A program made the position numbers and the translations under genes. Shown one piece after another: positions 1 to 57,145 of a stretch of DNA of 57,145 nt. Origin of the DNA: Pleurocapsales cyanobacterium LEGE 10410 (GTDB taxonomy: Bacteria; Cyanobacteriota; Cyanobacteriia; Cyanobacteriales; Xenococcaceae); NCBI GenBank assembly GCA_015207195.1, contig JADEXJ010000017.1:11-57155 (forward strand), given 5' to 3'. Within the stretch, counting starts at the first letter, position 1. Every line of letters begins with the position of its first letter. A model generated the notes under the pieces. It made no database searches and was not told the DNA's origin. It saw only the letters and a program-made list of their open reading frames with translations.

Positions 1-65
1 ATTTATCAAGTACATTGAGAATCAAGGCTACGAAGATTAATCTCAACCCAAGTCCTGCGCCCTAA

Positions 66-93
66 CTCAGCCTTGCAAAGTGCGAAGACTGAG
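66..93. repeat. Imperfect palindrome, repeat copy A
   Basis: A 28-base imperfect inverted repeat that begins CTCAGCCTTGC and ends GCGAAGACTGAG. A nearly identical 27-base copy lies at 56976-57002, differing only in the 4-5 central bases. The arms pair at about 10 of 12 positions. It lies downstream of rplT and is not followed by a T-run on the minus strand, so I call it a dispersed palindrome and not a terminator. Confidence 0.5.
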
Positions 94-143
94 AGTGCGG
101 GCTGATTGCCTGTTCAATATCCGAACAACCAATCTATTTCAGA

Positions 144-497
144 TTAATCTGCCGACTTGGCTACTTCCACAACTTTCTCAAAAGCTTGAGGATCTACCAT
201 TGCCAACTGTGCCAACATCTTGCGATTTAAACCCACTTCAGCTTTTTTTAACTGATGAGTGAACTTGCTATAGCTCAAGCCGTGCATTCTTGCAGCAGCG
301 TTGATGCGGGTAATCCAGAGACGGCGAAAATCACGTTTGCGCTTACGGCGATCGCGATAGGCATTACGCAATGCCTTCATTACCTGCTGGTTGGCAATGC
401 GAAATAGCTTGGAATGTGAACCACGAAAGCCCTTAGCTAGCTTGAGGATCTTCTTGCGACGTTTGCGGGCGACATTACCCCGTTTGACTCTACTCAT
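144..497 (-). CDS. rplT: 50S ribosomal protein L20
   Basis: Ribosomal protein L20 binds 23S rRNA early in assembly of the large subunit. The 117-residue product has the family's usual length. It starts [19 protein letters not shown], and the N-terminal half is very basic (the RNA-binding extension), followed by the compact domain with [16 protein letters not shown]. The ATG at 497 is the natural start because the MSRVKRG beginning is conserved. It lies 83 bases after rpmI on the same strand, the usual rpmI-rplT pair. infC, which often precedes them, is not here. Confidence 0.98.
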
Positions 498-580
498 AAT
501 TAATCTTTATGGATCTCGATTTGCGGATGATAATAACTATTGGTAATTACTGGTGTCAGAAAGACACAATAAAGCTTAAA

Positions 581-784
581 TTAGCTATAAGGCATCATTG
601 TACGTACCGCTTTCTCATCTGTCTCATGAACTACGGTCATGTTTGATAAACGGCGACGAGTACGTTCTTTACTCTTACGTTCTAATAAGTGATTTTTGAA
701 TGCTTTACGACGCATGATTTTTTTGCCACTGCCAGTAACACGAAAACGCTTGGCAGCAGACTTTTTAGTTTTTAGTTTGGGCAT
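581..784 (-). CDS. rpmI: 50S ribosomal protein L35
   Basis: Small basic protein of the large ribosomal subunit. The product is 67 residues and starts [20 protein letters not shown], the classic L35 beginning, with the later segment [15 protein letters not shown] also typical. It is the first gene of an rpmI-rplT pair read on the minus strand. The promoter is presumably in the AT-rich 92 bases before it (785-876), although the SWIM-protein gene further upstream is also on the minus strand and could read through. No attenuator or L20-binding leader could be recognised. Confidence 0.98.
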
Positions 785-876
785 GAACTATAGATAATTA
801 AACACAATTTACAATTATACTCCGCGTCCACGGTCGATTACAAACTTAATTTATTCTTGGGAAAATATTCTTAACT

Positions 877-1695
877 CTATCGATTCAATGCCGACATCAA
901 AGCTTGTTGTCCAGCAGATTGATATACCTGAGTTAAATATTGTTTAACCGCATCGGCATCCGCAGCAGGCAAGGGTATTTCTCCTAAGATATCTAAAGCT
1001 GTCTTTTGCTCCATCGGTGGTACGATCGCCACTAAGCTAGATTCCAAAGGCTCATCGTATTGCCAAAAGCCTTTAATAGTTGACGCTGCTTCATCTACCG
1101 TAGCTGTAGCCGAATTGATTATTTTAGCTGGATCTGGTACGGCTGGTTTGGCAGTCCTTGCTGTTTGAGAGCGAATTTGGCGCAAACGCTCGATAATTTG
1201 GTTTTTGGTTCGTCCCCGTAGCTGAAAGATAATAAACGGATCTTCGCTAAAGCGATCGCCCAACTGATAGTAAACCGCTGCAATATGTTTACAGGGATTA
1301 GCTTTATCAGGACAGCTACAGCGAGAGCGCACTTCGTTGAGGGTAAAAGGAAACAAGCTTAAACCGCTAGCGGTAAATACAGCCTCGATAGTTTCTGGCA
1401 TCTCCCCTGCTAACAACTGCGCCGAAAAAACAGCCTTCTCCGACATCTTGTTAATTACAAAATCCCAGTCTTCATTACTAAAAGAGTCCAAAGATAGAGA
1501 TACTCGATAGGGTTGAGCATCACTTCCTTGTACTGTGGCTTTGGCTTTGGAATTGGCAAAATCCATACTTAGGACATTACCTTCTCTGGCATAGCTACGC
1601 CCTCTTTCCAAACGTTTTTTAAAGCGATAGGAGCTTAGTAACTCCAACCACCTTTCTACCCACCATTCCTGTTTTTCTACTTCAAAGTTGGTCAT
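877..1695 (-). CDS. SWIM zinc-finger family protein
   Basis: A 272-residue protein with a SWIM zinc finger near the middle (about residues 124-142): RCSCPDKANPCKHIAAVYY fits the CxCxnCxH pattern. SWIM modules bind DNA or proteins and in bacteria often sit in partners of SNF2-type helicases. The N-terminal WWVERWLELLSSYRFKKRLERGRSYAREGNV resembles the start of such partners. No helicase gene is adjacent: neighbours are rpmI on one side and a VanY-like peptidase on the other. The family is clear; the cellular role is not known from sequence. Confidence 0.88.
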   Translation of the reverse strand: MTNFEVEKQEWWVERWLELLSSYRFKKRLERGRSYAREGNVLSMDFANSKAKATVQGSDAQPYRVSLSLDSFSNEDWDFVINKMSEKAVFSAQLLAGEMPETIEAVFTASGLSLFPFTLNEVRSRCSCPDKANPCKHIAAVYYQLGDRFSEDPFIIFQLRGRTKNQIIERLRQIRSQTARTAKPAVPDPAKIINSATATVDEAASTIKGFWQYDEPLESSLVAIVPPMEQKTALDILGEIPLPAADADAVKQYLTQVYQSAGQQALMSALNR

Positions 1696-1795
1696 TGTTT
1701 TTAATGGCTGTAAACCGCAAGCTACATCTTGTTCGGCGAGCTGATTTTGATCTAAACCTGGAGAGCATAGTTTACTACTCCCTACTTCTTACTTT

Positions 1796-2593
1796 TTACT
1801 CTTCAACCTTATAAAAAGTTTCCAAACTATGGCGATCGCCGACAAAACGCCAGTGCCAGGGTTCATAGCTTACTCCCTGTTTGTTGTTAGGGGGAAAAGA
1901 TAGTTCAAAACTATATCTTAAAGCATTTTGCTCCAGCCAGCGGAAAGCAGCCGTCTCGGCAAACTCCACTTCTAGATGGGTTGCAGGAGCATCACCATCA
2001 CCAATGTCAATCGCATAGCCAGTATGGTGTTCGCTATAGCCAGGAGGCGCGCTAACTTCAGCACGTTTGGCAGCATCTTGTTCGAGCTGTTCTTTGATGC
2101 CAAAAAATAGCTGCTCTTGAGCTTCGGTAGTACGGAAGGCGGAAATCGGAATGAGTTGAATCCCGTCAGCCCTCGCATCAGCCTGCATTTGCCGAAATTT
2201 CTTGGCAGCAGCAGAGCGCATTTTCAAATTTCCCTCGGCGGTAATTGCTTCTAATTCTGACTGGGGAGCAATCTCATAGGGTAAATGTCCTAAAAGATCT
2301 CCTTGGCTAGGCTGATTGGGAATTTGCTTTGCCAAATTTTGTTGAACTACCGATGATTCTGGTTGTTTTGAGGGTGCTGTTTGAATTTTGGGTTGAGGAG
2401 ATACGGGTTCGACTTGAGGATTGTCAGTAGTTTTTGCGGTTTGATTTTGAGGTATGAATAACCAGGCTAATGCTGCTCCTACCAAAGCAACACATAATAT
2501 TATGCCTGTAATTAAGGGCAGGAGGAATGTAGAACTTTTTCTAGGTAGATCTGTATTTTCTCTGATTGCCTCTGGAATTTCAATTTCATCCAT
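1796..2593 (-). CDS. VanY-family D-alanyl-D-alanine carboxypeptidase, membrane-anchored
   Basis: Likely zinc peptidase that trims D-alanine from peptidoglycan stem peptides outside the plasma membrane. A single membrane segment lies at about residues 24-47 (LLPLITGIILCVALVGAALAW), then a proline/glutamine-rich linker to about residue 105, then the catalytic domain. Zinc ligands are visible in SEHHTGYAIDIGDGD (HxxxxxxD) and in EPWHWRFVG, the conserved third ligand. Length (265 residues) fits the family. It sits 27 bases after the malic-enzyme gene on the same strand and could be co-transcribed with it, though the functions are unrelated. Confidence 0.93.
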   Translation of the reverse strand: MDEIEIPEAIRENTDLPRKSSTFLLPLITGIILCVALVGAALAWLFIPQNQTAKTTDNPQVEPVSPQPKIQTAPSKQPESSVVQQNLAKQIPNQPSQGDLLGHLPYEIAPQSELEAITAEGNLKMRSAAAKKFRQMQADARADGIQLIPISAFRTTEAQEQLFFGIKEQLEQDAAKRAEVSAPPGYSEHHTGYAIDIGDGDAPATHLEVEFAETAAFRWLEQNALRYSFELSFPPNNKQGVSYEPWHWRFVGDRHSLETFYKVEE

Positions 2594-2620
2594 AATTTAG
2601 TCAACAACTATTGTTTTTGG

Positions 2621-4021
2621 TTAGTTATTGGTCTTGTAAGCAATGTTATCTTGGTTGGCAGCCCAACCTACTGCTTGAGCTACTGCTGTGGCTACTCTAG
2701 GATCGAACACCGAAGGAATGATATGTTCCCGATCTAGTTCGGCATCATCAACCAGATTAGCGATCGCTTTGGCAGCTTCGAGGTACATATTAGTAGTAAT
2801 TGCCGAAGCTCGACAATCCAATGCACCACGAAAAACTCCAGGAAAGGCTAACACATTATTGATCTGGTTAGGGTAATCACTTCGCCCCGTCGCCATTACT
2901 GCCACGTCATCATAGACTAATTCTGGTTGAATTTCGGGGATGGGATTAGCCATAGCAAAGATGATTGGTTGTTGTGCCATGGTATGCACCATTTCTGGAG
3001 TGACAACCCCTGGCGCACTAACTCCCAAAAAGATATCCGCGTTCTTCATGGCATCTGCTAAATTACCACTGTCTGCTACGGCAAACTCTTGTTTTTTGGG
3101 ATTCAAATTGCCACGCTGACGGGAGATAATTCCTTGAGAGTCGCAAATCAAAATCTGGTTTACTCCTGCTTGACGTAAGAGTGAGGCGATCGCAATCCCC
3201 GCAGCCCCCGCCCCGTTAATCACAATCTTTACCTCGGCTAGCTCTTTGCCGACCAATTTAAGCGCATTATACAACGCTGCCAAGACAACAATAGCCGTTC
3301 CGTGCTGATCGTCATGAAATACTGGAATATCAAGTTCTTGTCTCAATCTTTGTTCGATCTCAAAACACCGTGGTGCAGCAATATCTTCTAGGTTTACCCC
3401 ACCAAATACGGGAGCAAATTCTTTGACCGCCTTAATTATTTCTTCTGTATCTTGAGTGTCTAAGGCGATCGGAAAAGCATCAATTCCCGCAAATTTTTTA
3501 AATAGTAAAGCTTTTCCTTCCATGACTGGTAAAGAAGCTGCTGCCCCCAGATTGCCCAACCCCAACACCGCGCTCCCGTCAGTTACCACCGCTACGGTAT
3601 TGCTTTTAATCGTTAAGTCGTAGACTAATTCAGGATTTTCAGCGATCGCCCGACAAATTCTGCCTACCCCTGGAGTATACGCCATGGCTAGATCTGACTG
3701 TGAATGTAGAGGAAGTTTACTTTCAACGCTAATCTTTCCTCCTTGGTGAATGGCAAAAGTGCGATCGCTATAGCTGATCACCTTGACGCGAGGCAAATTT
3801 TTTATGGCACCAACAATTTGATCTCCTTGTTCGGTACTAGAAGCATCGATGGTCAATTCTCTTTGGGTATATTTGAGATTGCGCTGGAGCAGTACAATAT
3901 CACCCAAGCTACCGCCAAAAGAAGCAATGGTACTCATAATTGAAGCTAATGCACCAGGGCGATTGGGAATTTCTAACTCGATCTTTAAGCTAAAGCTAGC
4001 ACTAGGGTTTAAATCTACCAT
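2621..4021 (-). CDS. ACT-domain malic enzyme (NAD(P)-dependent)
   Basis: Oxidative decarboxylation of malate to pyruvate. Residues 1 to about 85 form an ACT domain ([33 protein letters not shown]), a small-molecule-binding module that may regulate the enzyme. The remaining part is a complete malic enzyme: [48 protein letters not shown] (metal and substrate region) and the nucleotide-binding loop [12 protein letters not shown]. Its 466 residues match the ACT-malic enzymes of cyanobacteria. The coenzyme cannot be assigned safely from sequence. trmB lies upstream and a VanY-like gene downstream on the same strand. Confidence 0.94.
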
Positions 4022-4087
4022 CTTCTATCAATGTATTGCAGGATTGATTATTGTAGAACGTTTCTTGAATTTAGAACCGTTAAATAA

Positions 4088-4729
4088 TTATTCACTCACC
4101 GAATGTTTTTGCAACAAAACTCGATATACGGGCAGATTTTGACTTAGGACATACAATTCTCTTTCCGTTGGCACTGGTAGGGGGTTACTGTCTAGCCAGG
4201 TTGTTGGGTGCTGTTGAACCAACAAAGGATTGCTGGCAAAGCGAACGCTCATTTCTTTTGCCACCTCCTTGATATCCGACTGCAATAAGACTTGTCCGCC
4301 CTCAACTAAATACTCGACCAAAATCTCTACTAGAGCGGGTTGTACCACTCGGCGTTTGTTGTGCTTTTTCTTAAACCAGGGATCGGGAAATTGAATCGAG
4401 ATAGTCTTTAAACTATTACTAGGTAAAGATTCTAACAATACCGCTGCGGAACTATTCATATTGCCAAAAAGATAGTGCAGGTTGGTTAAGCCCAATTCGT
4501 CTTTGGTTTGATTGGCAGCATCTACTAACTGTCGGCGAATTTCAATTCCCAAAAAATTGGTGTTTGGCTCTAGCTGCGCCATATCTAACAAGAACTTACC
4601 CCGCGCACAGCCAATATCTAAATGTATGGGAAGATTTTGGCGATAAATTTTTTGCCAATCTGGTACTGGTATTGGTTGCTGAAACTTACGGGCTAAAGGA
4701 TTGACATGTTGACGAATACGAATGGGCAT
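4088..4729 (-). CDS. trmB: tRNA (guanine-N7-)-methyltransferase
   Basis: Makes m7G46 in the variable loop of tRNA using S-adenosylmethionine. The sequence has the SAM-binding stretch LDIGCARGKFLLDMA, then NFLGIEIRRQLVDAA, and the family signature FPDPWFKKKHNKRRVVQPALVE, which identifies TrmB. I choose the ATG at 4729 (MPIRIRQHVNPLARKF), the usual start. The frame is open to a TTG at 4750, but that would add seven unconserved residues. It starts 31 bases after the DUF4330 gene stop on the same strand, so the two may be transcribed together. Confidence 0.96.
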   Translation of the reverse strand: MPIRIRQHVNPLARKFQQPIPVPDWQKIYRQNLPIHLDIGCARGKFLLDMAQLEPNTNFLGIEIRRQLVDAANQTKDELGLTNLHYLFGNMNSSAAVLLESLPSNSLKTISIQFPDPWFKKKHNKRRVVQPALVEILVEYLVEGGQVLLQSDIKEVAKEMSVRFASNPLLVQQHPTTWLDSNPLPVPTERELYVLSQNLPVYRVLLQKHSVSE

Positions 4730-4759
4730 AGATTGCTGGGAAAAAATCAAACTACAAAA

Positions 4760-5299
4760 CTAAACATCTTCGGGTTCTATAGCAACGATCGTGCCGTTAA
4801 AGTCATAAACATTACCCTGTAACTGAATCGATGAACCGATTTTGACTTTTTTACTACCACCTAGTACATATCCATTGTTGGTAACTTCGGCTTTCGTATC
4901 TAAAGTCAATAGTATATCCCTAATCATATTTATTTCTGGACGTGGATCTGGTAGAGCTTTTACCGTGCCGTCTGGTTGAGGTACGGGAGTTGTTCTGGGC
5001 AAGAGTTCGCTATCTACTATTTTTACTTTTCCTGCTGGTTGATTGCGAATCACGATGTCAGCCTGTTTGTCTCCTGTGAATTCTTGGACTAAACCATCGA
5101 GATTGGTTACACCCAAGCCTCTGACTAGTACCTTTACCTCAATCGGTTTGAGCTTAGTTTGAGCAATAATACTTTTGGTCAATGGCGTACCAGGGAAAAA
5201 GAAAACACCGACAACAACCAACAAAATTACGCAGGCAGCAGCTAGATCGAGAATGCTTAACTTACCAAACAGTCTTCCTTTAGAATCAATAATCTTCAT
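4760..5299 (-). CDS. DUF4330 domain-containing membrane protein
   Basis: Cyanobacterial protein of unknown function, about 179 residues from the ATG at 5299 (MKIIDSKGRLFGKLSILDLAA). One membrane segment follows at about residues 15-35 (ILDLAAACVILLVVVGVFFFP), then a soluble, probably beta-rich domain with repeated valines and lysines. The N-terminal motif SKGRLFGKLSILD is typical of the family, so it is probably anchored with the bulk outside the cytoplasm. A TTG two codons upstream is an alternative start. It is the first gene of a minus-strand run continuing into trmB. Confidence 0.85.
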   Translation of the reverse strand: MKIIDSKGRLFGKLSILDLAAACVILLVVVGVFFFPGTPLTKSIIAQTKLKPIEVKVLVRGLGVTNLDGLVQEFTGDKQADIVIRNQPAGKVKIVDSELLPRTTPVPQPDGTVKALPDPRPEINMIRDILLTLDTKAEVTNNGYVLGGSKKVKIGSSIQLQGNVYDFNGTIVAIEPEDV

Positions 5300-5752
5300 A
5301 ACCAATTGTCGGAAATTTTAATATCCTAGATAATTTCGTCTATATTATCGAAAAAAATGTCAGCAAATGACTACAAAGTTGACAATTGCTCTTCCTAGGT
5401 CGAATTATTGCTCTGAGAATCTAACAATAACCCAGGATCTCCGCGATTGAGCAGAACCAAGTATTTAGCCAGTTGTTAGCTCAAAAACTATCATTTATTA
5501 CTTTTTTTTAACTCATCTCAGCTTAATATAGTAAACCGCTAAAATTCAAACATTAAACAAGATCGAATAAAAATCAGAATTATATTCAATAAAGCCATAT
5601 TTCCTTAAACTTATTTTGACTTTATTAAAGAAATCTAGATGATTGAGTAGTAAAAAATGTTTTTTCTCTACGATGAAATATATAAAAATTGAACTCAACG
5701 TTGTCTACAATAAACATTCATAAAAATCAATCAAAGTAAACAATAGATAATT
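5300..5752. other. Divergent intergenic region, AT-rich
   Basis: Non-coding stretch between the DUF4330 gene (minus) and the TerB-like gene (plus), so it should hold two outward promoters. It is strongly AT-rich, especially 5500-5750. I see no convincing Shine-Dalgarno before the TerB-like ATG, no hairpin of note and no small ORF worth calling. Confidence 0.6.
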
Positions 5753-6175
5753 ATGGCTCAATTAACTGAAAATAACCAAGACCTATTTGAAATTTTAGTT
5801 GCAGTTGCTTGGCTTGATGGAGAAGTCCAACTAGAAGAAAGGGAGTTTTTGGAAAAAATAGCAGCACAACAAAATTTAAAGTCGGCAGCAGAAGTGCAAG
5901 ATTTGCTGGCAAATCATCGAACTACATCTTCAGCAGAGTGTTACCAGCTATTGGAAAAATATCTTGGTTCAAATCCTAATCTAGCAGATTATCAAAATTT
6001 ACTATCAGCCGTCAGCAGCTTGATTTATAGTGATAACGATATTGCTACAGAAGAAGCTTCTCTCTTAACTCAGATTCAAAATCTCAACCCCGATAATTTA
6101 AAAGACCATTCTGCTTTTGATAACCTAATCGGTAAAATTCAAAAACTATATCGGGCTGGATTAAACAAAAAATAA
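5753..6175 (+). CDS. TerB-like (tellurite-resistance/DjlA-type) domain protein
   Basis: A 140-residue soluble alpha-helical protein with the TerB-like pattern: LFEILVAVAWLDGEVQLEEREFLEKIAA at the N-terminus and a second, weaker repeat near residues 80-105 (SSLIYSDNDIATEEASLLTQIQ). The acidic LDGEV and SDNDIATEE segments are metal-binding-like turns seen in TerB/DjlA domains. It is read alone on the plus strand between two minus-strand groups. Function is unknown; the name does not imply tellurite resistance here. Confidence 0.82.
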   Translation: MAQLTENNQDLFEILVAVAWLDGEVQLEEREFLEKIAAQQNLKSAAEVQDLLANHRTTSSAECYQLLEKYLGSNPNLADYQNLLSAVSSLIYSDNDIATEEASLLTQIQNLNPDNLKDHSAFDNLIGKIQKLYRAGLNKK

Positions 6176-6269
6176 GAAATAAGATTCGGAAATTATTGTT
6201 ATCTACAATCTTTTTAGAGAGGTTGAACTATCAAACCGCGATCGCTTGATTTATTTTAGATCGCGATCG

Positions 6270-7151
6270 CTATTCGTTCCAAACACGCAAATAAAAATAG
6301 ACAAATACCGCAGCAATTGCTAAAAGAATTGTCGCTGCTGCTGCTGCATAACCAAATTCAAAATTGGCAAAAGCCTGCTCGTAAATATAATAAACCAACA
6401 CATTAGTTGAGTTTAAAGGACCTCCACCAGTAATGATATATACCTGCTCGAAACTCCGCAGCGTAAAGATAGCGGTAGTTAAAACAGTAAAAATCAAGGT
6501 GGGCTTTAATCCAGGAAGAGTGATGTACCAAAACTTAGCCCAACCATTTGCCCCATCCAATTCGGCAGCCTCGTAAAGAGATTGGGGAATAATTTGTAAT
6601 CCTGCAATAAATACTACTAAATTAAAGCCTAACTGCTTCCAGCTACTCAAAAGAATTAATACGGGCATCGCCCAAACAGTGCTGCTCAACCAAGGAATTG
6701 GATTTAAGTTCCATTGAAACAAAAAGTTGTTGATTGGACCATCGGTTTGGAACAGCCAGCGAAAGGCAAGTCCGACAGCAACTAAAGAGGTAATAGAGGG
6801 GATAAAATAGGCTGTCCGCAAAACTCCTCGTAAAGCAAGGGAGCGATTGAGCAAAACCGCCAATCCCAGAGGAATAACGATAGTTGGGATAACGGTGGCA
6901 ATAGTAAAATAAGCAGTGTTGCCAACCACCTGCCAAAAGTCGGCATCAGTAAACAGCCGTAGATAATTGCGCCCGCCAATCCATTGAATTCCCGCAACTG
7001 TAAAGCTGCCTGTAGTGAAGCTGAGGTACAGCAGGTAAATAATGGGATAAAACAAAAATACTCCTAACAAAATTAGTGCAGGAGCAAGAAACAGACTACC
7101 AGCTATCGAATCGCGATCGAGCCATGAAGAGATAGGATTGGATTTACTCAT
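6270..7151 (-). CDS. Sugar ABC transporter permease (MalF/UgpA type)
   Basis: Integral membrane subunit of a carbohydrate importer in the plasma membrane. The 293 residues carry about six membrane segments and the EAA loop that contacts the ATPase, EAAELDGANGWAKFWYITLPGLKP, near residues 193-216. The N-terminal FLAPALILLGVFLFYPIIYLLYLSF is typical of the MalF/UgpA half. It stands alone: no second permease, solute-binding protein or ATPase is in the window. Its ATG lies 6 bases after the stop of the restriction endonuclease gene, so it probably depends on that operon for transcription. Confidence 0.92.
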   Translation of the reverse strand: MSKSNPISSWLDRDSIAGSLFLAPALILLGVFLFYPIIYLLYLSFTTGSFTVAGIQWIGGRNYLRLFTDADFWQVVGNTAYFTIATVIPTIVIPLGLAVLLNRSLALRGVLRTAYFIPSITSLVAVGLAFRWLFQTDGPINNFLFQWNLNPIPWLSSTVWAMPVLILLSSWKQLGFNLVVFIAGLQIIPQSLYEAAELDGANGWAKFWYITLPGLKPTLIFTVLTTAIFTLRSFEQVYIITGGGPLNSTNVLVYYIYEQAFANFEFGYAAAAATILLAIAAVFVYFYLRVWNE

Positions 7152-7157
7152 GCTCGT

Positions 7158-8009
7158 TTAAATTTGGTACTTGATTAATCTAGCTGCGATCGTTTTAACT
7201 GGATTGTCTGGAGATTTAATTTTCACCTGTTGCATTCGTAAACTTGGGTTTTTGATCGATTCTAGTTTCTCAATATCTTTTGCAGGGAAAGACAAATATT
7301 TTGTTTCACGCATCAAAGTACACAGACGAAAATTACAATTTGCTGACTGGGTTGATAAATTCAAATACCGATAAACTTTTTGAGGATGTTCGATATGCCA
7401 CATCCCGCGTATTCTAAGACTCGTAATTCCTAATGGATCGACTTTATTAACTCTTCCTAACTCTTTTGTCGGGCTAAATTCTATTCCAGTGGTTTGGTTT
7501 ATTCCTGTTGTTATTTTAAGCTTTGTGTTTTGATATACTTCTTGGTTAGCTGCGTAACAATCACCATAGACTAACCAAAGTAAACTTAGTTTTTGTCGAT
7601 TGACGCACCCAATAGCGTACAGCAAATCTTTTTCATTCCACTGCTCGCACTCACGACAAGCTCTAGTAATCATGGGACTATTAGAGTATAGTTTTGCTGT
7701 CGGATGGGAACTATTTAAAGCTATTTGCGCTGTTTGCGAGTTTAATTTTTTGACTTCAATAGCATCACCTAATGCCAGCATAAAATCTGGAGGATTGTTA
7801 GCGTTACCAGCATAAGAAAAAACTCGTTCGTAGATCGCTTGTTTTTTCAGTTCGTCAGTTTCGTTAAGTGTATTAGCAAAAATATCTTTGATGAATAATT
7901 CTAAAGCATCTCCAACGGCATTTATTTTGTTTTGACTACGATAAAAGTCAACCACGTCAGGTATATCATTACTAGCGATAGTATATATTGCCTGGAGAAT
8001 ATTAGTCAT
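7158..8009 (-). CDS. Type II restriction endonuclease, NgoPII-like (predicted GGCC)
   Basis: Probable endonuclease cutting unmethylated GGCC. From the ATG at 8009 (MTNILQAIYTIASND) it has about 283 residues. The likely PD-(D/E)xK site is NPPDFMLALGDAIEVKK at about residues 75-91 (Asp, then EVK). The stretch ALNSSHPTAKLYSNSPMITRACRECEQW and the later GRVNKVDPLGITSLRIRGMWHIEHP match my memory of the NgoPII family. An extra TTG at 8012 is possible but poorer. It starts 12 bases after the methyltransferase stop. Specificity is inferred from the family, from the partner methylase, and from the shortage of GGCC in this window. Confidence 0.88.
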   Translation of the reverse strand: MTNILQAIYTIASNDIPDVVDFYRSQNKINAVGDALELFIKDIFANTLNETDELKKQAIYERVFSYAGNANNPPDFMLALGDAIEVKKLNSQTAQIALNSSHPTAKLYSNSPMITRACRECEQWNEKDLLYAIGCVNRQKLSLLWLVYGDCYAANQEVYQNTKLKITTGINQTTGIEFSPTKELGRVNKVDPLGITSLRIRGMWHIEHPQKVYRYLNLSTQSANCNFRLCTLMRETKYLSFPAKDIEKLESIKNPSLRMQQVKIKSPDNPVKTIAARLIKYQI

Positions 8010-8021
8010 CAAATAATTAAG

Positions 8022-9110
8022 TTAACTACTAAAAGTAAAATTCAAATCTAGATTTAATTGTATAGGCTTCTTTTGCTGCTTTTTAATTACTTGAGAAGAC
8101 AGTAATTGTTCTTTAATGGCAGTAGCTAAAGCTCTACCTAAATTAACAGGAACTGCATTGCCAATCATTTTATAACCTGCATCGAGATTCTGATAGTAAA
8201 AAATAAAGTCATCGGGAAAAGTTTGAATCCTGGCACATTCTCTGACAGACAAACGATGATAGGGGTAGGGAGAATCAGGATCGAAAATAAATTTATCTCG
8301 ATCCACATTAATCATTTTGTTGGCTTGAGGATGAATTGGTGCATGACGACAACTGGCTTGAATGGTAAAAGATGGCTCATGCCAAGAACGCACTCGATTA
8401 CGAGACATATACATACTTGAAAAACTACCAATAGCATATTCATGATTGGCAACCAGACAAGCTTCAGCATTAGTCTTATTCTTTGCTTTAGCAGCTAATG
8501 CCGATTCTCTCAAATCCCAAATTGCATCCTTAAGATTTAATGTCTTTTGTCGTTTAACTGTTCCAAAATCGAAAGCTCGGTCAAGGTCTTTGCGCAAGCC
8601 TACAAAGATAACTCGTTTTCTCTGCTGAGGTACATTAAAGTCAACCGCATCTAACAGTTGAAATCTAACTTTATATCCTGCTTCTTCAAAAGCAGCAATG
8701 ATATTTTCCAAAGCCTGCTGGTGTTTCTTATGCAGCATCCCTGAAACGTTTTCTGCTAAGAAAAATAACGGTTGTTTGTCCTGTAAAATCCGAATATATT
8801 CTAAGAACAAAAGACCTCGCTCGTCTTTAATACCTTTTTGCCTTCCTGCTTCACTCCAACTTTGGCACGGAGGTCCGCCTACAATACCCAGACAATTAGG
8901 AATATCCGAAGAAGGAATAGTTCTAATATCTCTACGATTTAGATACGTATCAGCATGGTTTGATTCGTAGGTTTGCCAAATGTCTTTGTCCCATTCATTA
9001 GCCCAAATTGACTTGAATCCAGCTTGAGTAAAGCCTAAATCTAAACCACCACAGCCAGCAAAGAGCGATACTATATTCAGGTTGCTTTTTCTATCTAACA
9101 ATGACTCCAT
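8022..9110 (-). CDS. DNA (cytosine-5)-methyltransferase, HaeIII/NgoPII-like (predicted GGCC)
   Basis: Methylates cytosine to protect DNA from the partner endonuclease. Ordered m5C motifs are present: FAGCGGLDLGF (SAM binding), GGPPCQSWSEAG (catalytic Cys), FFLAENVSG, PQQRKRVIFVGLR and GYKMIGNAVPVNLGRA at the end. The target-recognition part contains MSRNRVRSWHEPSFTIQAS and HPQA, closely resembling M.HaeIII, hence the GGCC prediction. I prefer the ATG at 9110 (MESLLDRKSN) over the GTG at 9134. It is the first gene of the minus-strand group methylase-endonuclease-permease, with its promoter presumably in 9111-9260. Confidence 0.95.
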   Translation of the reverse strand: MESLLDRKSNLNIVSLFAGCGGLDLGFTQAGFKSIWANEWDKDIWQTYESNHADTYLNRRDIRTIPSSDIPNCLGIVGGPPCQSWSEAGRQKGIKDERGLLFLEYIRILQDKQPLFFLAENVSGMLHKKHQQALENIIAAFEEAGYKVRFQLLDAVDFNVPQQRKRVIFVGLRKDLDRAFDFGTVKRQKTLNLKDAIWDLRESALAAKAKNKTNAEACLVANHEYAIGSFSSMYMSRNRVRSWHEPSFTIQASCRHAPIHPQANKMINVDRDKFIFDPDSPYPYHRLSVRECARIQTFPDDFIFYYQNLDAGYKMIGNAVPVNLGRALATAIKEQLLSSQVIKKQQKKPIQLNLDLNFTFSS

Positions 9111-9198
9111 TAAAAATAAAATGATGCTTTGCACTATGCAGTCTAATTCGCACGTTCAATCTAGACGTATTGCTTTACCAGAGCATAAACACAATTAT

Positions 9199-9225
9199 AG
9201 GGACGTATTTGATATACGTCCCTAC
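9199..9225. repeat. REP-like palindrome, 11-bp perfect stem
   Basis: TAGGGACGTAT and ATACGTCCCTA form a perfect 11-bp stem with a five-base loop. It lies between the methyltransferase and the small gene at 9261. Neither strand has a T-run after the stem, so it looks like a dispersed intergenic palindrome and not a terminator. It could still influence transcript stability of the gene at 9261. Confidence 0.6.
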
Positions 9226-9260
9226 CAGAATTGATCGCAATTTTACTACCTAATATCTTT

Positions 9261-9455
9261 TTAATATGCAAGGGTCTCCAGAGTTTCTCTCAAATAGCGT
9301 CGCACTTGTGTATCTAGATCTAACTCAGCACCAACGTTTCTTTCCTGCTGCCAGCTTTGAAAACCTGAGCTTGTAGCGATCGCCTGCCTCAGATTAAGCC
9401 AGATTTCTCGATCTTGTTCTCTTCTATTTTGAGAAGCTGTAATTGGATTTGCCAT
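9261..9455 (-). CDS. Small hypothetical protein
   Basis: A 64-residue ORF, MANPITASQNRREQDREIWLNL at the start and RRYLRETLETLAY at the end, mostly charged and likely helical. No membrane segment, cysteine or known motif. It follows the membrane-protein gene after infB by 96 bases on the same strand and ends before the palindrome at 9199-9225. The regular amino-acid composition and conventional ATG suggest a real gene, but I do not recognise a family. Confidence 0.6.
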   Translation of the reverse strand: MANPITASQNRREQDREIWLNLRQAIATSSGFQSWQQERNVGAELDLDTQVRRYLRETLETLAY

Positions 9456-9551
9456 ATATATTGTTGCTGATTACTGTATAGTTATCAGTCTAGCTTAACT
9501 CAGATAGCAGTCTGTAGTTGCAACTACACAATTAAGAAATATAGAGGAGAG

Positions 9552-10166
9552 CTAGCTAATTTCCTCGGCTTTAGATGGCGATCTCAAAAACCAAAGTATT
9601 TTACTCACCTTAATTCCAGGTATGGTAAAGTTTTGTTCTATTTGCTCTAGGGGATGGGGTTCAATTTGAGTAAACTCTGATTTTTGGGTTAAGAAAATCA
9701 CTAAAACGCTCAGAGGCACTTGCAAAAATAAATTGCTTGCCAAAAAAGCGGTGACGGAGATCGCCAAACCCAAAATACGCCACTGGGGTAAAAAGTGGGC
9801 TAGACCAATTGCCAAAGGTGACAGACGATATAGCAACCACAAGATAAAAGTCATTGCGATTGCTGCGATCGCGCTGATAAGTTTTTGTTTGTTCGTTTTA
9901 AACAAAGATAAGATTTTTCTCTGCTCCTCGGTTAAGCATCCAGGTTTGAGAGAAAACAGCAGAATACTAAAAATATCAAACGGGCGAGTTAGCTGCATTA
10001 ATAGTATCGGTAAAATAGCGATCGCACTCAACAAAGGCAGCTCCAAAAAATAAGGAAGGCTATCGCCAATAGCCAAACCAATCCAAGTTACTCCTAACAG
10101 GGCAGGAAACAAAGCTATCCCTGCTAGATGAATCCATAAAAAAGGTTCAGAACGCAAGGTAGACAT
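9552..10166 (-). CDS. Low-complexity-tail-type membrane protein (cyanobacterial)
   Basis: A 204-residue integral membrane protein of unknown function. The opening MSTLRSEPFLWIHLAGIALFPALL and the segment TRPFDIFSILLFSLKPGCLTEEQRKILSLFKT resemble the cyanobacterial family annotated as low-complexity tail membrane protein. About five hydrophobic segments are visible (residues 10-30, 38-60, 95-115, 120-140, 145-160). The acidic or proline-rich tail of longer homologues is short here. It lies 168 bases downstream of infB on the same strand and may be the last stable member of that operon. Confidence 0.75.
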   Translation of the reverse strand: MSTLRSEPFLWIHLAGIALFPALLGVTWIGLAIGDSLPYFLELPLLSAIAILPILLMQLTRPFDIFSILLFSLKPGCLTEEQRKILSLFKTNKQKLISAIAAIAMTFILWLLYRLSPLAIGLAHFLPQWRILGLAISVTAFLASNLFLQVPLSVLVIFLTQKSEFTQIEPHPLEQIEQNFTIPGIKVSKILWFLRSPSKAEEIS

Positions 10167-10334
10167 AAGATTGACTAATTTTAAAATTGACTTCTTGCTT
10201 TTTTATTTAAGAGTGATGAAAGTAGCCTGTTGTTCGATCAAAGATCAACCCGAACCAAGGTCACTGCCTCAACTTCAATCTGGTATGGAGAATAACTAAC
10301 GCTAAGATCAATATATCTCCATACATTTTTCCAG

Positions 10335-13310
10335 TTAATTGGTAGCTAAAGTACGACGCTTAAAGACCAATTCATAAGCCTCAATAATGTCGCCCTCTTG
10401 CCAATCAGAGAACTTGGCAGCACCGATACCGCATTCAAACCCCGTATTGACCTCTTTAACGTCATCTTTCATCCGCTTGAGAGAGCTTAAATCGCCTTCG
10501 TGAACGATTTTATTGCCACGGCGGACGCGAATTTTACAGTTACGGACTATTTTACCAGACAAGACATAACAACCCGCTACAGCACCACGACCCACAGGGA
10601 ACACAGCGCGGACTTCGACCTCGCCCAGACGTTCTTCAACCTGTTCGGGATCGAGCAGACCTTCCATCGCCCCTTGAATCTCATCTAACAGCTTATAAAT
10701 GATGTTGTATTGGCGGATGTCTACTCCCTCTCGATCTGCTGCCTGACGCGCACCCGATGCCAGCGTAGTGTTAAATCCAATAATTACTGCACCACTTGCT
10801 GCTGCCAAATCCACATCTGTTTCAGTTACTTCTCCAGGAGATGCCAAGAGAGTACGAATTTGAACTTCATTTTGCGGTAGTTGTTGCAAAGAACCAAGAA
10901 TAGCTTCAACAGATCCTTGAACGTCTGCTTTGATGATTAAATTAAGCTCCTTAAGTTCTCCTTCCTGTGCCTGGGCAGATATAGTACTCAAGCTAATACG
11001 GCGAGACGACAAAGATTGCAACAGTCGTGTATCCCTTTGGGCGATAGAACGCTGGTCGGCAACTGTCCTGGCTTCTTTTTCATCTTCATAGACATCAAAC
11101 TCATCCCCAGCTTCGGGAACGTCGTTTAGACCCAAAACTTCTACTGCAAAGGATGGAGTAGCAGCTTCTACTTTTGCTCCCGTATCATCTACCATAGCGC
11201 GGACTCTACCAAGCACAGAACCAGCAACTATACTGTCTCCCACTCTCAAAGTACCATTTTGCACTAGCAGGGTAGCTACAGGACCTCGGTTGCGATCGAG
11301 ATTAGCTTCAATCACCGTTCCTTTGGCAGAGCGATCGGGGTTGGCAGATAGTTCTTCAACCTCCGCTACCAGAAGAATCATTTCTAATAGCTCATCCAGA
11401 TTGTCCCCTTTAAGCGCGCTCACTTCAACCATAGTAGTATCGCCACCCCAATCTTCAGGTACTAAACCTTGTTCGGTTAGCTCCTGCTTGATTCTGTCTG
11501 GGTTCGATTCTGGCTTGTCTACTTTGTTGATTGCCACTAACAGCGGTACTTCTGCTGCTTTAGCATGACTAATAGCTTCTTTGGTTTGAGGCTGTACCCC
11601 ATCATCGGCAGCTACCACCAAAATAGCAATGTCCGTTACTCTCGTTCCCCTAGCACGCATAGCGGTAAAGGCTTCGTGACCAGGAGTATCTAGAAAGACA
11701 ATCTGTTGTTGCTCTCCATTGTGTTCCACATCTACATGATAGGCACCAATATGCTGGGTGATTCCCCCAGCTTCTCCTGAAGCTACGGTACTCTTCCGAA
11801 TTGAGTCCAACAATGTGGTTTTACCATGGTCTACGTGACCCATAATAGTTACTACGGGAGGACGATGTTGAAGATTTTCTAGATCGTCAGCATCCAGCAT
11901 TTCAGTGTCTTTAACCGCTGCCGACTTTTCTTCTGGAGTTTCTACAATAACTCCAAGCTCTTCAGCTACCAAACGAGCAGTATCTAAATCTAGAGTTTGG
12001 GTAATGTTGACAGGAATTCCTTTAAAGAATAGATCTCTAATAATATCTGTCTCAGGAGTATTGAGTCTTTCTGCCAAATCTCTAACCGTAAGGTTGTCTG
12101 ATAAAGTGATGGACTCAGGCAAAGTAGGCACCGCTTTTCCTTTTGGCTGACGCTCGGTTTTGGGAGCTTTCTCTGCTTTAAACGATGGTTTGCGAGGTTT
12201 TTTATTGGTAGTGGCTGCTGGCTGCTGCTGTTGCAAAGATTTGGGCTTGGCAGGACGAGCAGTAGACAAACTAAACGCAGTATTTACCTGAACTGCACTA
12301 GAATCGGCATCAAAATCTTCATCTTCATCCAGTAAGGGCTTTGGCGCACGACGTTTCTTGCTTGCTTTTCCCTTGCCAGATTTAGACTGTTTTCCTTCAT
12401 CTTCCTCTTCGTTTTCCCACTCTTTTACCTTACGAGGAGGCGCAGGGCGTTTTAGCCGAGCAACTTTTTTTACCTCTGTTTTTTCGATGATTTCATCTGT
12501 TTCAAGATCATCACTGGGTAAGGTTTCGCTGGTAGTTTCCTCTAAATCTTCATCTTCATCTGATGTTTTAGCTACCTTGCTAACCGCTTGAATCTTCTGA
12601 GGTCTTTGATTGAGTTTGGGTAAAGGAGCAATAACTTTTTTCTTTTCTTTGGTTTCTTCGACCTTGGTTTCTTCGACCTTAGTTTCTTCTACCTTGCTTT
12701 GAGGCGGTTCAATAGAACGTATTTTGGGCTTGCTTGGAGGTTGAATAAAACTTTTTTTGCCTGCTTTAGTTGCTTGAGGTCTAGCAGGGGGACCAGCTAG
12801 TTTTGGAGGTTTGATTAAAGTTGGCTTAGTAACCGACTCTGGGGATTCGCTTTCTTTAGTTGAAAATGAGTTTGGTTCTTTGTCATGAGAAGAACCATTG
12901 GCTTGAGGTGGTTTAGCTGGTACTAAATCATCAGAAGATTTTTCTACCGCTGACGATGGCGATTTGGGTCGAGCAGGGGGACCAGCTAGTTTTGGAGATA
13001 ATTCTGCTTTTTGCTTACTCACTGGAGAAAAAGTTGAAGTATCACTTTTATGATGGACGGCTAAAATTTGCTGCTTGCGTTTTGCAGGAGCTTTTAGGAT
13101 CTTGGATGGTTTTTGAGGGCTATTAGCTGCTTTTTCAGCGCGAGGGGATTTCGCCGCCACTGCCCTAACTCTCTCTGCTTGAGATTCGGTAATCGTACTG
13201 CTATGACTTTTGACTGCAATATTAAGTCCTTCGCAAATCTCTTTGATATCTTTGTTGTCCAAATTTAATTCTTTTGATAGTTCGTATATTCTGACTTTGC
13301 CGTTGTTCAT
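10335..13310 (-). CDS. infB: Translation initiation factor IF-2
   Basis: GTPase that places initiator fMet-tRNA on the ribosome. The 991 residues include an N-terminal IF2_N helix bundle (residues 1-52, [24 protein letters not shown]), a long Lys/Pro/Glu-rich linker, a second IF2_N domain near residue 405, the G domain from about 485 (GHVDHGKTT at about 490, then DTPGHEAF and NKVDKPE), and the beta-barrel and C-terminal tRNA-binding domains. The linker holds three in-frame copies of VEETK coded by 15-base repeats at 12651-12695. It follows ylxR by 269 bases, the largest gap in this operon. Confidence 0.98.
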
Positions 13311-13579
13311 CCACTATGCCCCTCAGTTGACTGTTTATATTTATATGACCATTTTTTTATCCATGTAGTCTTTCATGTTTCTATACCGCTGATAACATTA
13401 TGACTCTATTAAACAAAATCTCAGCTTTTGAAGTCAAAAATATGTTAGGTGAGTCTTATATTATTACCAATAGCAGTTACCTAATGATTTCATTTTAAAG
13501 AAAAATACAAGATAGTTTATATGGTAATCTCGAACTTAAGTTTTAAAAACTCAGTTTTTATCTTTTTATCCTGACATTA

Positions 13580-13828
13580 TTAGCTTAATCGTTCTTGTAA
13601 GTTTTGATAAATATGTTCGGGTATTTTAGCTCTCAAGGCATTTTTTAAGCGATTCTTGAGCCTTGCCTGGGTAAAACACTGCTCATTGGGACAGAGGTAG
13701 GCAGAACGCCCCATTCCTCGATCCAGCTGAATTTCATGACTCGATGCTAGGCGAACTACACGCCAAAATGTTTTTTTTGGTGCAACTCGACGACAGCTAA
13801 TACATCGACGATAGTTTTTTTGCTTCAA
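13580..13828 (-). CDS. ylxR: YlxR/RnpM-family RNA-binding protein (DUF448)
   Basis: Small basic protein that lies between nusA and infB in very many bacteria; the Bacillus homologue (RnpM) binds RNase P RNA. The 82 residues carry the family core YRRCISCRRVAPKKTFWRVVR followed by GRSAYLCPNEQCF and a basic helix. The only start that fits the conserved N-terminus is a TTG at 13828 (KQKNYRRC); no ATG is available nearby, so the start is unusual and less certain. It lies 77 bases after nusA. Confidence 0.92.
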   Translation of the reverse strand: MKQKNYRRCISCRRVAPKKTFWRVVRLASSHEIQLDRGMGRSAYLCPNEQCFTQARLKNRLKNALRAKIPEHIYQNLQERLS

Positions 13829-13905
13829 ATCAATCTTGATTAAATATTTTTTTGTACCTATAAAGAATTTTAGCGCGGTCTAAATTACAACCGCGCCCAA
13901 GTCGT

Positions 13906-15294
13906 TCAAACTTCTTCTGGTTGTGTCTTAGGTTCAGATTCTGCCAAAGTGTCAGATTGGGTGACAACATCTTCTTCAACTTCAGGTTCGGTAATTGATT
14001 CAGGATCGGCAACCGTGTCAGTTGTTGCTTCTGCTTCTGCTTCTACTGCCTCTACTTCTATTTCCTCTTCCTCCTCAACTTCAGCTGCTCTAGCTTTAGC
14101 TTTAGCTGCTTCAGCTTGGGCTGCCCATTTTGCCATTTCTGCTGCTTCATCATATTTATCAATATCTTTGATATCGATTTTCCATCCTGTTAAACGAGCA
14201 GCTAACCGTACATTCTGCCCTTCCTTACCGATCGCCAGACTTAGCTGATCTTCGGCAACTAAAACCAAAGACTGTTTGTCTTCTGTATTAGCTAGCACTA
14301 CACTATCTACTCTTGCAGGACTCAAGGAGTTGGCAATATATGTCGCAGGGTCGGGCGACCAGCGAATTACATCAATTTTCTCTCCTCGTAGTTCATTGAC
14401 TACCGCCTGGATTCGCGAGCCTCTAGCACCGATACAAGCACCTACAGGATCCACATCTCGCTCTAGGGTGTCTACTGCTATTTTGGTACGTACTCCAACA
14501 TGACGAGAAGGTGGATGGGCTTCTCTGGCAACTGCAACAATGCGGACAATTTCTTCTTCTATTTCAGGAACTTCATTACTAAATAACTCTACTACCAGTC
14601 CTGCTGTTGCTCTAGAAACCATCAGCTGAGGACCGCGATGGGGAGTATCTCTAACCTTTTTGAGGTAGACTTTGAACGTAGTATTAGAACGGTAGGTATC
14701 ATTGGGTAGTTGTTCCCGTTTAGGTAATTCAGCTTCTACTTCTGGTTGTCCTAAACCGCTAGTTACTGCGACGATCGCCGATTGACGTTCAAAACGGACG
14801 ACCCTTGCTTGTAAGACCGTACCTTCTAAATCCTGAAATTCTTCTTGAATCAGCTTCCGCTGTTGATCTCGGAGTTTTTGTAGCAGCACCTGTTTGGTTT
14901 GGATGGCTGCCATCCGTCCAAAATCTTTTTGTTCGGGAGTAACGTCTACTAATACAGAGTCTCCAACTTGAATTTCAGAGTCATCTACCTGTTCTCGGAC
15001 TTCCCCTAAAGCAATTTGATGGTCGCGGTCTTCAATTTGATCTTTGTTAACGTCTACTATGACTTTGGTAGTAAGTATTTGAAATCCTTCTTCTTCTGTA
15101 TCTAGCTGAACATTAAAATTTTCAAAATATTCTTCGCTAAATTCTTCGTCACGATCTTTAGAACGGCGAAATTTCTCGTAACCTTTGATCAAAGCCTCTC
15201 TTAGAGCTTCTTCTACCGAACTGCTTGGTAGATTATATCTCTGACTAATTTCTTCGATTGTTGCCCTCAGACCAGGCAAACTGACTAGGGTCAT
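13906..15294 (-). CDS. nusA: Transcription termination/antitermination factor NusA
   Basis: RNA-polymerase-binding factor that affects pausing, termination and antitermination. The 462 residues show the N-terminal polymerase-binding domain (GLRATIEEISQRYNLPSSSVEEALREALIKGYEK), an S1 domain near residues 135-205 and two KH domains (PVGACIGARGSRIQAVVNELRGEKIDVIRW and LAIGKEGQNVRLAARLTGWKIDI). A strongly acidic Glu/Ala tail (about residues 390-462) replaces the C-terminal repeats of enterobacterial NusA, as is usual in cyanobacteria. It lies 58 bases after rimP. Confidence 0.98.
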   Translation of the reverse strand: MTLVSLPGLRATIEEISQRYNLPSSSVEEALREALIKGYEKFRRSKDRDEEFSEEYFENFNVQLDTEEEGFQILTTKVIVDVNKDQIEDRDHQIALGEVREQVDDSEIQVGDSVLVDVTPEQKDFGRMAAIQTKQVLLQKLRDQQRKLIQEEFQDLEGTVLQARVVRFERQSAIVAVTSGLGQPEVEAELPKREQLPNDTYRSNTTFKVYLKKVRDTPHRGPQLMVSRATAGLVVELFSNEVPEIEEEIVRIVAVAREAHPPSRHVGVRTKIAVDTLERDVDPVGACIGARGSRIQAVVNELRGEKIDVIRWSPDPATYIANSLSPARVDSVVLANTEDKQSLVLVAEDQLSLAIGKEGQNVRLAARLTGWKIDIKDIDKYDEAAEMAKWAAQAEAAKAKARAAEVEEEEEIEVEAVEAEAEATTDTVADPESITEPEVEEDVVTQSDTLAESEPKTQPEEV

Positions 15295-15352
15295 ATGACA
15301 CTCCTAATAATAAGATTAATTAAATTTTGTTGACCTTCTATTTGTTCCTCGG

Positions 15353-15811
15353 CTATCCGTCGTCTAGCTGTACTTTAGCAATCAAATCTCGCGGAATCGC
15401 GATCGCCTTACCTTTTTGATTGATGTGAATTGCCGTCTCATCCCGATGTTGCAGTCTTCCCTGCCATTGTTTCTGGTTTTTGTAGGGGGCAAAGGTTTTA
15501 ATCGTTACTGCAAACCCTTTGAAGGCGATAAATTCTCGATCTGTGGTCAAGGTACGGGAAACACCAGGACTGGAAATTTCTAAGACATAAGCTCCTGGAA
15601 TGATATCAGTTAGATCTAGCTGTTCCTCCACAATACGACTCATTTGTTCGCAATTTTCTAAGCTAGTGTCCCCATGAGGATTTCTTACGTCTATTCTTAA
15701 AATAGGTGGTGTTTTATTGGTTTGAAAAACTGCATCTACTAATTCTAGATTGAGTTCATCGGCTAGGGGAGATGCTAGTTCGATAATTTTAGGGACGGCG
15801 GGATGAGTCAT
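15353..15811 (-). CDS. rimP: Ribosome maturation factor RimP
   Basis: Assists 30S subunit assembly. From the ATG at 15811 (MTHPAVPKIIELASPLADELNLELVDAVF) the protein has about 152 residues. Conserved points include LRIDVRNPHGDTSLENCEQMSRIVEEQLD and the signature YVLEISSPGVSRTLTTDREF. The frame continues to a TTG at 15838 but those nine residues are not family-like. It is the first gene of rimP-nusA-ylxR-infB; the promoter should lie in 15812-16135. Confidence 0.96.
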   Translation of the reverse strand: MTHPAVPKIIELASPLADELNLELVDAVFQTNKTPPILRIDVRNPHGDTSLENCEQMSRIVEEQLDLTDIIPGAYVLEISSPGVSRTLTTDREFIAFKGFAVTIKTFAPYKNQKQWQGRLQHRDETAIHINQKGKAIAIPRDLIAKVQLDDG

Positions 15812-16135
15812 AATTGGGCAAAAGCGAGCGCGCTTCAACTAAAAAGCGGTGGTTTAGTTGGATTTTTGAGTTGATTTAGACAACAAAAAAAGCGGGCTGT
15901 CCCCACTTCTTGCTTTGTCTTCTGTCTTTGTAGGCAGAAAGCAGTAATTACTGTTAACTCTCTTCTTAGTATCTTACCAAGAAACTCTATCTTACGACAA
16001 CGCCGTAACGGGCATTGTTAAGTTAAATCAATAACGAGACGCAAGCGATCGCCACTCTACCTAGTATCATCTAAGCACGAGCAGAGAACTATTACGCCTC
16101 GTTAAGCTGCTAAAACCCTGAGTTATTTTTAAGAT

Positions 16136-16618
16136 TTAAAACAAGCCCAGAGTTAAAGATTCGTCGATGGGGAAAGTTGCACCAATTCCCAACCAAATAG
16201 TTACCAAAGTACCAAATAAGAATACTGTAGTAGCTACAGGGCGACGGAAGGGGTTTTGAAACTTGTTGACATTTTCAATAAAAGGAATCAACATCAAACC
16301 CAAAGGTACTGCTGTTTGAGCAGCAATTCCCAACAGTTTGCTAGGAACAACGCGCAAGATTTGGAATACAGGATATAAATACCACTCAGGTAGAATTTCC
16401 AAAGGAGTAGCAAAAGGATTGGCAGGTTCGCCCGCAATAGCAGGATCGAGAACGGCTAAACAGACGTTCAAGCCAATTGTGCCTAAAATAACTACGGGGA
16501 AAACGTATAACAAATCGTTGGGCCAAGCGGGTTCACCATAATAATTGTGACCCATACCCTGAGCCAACTTAGCGCGCAAAGCTGGATCGCTTAGATCTGG
16601 CTTTTTCAAAGTGGACAT
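16136..16618 (-). CDS. petD: Cytochrome b6-f complex subunit IV
   Basis: Thylakoid membrane subunit of the plastoquinol-plastocyanin reductase, linking the two photosystems. The 160 residues begin [35 protein letters not shown] and include the quinol-site motif [13 protein letters not shown], with three membrane segments. Length and sequence are standard. The ATG lies 292 bases after petB on the same strand, a wide gap that contains a likely terminator (16857-16895), so petD probably has its own promoter in 16619-16856 or depends on partial read-through. Confidence 0.99.
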
Positions 16619-16856
16619 AATTATCTCTCCTAAAATTTACTTGGAATCAGCGATTAAAATGAGCAGAATAATTGCTATTCAGGCTGTCTAAGTCAGTTTA
16701 ATCAGGCACTTTACTTACCATGAAGACTGAAGATGTGGCGCATCTAGTAAAGATGAAACTCTCTACTACAGTTGCCAATCTTTGTGCCAATCAGTATCAA
16801 AAAGCGAATGAACTGTATGCTCTACATACAATTTATTCAATTATTTACAATTTTAC

Positions 16857-16895
16857 AAAAAAACCATCAGCAGCAGTTAACTACCCCTGATGGTT
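16857..16895 (-). terminator. Rho-independent terminator after petB
   Basis: On the minus strand AACCATCAG and CTGATGGTT form a perfect 9-bp stem with a 16-base loop, followed at once by a run of seven T (seven A on the plus strand at 16857-16863). It begins 16 bases after the petB stop codon, the classical position for an intrinsic terminator, and separates petB from petD. Confidence 0.8.
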
Positions 16896-16910
16896 TTGCT
16901 TATTCTGGGT

Positions 16911-17579
16911 TTACAAAGGACCAGAAATACCCTGCTTACGAATCATCAAGAAGTGCAACAGCATGAATACTGCAATTAACCAAGGTAAAACAAAAGTGTG
17001 CAAGCTATAAAAACGAGTCAAAGTAGCTTGACCTACGCTAGCACTACCTCTTAATAGTTCAACCATTTGGTCTCCCACAATAGGAATTGCTGCTGGGACA
17101 CCAGATACGATTTTTACTGCCCAATAGCCGATTTGATCCCAAGGAAGGGAATATCCAGTCACACCGAAGCTAACTGTGATTACTGCCATGATTACCCCAG
17201 TAATCCAGGTCAACTCACGAGGCTTTTTAAATCCGCCTGTAAGATAAACACGGAAGGTATGGAGAATCATCATCAAAACCATCATGCTAGCAGACCAGCG
17301 ATGAACGGAACGAATCAACCAGCCAAAGCTGACTTCGTTCATGATGTATTCTACGGAAGCAAAAGCCTCAGATACATTAGGCTTGTAGTAAAAAGTCATG
17401 CAAAATCCAGTCGCAAACTGGATCAAGAAACAGACTAGAGTAATACCACCCAAGCAGTAAAAAATGTTTACATGGGGGGGTACGTACTTGCTGGTGATGT
17501 CATCGGAAATTGCTTGAATTTCTAGACGCTCATCAAACCACTGAAAAGTTTTGGAATCAGTTACTTGTTTAGAAAACAT
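16911..17579 (-). CDS. petB: Cytochrome b6
   Basis: Haem-bearing core subunit of the cytochrome b6-f complex in the thylakoid membrane. The 222 residues start [28 protein letters not shown]. The two pairs of haem-ligand histidines are in [24 protein letters not shown] and [34 protein letters not shown] holds the cysteine that binds the extra haem. Four membrane segments are visible. It is divergent from ctpA across 17580-18049 and is followed by a terminator. Confidence 0.99.
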
Positions 17580-18049
17580 GAAGCCTATAAGTTAGCTAAC
17601 AAAAAATAGTTATGGATGAGTTACCAAATTGACTTTATCGAGTTTGACTATCTATAAGATTCAAGATTTTATCGCTCAAACTTTCAGATAGGCAAAACTG
17701 CTGTAAAAGTTTTGGGTAGTGAGGGCGAGTTGGTTAAATATCTCCCCAGACTAACGTGCAGACGGCACGTAATGTTTATATTTACTGTTTAAGTCCATCA
17801 GGGGGTTGATAGTTTATCAAAAATATTTATTCTATTTGTCCCCTATTAAAAATGTAACATAGCTTTAAGCTACGATGGCTTTACCTAAAGTAGTATTATA
17901 CGCCATGAACAAGTATGGTTAACTACTCTTGTGTCAGAAAATTGGTGGTAGTGAGCTGATAGATAAAAAAAATAATCTCTAATTTTGCGTAACAATTAAT
18001 TAAGAATTGCTAAATTAAAACAAATATAAAGTTATTGCCTATTTTTCTT
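17580..18049. other. Divergent promoter region petB/ctpA
   Basis: A 470-base non-coding stretch between petB (minus) and ctpA (plus). It must hold the petB promoter and the ctpA promoter. ACGTGC and GCACGT form a small hairpin near 17753-17769. I could not fix -35/-10 boxes with confidence, and I see no small ORF. Confidence 0.55.
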
Positions 18050-19288
18050 ATGGTCAAGAAAGTTTTTTCCTTCGTCCTAGTGGTATTTTTCTGGTTCGCT
18101 TCTCTGTGTTGGTATGCCCCCGATGCTCATGCCTTTACGGAAGAACAAAAGCTGCTGCTGCAATCTTGGCGTATTGTCAATCAGTCTTATTTGGATGAAA
18201 CCTTTAATCATCAAAATTGGTGGAGGCTCAGAGAGAAGTTTGTCAAAAAACCCTTGCGCGATCGCGAAGAAACTTATACTGCCATTGAAGAAATGTTAGC
18301 CAGCTTAGACGATCCCTTTACCAGACTACTTAGACCAGAGCAGTATCATAGTTTACAGGTAAATACGTCAGGGGAACTTTCGGGGGTGGGTTTACAGATT
18401 AACGTCAATCCTGAGACCAAATTGCTTGAGGTTGTTTCGCCCCTAGCTGGTTCTCCCGCCGAGGCAGCAGGAATCAAACCGAGAGATAGTATTTTAGAAA
18501 TTGATGGGGTCAATACTAAAACTCTCACTCTAGACGAAGCAGCAGCAAAAATGCGTGGGGCGGTCGGTACGAAAGTTTCTTTAAGGATATCTAGTCAAGA
18601 GAAAGCAGCTAAACCACGTACGGTAGACCTAGTTCGCGATCGCATTACGCTAAATCCTGTTTACACTGCTTTAGATACTAATACCGATAAGAAAATTGGC
18701 TATGTTCGGTTAAATCAGTTTAGTGCCAACGCAGCCAAAGAAATTGCCCATGGAGTCAGCAAACTGGAGCAACAAGGAGCAGAGGCGTATATCTTGGACT
18801 TGCGTAATAATCCTGGGGGGTTGTTACAGGCTGGAGTAGAAATTGCTCGAATGTGGCTTGATGATGGCACGATTGTCTATACGGTAAATCGTCAGGGTGC
18901 TTTAGGCAGTTTTGATTCCAATAGTGAAATTCTGACTAAAGATCCCCTAGTAGTATTAGTCAATCAAGGTACGGCTAGTGCTAGTGAAATTTTGGCAGGA
19001 GCATTACAGGATAATGAAAGAGCTTTATTGGTGGGCGAGACAACTTTTGGGAAAGGCTTGATTCAATCATTGTTTGAACTACCCGACGGCGCAGGCTTGG
19101 CGGTAACGGTAGCAAAATATGAAACTCCCAATCATACAGATATTAATAAGCTAGGCATTACTCCAGATGACGTAATATCACAACAGCCGATTACCTATGC
19201 TCAAATTGCTACTGAAGCAGATCTGCAATATCAAGAAGCATTAAGATTGGTGACTAGTAAAGACAATGTTCTAGCGAAAGCTGGGTAA
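18050..19288 (+). CDS. ctpA: C-terminal processing peptidase (tail-specific protease)
   Basis: Serine protease of the S41 family; in cyanobacteria CtpA trims the D1 precursor of photosystem II in the lumen, and paralogues (CtpB, CtpC) exist, so the exact letter is uncertain. From the ATG at 18050 a signal peptide is clear (KKVFSFVLVVFFWFASLCW, then DAHAF). A PDZ domain follows (SGELSGVGLQIN, SPLAGSPAEAAGIKPRDSIL), then the catalytic part with NQGTASASEILAGALQD (Ser) and GETTFGKGLIQS (Lys). A TTG at 18035 gives five extra residues and is less likely. It converges on the adaptor gene, 34 bases away. Confidence 0.93.
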   Translation: MVKKVFSFVLVVFFWFASLCWYAPDAHAFTEEQKLLLQSWRIVNQSYLDETFNHQNWWRLREKFVKKPLRDREETYTAIEEMLASLDDPFTRLLRPEQYHSLQVNTSGELSGVGLQINVNPETKLLEVVSPLAGSPAEAAGIKPRDSILEIDGVNTKTLTLDEAAAKMRGAVGTKVSLRISSQEKAAKPRTVDLVRDRITLNPVYTALDTNTDKKIGYVRLNQFSANAAKEIAHGVSKLEQQGAEAYILDLRNNPGGLLQAGVEIARMWLDDGTIVYTVNRQGALGSFDSNSEILTKDPLVVLVNQGTASASEILAGALQDNERALLVGETTFGKGLIQSLFELPDGAGLAVTVAKYETPNHTDINKLGITPDDVISQQPITYAQIATEADLQYQEALRLVTSKDNVLAKAG

Positions 19289-19322
19289 TTAACGATCTAT
19301 GGTGGGTAACAGAGTGCTAGAT

Positions 19323-20759
19323 CTATTCGGCTTCTGTCTCTGCATTACTGACAGCTTGCTGTTGTTCTTCCTCTGCTGGCTCAATCGCCGTACCATCTTG
19401 CAGACTGAGTATATTAGAAACGGCAATTCTGTCTCCTTCTTGAAGACCAGAAATTACCTGATATGCTTGGTCTTGAATTCTGCCTAACTTAATTGGTTGT
19501 TGTTGGGCGATTAATGCTCCTTCGGGAATTTGCTGTTCCTGAGAATTATCCCTTGAGGAATCAGAATTGTTCTCTATTTCAGACTGTTCTTTAGCTAAAT
19601 AGACAAAGTTTTGTCCTCCCAAAGTAGATACCGCAGTGGTGGGAACTAAAACTCCTGGTGATTCATCCCAAATTACCCGAACGCGCAAGTATTCTCGATC
19701 TCTCAGGCTATTACTGTTGGCAAAAGTAGCCTTGGCTAGAATTGATTGGGTGTTTTGCTGAACCAAAGGAGCAATATAGGTAATTTCGCCTTCTATTCCC
19801 GTGCTGCCATCTTGGTTAATGGTTTCTACAGTTAGTCCAGGCTGCAAGCGATCGCGATATTCAACGGGAATATTAACATTGAGATCGAAGCTTTGATTGC
19901 TGGTAATAGTAGTCAACTGTTCCCCAACGTTGACATAATCTCCTACCTTATACTCGTCAAAACTCCCAACAATGCCCTCAATGGGAGCGTTAATCGTATT
20001 AAAAGCTAAATTTTGACTAACCGAACCTAATTCTGCCTCTGCTTGGGCGATCGCTGCCTCTTGTCCCCCAATGTTGGCTCTAGCTTGTTCTACCTGTCTT
20101 TCGGCTGCCTGTAAAGATTTCCTGGCTGCGTTGAGGGTTTCCTGACGAGAGTTGAGTTGAGCAATCGTACTTTTAAGATCGCGGTTATCATCGTCTAAGT
20201 TTTGTTGAGGCAATGCACCACCTTCGACTAGGGTTCTGGTGCGTTCAATATTGATCTGCGCCAGTTCTACTTCGGCTTCTAAATCTTGAACATCCGCCCT
20301 AGCACTTTCTACTTCCGCAGCAGCAGCAGCGCGATTGGCTTCGGCAGTTCTTAGTTCCGCCTGTACCTGTCCTAACCTAGCTTGTTCGACGTTAACTGCT
20401 TGGGTAGCTGCGTTAACATCCTCTTGTTCTTGAGTTGGCTCTAATCTAACGATCGGCTCGCCCCTTGGTACGCGATCGCCCTGACGCACGAAGATTTCTA
20501 AAATTCTGCCATCGGTACGGGGTGCCAAACTGACTCGATCCCTAGCCTGTAGCGAACCGACATATTCACTACTATCGATCAGGGTTGCAGACTCTAAGGT
20601 TTTTAACTTGACGGCGATCGCTTGAGGTTGTTGGGCTTCTTGTTCTCCACCGCCACATCCACTAAGCCCCAAAGACAAAAAAGCTACAGCCACAGCTGAT
20701 GCCGAAAACTTTACCACAGGAACGATAGATGTAGAATAAAACTTGTGTCGCTGGATCAT
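19323..20759 (-). CDS. HlyD/RND-type efflux periplasmic adaptor, lipoprotein
   Basis: Membrane-fusion protein that should link an inner-membrane RND or ABC pump to the outer membrane. The N-terminus has a hydrophobic signal ending in a lipobox (SLGLSGC), so the mature protein is probably lipid-anchored at Cys35. Next come a biotinyl-lipoyl half (RDRVSLAPRTDGRILEIFVRQGDRVPRGEPIVRLEP), a long coiled-coil hairpin (about residues 110-250, Ala/Glu/Gln-rich), the second lipoyl half (INAPIEGIVGSFDEYKVGDYV) and beta domains. No pump gene lies beside it. Length 478. Confidence 0.92.
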   Translation of the reverse strand: MIQRHKFYSTSIVPVVKFSASAVAVAFLSLGLSGCGGGEQEAQQPQAIAVKLKTLESATLIDSSEYVGSLQARDRVSLAPRTDGRILEIFVRQGDRVPRGEPIVRLEPTQEQEDVNAATQAVNVEQARLGQVQAELRTAEANRAAAAAEVESARADVQDLEAEVELAQINIERTRTLVEGGALPQQNLDDDNRDLKSTIAQLNSRQETLNAARKSLQAAERQVEQARANIGGQEAAIAQAEAELGSVSQNLAFNTINAPIEGIVGSFDEYKVGDYVNVGEQLTTITSNQSFDLNVNIPVEYRDRLQPGLTVETINQDGSTGIEGEITYIAPLVQQNTQSILAKATFANSNSLRDREYLRVRVIWDESPGVLVPTTAVSTLGGQNFVYLAKEQSEIENNSDSSRDNSQEQQIPEGALIAQQQPIKLGRIQDQAYQVISGLQEGDRIAVSNILSLQDGTAIEPAEEEQQQAVSNAETEAE

Positions 20760-20955
20760 TTTCCAATACCAAAAAAAGAATAGTTTTCGTTGTTGGCGTT
20801 GTCATGCTGCATTGTATTCATTTAAAGAGCATACGATTAATCACTTTTTTAGTCTTGTCAATTCTTGCGAAAATTTTTCCAATATTGCTGTTCATAGTCG
20901 TACAAAGTTAAATTGGGACATTGAAAGCTATTGGCTGGCGAGTAGGGAGTAGGAA

Positions 20956-20983
20956 GTCGGGATTAAGGAGTCGGGATTAAGGA
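20956..20983. repeat. Direct tandem repeat, 2 x 14 bp
   Basis: Two perfect head-to-tail copies of GTCGGGATTAAGGA upstream of the efflux adaptor gene, in the non-coding stretch 20760-21082. They immediately precede a dispersed palindromic repeat starting at 20984. No gene function is implied. Confidence 0.7.
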
Positions 20984-21026
20984 GTCCTAAAGGATATATG
21001 TTTACGGTATCCCGTAGGGACCGCGT
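20984..21026. repeat. Dispersed repeat shared (inverted) with 31882-31939
   Basis: Contains GTCCTAAAGGATATAT (20984-20999) and TATCCCGTAG (21008-21017). Exact inverted copies of both occur at 31924-31939 and 31882-31891, with different spacing between the two parts. It lies in a 323-base non-coding stretch (20760-21082) that otherwise holds only a tandem repeat. It looks like an interspersed palindromic repeat family and not a gene. Confidence 0.6.
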
Positions 21027-21082
21027 CGCCCGCATGTACTGAGAGGGTACGGAAATTAATTAGAACGACTATAATGCTTGGC

Positions 21083-21379
21083 TTATTCTTCATATTTAAA
21101 GTAATCTGGGAGGCTGGTTATTCGGGCTTTTTGTCTTTCAAAAATGACTACAGGAATCACCTTGTTGAGTACAGCGTTGTTAATACCATCGCGCATTTTT
21201 TTGAAGAATTTGTTGTCAGGTAGTGTTTCGGTAAACTTCTCAACCGTGCTTACCTGATGAATGTAGTTTGCACCATTTTCTTTGACGGTAATAATTGCTC
21301 TTGAGCCATTATCGGCAATAGTTTTACACTGTTCTGCGATCGACTCCTGATTTTGTCTGAGATATTCTTCAACTTTCAT
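21083..21379 (-). CDS. Hypothetical protein, 98 aa
   Basis: Soluble, charged protein starting at the ATG at 21379 (MKVEEYLRQNQESIAEQCKT), which is a better start than the one eight codons upstream. Mixed helix and strand character: ITVKENGANYIHQVSTVEKF looks like beta structure, and NNAVLNKVIPVVIFERQKARIT follows. No membrane segment and no motif I recognise. Isolated between repeats and the MlaD gene, and followed by no obvious terminator. Function unknown. Confidence 0.6.
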   Translation of the reverse strand: MKVEEYLRQNQESIAEQCKTIADNGSRAIITVKENGANYIHQVSTVEKFTETLPDNKFFKKMRDGINNAVLNKVIPVVIFERQKARITSLPDYFKYEE

Positions 21380-21632
21380 CTTTATGGCGAAGGACAGTAA
21401 CATTTGGTTACTGCTAAATAGTGTAGATTCTAGCGTACTGTTATTTTAAGACATACCTAAACAACCGAATCCGAATTTGAGTTAGACAGCATCTAATTTG
21501 AAGCGAGGAAATACCAAGAAAACCTTAGTTTATTCCACTCGCTTATTGAAAACTTAGGAGTTTGCTCCTTAAACCTGTTTGATAATCAAATTTTGGTGGT
21601 TTCTTGAACTTATTTTGTCTCAAGAGGCTTGA

Positions 21633-22850
21633 TTACTTTGCAGATTGAGAGGTGTTAGGAGAGACAGATAAAGCATCCTGAATAGGCGCGATTGCTCGAC
21701 CTGTTTTGATCTGTTGTTCTAGCTGTTCGGTAGTAGAGACTAAATTACTCAAGCCGTTAACCAGTTCGCGGACATTTTTTAGGAAGGTGGGATCCCCTGT
21801 AATAGATTCGAGATCGGAGGTTATTTTCTGAGCATTATCAAACGTTACCCTAGCTGAATCTAAAGTCTGTTGCAGATTAACCAAACTTTCCTGACTGCCA
21901 AAACTTTCGGAAATATTTTTTAGGTTTTGCGAGGCAACGACCGCATTGGTAGTTAACTCTGCTAAATTATTAGCCAATTGTTCGGTATCAGTAGCATCAA
22001 CGCTGCGATCTATTTTGGTTACTAGACCACTTAGGCGATCGCTGGTTGTTTTAATGCTGCTTAAGGTACTGGTTAAATTATTTTCGTTCTGGTCGATTAA
22101 TTCTTCAACATTGCTAGCCAGCCGACTAATTTGCTGGGCAGTTTCTCGATAAGTTTGTGCTGTAGCTACCAGTTCAGTGGAGGTGTCGTTAGCTACATCG
22201 GTCACTGTTTGAGTAACGGTAGAGATATTGGAAACTTCCTGCTGTAAATCTTTGACTAAAGCAGAGGTATCTCTAGTAAGAGCAGCAATTTCATCTGCTG
22301 CCACCGCAGCGTTTCCTAAAGCCGAATCAACTTGATCGACAAATTCTGGTTCGCCATAGGCTCGACTAAAGCGATAGGTGTAAGGCAGCAGATCATCTAG
22401 GGTAATACCTTTTTCTCCCTCAAGGCGGGCATTATCACAGACAATCTGTTCTGAATTACAGTCCGAACCGATGGGGCTTAAGTTGTCAGTTTCTATCAAT
22501 AGCTCGGACTGAGGAACAATCTCAATAAAGGTTTCGCCAATTAATCCAGAGCTTCTGGCTTTGAGAGTAGCATCTTTGGGAATCAACAGCTCGCTAGAAT
22601 CGATTTCAACTACAACATCAACTCCGTTAGTACTGGGTTGAACCTCTTCAACCCTACCCACCTGTAACCCCCGATAGCGCACTCCATCTCCTTCTTGAAT
22701 GCCGTTGACATCGGGAAAATCAGCAACAATCTTGTAGCTTTCTTTGCCGAAGGCAAAGCCTTTAATCCACAGAATTACTCCACCGAACAGTAGAATACCA
22801 AATATAATTAGCAAACCAACAGAACCTTCTCTTTGAGTGCGCGATCGCAT
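21633..22850 (-). CDS. MlaD-family (MCE domain) lipid transport protein
   Basis: Substrate-binding subunit of an Mla/TGD-type lipid ABC transporter. The N-terminal membrane anchor (VGLLIIFGILLFGGVILWIKGF) is followed by the MCE domain at about residues 37-115 (VADFPDVNGIQEGDGVRYRGLQVGRVEEVQPS and ARSSGLIGETFIEIVP). The remaining roughly 270 residues are helical, Thr/Asn/Ser-rich and probably coiled coil. It starts 33 bases after the ATPase gene on the same strand, forming a mlaF-mlaD unit. The permease is at 42988-43779. In cyanobacteria this system moves lipids between envelope membranes or to thylakoids. Confidence 0.92.
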   Translation of the reverse strand: MRSRTQREGSVGLLIIFGILLFGGVILWIKGFAFGKESYKIVADFPDVNGIQEGDGVRYRGLQVGRVEEVQPSTNGVDVVVEIDSSELLIPKDATLKARSSGLIGETFIEIVPQSELLIETDNLSPIGSDCNSEQIVCDNARLEGEKGITLDDLLPYTYRFSRAYGEPEFVDQVDSALGNAAVAADEIAALTRDTSALVKDLQQEVSNISTVTQTVTDVANDTSTELVATAQTYRETAQQISRLASNVEELIDQNENNLTSTLSSIKTTSDRLSGLVTKIDRSVDATDTEQLANNLAELTTNAVVASQNLKNISESFGSQESLVNLQQTLDSARVTFDNAQKITSDLESITGDPTFLKNVRELVNGLSNLVSTTEQLEQQIKTGRAIAPIQDALSVSPNTSQSAK

Positions 22851-22883
22851 ATCTCTCCTCGCTTTATTTTTAAATTTACCAAT

Positions 22884-23708
22884 TTAATCGACCACACGAA
22901 TTGGTCCTTTGACACTAGCACTGAAAAATTGCCTGACCAAAGGGTTATCGGTAGTATCAATTTCATCAACCGTACCCGACCACTGCAATTTTCCGCCATA
23001 CAAAAAAACCACGCGATCGGCAGTCCGACGGATTGTACTGTTTTGATGACTAACCATAATGTAAGTACCGCATCCCTTTTCTGTACACTGCAAATCTCGC
23101 ACCAAATCTTCAATTACAGTAGAAGCAATGGGGTCTAAACCCGCAGTAGGCTCATCGTACAAAATTATTTCTGGTCTACTTTTGGGGTTTTCTGGGTTAG
23201 ATACGATCGCACGAGCAAAACTGACGCGTTTACGCATCCCTCCAGATAGCTCAGAGGGTAAGCTATCGTTAGTTCCCCCTAGTCCCACCATTTCTAACTT
23301 CTCGTCAACCAAAGCTTTGATCTTATGATGGTCGAGATTTGAGTGCTGATAGAGGGAAAAGCCGACATTTTGTTCTACCGTCAAAGAGTCGAACAAAGCA
23401 TCTTGCTGAAACACCATAGAAATGCCCAAAGGCTCGTTTTGGTCTTCAATTAAGCCTTGACGCTTCTGCCCATTAATATAAATTCTTCCCCGATCGATAG
23501 ACATTAAGCCCGCAATCATTCTCAGAATAGTTGATTTGCCCGTTCCAGAGGGTCCAATAATTACTAAGGCTTCTCCTCGTTTTACTTTCAGATTAACGCG
23601 ATCTAAAATTACTTTGTTGCCAAAAGATTTACTGACATCGCGCAGTTCAATTAAGGGTACTTCCGAATCTTCTAGTATTGTTCTTTGCTTAGATGTGGTT
23701 ACTGCCAT
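22884..23708 (-). CDS. MlaF-family lipid ABC transporter ATP-binding protein
   Basis: Cytoplasmic ATPase of the Mla-type lipid transporter. Motifs are complete: Walker A IGPSGTGKSTILRMIAG, signature LSGGMRKRVSFARAI, Walker B EIILYDEPTAGLDP and the switch histidine in IMVSHQN. The LSGGMRKRV form is characteristic of the MlaF branch. The 274-residue length is normal. It precedes the MCE-domain gene in the same operon; upstream, chlI is also on the minus strand but separated by 68 bases. Confidence 0.94.
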   Translation of the reverse strand: MAVTTSKQRTILEDSEVPLIELRDVSKSFGNKVILDRVNLKVKRGEALVIIGPSGTGKSTILRMIAGLMSIDRGRIYINGQKRQGLIEDQNEPLGISMVFQQDALFDSLTVEQNVGFSLYQHSNLDHHKIKALVDEKLEMVGLGGTNDSLPSELSGGMRKRVSFARAIVSNPENPKSRPEIILYDEPTAGLDPIASTVIEDLVRDLQCTEKGCGTYIMVSHQNSTIRRTADRVVFLYGGKLQWSGTVDEIDTTDNPLVRQFFSASVKGPIRVVD

Positions 23709-23776
23709 AAGACAAAAATAGAACGGGTGCTGCTATCTATCATCAGATTGAGCAGCAAATAATTTAGTATAGAACT

Positions 23777-24850
23777 TTATTCTTCTAGTTCTAACCCAAA
23801 AATGCGAGCAACGGATTTTTCTACCTTGTAACCCGAATCTACAGACTCTAGGGGGTCTTTACGCAGGCGATGGCGCAGACAAAGAACAATTACCCGACGG
23901 ATATCATCAATCGTTACTTCTGTACGTTCCTCAAAAGCAGCGATCGCCTTAGCAGCGCGGTTAGTAACAATATCTCCCCGTAAGCCGTCTACATCTAATT
24001 CGGAGCAAATTTCCGAAATTTTGACTCGCAAATCGTAATCAATTGTTACGGAAGGTAGTAGCTGTTGCGCTTTAACAATTTTGTCTTGGAGAACTATTTG
24101 TTCTTCGGCATATTTTTCGCCAAAGGCACTCGGATTGCTGTCGAAGTCTGCTCTTTGCTCTACAATTTGCACCCTAAGATCTGGTTCTTTAACAGTATGA
24201 ATCTCTGCGTGCATCCCAAAGCGATCTAGCAGCTGAGGACGTAGTTCTCCTTCTTCAGGGTTTCCCGAACCAACCATGACAAACTGTGCAGGGTGTCGAA
24301 TGGAAATGCCTTCTCTTTCTACGGTGTTCCATCCCCCAGCAGCCGAGTCTAACAGCACGTCTACTAAGTGATCGTCAAGCAAGTTGACCTCATCCACGTA
24401 AAGAATTCCTCGGTTAGCCTTTGCCAACAGTCCAGGTTCAAAGGCTTTGACTCCCTCAGCTAGAGCTTTTTCGATATCAATTGTGCCACACACACGGTCT
24501 TCCGTTGCACCAAGGGGCAGATCGACCATCTGAACTTTTCTTTTAACAACGTCGATCGGCAACTGCTGTTCGACTTTTTGTTTGACCTCATCGCTCATCA
24601 AGTCGGGATCTTGAGGATCGCTATTAAACGGATCGCCTTCTACTACATCAATTTCTGGTAACAAATCGGCTAAAGCGCGAATAGTTGTAGATTTACCCGT
24701 ACCGCGATCGCCCATGATCATCACTCCACCAATCTTGGGATCGATTACGTTGAGTAAAAGAGCTAGTTTCATCTCTTCTTGTCCCACAATAGCCGTGAAG
24801 GGAAAAACCTGGCGACGAGTTTTGGCTGGTGCTTGGAGTGTTGCAGTCAT
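23777..24850 (-). CDS. chlI: Magnesium chelatase ATPase subunit I
   Basis: AAA+ motor that drives insertion of Mg2+ into protoporphyrin IX, the first committed step to chlorophyll. The 357 residues show Walker [20 protein letters not shown], Walker B/sensor region [52 protein letters not shown] and the C-terminal [18 protein letters not shown]. Full length and highly conserved. A separate transcript is likely, with the promoter in 24851-24966. Confidence 0.98.
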
Positions 24851-24966
24851 ATTAATCGTTGTATATTGAACGAGTAGGTTAGCTAAATTAACGGTTAATT
24901 TTTTATAAATAAACGTATTTTATTGTGCCACGTTTCTGGGTTTCTCAGCTAAGGCGATCGCCTGGG

Positions 24967-25725
24967 TTATTTTGACAAAGCATGAGGAATGACAATATAG
25001 CCAGTATCAAGATTACCCAAGACCATGTTTTTGGCTTCTCCCCAATACCACCAGTATGCAGCTATATAAGCACATAGTAAGCTATCAAGCTTGTCTTCAA
25101 TAGTTTTTAGTTCTTTGCCAGTTTGTTTGAGAGCATTCTCTTGGGGTAGCTCGACTGTAGGAATGTGTTTCAAACTATCTCTACTCAGGGCAGGTTCTAA
25201 TCAAGGTAAAACATTAGTGATGTAGCTTCGGAGCTTGTTTAACTCCCGTCGGCGATCGGCTATTTTACCTTTCTTGTACTTGAGAATTTTCTCTAAACCA
25301 AACAGCGTAATTGTGGCAGGATGAGGAAAAACTTCTATTTGATATCTTCCTAATTGCCTTGGCTCGATCATCGGCGCGTGTTGAAAGTTTTTATCGAGCA
25401 AGCTGTTACCAAAACCAACCGTGTGCTCGGCAAAGGGAAGGCTCAAGTTGGCAGGATAGCATCCTGCATGATAGCGACCAAAATATTTGTGGGTTAGTTT
25501 ATCGGCTAACCTCATGCCAGTTTGATTGTTGATAATTGTCGGTGCATCGACGGCGATCGAGGCTGGCACTGTCGGAGCTACCCAGCGGTCAATCCAAGCT
25601 AAAATATTGTTTAGTTCCAAAACAGTAGCGATTTCTAATATCTTTAAACTGCCATCTTGCCAAGCTAAACAACACAAACCACTGGCACCAGATGACCAAC
25701 CAAGATCTACTCCGACAAACTTCAT
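24967..25725 (-). pseudogene. DUF429-type protein interrupted by an in-frame TGA
   Basis: A DUF429-like reading frame begins at ATG 25725 (MKFVGVDLGWSSGASGLCCLAW) and stops at TGA 25201-25203. The same frame continues without a shift through LEPALSRDSLKHIPTVELP to a natural stop at 24967, and this continuation contains DSLLCAYIAAYWWYWGEAKN, the expected C-terminal motif of the family. The two parts are one gene of about 251 codons broken by a single nonsense codon. DUF429 proteins have an RNase H/actin-like fold with unknown function. The break may be real decay or one sequencing error. Confidence 0.82.
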
Positions 25726-25980
25726 TCCACTTTCTTCTAATCTTTGACTATACATATTGGGAATGAAAATTGGGAATGAACCAGCGATCGCAAGTTTTGA
25801 ACCTCTGAGAGTAAATAATAAGCTCTTTTTACTCTTTAATTGTTTATTTCAGTGCTACTTCGATACTATCCAAAAACTTTATGCTCAAGCAATAGTTATA
25901 GGGAACAAAACTGCAAAAATTTTACATTATAGTCATTCCCAATAAAAACCAAATGACTTGAATTAAAAATGTCCCTACCG

Positions 25981-26919
25981 TCAGTCTGCGTTTTGGCGAT
26001 ACCAGTCGATCGTATTTTTCAACCCCTGACGAAATTCTGTTTCTGCTACAAAGCCAAACTTTTCTTTAGCTCTTTGGGTATCCAAACAACGACGGGGTTG
26101 ACCATTGGGTTTATCGGTCTGCCAGATAATTTCACCCTGAAAATCCATTAATTCGCAGATGGTTTTTACCAGATCCTTAATAGCTATTTCATAATTAGTT
26201 CCTAAGTTAACTGGTGCAGGCTCGTTATATTTTTGAGTTGCCATAACAATACCCCGTGCAGCATCGGTAGCATAGAGAAATTCACGGGTAGGGCTACCAT
26301 CTCCCCATACGGGTAACTCTCGATCTCCCTTTTGTTGTGCTTGATGAACCTTACGAATCAAGGCAGGAATTACATGAGAGCTGTTGGGGTCGAAATTGTC
26401 TTCTGGACCATAGAGATTGACAGGCAACAGATAAATTCCGTTAAAGTCATATTGTTGTCGATAGGCTTCTAACTGAACCAAAAGAGCCTTTTTAGCAATG
26501 CCATAGGGAGCGTTAGTTTCTTCAGGATAACCATTCCACAAGTCATCTTCCTTAAAAGGTACGGGAGTAAATTTGGGATAGGCACAAATCGTACCAATGC
26601 AAACAAACTTTTTTACCCCTGCTTGATAAGCAGCATGGATTAGCTGAGTACCCATCATGAGGTTGTCATAAAACAACTCCGCAGGCTTTTCGCGGTTCAA
26701 GCCAATCCCGCCTACATGAGCAGCCAAGTGAACTACAACGTCTTGGTTTTTGACCGCCTGTTGGCAATTTTCCCATTTACAAAGGTCTAGTTCGTGCGAT
26801 CGTGGTGTGCTAATTTTGCCCAAACTCGCTCCAGCCTTACATAGCTGGTCAACTACCTGCTTGCCTAAAAAACCAGCACCACCAGTAACCAGAATATTTT
26901 TGTCTTGTAAGCTTAACAT
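25981..26919 (-). CDS. fcl: GDP-L-fucose synthase
   Basis: Epimerises and reduces GDP-4-keto-6-deoxymannose to GDP-L-fucose for surface glycans. Short-chain dehydrogenase fold: nucleotide-binding [15 protein letters not shown] at the start, catalytic Tyr and Lys in [19 protein letters not shown], and family motifs [15 protein letters not shown] and [19 protein letters not shown]. The 312 residues are the usual length. It is 99 bases after gmd on the same strand, the enzyme that makes its substrate. Confidence 0.96.
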
Positions 26920-27018
26920 TACTAATCTTGAATTAAATTAGGTAAACATCTCAGACATCGAACCAGATTTATGTTCTATTGACTATTTGCAACTTCCGCG
27001 CGGAAAAATCAGCGTAAT

Positions 27019-28089
27019 CTAGTCAACAATGGTGGCAAAATTGCGACGCAAAACAGCACTATCATTGCCATTACTACCGTCAGGAGTAGGTAAATTAAGA
27101 TTGATAAGATCGGCGTTGACCATAAGCTTTACTAGTTCTTCAAAAGTTACTGAAGGCTGCCAGCCCAGTTTTTCCTTAGCTTTAGTCGGGTCGCCAATCA
27201 ACAAATCGACTTCCGCAGGACGCAGATAACGCGGATCGAATGCCACATAATCATGCCAGTTTAAGTTTACGTGACCAAAAGCAATATCCAGAAATTCTCT
27301 AATTTCGTATGTTTCTCCCGTGGCGACCACATAATCATCGGGTTGGTCTTGCTGAAGCATCAACCACATTGCCTTAACATAGTCTTTGGCATAGCCCCAG
27401 TCTCTTTTTGAGTCTAGATTGCCTAAATATAGTTTCTTTTGCGTCCCTTCCACAATCCGAGCCACCGCTCTGGTAATCTTGCGCGTGACAAAAGTTTCAC
27501 CCCGACGGGGAGATTCGTGATTAAATAAAATGCCGTTGCAGGCAAACAAATTGTAAGACTCGCGATAGTTGATAGTTTGCCAGTGGGCATAAACCTTAGC
27601 GCAGGAATAGGGACTACGAGGATAGAAAGGCGTAGTTTCTTTTTGGGGAACTTCTTGAACTTTGCCAAACATTTCTGAAGAGCCAGCCTGATAAAACTTG
27701 ACCTCAATCCCCGTCCGTTGCTGGTAATCTCTGATCGCTTCCAATAGACGTAAAGTACCCATACCTACCGAGTCAACAGTATATTCGGGAGAATCAAAGC
27801 TGACCCTCACGTGAGACTGTGCGCCCAAATTATATATTTCAACGGGCTTAACCTCTTCGAGAATTCGCCTCAAGGTAGTACCATCGGTGAGGTCGCCATA
27901 GTGTAAAAATAACTTTGCTTCTGGACTGTGGGGGTCTACGTATAGATGGTCGATGCGATCTGTGTTAAAGGTAGAAGTTCGACGAATAATACCATGAACT
28001 TCATAACCTTGTTCTAATAAAAACTCACTTAAATAAGAACCGTCTTGACCCGTAATCCCAGTGATCAAAGCTACTTTACGTTCACTCAT
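27019..28089 (-). CDS. gmd: GDP-mannose 4,6-dehydratase
   Basis: Converts GDP-mannose to GDP-4-keto-6-deoxymannose. Conserved elements: [49 protein letters not shown], the catalytic Tyr/Lys region [32 protein letters not shown] and [18 protein letters not shown]. The 356-residue length is standard. It forms a two-gene unit with fcl; together they supply GDP-fucose for exopolysaccharide or lipopolysaccharide. Confidence 0.97.
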
Positions 28090-28187
28090 TTAAATAATTT
28101 CCTCTTAATGTGTTTTGAAGGTATATTATTGCTTTTCAATTTGCTCTATCAACCATAAAATCAATTAGATTATAGGGAAAATAGCTT

Positions 28188-29912
28188 TTAAAATAAGAAA
28201 TATCGCTGCGCCATAGGTAAAATTTTAGCAGGTTCGCAGGTTAATAGTTCGCCATCTGCTCTGACTTCATAAGTTTCGGGATTGACTTCAATATTGAGCA
28301 AGGCATCGTTAAGCTTCATGTCAATTTTGCTTAAATTGCGAGTATCAGTAACGGCGATCGCCTTTTTTTGTAAGCCAACTTGTTTGGGAATACCAGCATC
28401 AATCGCAGCTTGGGAAACAAAGGTAAAAGAAGTAGCTGTTCTGGCACCACCGTAGCTGCCAAACATCGGACGCATATACACGGGTTGGGGTGTAGGAATA
28501 CTGGCATTAGGATCGCCCATCTGAGCATAAGCGATCGCGCCACCTTTGATCACTATTTCAGGTTTAACGCCGAACATTGCTGGTTTCCAAAGACAGATAT
28601 CTGCTAGCTTCCCCTCTTCTATCGAACCGACATGACTCGCAATACCATGAGTGATAGCAGGATTAATTGTATATTTAGCGATATAGCGTTTGGCGCGGAA
28701 ATTATCTGACCTCTCCCCCGTCCCCTCTCCTGTAGGAGAGGGGAGTATACCCCGCTGTAGCTTCATTTTATGGGCGGTTTGCCAAGTGCGAATAATTGTT
28801 TCCCCAACTCTTCCCATTGCTTGAGAATCGGAGGCAATCATGCTAAAAGCCCCCAAATCATGCAGAATATCTTCCGCTGCGATGGTTTCCTGACGAATAC
28901 GAGACTCGGCAAAAGCCACATCTTCGGGAATGCTTTTATCGAGGTGGTGGCACACCATCAGCATATCCAGGTGTTCTTCTAAAGTATTAACGGTAAAAGG
29001 ACGGGTGGGATTGGTAGAAGAAGGTAGAACGTTACTTTGGGCGCAGACTTTAATAATATCGGGAGCGTGTCCCCCCCCTGCCCCTTCGGTGTGGTAGGTA
29101 TGAATTACTCGGTTTTTAAAAGCAGCAATGGTATTTTCCACAAAGCCAGCCTCGTTGAGGGTGTCGGTATGGATAGCTACCTGAACATCGTACTGGTCAG
29201 CAACGCTCAAACAAGTATCGATCGCCTTAGGTGTCGTCCCCCAATCTTCGTGCAGCTTTAGCCCCATCGCCCCTGCCCGTACCTGTTCCTCCAGTCCTTC
29301 GGGTTTGGCACTATTACCCTTACCAAGAAAGCCCAAATTCATCGGAAAAGCATCCGCAGCTTGCAGCATCCGCCAGATGTTCCACGCCCCAGGAGTACAG
29401 GTGGTCGCGTTAGTCCCCGTCGCGGGTCCCGTTCCCCCACCAATCATCGTCGTAATCCCAGAAGCGATCGCCGTTTCAATCTGTTGGGGACAAATAAAGT
29501 GGATGTGGCTATCAATCCCACCAGCAGTAACAATATGTCCTTCCCCCGCTACCGCCTCGGTTGCAGCCCCGATAATGATATCTATGTTGTCCTGAATCTG
29601 CGGGTTTCCTGCCTTCCCTATCTTATAAATCTTGCCGTCTTTGATTCCGATGTCGGCTTTGACGATTCCCCACCAGTCAAGAATTAGGGCGTTAGTAATT
29701 ACCATGTCCACCGCTCCCTGTTCGCGAGTTATGGCAGATTGTCCCATCCCATCACGGATTACCTTACCCCCACCAAACTTCACCTCATCGCCGTAGGTAG
29801 TGTAGTCCCGTTCGACTTCAATAAATAATTCTGTGTCCGCTAACCTAATGCGATCGCCCACTGTAGGACCAAAAGTATCCGCATACGCCCGCCGATCCAT
29901 CCGATAGCTCAT
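28188..29912 (-). CDS. ureC: Urease subunit alpha, with a small palindromic insert
   Basis: Catalytic subunit of nickel urease (urea to ammonia and carbon dioxide). Metal and active-site residues are all present: [11 protein letters not shown], the carbamylated Lys in [39 protein letters not shown] and the mobile-flap [14 protein letters not shown]. Its 574 residues are slightly longer than usual because of [14 protein letters not shown] between QRG and DNFRAKRY (about residues 393-406), coded by a palindromic repeat (28721-28744). ureA, ureB and the accessory genes are not nearby; dispersed urease genes are common in cyanobacteria. Confidence 0.97.
28721..28744. repeat. Palindromic repeat inside ureC
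   Basis: TCCCCTCTCC and GGAGAGGGGA form a perfect 10-bp stem around the loop TGTA, inside the urease alpha gene. It codes the low-complexity residues [11 protein letters not shown] on the minus strand. The purine/pyrimidine-strand bias differs from the surrounding gene, suggesting an inserted repeat that kept the frame. Confidence 0.75.
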
Positions 29913-30042
29913 ACCAACTGCTAATTCCTATTTGTTTCGATCTAAATTAGTTTACAGATTAACAGCACCAATTTTTGTTATTAAGATAAAACAGAATATG
30001 TTAAGGATTGGCTATCACAGGCGATCGCATTTGATTCAAATG

Positions 30043-30101
30043 TAGGGTGGGCATTTTAAGCAATATGAGAGGTGATAATTGATGTTGTAATGCCCACCTT
30101 A
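30043..30101. repeat. Long inverted repeat downstream of ureC region
   Basis: TAGGGTGGGCATT (30043-30055) and AATGCCCACCTTA (30089-30101) pair at 12 of 13 positions across a 33-base loop. It lies between the pentapeptide gene and ureC, in the upstream region of ureC's neighbour. GTGGGCATT-type palindromes look like dispersed repeats. There is no following T-run. Confidence 0.6.
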
Positions 30102-30127
30102 ATTAAAAGCTTTATTGACTCAAAGAT

Positions 30128-30973
30128 CTACAGCTGATTTTCCAAACTATCTCTAGTAGTGCAGCGAGTATAACCATTCCAGGTAGTCAAATCTGATGCG
30201 GGAAAGCTTAAAATAGCCGATCGCGCCTCTTCGCTTAAGCCTTTGGCGAAACTGAAGTCAGCCCCAGCTATGTTTTGAATATGTTCCAAGTTTGCCCCAG
30301 TCAGATCCGCAGCCCGAAGATCGACACCTCCAAGTTCGGTATTGCCCAAACGAGCATTGCGCAAACTAGCTCCTGTCATAATGGCTTTTTGCAGATTCGC
30401 CCCGCTAAAAGAAACATCATCTAAGATAGCCCCCGTGAAATCTGTCCCACTGAGATAAGCACCCATCATTTTTGCCCCTGTCAAATCCACTCCTCGTAGA
30501 TTGGCGGTATTGAGGAAAGCTCCGTTAAGTTTGGCTTTTGGACCTACCGCACCCGAACCTTGATAGTCAAATCCTTCAGGAAAAACGGTGTCGTGATCGT
30601 AAATAGTCAGCTGAAACTGTGTATCTTGCAAAATAGCATCGCTCAAGTTGACCTGACGTAAATCCGCACGACTCAAATACGCTCCTGTTAAATCTGCTCC
30701 CGTTAAATTCGCTCCTGTCAAATTTGCTCCTCTTAAGTCGGCACCGCGAAGATTTGCTCCTGTTAGATTCACGCCCACCAGCTCGGCATTGGTTAAAATA
30801 CTCTGGGAAAAATCGACCTGTTCTAGATTGGCGTTGTTAAGAGCGATCGCATAAAGATCGAGATTGCTATAGTCAGCATTAGCTAAACTCTCACCCAAAT
30901 TGAGCTTGGCAGTAATATTGGCAGCAGCAAGAGATTTATTACTGGATGCAGTAGTAGGCATAGCTTGAACCAT
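30128..30973 (-). CDS. Pentapeptide-repeat protein
   Basis: A right-handed quadrilateral beta-helix protein built from A(D/N)LXX repeats. Two blocks occur: about residues 27-110 (NLTGANLRGADLRGANLTG) and about 145-235 (NLRGVDLTGAKMMGAYLSG), separated by the loop IYDHDTVFPEGFDYQGSG often seen in cyanobacterial members. Starts at ATG 30973 or 30961; a TTG at 30979 is less likely. About 280 residues and no clear signal peptide. Function cannot be inferred; such proteins are abundant in cyanobacteria. It is 89 bases after the DUF1499 gene on the same strand. Confidence 0.92.
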   Translation of the reverse strand: MVQAMPTTASSNKSLAAANITAKLNLGESLANADYSNLDLYAIALNNANLEQVDFSQSILTNAELVGVNLTGANLRGADLRGANLTGANLTGADLTGAYLSRADLRQVNLSDAILQDTQFQLTIYDHDTVFPEGFDYQGSGAVGPKAKLNGAFLNTANLRGVDLTGAKMMGAYLSGTDFTGAILDDVSFSGANLQKAIMTGASLRNARLGNTELGGVDLRAADLTGANLEHIQNIAGADFSFAKGLSEEARSAILSFPASDLTTWNGYTRCTTRDSLENQL

Positions 30974-31062
30974 GAACAATTGTTTGGTACGTGTAATAAA
31001 AAAGGGTCAAGCTAACTTAACCCTAGTAATTCTTATGATTTATTTTCTAATATTTGGTCGGT

Positions 31063-31440
31063 TTATTGGAGTTTGCTTCTAATTTCTTCAACTCGCTTGC
31101 GATTGACTCCCAAGTCCGATTTTCCCAGGCGTGAAGCAGAACGCACTTGAACTACACCTGCGCCAGGGTCAAGATAAAACTCGACATCATCTACATAACC
31201 CATTAGCTTGCTTTTAAATTCTGCATAAAGATAATTATCTGTTTCTTCAATGATGGTAGTTCTGTCCATGCTCTCTACCACCTGTTTGATTTCAGCAATA
31301 GACTTGGCAGGTAATGGTTCGATCTTTGACTGAGTATTATCGCTTTGACTATTGACGCAGTTAGGAGTTCCTGGACAAGCAGCTAACTTACCGTCTGTTA
31401 CTCCTAAATTGCTCGGTCTTTCACCTGTAAAGTTAAACAT
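31063..31440 (-). CDS. DUF1499 family protein
   Basis: A 125-residue protein of a widespread family of unknown function. Characteristic features: the N-terminal LAACPGTPNCVNSQSD with a cysteine pair, and the C-terminal YLYAEFKSKLMGYVDDVEFYLDPGAGVVQVRSASRLGKSDLGVNRKRVE, whose RSASRxGxSDxGxNRxR end is the family signature. No signal peptide is evident. It precedes the pentapeptide gene on the same strand. Confidence 0.93.
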   Translation of the reverse strand: MFNFTGERPSNLGVTDGKLAACPGTPNCVNSQSDNTQSKIEPLPAKSIAEIKQVVESMDRTTIIEETDNYLYAEFKSKLMGYVDDVEFYLDPGAGVVQVRSASRLGKSDLGVNRKRVEEIRSKLQ

Positions 31441-31610
31441 TTTGTTACAATTTTCTGTTAAAACTTGATTATGCTTGAGTTTGGATTATCTCATATTCGC
31501 CATTGTGGTGAAATATCTTGGAAGTTGAATCAATCATAAAGATATCTCTTACCAGACAATCAGAGCGATCGCAGATCAACAATACTTAAACTACCTCCGC
31601 TAAATCAAGG

Positions 31611-31770
31611 ATGAGCTACAAACTTGATGTCGAATTACTTTAAGAATTAGAACCATACCGCAGTGCCATTGAAGCTACGATCAAGCCTTAGATCAGATGG
31701 CGATAACATTAGCTAATCTTAATGCTTAATTTGTAAACAGTTTTACAGAATACCAGAAAAAAATAAGGCA
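31611..31770 (+). pseudogene. Possible decayed small gene
   Basis: Starting at an ATG at 31611 the frame reads SYKLDVELL, then a stop, then ELEPYRSAIEATIKP; after a one-base shift it reads LDQMAITLANLNA, a stop, then FVNSFTEYQKK. The recurring protein-like composition suggests a small gene with two stops and one frameshift. I do not recognise a family, and chance cannot be excluded. Confidence 0.25.
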
Positions 31771-31881
31771 TTAATGAGGAAAGTCCGAGTTCAATCGTGA
31801 CCAAAAACAAATAGTTGGCTGTATATTTCGCTTGTTTGAAAATTAAGGTTTAAAGACTAAACCCCATCCAGTTTGAGTGTT

Positions 31882-31939
31882 CTACGGGATAGCGTGATGT
31901 AACCATAAAGGGTATATCCGCAGATATATCCTTTAGGAC
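31882..31939. repeat. Dispersed repeat shared (inverted) with 20984-21017
   Basis: CTACGGGATA (31882-31891) and ATATATCCTTTAGGAC (31924-31939) are exact reverse complements of segments at 21008-21017 and 20984-20999. The spacer is 32 bases here and 8 bases there. A variant, ATATACTTTAGGAC, follows shortly after (about 31950-31963), so the unit may be partly duplicated. Confidence 0.6.
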
Positions 31940-32398
31940 CAGGGCATAACATATACTTTAGGACACCTTCGGTCAAGGGAATCCCTGTGGATAAGTGAAT
32001 ACATACGGCGAATCGTCGCCTTTGTTTAGGATAGAGCTTCGCATATGAGATATGTTGAGGTTTTCTCAGCTTATACAACCAGGCTGTTGAAACCTGGCGG
32101 ACAACTCACGGGCTTAAATCGAATAGCAAGTATGTCTTGCCATTTAACTTGCTTCGTTGCCGATTCAAAAACTACGGTTTTCTATGTAGAGGGGGTTTAT
32201 AAGCCGTGAACAAAGTTGCAAAAACAAGTCGCCATAGTCTTGGTACTTAACATCAAAAAATTATCAAAAGAAATAAGTCGAAGGATTTTGTTGGTTTAAA
32301 CATTTTGCAGTGTGTTTAGCTTAGATTTGACCAACGGTCAGAGATTGATTCTACTAACTCCCACTCCCATAAGAGCAAAATTAAAAATTATTAAACTA

Positions 32399-32695
32399 AT
32401 GAATCAAGAGCAAATTTCTGAGAATCGAGCTAAAGAGTATTTAGATTTGGGAATGAATAAGTATTTTGGAAAGGATTATCAGGGTGCAATTGAAGACTTT
32501 AACCAAGCGTTAAATCTCAATCCTGATGATGCTGATGCTTATGGGAATCTTTGTGTGGTTCGCTATCGAATCGGCGAAAAACGCCAAGCCCTCGAAGACT
32601 CTAAACGTGCTGCCGTTCTTTATTTAAAGCAAGGAAAAATTAAGCAACATCAGTATGCTCTCCAGATGCAAAACAACCTGGCTTTAAGCGTGTAA
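32399..32695 (+). CDS. Tetratricopeptide-repeat protein
   Basis: A 98-residue protein from the ATG at 32399 (MNQEQISENRAKEYLDLGMNKY). Two TPR units are visible: YLDLGMNKYFGKDYQGAIEDFNQALNLNPDD and AYGNLCVVRYRIGEKRQALEDSKRAAVLYLKQG, with conserved Gly/Tyr/Ala/Pro positions. TPRs form helical scaffolds for protein contacts. A GTG at 32312 would lengthen the protein but adds non-TPR sequence. Stand-alone gene on the plus strand after the long repeat-bearing gap; partner unknown. Confidence 0.88.
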   Translation: MNQEQISENRAKEYLDLGMNKYFGKDYQGAIEDFNQALNLNPDDADAYGNLCVVRYRIGEKRQALEDSKRAAVLYLKQGKIKQHQYALQMQNNLALSV

Positions 32696-32842
32696 TTTGT
32701 AATCAAACCAATCTATCTTTAGGATCAGGAGCAAATCAAGTGACCCTGCCCTTGAAGAACAGGGCAGGTATCGTCCGTCACAGATTAGGCAGAATCCGCC
32801 GATTCAAAAGCCAGCGATCGCACTTTTAAAACAAAATTAATA

Positions 32843-33649
32843 TTAATTAGGATCAATTTGAGGAACTCGCCCGATAGTATTTCCCTGAATCGACTGGGCT
32901 GTTTTTAGGGGAGATGCCGACTCAACTGGTGCTTTTGCCTGCTTCCCTATGGGAGGAATTTCTAATAAATCTCGCGCCCCCGTCACCCCTTGACCGATAA
33001 ATAGCAGCAAGGCAAAGCAATTGAGAATTATATGAATATTGCGTAAGGTGTTAGTGCGATCGCGATAAATATCGTCCAAGATGGCAATGGAAAAGATCAT
33101 CAGCAAAGACACTGCTATTCCATAATAGTGGTGTGACCAATACCATTGATCTGCCAGTCGCCAGACTCCCTCTTGTTCGCCAATAATCACCAAACCCATT
33201 CCCGTCATCGTGGCGAAGATACCGCGCCATAATTTGGCTTTAGCCTGTAGCAATAAGACTAACGAAGCAATGGTGGCGACAAACATTAAGATAATTAGAA
33301 TTGCTCTGGGATTGTTGTTTTCCCAAAGGTTGGCTTTAATAAAGCTTTTATAAACGATCGAGTAGGCTAAGGCAATCAAAGATACTACAACTACACTAGT
33401 AGCCAGCCAGCGTCCAACCTTTACGTGTTCTCGTCCCACTACCGCAGGAATCTTGCTTTTGCTATTTTTATCTGCTAAACGACGCTGACGAGTTTGCCAA
33501 GCAAAATAAGACACAATACCTACCATAGGAAAGACAAAGGCTACTACCAGTGCAGGATGAATCAGAGCTACTAAATCTTCACTGCCCAAATTGCTAAAGG
33601 CTAAAGGTAAAGGTTGATGTTTGATCGAAGTCCAGGGATTGATATTCAT
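32843..33649 (-). CDS. DUF4079 family membrane protein
   Basis: Integral membrane protein from ATG 33649 (MNINPWTSIKHQPLPLAF), about 268 residues with roughly six membrane segments (for example LVVAFVFPMVGIVSYFAW and AILIILMFVATIASLVLLL). Histidines in IHPALVV, WSHHYYG and RNIHIILN lie in or near membrane segments, consistent with the cytochrome b561-like pattern of DUF4079 proteins, though haem binding is only an inference. A TTG seven codons upstream is an alternative start. It is divergent from the O-antigen-ligase-like gene. Confidence 0.85.
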   Translation of the reverse strand: MNINPWTSIKHQPLPLAFSNLGSEDLVALIHPALVVAFVFPMVGIVSYFAWQTRQRRLADKNSKSKIPAVVGREHVKVGRWLATSVVVVSLIALAYSIVYKSFIKANLWENNNPRAILIILMFVATIASLVLLLQAKAKLWRGIFATMTGMGLVIIGEQEGVWRLADQWYWSHHYYGIAVSLLMIFSIAILDDIYRDRTNTLRNIHIILNCFALLLFIGQGVTGARDLLEIPPIGKQAKAPVESASPLKTAQSIQGNTIGRVPQIDPN

Positions 33650-34010
33650 AATGTTGGTTTTTTCCCTCAATTTAGAGATATCTCTACTTCTGAGTAAGTT
33701 AAGGGATATTTATGAAAATAAACTTAATTTTTTTAATTTATAAGATGCGCCAGCAATCATGCAGTAAAGCTGCTGACACTTTCTCAAATGAGCTGATGGC
33801 TATCTTAGGCTGCCACACTGCATCTGGTTTAAAATTCATGGTGTGTAGCCAAGCAACTCAACTAACGCTATTTTTTCTATATTTTTATTAAAAAATATTA
33901 TAAAGATACCAATGGTCAATCGTTTTTCCACTCTTAAAGAGCAAAAATCGGAGTAGATTGAGTCAGTTCAGTTATTGAGCTTGAACAATAATCAAATTGT
34001 TTTAAACTTT
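33650..34010. other. Divergent intergenic region
   Basis: About 360 bases between DUF4079 (minus) and the ligase-like gene (plus), AT-rich with an A/T-dense part at 33860-33900. Two outward promoters are expected. I saw no hairpin, repeat or small ORF that I would defend. Confidence 0.5.
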
Positions 34011-35300
34011 ATGGATAGTGTTTACATAGCAGAATCAAACCAGAGCAACACCCTAAATTTTCTTGAATTTACTTTTTCCATTCTTTCTTTGGTTCACATA
34101 TCCCAAGCTATTGTCCCGCTTATTTTGACTGGAGGTGCTAATGAAGGTGATGGCGTAGATCTTAGTTCCTTAGACCTATCGCTCAACGCCAAAATATCGC
34201 TTCTAATCTATTTTGTAACTTTTATTCTCCTAGCAATGCGATGGAAGAAAGTTTTAGAAACACTCTTGAGCAACAAACTGCTATTGCTCTTTATGGCAAT
34301 TATTTGTTCCTCTTATTTCTGGTCAATCGATCCAGACAAGACTTTTCGTTACAGCGTCTATGCCCTTGGCACTACTGGCTTTGGACTGTATTTAGCAACT
34401 CGATATACTTTGCGCCAACAGATGAATCTACTTTGTTGGACTTATGGATTGTTGTTGATTTTGAGCTTTTTGTTTGCGATAGGTATTCCTCAATATGGCA
34501 TCATGGCTGGAGTTCATGAAGGGGCTTTACGAGGGGTATTTACTCATAAAAACCTATTTGGAGCATTTATGGCTCCTGGGGGAGTCGTCTTTTTTCTCAA
34601 TGCTGTTCGGGGCGAAAGGTATAGTTGGGTTTACTGGGGACTACTAGCTCTCAACTGTGCAGCAATAATCATGTCTCGTTCGGCAACGGCGATCGCAACT
34701 TTTGCCCTAATGTTGATCCTGTGTCTAATTTACCGTGTTTTTAGATGGCGGTATGAGGTGATGGTTTCGGCAGTGTTAGCCTTGACTCTAATCGGCTTTG
34801 TTGCTCTGATTTTTGTCACTGGATATATTGGTTCTGATTCTCTATTTACCTCGGTGGGCAAAGATGCAACTTTGTCTGGGAGAACAGTTATCTGGCAATA
34901 TGTTTGGGATCAGATCCAGCTCAAACCTTGGTTGGGTTACGGTTTGTCGGCGTTTTGGAATGGCTACGATGGTCCTTCGGGATATGTGCAGTTTGCCATG
35001 AGAGTATCTGTAATCTATGCCCACAATGGCTTTCTTGATATTTGGCTGTCTTTGGGATTAATCGGCTTGGTCGTCTTTGTTTTGAGCTTTTTGAGTGCTA
35101 CGGTTCAGTCTCTGGGATTATTAAGAAAAACTAACACCCCCGAAGGGTTTTGGCCTCTTTTATTTTTGACCTATGTTTTGCTATCAAATTTGACTGAGGG
35201 GACGATATCTAGCATGAATAGTTCTTTCTGGGCGTTGTATACGGCAATATCTTATTCTCTGGTTATGGCGAAAAAGAACGACTATACAGTCGATCGGTGA
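34011..35300 (+). CDS. O-antigen ligase / ExoQ-like polysaccharide polymerase
   Basis: A polytopic membrane protein (about 429 residues from the ATG at 34011; a TTG at 33975 is the alternative) with 10-12 membrane segments. The long loop and motif near residues 280-320 (GRTVIWQYVWDQIQLKPWLGYGLSAFW, then YAHNGFLDIWLSLGLIGLVVFV) is typical of the Wzy_C domain that polymerises or ligates polysaccharides. ThKNLFGAF at about residue 173 (FTHKNLFGAFMAPGG) is the usual periplasmic motif. Likely acts in cell-surface polysaccharide synthesis, as may gmd/fcl, but no glycosyltransferase lies beside it. Confidence 0.92.
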   Translation: MDSVYIAESNQSNTLNFLEFTFSILSLVHISQAIVPLILTGGANEGDGVDLSSLDLSLNAKISLLIYFVTFILLAMRWKKVLETLLSNKLLLLFMAIICSSYFWSIDPDKTFRYSVYALGTTGFGLYLATRYTLRQQMNLLCWTYGLLLILSFLFAIGIPQYGIMAGVHEGALRGVFTHKNLFGAFMAPGGVVFFLNAVRGERYSWVYWGLLALNCAAIIMSRSATAIATFALMLILCLIYRVFRWRYEVMVSAVLALTLIGFVALIFVTGYIGSDSLFTSVGKDATLSGRTVIWQYVWDQIQLKPWLGYGLSAFWNGYDGPSGYVQFAMRVSVIYAHNGFLDIWLSLGLIGLVVFVLSFLSATVQSLGLLRKTNTPEGFWPLLFLTYVLLSNLTEGTISSMNSSFWALYTAISYSLVMAKKNDYTVDR

Positions 35301-35357
35301 TTTACGATTAGGGATGTCAAGAGCCAAGCAAAACCTTGTCTTACCAAGAGCAAAAAA

Positions 35358-36194
35358 TTAAGTTTGATTGGCTTTAATAAACTGTTGCAAACTCCAGAAA
35401 TATTGTTGACCTCCAACCAGATGTAAATTGTTGTGGTTGGCTTCGGGAATAATCACGAGCTGTTTTGGTTCGGGTGCGATCGCAAATAATTCTTGAGCCA
35501 TAGAAACAGGAATAATTTCATCGGCATTGCCATGAAAGATCAATACTGGTGTCTGTAAAGATTTTATTTTAGTAATGGAATCAAAATGCTGGGTTAGAAT
35601 CCAGCTCAAAGGAAAAATTTGTAACCACCCATCTAAATCTGCCAGATCTTTAATTGAGGTAAAAGTTCCCTCCACTATTAAACCTGCCATTTCGGGATGT
35701 TGAGACGCTAACTCGATGGCAACTGCTCCTCCCAAAGAATGACCATAGACAAATATATTTTGGGGTTTTAGACGAAGTTCAGCAGTTAAATATGTCCAAG
35801 CTGCGATCGCATCTTCATAGACTCTGGCTTCATTGGGAAATGTCGGGCTGCTTTTGCCATAACCCCGATAATCAATTAGTAGTATCGATACTTCCAAAGA
35901 GTGAAAGATTGCTGCAATCTCAGTCAGATCGCCATTATTACTACCATTGCCATGAAAATATAATAGGGTTGGTGCTGCAACCGACGAAGAAGGAATCCAC
36001 CAGCCATGAATTTTTTCTCGACCCACATCAAGCCAAACGTCTTGATAAACTAAATTATGTTCTTCAGGTGTAGATCTAATTAAATGATGGGGAAAAAATA
36101 TTAATTTAGTTTGTCCCCAACGCAACATCAGACAAATAGTAATATAGAGCGTTGCTGAAATACCTAGAATAATTAAACTAAATTTTTGAAGCAT
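35358..36194 (-). CDS. Alpha/beta hydrolase, membrane-anchored
   Basis: A 278-residue hydrolase starting with a hydrophobic segment (SLIILGISATLYITICLMLRW) that may anchor it. The fold is clear: LLYFHGNGSNNGD (oxyanion region), VYGHSLGGAVAIELA with the nucleophile Ser, FHGNADEIIPVSMAQ with the acid and EANHNNLHLVGG with the His. It resembles the BEM46/abhydrolase-12 group. Substrate unknown. It converges with the ligase gene and is divergent from the TspO gene across 166 bases. Confidence 0.92.
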   Translation of the reverse strand: MLQKFSLIILGISATLYITICLMLRWGQTKLIFFPHHLIRSTPEEHNLVYQDVWLDVGREKIHGWWIPSSSVAAPTLLYFHGNGSNNGDLTEIAAIFHSLEVSILLIDYRGYGKSSPTFPNEARVYEDAIAAWTYLTAELRLKPQNIFVYGHSLGGAVAIELASQHPEMAGLIVEGTFTSIKDLADLDGWLQIFPLSWILTQHFDSITKIKSLQTPVLIFHGNADEIIPVSMAQELFAIAPEPKQLVIIPEANHNNLHLVGGQQYFWSLQQFIKANQT

Positions 36195-36360
36195 CGATTA
36201 ACTTGGCTAATCAGTTGGTATTGAAGATCTGGTTCGATATGATAACTATTTATTTTTAGTCATGTAACCCCGTTGGGAAATTTTGGTTTTTACAATCGAG
36301 AGTGTTTAAAATAAAATAGCTCTGCTATCACTAATCAAAATAGTAAAAAAATCTTAGTCT

Positions 36361-37158
36361 ATGCGCGATCGCCAGGGGAGAAATCGTAAACCAATCACTA
36401 TTAGACAAATACTAACCTTAATTGCCATTCTTGCTGCTTTTGGTACGAACATTTGGGCTAATATCGATCCCCCCAATGGCTTAAATATTGGTGAGATTTC
36501 CCAGCAGATTTTTCCCGATGTTCTCATAACACCTGCTAATTATGCTTTTGCCATTTGGGGTTTGATCTATCTTGGTGTAATTAGCTTGGCTGTTTACCAG
36601 ATTTTACCCGCCCAAAGCAACAATCTTTTATTACAACAAATTGGCTACAAGCTGGCGATCGCTTCTATGGCGCAGGTTGTTTGGGTATTCTGTTTTTTAT
36701 ATCGACAATATGCCCTGTCGTTTTTGGCGATGTTAGGAATACTTTTGCCCCTAATCGCTGCCTATTGGCGTTTGCCTTTCAAGCGTCATATTTCCCGATG
36801 GGATCGGTGGTTGATTCGCACTCCAATTAGTATTTATTTAGCCTGGATTAGCGTGGCGACGATAGTTAATGGCGCAACTGTTTTAGAATCTTGGCAGTGG
36901 AACGGCTGGGGAATTGGTGCAGCAGTATGGACGGTAATCATGTTGTTGCTAGCTGGCTTTATTACTCATCTGGTTACCCTGCCTCGGCTAGATTTTGCTT
37001 ATGCTGGCGTTTTTGTTTGGGCATCGATCGCGATCGCCATTAAAAATTCTGACATTGTACTTATTTCAGGTACAGCAATTGGTCTGAGTATCGCTTTGAT
37101 CGTACTACTGATCTCTTTTAGTTTTTATGCTCCCAGCCATCGCAATCTGGAAAATTAA
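36361..37158 (+). CDS. TspO/MBR-related tryptophan-rich membrane protein
   Basis: A 265-residue membrane protein with about seven hydrophobic segments, longer than the five-helix core. The segment PDVLITPANYAFAIWGLIYLGVISLAVYQ and further Trp-rich stretches (LESWQWNGWGIGAAVWTVIMLL) suggest the tryptophan-rich sensory protein group. TspO proteins bind tetrapyrroles and affect stress responses. The assignment to the superfamily is fair; a specific function is not supported. Confidence 0.75.
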   Translation: MRDRQGRNRKPITIRQILTLIAILAAFGTNIWANIDPPNGLNIGEISQQIFPDVLITPANYAFAIWGLIYLGVISLAVYQILPAQSNNLLLQQIGYKLAIASMAQVVWVFCFLYRQYALSFLAMLGILLPLIAAYWRLPFKRHISRWDRWLIRTPISIYLAWISVATIVNGATVLESWQWNGWGIGAAVWTVIMLLLAGFITHLVTLPRLDFAYAGVFVWASIAIAIKNSDIVLISGTAIGLSIALIVLLISFSFYAPSHRNLEN

Positions 37159-37255
37159 GTAGGTAGGCACAATAATTTATCACACCCAAACATCTTGTTT
37201 CTTCCCTATCTCCTCAAGCTGACCAATTATTTTCTATTTAATTACTCCCACCTAC

Positions 37256-37321
37256 TTAGTTAGGTTCGTAGCCATGGGCTTTAAGCTGTTTGAAGTTGAG
37301 CAAAGCCAAAAATAGCTTCAT
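37256..37321 (-). CDS. Tiny overlapping ORF, 21 aa (doubtful)
   Basis: An ATG at 37321-37319 overlaps the TGA stop of the flavoprotein gene (ATGA, 37321-37318) and opens a frame of 21 codons ending with TAA at 37258-37256, MKLFLALLNFKQLKAHGYEPN. Such a stop/start overlap is typical of translational coupling. It could be a remnant of a downstream gene or simply chance. A 9-bp inverted repeat, TAAGTAGGT at 37156-37164 and ACCTACTTA at 37250-37258, brackets the region between the two convergent stops. Confidence 0.25.
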   Translation of the reverse strand: MKLFLALLNFKQLKAHGYEPN

Positions 37322-38448
37322 TTGAGATCGACAAACTGTTGCATAAACTGGCGATCGATGTAGTCTTTGAGCCACCAAAAAAGTTTGGATCGCCAACCAA
37401 AAGAACCCCATGAGGCGATCGCCCGTCGATCCCCCGTACCGATTAAAGCCAGATACTTGCTTTGGGGAATATATGCCTGTAGGGGCTGATCTGTAAGCAT
37501 ACTCCGCCAGTTATTTACCAGAGGTTGTCCCTGGCGCACGGCAAAAACTCCCGCCTTGGGTCGCTGATAGTTGCTCATAGTGGCAATATCTCCCGCAGCA
37601 AAAATATGGGGATGGGAGACAGACTGTAGAGTATCTTTGACTAAAATAAAGCCTCGCTCGTCAGTAGCTAGCCCAGACTTGGCGATCCATTTGGGTGCAG
37701 TAGCTTGAGTGACCCAAAAAACATAGTTGCACTCAATATTCAATCCCGATTCGCATTTTAGGCGACTGGCACAAACTTCGATAACTTTTTGTGATAAATG
37801 TAGATTAATGCCCCGTTGCCAAATTATTTTCTCCAGCTTCTGACTCACCCAATCGTTATGGTGGGCAAGAAGTCGTTCACCACGATGAATCAAATGGATT
37901 TGTAGAGTATTCTTTTGGCGATTTTGGCGAACTTTTTGAAGACAAGTCTGCATATTTAAAGCCAACTCCACCCCACCCGCACCACCACCGACAACGGCAA
38001 TCGATAAATGACTTTCAGGATCGGATGCTGCCGATTGCTTGAGTTTATACCAAGCATCGAGAAATTCGGGAACGGGCTTGGCAGGGATAGCATATTCTGA
38101 CGCACCAGGGACGGTAATGGTCTGGGGAGTGCTGCCAATATCGAGAGATAAATAATCAAACTCAATTTGATGGCGATCGCCGATAACTCGATTACGGTCG
38201 AGATCGAGACTGATTGCTCGATCGATAACCAATTTTGCTCCAGCAAATCTTGCCAATCTAGTTAGATCGATATGGGTTTGAGCATAACTATAAAAACCCG
38301 CTACATGACCAGGTAGCATCCCTGAATAGGGCGTTTGTTCTACATTACTAATCAAAGTCAAATCTACATCTGGCAAGGGATTCAAGCCCCAAGACCTCAG
38401 GGCGATCGCATGGGAATGACCACCACCAATTAATACCAATTTTTTCAT
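37318..38448 (-). CDS. SelD-associated-type FAD/NAD-linked oxidoreductase
   Basis: A 376-residue flavoprotein of the NDH-2-like disulfide-oxidoreductase group. It has LVLIGGGHSHAIALRSWG at the N-terminus (FAD site), TPYSGMLPGHVAGFY and IDLTRLARFAGAKL, which are typical of the family that is usually fused to or paired with selenide, water dikinase (SelD). The second nucleotide site is AVVGGGAGGVELALNMQ, and FAAGDIATM is the FAD-binding end motif. Here it is a stand-alone protein with no SelD domain. Its quinone or selenium role is not shown. Confidence 0.88.
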   Translation of the reverse strand: MKKLVLIGGGHSHAIALRSWGLNPLPDVDLTLISNVEQTPYSGMLPGHVAGFYSYAQTHIDLTRLARFAGAKLVIDRAISLDLDRNRVIGDRHQIEFDYLSLDIGSTPQTITVPGASEYAIPAKPVPEFLDAWYKLKQSAASDPESHLSIAVVGGGAGGVELALNMQTCLQKVRQNRQKNTLQIHLIHRGERLLAHHNDWVSQKLEKIIWQRGINLHLSQKVIEVCASRLKCESGLNIECNYVFWVTQATAPKWIAKSGLATDERGFILVKDTLQSVSHPHIFAAGDIATMSNYQRPKAGVFAVRQGQPLVNNWRSMLTDQPLQAYIPQSKYLALIGTGDRRAIASWGSFGWRSKLFWWLKDYIDRQFMQQFVDLK

Positions 38449-39048
38449 TAATAAGTCTTGTTTGCTACTCCAAACTCCCAGCTTTTAAATCTTCAAGCCA
38501 ATAAGTTTCGAGGTTCTGCTTACATTTTTGTCAACCAAGCTAGAAAAAAATCAACCAAAACTGCATATAAATGCTTACACAAAACTATGTATATAGTAAC
38601 CGCTAGTTGAATTTCTTTAAACAACGCAAACAATTATGCAGTGTTTGTTCATCTAGCCAACAATTTTGGTTTGCTGACAAGACTTGGAAAGTCAAGTTTG
38701 CCTAAATCATATAGTGAGTAGATTTGGCGAAAGCTAAACCAAACCAACACAACCAAAATCATCAAATTCAAACTGTTATTTTGTTGCATTTTTTGACGTA
38801 ATTTAATACTGGTATGAAGCAGCTCACCAACAAGTTCAAATTATTCATCATAACTTTACATAAGTTGCAGCACATCACTTATTTCTCAGTTAGAATACGT
38901 ACATAATACTTACAAGTTACAAAAAGCATTTACATTTCGTAAAATAGTGTTTCTTAACGCCTGGAATCAAACTATCTGCCAAAGGTTGCTTAAGGTCTAT
39001 TTTTCAATGCCTAAAAAACTATCAGAACTAACTTCTATCTAAGAATTC
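38449..39048. other. Intergenic region before fabD-like gene, 600 bp
   Basis: A long AT-rich non-coding stretch between two divergent genes. It contains repeated short words of the kind CTTACA/TTTACAT/ACTTACAAGTTAC (about 38520-38930). No ORF, tRNA or strong hairpin was recognised. The fabD-like gene probably has a long leader or a regulated promoter here. Confidence 0.5.
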
Positions 39049-39984
39049 ATGATGCAAGACTTATATATCCAAAGAAATAAAAGTAATAGCGTTTGGGTTT
39101 TCCCAGGACACGGTTCTCAAAAACAAGGTATGGGGTTGGACTTACTAGCTCATCCTTTTGCCAGAGATAGATTTCAACAAGCTCAAGAAATTTTGGGCTG
39201 GTCTGTGCCTGAAGTTTGTCAAAGCCAAGATCAACTGTCTCGTACCTTATATATCCAGCCCTGCCTATACGTTGTGGAAACCTTGTTGGCTGATTTGATG
39301 AAACGAGAAGGATATTTTCCCTCTGTTGTCGCAGGCTATAGTTTGGGAGAATATGCAGCGGTTTATGCTGCGGGGGCATTTGACTTTGCCACAGGATTAC
39401 GTCTAATCGAGCGTCGAGCCGAATTGATGAATCGCGCTCCTAAAGGAAAAATGGTTGCTCTAGTCGGATTTAAGCAAGAACAACTTGAAGGGGCAATTGA
39501 CCGTACTCCTGACGTATGGCGTGCCAATGATGATTCAAGAGTGGCGATTGTTTCGGGAACTTGTGAAGCCATAGAAATCTTTTTAACTCAAGTTACCGCT
39601 AAACGAATTATTCCTTTAAATGCTGATGGTGCTTTCCACACTCCCTTGATGAAACCAGTAGCCTCTGAGTTCGAGCAAGTTTTAGAGTCTACCCCCTTTA
39701 ATCCTTTGCAAGTTCCAGTTTTATCGAGTACTAAACCAGAACTAATCGTCGAGACAGCTCAGTTGAAAAAAAGCTTGATTCGGCAAATGTCTGAGCCTGT
39801 AAACTGGAGAGCTACTTCTTTGCTAATTGCCCAACAAGGTATGGAAGAAGTAATAGAAATTACTCCTCAAAAAGAACTTGTGGGACAGATGAAACGAATA
39901 TGTCCTGAGTTATCTTTTGAAGTTGTTAGCAACTTGGAAGCAATAGCAGGTAAGAATACTGCGAAAGTTTTAACTGCTGCATGA
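39049..39984 (+). CDS. fabD: Malonyl-CoA:ACP transacylase (FabD-like) with altered motifs
   Basis: Loads malonyl groups on acyl carrier protein. The active site is complete: nucleophile Ser in VVAGYSLGEYAAVYAAGAFDFATGL, the Arg in RLIERRAELMNRAPKGKMVAL, the catalytic His in GAFHTPLMKPVA and the closing EVIEITPQKELVGQ. Two unusual positions: the N-terminal FPGHGSQKQGMG has His where FabD normally has Gln (FPGQGSQ), and AGYSLG has Tyr for the usual His (AGHSLG). At 311 residues it has the family's length. It may be the housekeeping enzyme or a trans-acting acyltransferase for a polyketide or glycolipid pathway. Confidence 0.85.
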   Translation: MMQDLYIQRNKSNSVWVFPGHGSQKQGMGLDLLAHPFARDRFQQAQEILGWSVPEVCQSQDQLSRTLYIQPCLYVVETLLADLMKREGYFPSVVAGYSLGEYAAVYAAGAFDFATGLRLIERRAELMNRAPKGKMVALVGFKQEQLEGAIDRTPDVWRANDDSRVAIVSGTCEAIEIFLTQVTAKRIIPLNADGAFHTPLMKPVASEFEQVLESTPFNPLQVPVLSSTKPELIVETAQLKKSLIRQMSEPVNWRATSLLIAQQGMEEVIEITPQKELVGQMKRICPELSFEVVSNLEAIAGKNTAKVLTAA

Positions 39985-40204
39985 TAATTGGATTGTTGAG
40001 TAGCTCAGTGAAGGCATTGTGGCTGCTGTAGTAGATCATTCAGCTCATCAAAGCTGCTGACTAAGAAATAGGGATTGGGAGTAGCTAACTACTAATTACT
40101 CAATTAATTGCCCAATCCCTAGTCTCACGGTTTCCTAAATATTTTTAATTTGCAAGCGTAATATATATAACTAAAACTTATTAATCTAAATCGTCTCAGC
40201 AAAA

Positions 40205-40843
40205 TTACGATGTCTGACCAATTTTCGGTTCATTCCCCGCTAATAAACGTTGAATATTCGCTTTGTGACGCAGAATTACATACAAACCTGCCAAAGCAGC
40301 AAAGATGATATAGGGCAAAGGTTGAGCGAGAGCAAGCATCAAAATGTTGACGGCGATCGCTCCACAGATCGAACTCAAAGAAACGATCCGAGAAATTCCT
40401 AAAACAATCCCAAAGCTGGCTATAGTTCCCAGAGCAACTACAGGACTCATAACTAACAGAATGCCTAACGTAGTCGCTACAGATTTACCTCCAGTAAAAT
40501 TGAGCCAAACAGACTTACTGTGACCGATAATGGTACTCAAGGCTACGGCAGTAATCAACCAATAACGCCAGTCAATTGGTAATAAATTATTGGGGGCAAA
40601 GTAATAGACAACATCAACTAAAGCGATCGCCAACGAGCCTTTGAGCAAATCGATTGCCAAGACAAAGATCGCTGCTACCTTACCAATTGTTCGTAAAACA
40701 TTGGTTGCCCCAGTCGAACCAGAACCATGTTCTCTAATATCGATCCCTTTTAGATAGCGTCCAGCTAAATATCCCGTAGGAATCGACCCTAATAGATAGC
40801 CAACTGCGACCAATATTGCACCAATAGCCCAACCAAACTGCAT
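40205..40843 (-). CDS. plsY: Glycerol-3-phosphate acyltransferase PlsY
   Basis: Membrane enzyme that transfers acyl from acyl-phosphate to glycerol-3-phosphate, the first step of phospholipid synthesis. The 212 residues have about five membrane segments and the three signature motifs: SIPTGYLAGRY, REHGSGSTGATNVLRTIGK (glycine-rich, normally GSGNxGATN, here S-T) and FTGGKSVATTLG. It converges on the fabD-like gene across 220 bases, so two lipid genes are tail to tail. Confidence 0.95.
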   Translation of the reverse strand: MQFGWAIGAILVAVGYLLGSIPTGYLAGRYLKGIDIREHGSGSTGATNVLRTIGKVAAIFVLAIDLLKGSLAIALVDVVYYFAPNNLLPIDWRYWLITAVALSTIIGHSKSVWLNFTGGKSVATTLGILLVMSPVVALGTIASFGIVLGISRIVSLSSICGAIAVNILMLALAQPLPYIIFAALAGLYVILRHKANIQRLLAGNEPKIGQTS

Positions 40844-40919
40844 ATTTCTTTATTCCCCTAAGATCTAGGTCTAGTTTAATGGCTTTGAGTAACCAACAAA
40901 ACCTTCAACAGCTTGAAGA

Positions 40920-42383
40920 TTAATAAAGATAATTAGAAGAGGTCGATCTATTTGTCGAAGCAAAAGCCAGCCATAAAGGAAATTTTAAAATAGATAAGTT
41001 TAATAGCTCTTCTGTCTCGTCAATTACAATTATAGGCAATAATTTATCTGCGACCAGACGTTCTGCTCGCTGTACTAAAACATCGGGAGAATCAAACAAT
41101 ACTACACCGCGATTGGCACCAAAATTATTACGAGAGATCCCCAAACAATCTTGTAAACCCTTACGCCATTCACCAAGGTTTTCGGGAGTATCGGTTAACA
41201 CTAAAACCCGACAGCGATCGCCATATAAATTATACAGAATCGAAATTATGGCTGATGCCACCAAAATATTTTGTAGGCGACTACCCATACTGTCTATCGC
41301 ACCTTTGCCTCCTTGGACAAAAAACCATTCTTGTACTTTTTCCGCCTGAGAGGTTTCAAACGTTCGACGTAACTGCCAGGGAGAGCCATAATAATCGGGA
41401 TTGTTGCGATATTTATCCAACAGCTGGCGAATCCGCCTGCTGCGATCGGCAAAAGTCGGTTCGGTAAATTGTCCTTGGGAAGGTCGAGCAGGAGTATTGG
41501 TAGTTCTACCGCGATCGTCTCTTCTGCTGCGACGTTCTTCTCTTCGAGGATCTCTGCTTCTGGGTTCTCTGCTTCTGGGTTCTCTGCTTCTCGGTGCAGG
41601 TTCTTCTATACGAGCCAATTCCAGCTTTTCCGCAGCGGTTACCAAATCCTGTAAACTACCTACCAAATATTCTTTAAATCCTTGAACTCTAATGGCTAAT
41701 TCTTTTGATGAGCCAGCAAAATTACTCCGCATCTCCTGATTGATTCTTTCCTTGCGACGTTCGAGCTTCTCGACTTCAATTTGCAAAGCCATTTTACGTT
41801 CTTTTAACTCTTTCGTTCCCTCCTCTACCATCTTGCCCATACCTTCTTGTACTTCTTTGAGCTGCTGTAACAGCATTTGCTCCCTCTGAGTCTTTAGTGC
41901 TGCAACTTCGGTTTGCAGTTCGGTTTTTTGTCGTTCTAGTCGGACAATTTCCTCGCTGGTTTCTTTAGCTTGGTTTTCTAGTTCGTCAATATCAGCTACA
42001 GCATCGGATTCTGATTCATCTAGCCAGCGATCGGCAAACAATTCTGGTTCTCTCGGTTCCTCATCGGGTTCCTCTAAATCAAATTGAGAATCTACTTCAG
42101 GCAAGTCTTCTTCTAGGTCGAGTTCTGATAGTTCTAATTCAGCCTCGTCACGTTCTTCGGGTTGCGACTCAAAAGCAACCTCAATTGCATCATCAGCATT
42201 GTCATCTTCTAGCCAAATGTCGTTAAAGGTTAGGGTTTCTGAGGTAGATTGCCCTGAAGAGCTGTCTGTGTCTTCAGAATCTTGAGGTCGAACTGTATCC
42301 TGCTGGGGAACGGCGGGACTGGCATTCACTTCGTCAAAATTATTATTATCTGATTCGGGAACGGAAGGAACTTCAGAATTCAT
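40920..42383 (-). CDS. DUF3086 domain-containing protein
   Basis: Cyanobacterial protein of unknown function, 487 residues. Three parts: an acidic N-terminus rich in Asp/Glu (1-140), a coiled coil (about 140-235: ELENQAKETSEEIVRLERQKTELQTEVAALK), and after a basic linker the conserved DUF3086 domain (about 310-487: ADRSRRIRQLLDKYRNNPDYYGSPWQLRRTFE, and later VLVLTDTPENLGEWRKGLQDCLG). The linker has three tandem SREPR-type copies from 15-base repeats (41551-41595). It lies upstream of DUF3119 and mlaE on the opposite side; DUF3086 and DUF3119 are neighbours in many cyanobacteria. Confidence 0.9.
   Translation of the reverse strand: MNSEVPSVPESDNNNFDEVNASPAVPQQDTVRPQDSEDTDSSSGQSTSETLTFNDIWLEDDNADDAIEVAFESQPEERDEAELELSELDLEEDLPEVDSQFDLEEPDEEPREPELFADRWLDESESDAVADIDELENQAKETSEEIVRLERQKTELQTEVAALKTQREQMLLQQLKEVQEGMGKMVEEGTKELKERKMALQIEVEKLERRKERINQEMRSNFAGSSKELAIRVQGFKEYLVGSLQDLVTAAEKLELARIEEPAPRSREPRSREPRSRDPRREERRSRRDDRGRTTNTPARPSQGQFTEPTFADRSRRIRQLLDKYRNNPDYYGSPWQLRRTFETSQAEKVQEWFFVQGGKGAIDSMGSRLQNILVASAIISILYNLYGDRCRVLVLTDTPENLGEWRKGLQDCLGISRNNFGANRGVVLFDSPDVLVQRAERLVADKLLPIIVIDETEELLNLSILKFPLWLAFASTNRSTSSNYLY
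41551..41595. repeat. Tandem 15-bp repeat, 3 copies, inside DUF3086 gene
   Basis: Three head-to-tail 15-base units with sequence TCTCTGCTTCTGGGT, the third ending TCGGT. They code repeated SREPR residues in the linker of the DUF3086 protein and keep the frame. Copy number could vary by slippage. Confidence 0.85.
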
Positions 42384-42425
42384 ATCAGTGGCAAGACAAA
42401 TAATATAGTTTACTAAAAAAGGCGG

Positions 42426-42821
42426 TTAATCTAGTTTTTGACGCGAACAGTATCTATCCAAGCAATTTTTTAGTGTTTGCGGAGCGAAAATAATTGGTAA
42501 AAAATGAATACTATTAACCTCTTTGAAATAAAACAAAATCGGGACTGGCGACCAAAATATCTCCCAGTTTAGCCAGTCGCTATAGGGAAAACTCCGAATT
42601 ATCTTACCAGAGCGAAGCACGTTGAGAGCTTTGGCGGTAAATTGCAGCCTAATTAAAAATGTTTGCACCATCAAAAACAAACCTAAAAGGGCGATCGCTC
42701 CTGACAACCAAAGGGAAACCAAAGATAAAACGCCAGCCCCCACAATTAGAACTAAAGGAATTTTAAAGTTGGGAGCTAGTTCGATAACTTCGGTTGATTC
42801 AGCTTCAATATTAGTAGTCAT
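42426..42821 (-). CDS. DUF3119 family membrane protein
   Basis: A 131-residue cyanobacterial protein with two hydrophobic segments (about residues 22-42, IPLVLIVGAGVLSLVSLWLSG, and 43-60) followed by a conserved beta-rich part (LRSGKIIRSFPYSDWLNWEIFWSPVPILFYFKEVNSIHFLPIIF). Function is unknown. It is read between mlaE (167 bases upstream) and the DUF3086 gene (43 bases downstream), all on the minus strand. This order suggests an operon for envelope or lipid function. Confidence 0.9.
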   Translation of the reverse strand: MTTNIEAESTEVIELAPNFKIPLVLIVGAGVLSLVSLWLSGAIALLGLFLMVQTFLIRLQFTAKALNVLRSGKIIRSFPYSDWLNWEIFWSPVPILFYFKEVNSIHFLPIIFAPQTLKNCLDRYCSRQKLD

Positions 42822-42987
42822 GGGAATATTTGAGTTTGGTTTACACGGCTCAAGCTATATTTCCTATTTTGCCATTTTCCTGCTTTTAATCAGAAATTGC
42901 TCTCTTCTAGTATTACGAACCTCATTTTACAACGCCCTAAATTCTAGCTCCTATCACCTAAGATAGGTTGCCTCAATTCCAGCTGAT

Positions 42988-43779
42988 TTAATTGAGAAAC
43001 TGTCTACCCAAACCTTGGAACATTAACCAAGATAAAAAGAAGTTGCTAATAAAGATCGCGATGATCGACATAACTACTGCGGTAGTAGTAGATTCTCCGA
43101 CACCTTTCGCTCCTCCAGTAGTACTCAATCCCCAATTACAGCCGATAATCGCAATTAATGCGCCAAAAATAACTGCTTTGATTAAAGCACTGACTAAATC
43201 CCAAACCTGAATAAAATTTTGGACAGATTCGATAAAAGTCGTTTGAGAAACGCCATAGAACAAGTCTGCAACAAAAATTCCGCCTATCAGACCCGTGACC
43301 AAAGAAGTTATAGTCAGGATAGGCAACATTGCACTACAGGCAATTAAACGAGGAATAACTAGATAGTCAACGGGGTCGCTTTTTAGTATGTAAAGCGCAT
43401 CAATTTGTTCGGTGACCTTCATTGTGCCAATTTCAGCTGCAAACGCCGAGCCAACCCTAGCTGCCAGAACTACCGCAGTCAATACGGGAGCTAGTTCACG
43501 ACTCAAAGCTAAAGCCAATACCCCACCAATGGCTCGTACTGCACCAAAATTGAGAAACTCGCGGGCGACTTGAATGGTAAAGACCATCCCGACAAAAGTA
43601 GCTGTTACCAGAGCAATCATTAGAGAATCTGGCCCAACTATTGCCATTTGCTCTAAGGTGTTACGACGATGTATTTTTCCCTGGAGCAAGTGAACAATTA
43701 CTTGTCCTGTAAGAAATAATGCGCTAAACAAACGCTGTAGCCAAATTTGAATTCCATTGTTGGAGGTTCTACTACTCAT
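42988..43779 (-). CDS. mlaE: MlaE-family lipid ABC transporter permease
   Basis: Membrane subunit of the Mla/TGD lipid ABC transporter. The 263 residues carry five or six membrane segments and the MlaE motifs FVGMVFTIQVAREFLNFGA, VLAARVGSAFAAEIGTMKVTEQIDAL (contact with the ATPase) and VGESTTTAVVMSIIAIFISNFF. Its natural partners, MlaF and MlaD, lie about 20 kb away at 21.6-23.7 kb, so the complex is coded by two loci. It is the first gene of the mlaE-DUF3119-DUF3086 run. Confidence 0.95.
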   Translation of the reverse strand: MSSRTSNNGIQIWLQRLFSALFLTGQVIVHLLQGKIHRRNTLEQMAIVGPDSLMIALVTATFVGMVFTIQVAREFLNFGAVRAIGGVLALALSRELAPVLTAVVLAARVGSAFAAEIGTMKVTEQIDALYILKSDPVDYLVIPRLIACSAMLPILTITSLVTGLIGGIFVADLFYGVSQTTFIESVQNFIQVWDLVSALIKAVIFGALIAIIGCNWGLSTTGGAKGVGESTTTAVVMSIIAIFISNFFLSWLMFQGLGRQFLN

Positions 43780-44280
43780 TAAAATGATTTTATTACGGTT
43801 TAATTATCCTGAGTTACAAAGTCTGGACTTGACAAAACAAGCGTCTTAGTATCCATTTTTATTCTGTGTTCATTGCTTAAATCATAATACACATGAGTCA
43901 GTCAAATCTCAGCTTGGTTGACAGCTAGGAAAGGTAAATCTGATTTTCCTCAGAACCGTTCGTTTTAGAATTACTGTACAAGCGTTCAAATATTAGCCTA
44001 TATAAGGAGTTAACATAATTAATTATGTCTAATAGCCACGTTGCCCAAATCTGTAGTTTATTAGTTACTTGGTTAAGTGTTCGGCAATAACTCTATCTTC
44101 CACCATTGGTCGTTGCCTTTTTTTAGCATGGTCTCGGTTCAGTCTTTTACTCTTGCCCATAGAGAAATTACATCTTTCAATTGCTTACTCTATATGAGTT
44201 TGACACGATTTGGCTTTGGCTTTTTCCTTGACTTTTTTCTGATTTCCTTAACTTGTTACTAATGATAATAGTATGAACCA
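43780..44280. other. Divergent intergenic region, 501 bp
   Basis: Non-coding stretch between mlaE (minus) and the split ABM-type gene (plus). It includes a perfect 16-base palindrome ACATAATTAATTATGT at 44013-44028 and a 21-codon frame beginning within it (44025-44090) preceded by AAGGAG. Otherwise no hairpin with T-run, tRNA or clear ORF is seen. Confidence 0.55.
44013..44028. promoter_or_regulatory. Perfect 16-bp AT-rich palindrome
   Basis: ACATAATTAATTATGT is a perfect two-fold symmetric site with AAGGAG just before it. Symmetry and length are those of a dimeric regulator's operator. No regulator can be assigned. A 21-codon frame, MSNSHVAQICSLLVTWLSVRQ, starts at the ATG inside it (44025-44090), so alternatively the site covers the start of a tiny ORF. 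Confidence 0.3.
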
Positions 44281-45019
44281 ATGAAAAACCGAGATGCAGT
44301 CGATCCGCCCGTTACGGTTGTTATTTCGCGCAGGGTCAAACCTGGATGTGAAGCAGCGTTTGAAAAATTTATTTCAGGCATTACCGCTACTGCCATGACT
44401 TTTGAAGGACATTTAGGTACTAATGTCTTTCGTCCCAGTAGCCCCAAAAACAACGAATACAAAATTATTTTTAAATTTGATCGCGCTAGTAATCTTCGCA
44501 TCTGGCAAGAATCTGAAAGTCGCCGACAGTGGTTAGCCCGCGCTGATAGTTTACGTTTAGAGCCAGCTAGAATTAGGGTGATTACTGGTTTGGAAACTTG
44601 GTTTACCCTGCCTTGTCTCAGATCTTGCACCTAGCCTGTAATCTATCTGTTTTATTAGGGTAAAGGGTAAGGGGTAAAGGGAAAAGGGTATTAAATTGAT
44701 TACTAATCCCTAATTATTGAGTTTTTATGTACTGGTGCAAGATGTCAGTTGTCCCAAGCGAATTATACCGCCACTACGTTACAAAATGGCGACAATTACC
44801 TTGCTAGCTCTTTTCCCTTTAATCCAGCTTGTTAGTGCGATCTTTACACCCCTACTAGAACTGTTTCCCTTACCCGAACTGCTACAGAGTCTAATTTTGA
44901 CTGCCATCACCGTTTTACTAATGACTTATGCAGCAATGCCTAGAATGACTAAGCTATTTGCCTGGTGGCTATATCCAAAAAATTCATCCTCAAAACAAGT
45001 AAAGCGATCGCCTCGGTAG
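44281..45019 (+). pseudogene. Antibiotic-biosynthesis-monooxygenase-domain membrane protein, split by an insertion
   Basis: The first part (44281-44616, 112 codons) codes an ABM-type ferredoxin-like domain: DPPVTVVISRRVKPGCEAAFEKF, GHLGTNVFRPSSP, FDRASNLRIWQESESRRQWLA and LETWFTLPC. The second (44753-45019, 88 codons) codes the two membrane helices and the PRMTKLFAWWLYPKN end. Together they match the roughly 200-residue cyanobacterial family in which both parts are one protein. Between them lies a 132-base element with 4-base direct repeats; removing the element and one repeat (136 bases, 3n+1) restores the frame exactly. The inserted stop truncates the protein after residue 117. Confidence 0.85.
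44617..44748. mobile_element. MITE-like element, 132 bp, with TIRs and target duplication
   Basis: The ends are CTCAGATCTTGCACC and, as reverse complement of the right end, CTGACATCTTGCACC: 15-bp terminal inverted repeats with two mismatches. TTGT occurs on both sides (44613-44616 and 44749-44752), a 4-base target duplication (TTGTC, 5 bases, also fits). The interior has no transposase and contains purine-rich GGGTAAAGGG-type runs. The size, repeats and clean disruption of a gene indicate a non-autonomous element. The parent insertion sequence is not in the window. Confidence 0.82.
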
Positions 45020-45077
45020 CAAAATCGCTTGATTTATCTTTGGTTGTTTCAAAAGTTTGAGCCTAAAACCTCAAATT

Positions 45078-45698
45078 CTACAAACCTTTAACAACAATGT
45101 GTCGCTCATCATCAAAATAAACTAAGCCCCGTTCTTGGAAATCACCGAGAATTCTAGTAACCGTTACTCTGGTAGTATGAATAGCTTCAGCCAAATGCTG
45201 ATGAGTAAAACGTACCTGCAAGCGAACTCCATCAGCAACCGACTGTCCAATTTCCCGCTCAAGCATCAACAAAAACTGTCGTAGACGCTCTTCGACTTTT
45301 CTAATAGCAATAATCGATAGTAAGTGTTCCGACATAATTAGGCGATCGCTAAACTGAGCCAAAAACTGTCTGGCTAATAGAGGATAATTAACTAGATCTT
45401 GTTGACAATAGCGTCGAACATAAACATCGGACAAAGCCACAGCACGGTAAAAAACAGTAGAATTATCTACAGAACTCTCAAAACAATTACCAAAAACGCC
45501 ATTGGCTGTGATCCAGGCTAAAATTATCTCAGTTCCATCCTGACGAACTTTACTCAACTGCACTACACCACGATAAACCTGCCAAACCCCTGAATCTAAA
45601 ACAGAAATTTCATCTCCTCTTTCATATTGCTGTAGAGGTATTTCTCTCTCTTTTCTTTTTAGACTTAAGTTAGAGTTTATTTCTTGACTCAGTAACAT
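45078..45698 (-). CDS. Crp/Fnr-family transcriptional regulator
   Basis: A 206-residue regulator with a cyclic-nucleotide-binding-like beta-roll (about residues 20-110) and a C-terminal winged helix-turn-helix (RFTHQHLAEAIHTTRVTVTRILGDFQERGLVYFDDERHIVV). The HTH is very like that of NtcA (AEAIGSTRVTVTRLLGD). The phosphate-binding cassette for cAMP is not conserved (FGNCFESSVDNSTVFYRA), so cAMP is not an expected ligand; no Cys cluster for an iron-sulfur cluster is present. Last gene of a minus-strand group glnB-like, hydroxylase-like, Crp/Fnr. Confidence 0.92.
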   Translation of the reverse strand: MLLSQEINSNLSLKRKEREIPLQQYERGDEISVLDSGVWQVYRGVVQLSKVRQDGTEIILAWITANGVFGNCFESSVDNSTVFYRAVALSDVYVRRYCQQDLVNYPLLARQFLAQFSDRLIMSEHLLSIIAIRKVEERLRQFLLMLEREIGQSVADGVRLQVRFTHQHLAEAIHTTRVTVTRILGDFQERGLVYFDDERHIVVKGL

Positions 45699-45776
45699 AA
45701 TTTAAGGAGTTGTTGTGCAGTAGCCGTGTTGGTTTCCAATTTAAACAATTAAAGTAAACAAATTGTGAGGACAGGG

Positions 45777-46304
45777 TTAAGCTTTGGATATGTTAGTTTG
45801 GCGATACTTTTTCTTGAGGGCAAATAAAAACCGCATCCAGACTACAGCAGGAGGATGATAAAAGGTAAAAATATCCCCATAAGCAAGATTAGCATTCTGA
45901 TGATGTTGCCAGTGTCTTTCTGGAGTAGTAATAAAAAACAGTTTGCACAATAGAGCGATCGCCTTGGGAGTTTGCCAATTAATAATAGAAACGTGTCGCC
46001 AAATAACGTGTACTTCGCCTAAAACTAGGGCAACAATTGTACCAATTGGAGATATTTGCCATCCAAAAGGTATAAAAATAAAGTATGGCAAAGCACCTAA
46101 AAAACCATCTAAAACCACTAAAGGATTTCTGCTTAAAACTGCGTAATGAATAAAGCTGCGATTTTTGCCGTGATGAACTATGGTATGAAATTTACCAAAA
46201 ACATGTTCTGGAACATGATACAAGAACGTTGATAAAAAATCTCCGACTAAAAGTAATGATGCTGCTACACAGATAACCTTGATTAAAAACACAACCAACT
46301 CCAT
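45777..46304 (-). CDS. Sterol desaturase/fatty acid hydroxylase superfamily protein
   Basis: Small membrane protein (about 175 residues from ATG 46304; a GTG two codons upstream is possible) with the histidine clusters of di-iron hydroxylases: HVPEH and HTIVHH near residues 30-45, HVIWRH near 98-103 and ERHWQHHQN near 128-137. Hydrophobic segments lie at the N-terminus and between the clusters. Members hydroxylate or desaturate lipids, sterols or carotenoids. The substrate cannot be told. It lies between a PII-like gene and a Crp/Fnr gene on the same strand, 74 and 78 bases away, suggesting co-regulation. Confidence 0.88.
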   Translation of the reverse strand: MELVVFLIKVICVAASLLLVGDFLSTFLYHVPEHVFGKFHTIVHHGKNRSFIHYAVLSRNPLVVLDGFLGALPYFIFIPFGWQISPIGTIVALVLGEVHVIWRHVSIINWQTPKAIALLCKLFFITTPERHWQHHQNANLAYGDIFTFYHPPAVVWMRFLFALKKKYRQTNISKA

Positions 46305-46378
46305 AGACACAGCTGCTAGCTTAGGTGGTGTCAGTTAAGAAAGTTTTAATACCTATTTAAATTGTGATTGCTCGAAGT

Positions 46379-46717
46379 TTAAATTGCTGCAACTCCCTGT
46401 TCTTTGGTTCTAATTCTAATTACTTGCTCGGTTTGGGATACAAAAATTTTACCATCGCCAATTTCGCCAGTGCGAGCAGCAAGAGATATTTGTTGAACTA
46501 CCAAATCTGCCTTGTCCGCTTCAACTATGGCTTCAAGCTTAATTTTATTAGTAAACTCAACTTTATATTCTGCACCTCTGTAACGAGTTGTCGAGCCTTT
46601 TTGGTGTCCAAAAGTTTTCACCTCTGACATGGTCATGCCAATCACGCCAGCAGAAATCAAGCTCGATTTTACATCATCTAGTTTATGAGAATGAATGACT
46701 GCCTCAATCTTTTTCAA
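46379..46717 (-). CDS. PII signal-transduction protein paralogue (Ala49)
   Basis: A 112-residue PII protein. The T-loop region reads VKTFGHQKGSTTRYRGAEYKVEF. Ligand positions are kept: Gln39, Lys40, Gly41, Lys58, Gly87 and Lys90, and Arg101/Arg103, so ATP/ADP and 2-oxoglutarate binding is plausible. Residue 49 is Ala, whereas the main cyanobacterial GlnB has the phosphorylated Ser49; Tyr51 is kept. The N-terminus (VIHSHKLDD) differs from the usual (IIRPFKLDE). The start is TTG with GAGGA ahead of it. This looks like a second, non-phosphorylated PII. Leading gene of its group. Confidence 0.9.
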   Translation of the reverse strand: MKKIEAVIHSHKLDDVKSSLISAGVIGMTMSEVKTFGHQKGSTTRYRGAEYKVEFTNKIKLEAIVEADKADLVVQQISLAARTGEIGDGKIFVSQTEQVIRIRTKEQGVAAI

Positions 46718-46811
46718 TTTTTGTTCCTCAGCTTTTTGAGTGGATTGTCGATGTTTGTATTGTAGTTCGAGTCGTATAAGATAGTTTTATTACAGTTGGC
46801 AAGATCGGTTA

Positions 46812-47306
46812 ATGGGAATAGAAATCGAACGCAAGTATTTAGTAAAAGAAGCCGAATGGCGATCGCATAAAGCAAGTTTGCCAAGTCAATCTTTAAGAGG
46901 CGAGAAATATTGTCAGGGCTACATTCCAACCAACAATCGAACAACGGTTAGATTAAGAATTGCTGGCGATCGAGGTTATATTACTCTTAAAGGTAAAACT
47001 ACAGGACATACTCGCTCAGAATTTGAATATCCTATTCCCGTTCAAGATGCGCAAGAAATGCTAACTACCCTGTGTGACAAACCACTAATTGAGAAACTAA
47101 GATATAAAGTTCTGTTCGGTAATTTAGTTTGGGAGGTAGATGAATTTTTGGGCGATAATCAAGGGCTAATTATTGCCGAGGTAGAACTAACAAGTGAAGC
47201 TCAACAAATAGATCTTCCCTATTGGATCGAACGAGAAGTAAACGATAAAAAATACTACAATTTTTATCTTACAAAACACCCTTACAGTCAATGGAAAGAT
47301 AAGTAA
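46812..47306 (+). CDS. CYTH-domain protein (inorganic triphosphatase-like)
   Basis: A 164-residue tunnel-fold protein of the CYTH/TTM family that hydrolyses triphosphate compounds. The ExExK signature is at the start (GIEIERKYLV), with further charged strands TTVRLRIAGDRGYITLKGKTTG, FEYPIPVQDAQEML and a tunnel lysine/arginine set (LRYKV, EVDEFLGDNQGLIIAEVEL). It is divergent from the PII-like gene across 94 bases and precedes the DUF2064 gene by 23 bases on the same strand. Confidence 0.92.
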   Translation: MGIEIERKYLVKEAEWRSHKASLPSQSLRGEKYCQGYIPTNNRTTVRLRIAGDRGYITLKGKTTGHTRSEFEYPIPVQDAQEMLTTLCDKPLIEKLRYKVLFGNLVWEVDEFLGDNQGLIIAEVELTSEAQQIDLPYWIEREVNDKKYYNFYLTKHPYSQWKDK

Positions 47307-47329
47307 TGTTAGCTGTTGGTATTATCTAA

Positions 47330-47953
47330 GTGAGCGAAACTTTAATCATCTTTAGTCGCTATCCTGAACCTGGACTCACTAAAACTCGAATGATTCCCGC
47401 TTTAGGTGCAGCAGGCGCAGCCCAATTGCAGCGGGAAATGACCGAGCATACTCTAAATACTGCAAAATCTGTTCAATCTTCTCGCAATATCACTATCGAG
47501 ATACACTTTGCGGGAGGAAATAAACAGCTCATGAGGGAATGGTTGGGCAAAGATATTCAATATATTCCCCAGGTTGCAGGAGATTTAGGACATAAAATGC
47601 AGTCGGCATTTGAGCGCGCTTTTAGTTTAAATCATCAGCGAGTAGTAACTATCGGTATTGACTGTCCCGATATCGATTCAGTAATTTTAAACAAGGCGTT
47701 TGACTCGCTACAAACACAGGACTTAGTATTGGGTTCGGCAGAAGATGGCGGATATTATCTAATTGGATTGAATCGTTCAATTCCCCAGCTTTTTCAAAGT
47801 ATTGATTGGGGAACGGAACGAGTATTTAATCAAACCAAAGATATTGCGGACAGGATAAATTTAAGTCTTCACAAGCTTCCTACTCTATCAGATATCGATC
47901 GCCCTGAAGATTTAGCTATTTGGCAAAGATCTAGCCGTAGAAAGTTACGTTAG
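47330..47953 (+). CDS. DUF2064/TIGR04282-type glycosyltransferase-like protein
   Basis: A 207-residue protein of the family named for arsenosugar biosynthesis glycosyltransferases, related to nucleotidyl-diphospho-sugar transferases. Motifs: LIIFSRYPEPGLTKTRMIPALGAAGAAQLQ, TIGIDCPDIDS with the acidic metal site, and VLGSAEDGGYYLIGLNR. The start is a GTG at 47330, 23 bases after the CYTH gene. Whether it makes arsenosugars or another sugar product is not shown; no arsenic gene is adjacent. Confidence 0.88.
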   Translation: MSETLIIFSRYPEPGLTKTRMIPALGAAGAAQLQREMTEHTLNTAKSVQSSRNITIEIHFAGGNKQLMREWLGKDIQYIPQVAGDLGHKMQSAFERAFSLNHQRVVTIGIDCPDIDSVILNKAFDSLQTQDLVLGSAEDGGYYLIGLNRSIPQLFQSIDWGTERVFNQTKDIADRINLSLHKLPTLSDIDRPEDLAIWQRSSRRKLR

Positions 47954-47992
47954 GACAGATTAATTATCTGCTAGGAAGTAGTAAGTAGTCTA

Positions 47993-49477
47993 TTAAGTTG
48001 CCCTGCCAACATGAATGTCTCTAACCCTGACTGGAACACAGGCGTGAGTCATCTGAGCAATCTGCATAGGTTCGCCTTTACCGCAAATATCAGTCCCACA
48101 TTGAACCAGTTCTGATTCGCCACCAAGGGCATCGATACTGTTCCAGAAGTCGGTAGTCATGCTGTGGTAGGTAACGTTCTTGAGCATTCCTACAATTTTG
48201 CCGTTTTTAATCTGCCAGAAGGCATCTCCACCAAATTGAAAATTGCGTCGTTGTTGATCGATGGAATAGCTACCAATACCGTCGATTAAGATTCCGTCTT
48301 CAGTATCGCCAATCATTTCTTCTAGGGTTGCGGTGTGGCTATCTCCTGGTTTACCAGGTTCCAAACCCAAGTTGGGGATACGCACCATGGGCGTACTCGA
48401 CCAACTATCGGCAAAGGCACTACCGTTGCTGCGATCGCGTCCTAAACGATAGGCAGTTTCGCGATCTGTTAGGTAATCATTAAGAATGCCGTCTTTGACC
48501 ACATACCATTGTTGCGCTGGTACGCCCTCATCATCATAAGCTATGGTACTTCTTCCTTGGGGTTGGGTGCGGTCTGCTACCAGGTTTACCCAAGGTGCAG
48601 CATACTGTAGTTTATTTAGATTGTCCGTAGTAGCAAAGCTGGTTCCTGCAAAATTGGCTTCATAACCGTATACTCGATCTAGTTCGGTAGGATGCCCGAC
48701 AGATTCGTGGATAGTCAGGAATAAGTTGCTGGGTTTTAAGATCAAAGTGGTTTTGTCGTTACCCGTAAATTCTGGAGCATGTACTTTTTCAATAGCTTCG
48801 TTGGCTACTCGTTCGATGTTATTTAGTAAATCTGCACTATCTACGTGTTCGTAACCAATATTGAGGGGTGGGCGTTCGTAATTTCTACCTTTGGCATCTC
48901 CATTAGCGATCGCCGTACAGCCCATACCAGGATAGCTACGATAGATAGTCTGTTCGATTACCGAACCTACGGTAGAAGCAAACGTCTTATCTTCTTTGAT
49001 AAAGCTTAAAAATGAATAGGCTTTTTTGATCCCCTGGTTACCATAACTGAGCAACTGCTCGTTGATGTTCAATAGTAGTTCGGCTTTTTCTTGAATAGAG
49101 ACTTCAAAAGGATCGATTTGAATTGGCGTGATGTATCGATCCTGATAAGCATCAACAGGAACAAGTTTTACGGGCTGCTGTTGCGTAAGTCGGCTACCTT
49201 TTGCAGTTTCTACCGCCAGGTTAACAATTCTAGTAACTTCTTCTGGAGCAATACGATGGGAAGCCACAAAACCCCAGGCACCATCAAGTAGTACTCTTAC
49301 GCCAAAACCCGAACTAACATTATCTGAAAGACGGTTCAAAGAGCGATCGCGTGCCGACAGGCTTTGTTTGCGGTAGTGACAGATGCGAATATCACCATAT
49401 TCGCAACCAGCCTGGCGAATTAAATCTACTGCTAAGGTGGCTAATTCCTTAGTAGTTTTTTGCAGAGCTTGTACCAT
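47993..49477 (-). CDS. tldD: TldD/PmbA-family metallopeptidase
   Basis: Likely zinc-dependent peptidase of the TldD-TldE type, which processes peptides. From ATG 49477 (MVQALQKTTKELATLAVDL) about 494 residues. The metal motif HESVGHPTELDRVYGYEANFAGTSF (HExxxH) is characteristic of TldD, distinguishing it from TldE, which lacks it; a glycine-rich C-terminal core (GDAKGRN, GGDAFWQIKNGKIVGML) follows. An upstream ATG at 49543 would add 22 hydrophobic residues and is less likely. The TldE partner is not in the window. Confidence 0.93.
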   Translation of the reverse strand: MVQALQKTTKELATLAVDLIRQAGCEYGDIRICHYRKQSLSARDRSLNRLSDNVSSGFGVRVLLDGAWGFVASHRIAPEEVTRIVNLAVETAKGSRLTQQQPVKLVPVDAYQDRYITPIQIDPFEVSIQEKAELLLNINEQLLSYGNQGIKKAYSFLSFIKEDKTFASTVGSVIEQTIYRSYPGMGCTAIANGDAKGRNYERPPLNIGYEHVDSADLLNNIERVANEAIEKVHAPEFTGNDKTTLILKPSNLFLTIHESVGHPTELDRVYGYEANFAGTSFATTDNLNKLQYAAPWVNLVADRTQPQGRSTIAYDDEGVPAQQWYVVKDGILNDYLTDRETAYRLGRDRSNGSAFADSWSSTPMVRIPNLGLEPGKPGDSHTATLEEMIGDTEDGILIDGIGSYSIDQQRRNFQFGGDAFWQIKNGKIVGMLKNVTYHSMTTDFWNSIDALGGESELVQCGTDICGKGEPMQIAQMTHACVPVRVRDIHVGRAT

Positions 49478-49845
49478 AGGTGCTTCGATAGTGGGAGGTA
49501 TTAATATTAGGTATATTCTAAACAAAAGTGAAGATGGTAACATCCGTTTTAAGCAAGCGGTAAGAACTTATAGCACTACGTCTATACGTTAGGACAGTTC
49601 CTAAACTTACTACTCACTACTTACTACTTGCAGATCTCCTAACTTAAATTTGTACGGCTATAACACTGCTATTTTGCTGTTTGGTCGAGTAATTCATAGC
49701 AATTTATTATCCGACTTTCATCAGTTTCTCAGAATGGCTAGCAATACTTGATGTAATAGTGCAACAGCAACACTAAACTATGTTGTAAACAACTAACTTA
49801 AAAATTGTTTAGCCATAATAGCTACCTCTTAACCAATATTTAACC
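49478..49845. other. Divergent intergenic region before histidine kinase
   Basis: About 370 bases between tldD (minus) and the histidine kinase (plus). It contains a simple imperfect repeat of CTACTTACTACT around 49608-49633. The kinase promoter is expected here, but no boxes were resolved. Confidence 0.5.
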
Positions 49846-51246
49846 GTGGGAAAAATATTAGATACAGCCTCACTAAAAGTAAGATTAACTGTCGGTATTG
49901 CTAGCATGGCAGCTTTCGGCTTGGGTAGTTTGGCTGTTTGGACGAGTATGCGGATGCAGCAAATTTTAGTGTCTACTCACAAGGAAAACATGAAGTATAT
50001 CGCAAACCGTTTTCCCAGAGATGTAGAAATTTACAGCGAAATGATTCCTCTACAACAAGGAGCGCAACGAGCGATTAATAGCTTATCTACTCCAGATAAA
50101 TTGATTTGGATTAAAAATGCTGGCAAGGTGATTGCTAAATCGGAGGCTTTGAACGAGGTAGAGATCGGCAATAGACTGTTGGCTGTGGACAACGTTCCCA
50201 TAATTCCTCAGGTTAAAGATTTGAACGGTAGCTACTGGCTGATGTGTGCCATACCATTACGAGTTGGAGATGATAATTTGGGTCAGCTATATCTGGCTCA
50301 TAATATTACTAACGACCGAATTATGTTTGTGAATTTGATTCGTAGTTTAGCAGGAGCTACGGTAATTGCGATCGCGGTGATGACTACGGTGATTGCCATT
50401 TATATTCATCGTTCCATGCAGCCCCTCAAACGAATTAGCCAGCTGACCTCGACGATTTCGGCTGATAAACTAGACCAGGCTCATATTAATTTGAAACAGG
50501 CTCCTAGCGAAGTTAAAGAATTAGCTGAGACGGTTGACGAGATGTTGGTTAGGTTAGCAGAAGCCTGGGAACACCAACGAGAATTACTTAGTAACGTATC
50601 TCATGAGCTACGCACCCCCTTAACTATTATTTCTGGCTATCTTCAAAGTATCTTGCGACGGGAGAATAATCTGTCTCAAATGCAAATCGAGGCTCTTACT
50701 ACTGCTGCTTCGGAAGCCGATCGCACCGTACAGCTACTACAAGATTTATTAGATTTGGCGCGGTTAGACAGTGGCAGGATGCAACTTCAGCTAGAAAATA
50801 TTATCCTCAACGATTTGATTCATGAAGTGGTGGGGATGGCAAAACAATACAGCAACAGAACTATTGATTTTGATACAAAATCATCCGATCGCTTAATTAT
50901 TATCGAAGCCGACAATCATCGTCTCAAGCAAGTCTTGTTAAACTTAATAGATAATGCGGTTAAATATTCCGACCCAGAAACATCGATCACTGTAAAATTG
51001 TCACGAGAAAACAACCGAGCGGTTATTCAAGTTTGCGATCGCGGAGTAGGTATACCCTTACAGCAGCAAAACCGTATTTTTGAACGATTTTTCCGTGTTG
51101 ACGAAGCTCGCAATCGCGCTGGCGGAACAGGGTTGGGCTTATCTATTGTCAAGACTTTAGTGGAAAGAATGGGTGGTAGTATTTCTGTACGTTCTCAACT
51201 CAACCAAGGCAGCACTTTTACTATTTGTTTTTTGAGTGTTGCTTAG
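49846..51246 (+). CDS. Membrane sensor histidine kinase
   Basis: A 466-residue two-component sensor. Order: cytoplasmic start, membrane helix 1 (about 14-36), an extracytoplasmic sensing region (37-160), membrane helix 2 (about 165-185), HAMP linker (to about 240), HisKA with phosphorylated His253 in SNVSHELRTPLTIISGYLQS, and HATPase with LLNLIDNAVKYSDPE, DRGVGIPLQQQNRIFERFFR and GGTGLGLSIVKTLVE. The start is a GTG. The length and layout recall Synechocystis ManS (manganese sensing), but I will not assign it. The response regulator is not adjacent. Confidence 0.95.
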   Translation: MGKILDTASLKVRLTVGIASMAAFGLGSLAVWTSMRMQQILVSTHKENMKYIANRFPRDVEIYSEMIPLQQGAQRAINSLSTPDKLIWIKNAGKVIAKSEALNEVEIGNRLLAVDNVPIIPQVKDLNGSYWLMCAIPLRVGDDNLGQLYLAHNITNDRIMFVNLIRSLAGATVIAIAVMTTVIAIYIHRSMQPLKRISQLTSTISADKLDQAHINLKQAPSEVKELAETVDEMLVRLAEAWEHQRELLSNVSHELRTPLTIISGYLQSILRRENNLSQMQIEALTTAASEADRTVQLLQDLLDLARLDSGRMQLQLENIILNDLIHEVVGMAKQYSNRTIDFDTKSSDRLIIIEADNHRLKQVLLNLIDNAVKYSDPETSITVKLSRENNRAVIQVCDRGVGIPLQQQNRIFERFFRVDEARNRAGGTGLGLSIVKTLVERMGGSISVRSQLNQGSTFTICFLSVA

Positions 51247-51289
51247 ATAACTCTTATAGCGTTGGTGAATCAACGGGAGGTATTTCACT

Positions 51290-51321
51290 AAAAAACCCAG
51301 CTATCCTGAAGAAAACTGGGT
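51290..51321 (-). terminator. Rho-independent terminator after the DUF4278 gene
   Basis: On the minus strand ACCCAG and CTGGGT form a 6-bp stem with a 15-base loop, followed by six T (A at 51290-51295 on the plus strand). It is about 30 bases after the DUF4278 stop. It also lies after the histidine kinase stop, but the T-run serves only the minus strand. Confidence 0.65.
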
Positions 51322-51351
51322 AATCAACCTCATACTACTAGCAATGTTTGG

Positions 51352-51528
51352 CTACCTTACTGCTACACCACGATAAACAAGATGAGCGGATTGTTTAATC
51401 ACAGGAGTTTGCTTCAGGTTGTGAGAATACCACTCTTGCCCTCTAAATTTGCCCCTAACTTGACCTACACCAACAGTAAGGGTAGCTGGGTTGTGTTCGT
51501 AACTAATGCCACGATAATGTAATTTCAT
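51352..51528 (-). CDS. DUF4278 miniprotein
   Basis: A 58-residue protein. It begins MKLHYRGISYEHNPATLTVG and ends QSAHLVYRGVAVR, giving the paired YRG motifs of cyanobacterial DUF4278 proteins, small proteins of unknown function. The ribosome site GGAGG lies five bases before the ATG at 51528, and a terminator follows at 51290-51321, so the gene has all its parts. It is read opposite the histidine kinase. Short length explains why it is easily missed. Confidence 0.85.
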   Translation of the reverse strand: MKLHYRGISYEHNPATLTVGVGQVRGKFRGQEWYSHNLKQTPVIKQSAHLVYRGVAVR

Positions 51529-51708
51529 GTCGCCTCCAAGGATTTGTAATGATAATGAGGCGCGTTCCTTCGGGAGTTTCCCTACTTCCGTTCTTCGATC
51601 TAGAAGAATGAACGATTATTTTTCTGTATCTAGTTTAACAATTTTCTAAAAAAAAAGCCAATATTGCATGGTTCATTGGGCATCGGTGACGAGTTTTAAT
51701 GTCAAACT

Positions 51709-51736
51709 GTTGATTGTTGATTGTTGATTGTTAATT
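51709..51736. repeat. Tandem 7-bp repeat (GTTGATT), 4 units
   Basis: Four units, three GTTGATT and one GTTAATT, just beyond the PfkB-type kinase stop. A similar seven-base array (TTAGTTG) occurs at 56917-56944. Simple repeats with no coding role. Confidence 0.75.
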
Positions 51737-51754
51737 GGGGTACGTAAACAGGAT

Positions 51755-52615
51755 TTAGGATCGCCTAGTCAGCCAACTTCTAGTACCGAAAGATTGGCAA
51801 AATTTGCTGGCTATTTTGGCAGCCGAACTCAAGGCAGTGGGAAAGTCTTGTTGTAAGATATGATGGCAAAAAGCCCCATGAAAAATATCTCCCGCCCCTA
51901 AAGTATCTACTGCTGTAATCGAAGGTACAGCTATGCTCAAAACCTTTCCAGCATCACTATACTGAATTGGCTGTTCTCCCTGAGTAATCGCGATCTCAGA
52001 TGTACCTGCCTGTTGTAAAAAATCGAACACATCCTGGGAGTTCTGGCATTGGGGAGGATAAAAATTAGCCGAACAGATGGCATAGTCAGCGAAGGGCAAA
52101 ATCTTTTCTAGTCCTGGTTTCCAGCTACCACCATCAAGCACTATGGGGATTTGCTGGGTTTTGGCTATTTCGGCTATGGTCAGACTGACATTTATTTGAT
52201 GCCCATCAATTAACACAATATCTATATCAGTCAGAATATCTGGGGATAGTGTTTGGTCAGCCTGAGACTTGAGGGCATTAATCGAAATAACCGATCGCTC
52301 TCCCGTAGCAGACAAGACAATAATTGAAGATACGGGGGGACTATCTAATTTGTCGGGAATCAAATCTACGATCTCGACGGGATAATGTTCTAGATCGCTT
52401 CTAATTAATTGGCTGGTGGGATGTCGCCCCAAGACGGTTAACAATTTTGCCCGATTAGCAAAATAACTAAAAGCAACGGCAGCATTAGTAGCTGGTCCTC
52501 CCGCTGCGGTCAGGTAATCTTGAGCTACTATTTTTTGATTGGTCTGAAGAGGGCGATCGCTTTGATAAATAAAATCTAGGGTAGTTAGACCGACAAACAA
52601 TCCTCGGTAGGGCAT
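51755..52615 (-). CDS. PfkB-family carbohydrate kinase
   Basis: A 286-residue sugar or nucleoside kinase of the ribokinase fold. Motif 1 is AAGGPATNAAVAFSYF and motif 2 AVDTLGAGDIFHGAFCHH, with the catalytic Asp in GAGD. The substrate cannot be told. It starts 23 bases after the sulfiredoxin stop on the same strand, so the two form an unusual pair that may be translationally linked. Confidence 0.92.
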   Translation of the reverse strand: MPYRGLFVGLTTLDFIYQSDRPLQTNQKIVAQDYLTAAGGPATNAAVAFSYFANRAKLLTVLGRHPTSQLIRSDLEHYPVEIVDLIPDKLDSPPVSSIIVLSATGERSVISINALKSQADQTLSPDILTDIDIVLIDGHQINVSLTIAEIAKTQQIPIVLDGGSWKPGLEKILPFADYAICSANFYPPQCQNSQDVFDFLQQAGTSEIAITQGEQPIQYSDAGKVLSIAVPSITAVDTLGAGDIFHGAFCHHILQQDFPTALSSAAKIASKFCQSFGTRSWLTRRS

Positions 52616-52638
52616 AAGTCCATTGCGTTAATGTTGGT

Positions 52639-52899
52639 TTATGCTAGGTGCGATCGCAAAACAGAATATGGCGCACGGCGTATTCGACACTTGATAGTTT
52701 CTTTTGCCAAAAGCTGATGAGCCTCATAACGATGACAGCCCGAAAATCCATAATATTTTCCGTCAACTTCTAACACATCAATTGGCTCCCGTAAACCTTC
52801 TTCGGCAATAGACTGCGCCAATCGTTTGACTTTGTTTTTATCGGTTTGTTTTGGTAGAGGACGGTTTATCCGATGTAGTTCAATTTCTTCGATTCGCAT
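52639..52899 (-). CDS. srx: Sulfiredoxin
   Basis: ATP-dependent enzyme that repairs over-oxidised (sulfinic) 2-Cys peroxiredoxins. The 86 residues match the small cyanobacterial form and contain the active-site motif FSGCHRYEAHQ (Cys55, family F(S/G)GCHR). The N-terminal IHRINRPLP-like part (ELHRINRPLPKQ) and the VDGKYYGFSG strand are typical of the ParB/Srx fold. It is read with the PfkB-type gene. Expected in the cytoplasm, induced by peroxide or high light in relatives. Confidence 0.93.
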   Translation of the reverse strand: MRIEEIELHRINRPLPKQTDKNKVKRLAQSIAEEGLREPIDVLEVDGKYYGFSGCHRYEAHQLLAKETIKCRIRRAPYSVLRSHLA

Positions 52900-53119
52900 A
52901 TAAAATTGTCACAAAACAAATAATATGATTGTATCAGCTAGATTTTCTACCGAGGTTTGCCTTGCTAGAAGACCTAGCTTTGGTACATCTTACTGGGCTT
53001 GTTGTTACTAAGACTAAGTTTGCTGGCAAGTGAGCTAATCTGACGATGGCAATCCTACTGGGGTGTGATTTCTAATCGGTTTTCTGGGCTAAATCTAGAC
53101 TGACAATTGAATAACCAAC

Positions 53120-53554
53120 TTAGTCTTGTGGGACAATACTTTGATTATTCTGCTTACTATGATTGTTTTTAGGAATTGATTCTGGGTTACGTACTTCGGG
53201 AGTTCTGTCTAGGGTAACAATTACACCAGTGCGACTAGTTTTTAAAGTAGTGTCAAATAAAACATCAGCTACTTTGACAGACAATGTGGTTTCAACCACA
53301 CTCTTTAGCTCGGATTCAATGATGCTACCAATAGTTGAGTTTAACTGTTTTACAGTGTCTGTTTCTTGCCCAGCTTCAATCAAAGTTTTTTCTACTGCCG
53401 TTAGGGCATCTTCAATTACAATGGCTAATTGCTCGCCGAAAAGTTGACAGGTTATCTTACCAGGAGAATGTTCTAATTTCTGGCGATACAGTTTTTGTAT
53501 AGTTTGAGAAAGATTTCGCTCTAGCTGTCCACGGGTAGGCAAATTATTGTCCAT
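53120..53554 (-). CDS. DUF2294 family protein
   Basis: A 144-residue soluble protein beginning NNLPTRGQLERNLSQTIQKLYRQKLEHSPGKITCQLFGEQLAIVIEDALTAVEKTL, close to the DUF2294 family (often described as Na-translocating related, function unknown). A conserved ending FDTTLKTSRTGVIVTLDRTPEVRNP follows. It lies alone between srx and the glutathione-reductase-like gene, all on the minus strand; a separate promoter is likely in 53555-53768. Confidence 0.88.
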   Translation of the reverse strand: MDNNLPTRGQLERNLSQTIQKLYRQKLEHSPGKITCQLFGEQLAIVIEDALTAVEKTLIEAGQETDTVKQLNSTIGSIIESELKSVVETTLSVKVADVLFDTTLKTSRTGVIVTLDRTPEVRNPESIPKNNHSKQNNQSIVPQD

Positions 53555-53768
53555 CTACATCAAATCAATAGTATATATTTACTCAAGTTTGGCAAAATTT
53601 TAATATTGTTTATGTGCGGTGGAGAACGTAAACGTCAATAATTACGAATTAACCACCAACGTTGCATAAAATTATGAGCAATCAATAATACAGACTGGTA
53701 ATACTTTCCCACTGTACCGATGATCGAATCAACAAATGATCGAGATCAGTTCTAACAGAGTAATCGAC

Positions 53769-55112
53769 TCAAGATAACGTCATAAATTCTTCCCCAACAG
53801 TAGGATGGATTCCAAAAGAGTCATCCAAATCTTGCTTAGTGATTCCCTTACGCACTGCAACACCCAAACACTGAATCATGTCCGCAGCGTGTTCTCCTAC
53901 CATGTGCGCACCAACGACTTTTTCAGATTCGCCAACTACTACTATTTTGATAGTTACTTTCTCCTGGTTTGCTCGATCCGCCAAACTATAAAACATGGGG
54001 GTGAGGCGATCGCAATAACACTTAACCTCATCACCATACTTGTCTCTAGCTTCTGTTTCACTCAAGCCTACAGTGGCAGCTTCGGGGCGGGAGAATACTG
54101 CTGAGGTAACGTAAGTATAATCAATATACTGAGGGTTTTTACCATAAAGGGTTTCCACTACCGCTAGGGCTTCTGCTTTCGCTACGGGAGTCAAAGGAAC
54201 GCGGTCTATGCAGTCGCCAACGGCATAAATATGCTGGTTATGGGTACGACAATATTTATCTACCTTTATTTCACCCTTTTCTCCTGCTTCTATCCCCGCT
54301 TTGTCTAAATTTAGGCTTTTGGTATTGGGGGCGCGTCCAGTTGCCAGCAAGACTTGATCCACGGTAATGTTGCGATCGCTAGATAGATGTAGTTGTAGTC
54401 GATCTCCCACCTGTTCGATTTTTTCGGCTGTAGTTTCGCCAATAAATTCAATCCCGCGAGCGACTAATCCCTGCTGTACGGTCTTTCTTAAATCGCTGTC
54501 AAATCCCGATAAAATTAGTCCATCTGTGTCCATAAACACTACTTCCGAGCCGAAAGCTTGCATCATGCTGGAGAATTCTACGCCGATATAGCCACCGCCA
54601 ACAATCGCCAATTTTTGCGGTATTTTATCTAACTGGAACATTTGACGGGAGGTAATTGCCAAGTCTTTACCAGGGATATCTGGTTTTAGCGGATGTCCCC
54701 CAACGGCGACTAAGATTTTATCCGCACTAATTTTGCGGTCTTTTACTTTTACGGTACGATGATCTACAAATTCGGCATCACCATAGATCAAATCAATTCC
54801 TTTTTCTTGGAAAGTTTCTTTAAAAGAATTACTAAGACTATCCAAACGCTGATGAATGTTTTGCATCATTAAAGACCAGTCGATCTTTCTCTGACATTCT
54901 TGCCAACCAAAACTAGTTGCCAAAGGCTCTTGCAAAGCAAAATCGGCTGCATATACCATCAGTTTTTTGGGAGTACAGCCACGGTTAAGACAGGTTCCCC
55001 CAACCTTTTCTTTTTCAACTATGCCTACCTTGGCACTATATTCTGCTGCTCTTTTAGCTGCTGCCATTCCCCCCGTACCCGCACCGATAATTAGAAAATC
55101 GTAGTCAGTCAT
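53769..55112 (-). CDS. gor: Glutathione-reductase-like disulfide oxidoreductase, possibly NADH-linked
   Basis: FAD enzyme that reduces glutathione disulfide or a related disulfide. The 447 residues show FAD site GAGTGGMAAAKRAAEY, the redox pair Cys41/Cys46 (GGTCLNRGCTPKK) and the catalytic end HPTVGEE (His436). At the nucleotide site, GGGYIGVEFSS, the two arginines that hold the NADPH phosphate in human enzyme are replaced by Thr196 and Ser202, and Asp195 lies where NAD-specific dihydrolipoamide dehydrogenase has Glu. Thus NADH may be preferred. The DsbA-like gene is 41 bases upstream. Confidence 0.87.
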   Translation of the reverse strand: MTDYDFLIIGAGTGGMAAAKRAAEYSAKVGIVEKEKVGGTCLNRGCTPKKLMVYAADFALQEPLATSFGWQECQRKIDWSLMMQNIHQRLDSLSNSFKETFQEKGIDLIYGDAEFVDHRTVKVKDRKISADKILVAVGGHPLKPDIPGKDLAITSRQMFQLDKIPQKLAIVGGGYIGVEFSSMMQAFGSEVVFMDTDGLILSGFDSDLRKTVQQGLVARGIEFIGETTAEKIEQVGDRLQLHLSSDRNITVDQVLLATGRAPNTKSLNLDKAGIEAGEKGEIKVDKYCRTHNQHIYAVGDCIDRVPLTPVAKAEALAVVETLYGKNPQYIDYTYVTSAVFSRPEAATVGLSETEARDKYGDEVKCYCDRLTPMFYSLADRANQEKVTIKIVVVGESEKVVGAHMVGEHAADMIQCLGVAVRKGITKQDLDDSFGIHPTVGEEFMTLS

Positions 55113-55153
55113 GGTTAAATAATTTATTATGTATTGTTAATATTTTTAATTTC

Positions 55154-55726
55154 TCAAAGGAGCGAGTCAATCGCGTTTTGCCAATCAGACAAACTTGAAC
55201 TTGAAGATAGCTTGGTTGCTGCTGCACCATTAATAAAAAATGTGGGAGTAGACCAAACCCCACGCACTATTGAGAAGCGGGCGGGTATTCTGGCTTGGTT
55301 ATAGATCTCCTTGCTGTTGAGCAATTCGAGGAATTTAGCTCGATCGCTCCACTCCGTAGCATCTAAAGCATAATCGGCTAACAGATTGTGCCAGTCTGTT
55401 TGAGTTTTATCTTTAAAAGCCTCATTAGCAAACTCTGACTGATGCTCGAAAACATAGCTAACAAAGTCGATAAATTTCTTGGGGTCGTTTTCGGCAACGG
55501 CGATCGCAGCTTTAGTTCCATCCCAACTTTGACGATGATTTCCCAAGGTCATCGGCTGCAAAATAAAATAGACCTGTTGAGAATATGCTTGAATCACCTG
55601 CAACATTGTCTGCCAGCCTTTTTTGGAAAAAGGACATTCAATATCGAAAAACATTTCAACTATTACAGGAGCATTGGCCTTACCTAATCTATAGCCACTT
55701 GGTCGCTGAGGAATGGGGATTGACAT
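55154..55726 (-). CDS. DsbA-like thioredoxin-fold protein with a single-cysteine CPFS site
   Basis: A 190-residue soluble protein of the DsbA-like group (Thioredoxin_4). The usual CxxC site is here Cys31-Pro-Phe-Ser (IECPFSKKGW), the helical insert follows, and the cis-proline loop is WSTPTFFINGA. It contains no other cysteine, so it cannot make an internal disulfide; a glutathione-linked (monothiol) or binding role is likely. No signal peptide, therefore cytoplasmic. It lies directly upstream of the glutathione-reductase-like gene on the same strand. Confidence 0.88.
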   Translation of the reverse strand: MSIPIPQRPSGYRLGKANAPVIVEMFFDIECPFSKKGWQTMLQVIQAYSQQVYFILQPMTLGNHRQSWDGTKAAIAVAENDPKKFIDFVSYVFEHQSEFANEAFKDKTQTDWHNLLADYALDATEWSDRAKFLELLNSKEIYNQARIPARFSIVRGVWSTPTFFINGAAATKLSSSSSLSDWQNAIDSLL

Positions 55727-55904
55727 TAAACTTATTCACGAAATTGCCATAATAATTATTAAATCTTATTAAGCGCGGTTGGGTATCTTCTTTTGGGCGT
55801 AAATCTTGGCAAATTTCGTTTTTAGTTATCTCTATCCAACGAAGGATAGGTAATATGAATAGTAAGTGAACCACGGTTTTAGATGGTAAATTTCTCTTGC
55901 CTCA

Positions 55905-56798
55905 CTATTCAGTAAAGGAATTGGAAAATTCTGCATGACTGTCGGGGCGAATCTTTTTACCATATTTACGAGCGTAGACTTGGGTAAATTCTGCGCCAAA
56001 CAACAGAATTTGAGCAGAGTAAAAAACCCAGGCTAAGAAGACAATCAAAGAACCAGCAGCACCATAGGCAGAACCCAAACTACCTCTACCGAGATACAAG
56101 CCAATAATAAATTTGCCAAAGGTGAACAATAAGGCAGTAATTATTGCGCCGATCCAAACATCTTTCCAGCGTATTTTGGCATCGGGGAGATATTTATAAA
56201 TTAGAGCGAATAATAGACTAATAAAGCCAAAAGATATCGCGAAATTCAAGATTTGCCAGAGAGGTTCAAAGCCAGGCAGCAAATTGATTTCTAACTTACT
56301 AATACCCGATAAAACTGCGCTGAATATTAGGGATACTAGCAGCAAAAAGCCGATCGCCAGCACTACTCCAAAAGATAACAACCGCTTGCGAATAAAGCCC
56401 CAAATACCCTCATTGGGTTTAGCTTTGACGTTCCATACAGTGTTTAATGCTTCCTGAAGTTGAGCAAATACTCCCGATGCACCAATGAACAAAATTACTA
56501 CGCTGATGATTGAAGCGGTACCGCTAATGGTTGGTTGATCGGCATTGGCTAAAGCAGTTTCGATGGCTTCTGCCCCCTGTTGTCCGACGAGCTGATTGAT
56601 CTGTTGCACAATTTCACCCCTGGCAGCCTCTTCACCAAAAACCGCCCCAGCGATCGCGATCGCAATTACCAACAATGGAGTTATCGAAAATACTGTATAG
56701 TATGCTAGGGCAGCAGCCAATAAAGATACTTTATCCTGTTGCCATTCTTGGACAGCTGACTGCAAAAGCTTAAAAGTTGCCTTAACTCGTATCTGCAT
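55905..56798 (-). CDS. YihY/BrkB-family membrane protein
   Basis: A polytopic membrane protein of about 297 residues from ATG 56798 (MQIRVKATFKLLQSAVQEWQQDKVSLLAAALAYYTVFSITPLLVIAIAIAG). Six membrane segments and the family's early ALAYYTVFSITPLL motif, then GGSGVFAQLQEALNTVWNVK-like (GASGVFAQLQEALNTVWNVKAKP) motif are clear. The family was once called ribonuclease BN, which is incorrect; function is not established. The ORF is open to a TTG at 56864, but those residues are not conserved. Confidence 0.92.
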   Translation of the reverse strand: MQIRVKATFKLLQSAVQEWQQDKVSLLAAALAYYTVFSITPLLVIAIAIAGAVFGEEAARGEIVQQINQLVGQQGAEAIETALANADQPTISGTASIISVVILFIGASGVFAQLQEALNTVWNVKAKPNEGIWGFIRKRLLSFGVVLAIGFLLLVSLIFSAVLSGISKLEINLLPGFEPLWQILNFAISFGFISLLFALIYKYLPDAKIRWKDVWIGAIITALLFTFGKFIIGLYLGRGSLGSAYGAAGSLIVFLAWVFYSAQILLFGAEFTQVYARKYGKKIRPDSHAEFSNSFTE

Positions 56799-56975
56799 CG
56801 CTCGGTAGAAATAAAGGACTGCCCATAATATTGCTGAATAATTCGGGCGATCGCATCTAGCCAAAGAAAGACCTTAAATGAAAGTTATTACGCAATACAA
56901 GATTGGTTAGGGTTAGTTAGTTGTTAGTTGTTAGTTGTTAGTTTTTGGTGGCTTTTTACTTCTTACATGAAGCCT

Positions 56976-57002
56976 CTCAGCCTTGCTTGCGCGAAGACTG
57001 AG
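56976..57002. repeat. Imperfect palindrome, repeat copy B
   Basis: A 27-base copy of the palindrome at 66-93; both begin CTCAGCCTTGC and end GCGAAGACTGAG. They differ only in the centre. Their presence near both window ends suggests a multicopy family in the genome. Confidence 0.55.
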
Positions 57003-57092
57003 TATCTGGTAAGACACCCTTCTCGTATGAGACAGCTACTCGTATCCCAGAAAACCGTGCTTCTCGGTGAACAGCAGGACGGGGCGTATAAA

Positions 57093-57113
57093 GTGCGGAG
57101 GCAACCTCCGCAC
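57093..57113. repeat. Hairpin with 9-bp perfect stem
   Basis: GTGCGGAGG and CCTCCGCAC pair perfectly around a three-base loop (CAA). No T-run follows on either strand inside the window, so a terminator is not supported. It is GC-rich compared with its surroundings. Confidence 0.65.
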
Positions 57114-57145
57114 ACAGCCCCTCGACTTTAGCCATACTGAACCTC

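Follow-up and report, generated by a model that had tools for sequence, protein, structure and literature searches.

Two neighbouring reading frames of Pleurocapsales cyanobacterium LEGE 10410 raise the question of whether they are two genes or the remains of a single one. They lie at positions 44281 to 45019 of the window, the whole stretch of 57,145 nucleotides analysed here. The 132 bp at 44617..44748 are, with a probability of about 0.93, a real MITE insertion, probably recent, that splits the gene for a membrane protein with an antibiotic biosynthesis monooxygenase (ABM) domain. For one MITE family, the analysis brings together copies in relatives, host genes without the insert and a likely helper.

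The interrupted gene

The 5' part of the gene (44281..44616, forward strand) encodes residues 1-112, and its closest homologues are 73-88% identical. The Pfam ABM family PF03992 matches residues 10-86 (E-value 2.6e-6; 27.9 bits, cut-off 23.1), and the domain lies whole upstream of the insert. The 3' part (44753..45019, forward strand) encodes 88 residues and a stop codon. It has no Pfam match; hydropathy and alignment with homologues give it two hydrophobic segments and a basic tail.

As the sequence stands, the upstream frame (44281-44634) encodes 117 amino acids and meets a stop codon five codons inside the insert, and the downstream one runs from a TTG within the insert to 45019. Deleting the insert together with one flanking repeat (132 + 4 = 136 bases) leaves a single open frame of 200 residues, which bears out the original prediction that this removal fuses the two frames into a protein of about that length. 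Hydropathy in the joined frame exceeds 1.6 (19-residue windows) from residues 123-132 and 149-156, and these two C-terminal segments are probably membrane-spanning. PF03992 in the first half and both hydropathy peaks in the C-terminal part agree with the predicted domain order of ABM followed by two membrane helices.

The full-length protein with its ABM domain and two helices would no longer be made from this locus, and a truncated ABM protein of 117 residues may still be. The same genome contains four further, more distant homologues (35-46% identical) with open frames, so loss of the split gene may be tolerated. In annotation, 44281-45019 is better recorded as one interrupted gene than as two hypothetical genes.

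Evidence that the gene was once continuous can be found in related genomes. Among 60 genomes searched, including that of the window, 21 match the first half of the gene. At all 10 places with 73-88% identity, in nine other genomes, one tblastn alignment spans the insertion point, and the homologues are stop-free open frames of 193-267 residues that reach the hydrophobic C-terminal part. The original prediction had raised the contrary case of homologues that naturally end at the first stop; all ten run on into the C-terminal part. Five of them (L155, L156, L159, L160, L161) align to the joined frame without internal gaps. The other five have gaps of one or two residues, and the one-residue gap of L157 adjoins the junction. 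There the joined window frame has LPCPKRIIPPLRYKM, and the relatives L158, L161 and L162 have LPSPKPIIPPPRYKM.

The next homologue, at 63% identity (L164 in genome G008, another species of the same genus), crosses the insertion point and has stops elsewhere; it has been damaged independently.

Structure of the insert

The insert is flanked by perfect TTGT repeats at 44613..44616 and 44749..44752, both read directly; the frame is restored when the insert is taken out along with one of them. The left terminal inverted repeat, CTCAGATCTTGCACC (44617..44631, forward strand), is the same as the ends of insertion sequences resident in the genome. The right one, CTGACATCTTGCACC (44734..44748, reverse complement), matches the left at 13 of 15 positions, and this variant also occurs in five copies from relatives (L184, L189, L198, L203, L211). 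Direct reading thus confirms what had been claimed of a 132-base insert with imperfect 15-bp inverted ends, a TTGT repeat and no transposase. The insert has the characters of a MITE: it is short and without a transposase frame, it has inverted ends and a target duplication, its relatives are dispersed, and its ends are held in common with an autonomous element.

The interior contains a purine-rich tract (44658..44689, forward strand), with borders set by eye on the family alignment. The original prediction had supposed that this tract might be specific to the copy. That idea fails, since aligned relatives have a tract of the GGGTAAAGGG type in the corresponding position, and in two (L216, L217) it is much shortened; the tract is a feature of the family, constant in position and variable in length. 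Folding of the 132-bp insert as RNA gives a z-score of -1.42, with 20 of 200 shuffled sequences folding equally well, and thus makes no case for RNA structure.

Copies in other genomes

The insert was searched for in the same number of genomes (60, again including its own), with at most 14 candidates scored per genome, so that all counts are lower bounds. By hand count there are at least 107 matches in at least 24 of the 60 genomes, many of them short and limited to the purine-rich tract. At least 29 of the matches (the window's own included), in at least 12 genomes, span at least 120 of the 132 bases. The search for other copies that had been proposed therefore succeeds: near full-length relatives are present in at least 11 other genomes, at up to 94% identity. 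Among the matches listed, the best copies outside the genome, 94% and 89% identical, are in G019, which belongs to the same family and to another genus.

Within its own genome, a draft assembly of 392 contigs, the complete insert was found once. Two further matches there cover the purine-rich tract only and were rejected as copies. Plasmid records were likewise rejected as a source of copies: none of 10 records covers 80% of the insert, and all matches fall in or beside the purine-rich tract, so a match to the tract by itself does not point to a copy.

For 35 loci the ends and flanking bases were read; some of these loci contain two or three of the matches, and the remaining matches are mostly short or confined to the tract. 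Thirty-one loci were aligned. Duplications were counted in the 29, window included, with both flanks readable, once four loci whose right ends could not be resolved (L195, L196, L197, L209) and two lacking a right flank (L186, L188) had been set aside. The copies stand at unrelated places, with their own, different flanking duplications: 5 bp in 16 copies, 4 bp in 7 (including the window) and no exact one in 6. Shuffling the pairing of flanks 1000 times gives means of 1.4 (5 bp) and 1.6 (4 bp). The predicted 4-base duplication is thus correct for the site in the window; in the family as a whole, 5 bp is the commoner size.

Six copies (L210-L215, in G004 and G025) have a further palindromic insert of 50 bp inside the purine tract. 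Both genomes contain copies with TTT and copies with AAA in its three-base loop, as if the hairpin flipped in place; the 50-bp insert is possibly a nested mobile repeat. Beside the right end, copies have either ACTGGTGCAAG (for example L198, L205, L208 and L211-L215) or AAGGCGTGCAAG / AAGGAGTGCAAG (L184, L186, L210). The switch between the two is independent of the rest of the copy, as if right-end variants were exchanged by conversion between copies.

A putative helper in the same genome

The genome contains the end pattern CTSASATCTTGCACC 32 times, the two ends belonging to this insert included, and the reversed control pattern not once, so the ends of the insert are not a product of chance. 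The end CTCAGATCTTGCACC is present at 30 other places (reversed control 0), not each of which is a demonstrated insertion-sequence boundary. For at least 15 of the 30, a contig end is no more than about 200 bases away, the pattern that a repeated element should leave in a draft assembly.

Two pairs of this end enclose complete insertion sequences, one of 1718 bp (C132) and one of 1720 bp (C316). Each has an open transposase frame of 371 codons and 15-bp ends identical to the left end of the MITE, whose right end agrees with them at 13 of 15 positions. The original prediction had called for a transposase whose inverted ends contain ATCTTGCACC, and it is these two elements that supply it. Their transposases match PF01609 at about 1e-12, with 47.6 and 48.3 bits against a gathering score of 23. 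Curated NCBIfam cut-offs are not reached: the C132 transposase stays below those of IS701, IS4 and IS1634 models, its scores being 68 bits (cut-off 170), 48.6 bits (150) and 45.9 bits (250), of which 68 is the best. The C132 element has no flanking duplication, and that of C316 is imperfect.

Related insertion sequences can be found in four named cyanobacteria, with transposases 52-76% identical, and in genome G005. All five (G005, Gloeothece, Nostoc, Rippkaea, Calothrix) have the ATCTTGCACC core at both ends. The G005 element (L219) is 1721 bp long with TAATA on either side, the Gloeothece plasmid copy (L272) has a TTTAA duplication and the Nostoc plasmid copy (L273) GAAT. The Rippkaea copy has no duplication, and the Calothrix copy is cut on one side by the end of the record. 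Two separate CDS are annotated across the transposase region in both the Gloeothece and the Rippkaea record, and the transposase may therefore be broken in these.

Beside the transposase, the C132 and C316 elements each have one more frame, divergent and 133 or 136 codons long (L152:774-1175, reverse strand; L153:1785-2195, forward strand). Comparable frames exist in several genera, among them those of the helper-type insertion sequences at L272:1034-1435 and L275:980-1381 (both reverse strand). Neither Pfam nor NCBIfam gives a match for the C132 frame (L152), which has relatives in 36 plasmid records; a regulator or an accessory transposition protein is possible.

Proposed mobilisation and alternative explanations

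From these ends and frames, the following course of events may be proposed. An IS4/IS701-like DDE transposase that recognises ends of the CTCAGATCTTGCACC type would move the MITE in trans, and this transposase would most likely be the one still resident in the genome. The MITE would recently have inserted into the gene for the ABM domain and two membrane helices, duplicating TTGT and splitting the gene. Several points count against this course of events: the right end of the MITE differs from the resident ends at 2 of 15 positions, 6 of 29 family copies have no exact duplication, and of the two complete resident insertion sequences one lacks a flanking duplication and the other has an imperfect one. 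It is conceivable, if rather unlikely, that the MITE belongs to another autonomous element with similar ends, now absent, and that the resident element was not the mover. Resemblance to the resident insertion sequences hardly extends past the ends (by eye), so the MITE did not arise from them by simple internal deletion, and this would fit an absent helper as the differing right end would. So would two genomes that have MITE copies and in which no intact helper-type transposase was found: the near complete G010, where two copies are near full-length, gave no such transposase match at E 0.001, and G004, in which copies are numerous, has a short remnant only. An absent helper accords less well with a left end identical to the resident ends at all 15 positions, with duplication sizes that fit those of three of the five related insertion sequences, and with the ATCTTGCACC core at both ends of all five. 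The resident IS4/IS701-like transposase is a good candidate for the helper and, judged by sequence, quite probably is one. The genome would then hold a ready pair for trans-mobilisation, a 1.72-kb element with an open transposase frame and a 132-bp passenger.

Other explanations concern the gene. The split might be functional, the first half giving a soluble 117-residue ABM protein and the second being made separately from a start inside the MITE. The ABM domain is complete upstream of the insert, the second frame is open from a TTG in the insert with an in-frame GTG downstream, and the substitutions give no sign of decay. Against this, a scan of 44200-45100 found no promoter or terminator, no ribosome-binding site was seen by eye before the second half, and the GTG falls in end sequence common to many copies elsewhere. 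The 10 closest homologues are uninterrupted, and recency alone explains the absence of decay. A functional split is very improbable, and it would be an outside chance at best that the MITE, by supplying a start codon to the second half, replaced one membrane-anchored ABM protein by a soluble ABM enzyme and a separate small membrane protein of two helices. That the insert belonged to the gene ancestrally, or is an artefact of assembly, is scarcely credible. The single copy in a draft of 392 contigs might suggest it, but the insert is absent from 10 of the 10 closest homologues, its duplication is perfect, and its relatives stand alone at other loci in other genomes.

Age and route of arrival

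A recent MITE insertion is also consistent with the state of the gene. Over 188 columns, the window's gene has 5 private amino-acid changes, and eight comparators have 1-7. This count gives no sign of decay, so the split is probably recent; the result fits recency and gives no date. Ends, duplication, uninterrupted homologues and lack of decay thus agree with the recent transposition originally proposed, its recency being probable.

The host gene of the genome differs from that of G019 at silent sites by 0.64 (N-terminal part) and 0.68 (C-terminal part), which is near saturation; this comparison covers one gene. Since the non-coding MITE is 94% identical between the two, we infer horizontal spread. 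Sequences in G019 are 92-96% identical to one end of the C132 element over 121-186 bp, and about 81% identical to the other end over 122-125 bp. In the simplest reading, the common source of the copies in G019 and in this genome is much younger than the split of the hosts. With one copy found in this genome, amplification is seen in other lineages, and the copy here probably arrived horizontally. These MITEs seem to move horizontally between members of one cyanobacterial family and to disrupt genes as they do so.

Comparison with known elements

The element of the window is an ordinary, textbook kind of MITE insertion. Relatives have the gene uninterrupted, and the same genome contains a plausible helper. 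Bacterial MITEs, as treated in the available portion of PMC10969869, are likewise short, have inverted ends and no transposase gene, duplicate their target, have copies in related genomes and disrupt genes. The window's element does not differ from them in kind, and the sequence of its family was not met in that portion; the review cites Nezha, another cyanobacterial MITE. The MITEs of Anabaena sp. 90, in the accessible text of PMC3542288, are 77-541 bp long, and 15 of 147 lie inside disrupted genes. They resemble the window's element in being cyanobacterial and gene-disrupting. Their ends are without evident similarity to resident insertion sequences (type II), whereas those of the window's MITE match a resident insertion sequence, which in the terms of that text makes it type I.

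The putative helper resembles the IS701 and IS4 families in its PF01609 match above the cut-off and its weak NCBIfam matches to both. It differs in falling below every NCBIfam cut-off and in its extra divergent frame of 133-136 codons; copies with a duplication have one of 5 bp or 4 bp. No earlier description of the MITE family was met in the literature searched, in the portions available and with key subscription papers lying outside that search. A text search for ATCTTGCACC gave no title on cyanobacterial transposons among the matches listed.

Other elements with the core end

Genome contigs were also scanned for two ATCTTGCACC cores 60-90 bases apart. At least 118 stretches have such a pair, and 4 of the 118 are non-cyanobacterial by title (L079, L084, L099, L112); these four have different outer ends and no flanking duplication. 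The paired-core elements, at 90-120 bp, are shorter than the window's 132-bp MITE, and membership of the same family is not implied. Among the matches listed there are 114 distinct elements, with an exact duplication of 4 bp in 65, of 6 bp in 13 and none in 32; 200 shuffles give 3.4 (4 bp) and 0.2 (6 bp) for the same elements.

Several elements with 6-bp duplications (L047, L049, L067, L127 and two copies in L137) occupy the loop of a hairpin whose 6-base arms pair perfectly and begin with AGTC. With identical elements kept, the AGTC hairpin is present in 6 of 14 six-bp cases and 0 of 68 four-bp cases among the matches listed, which suggests that core-end elements with 6-bp duplications target a hairpin repeat.
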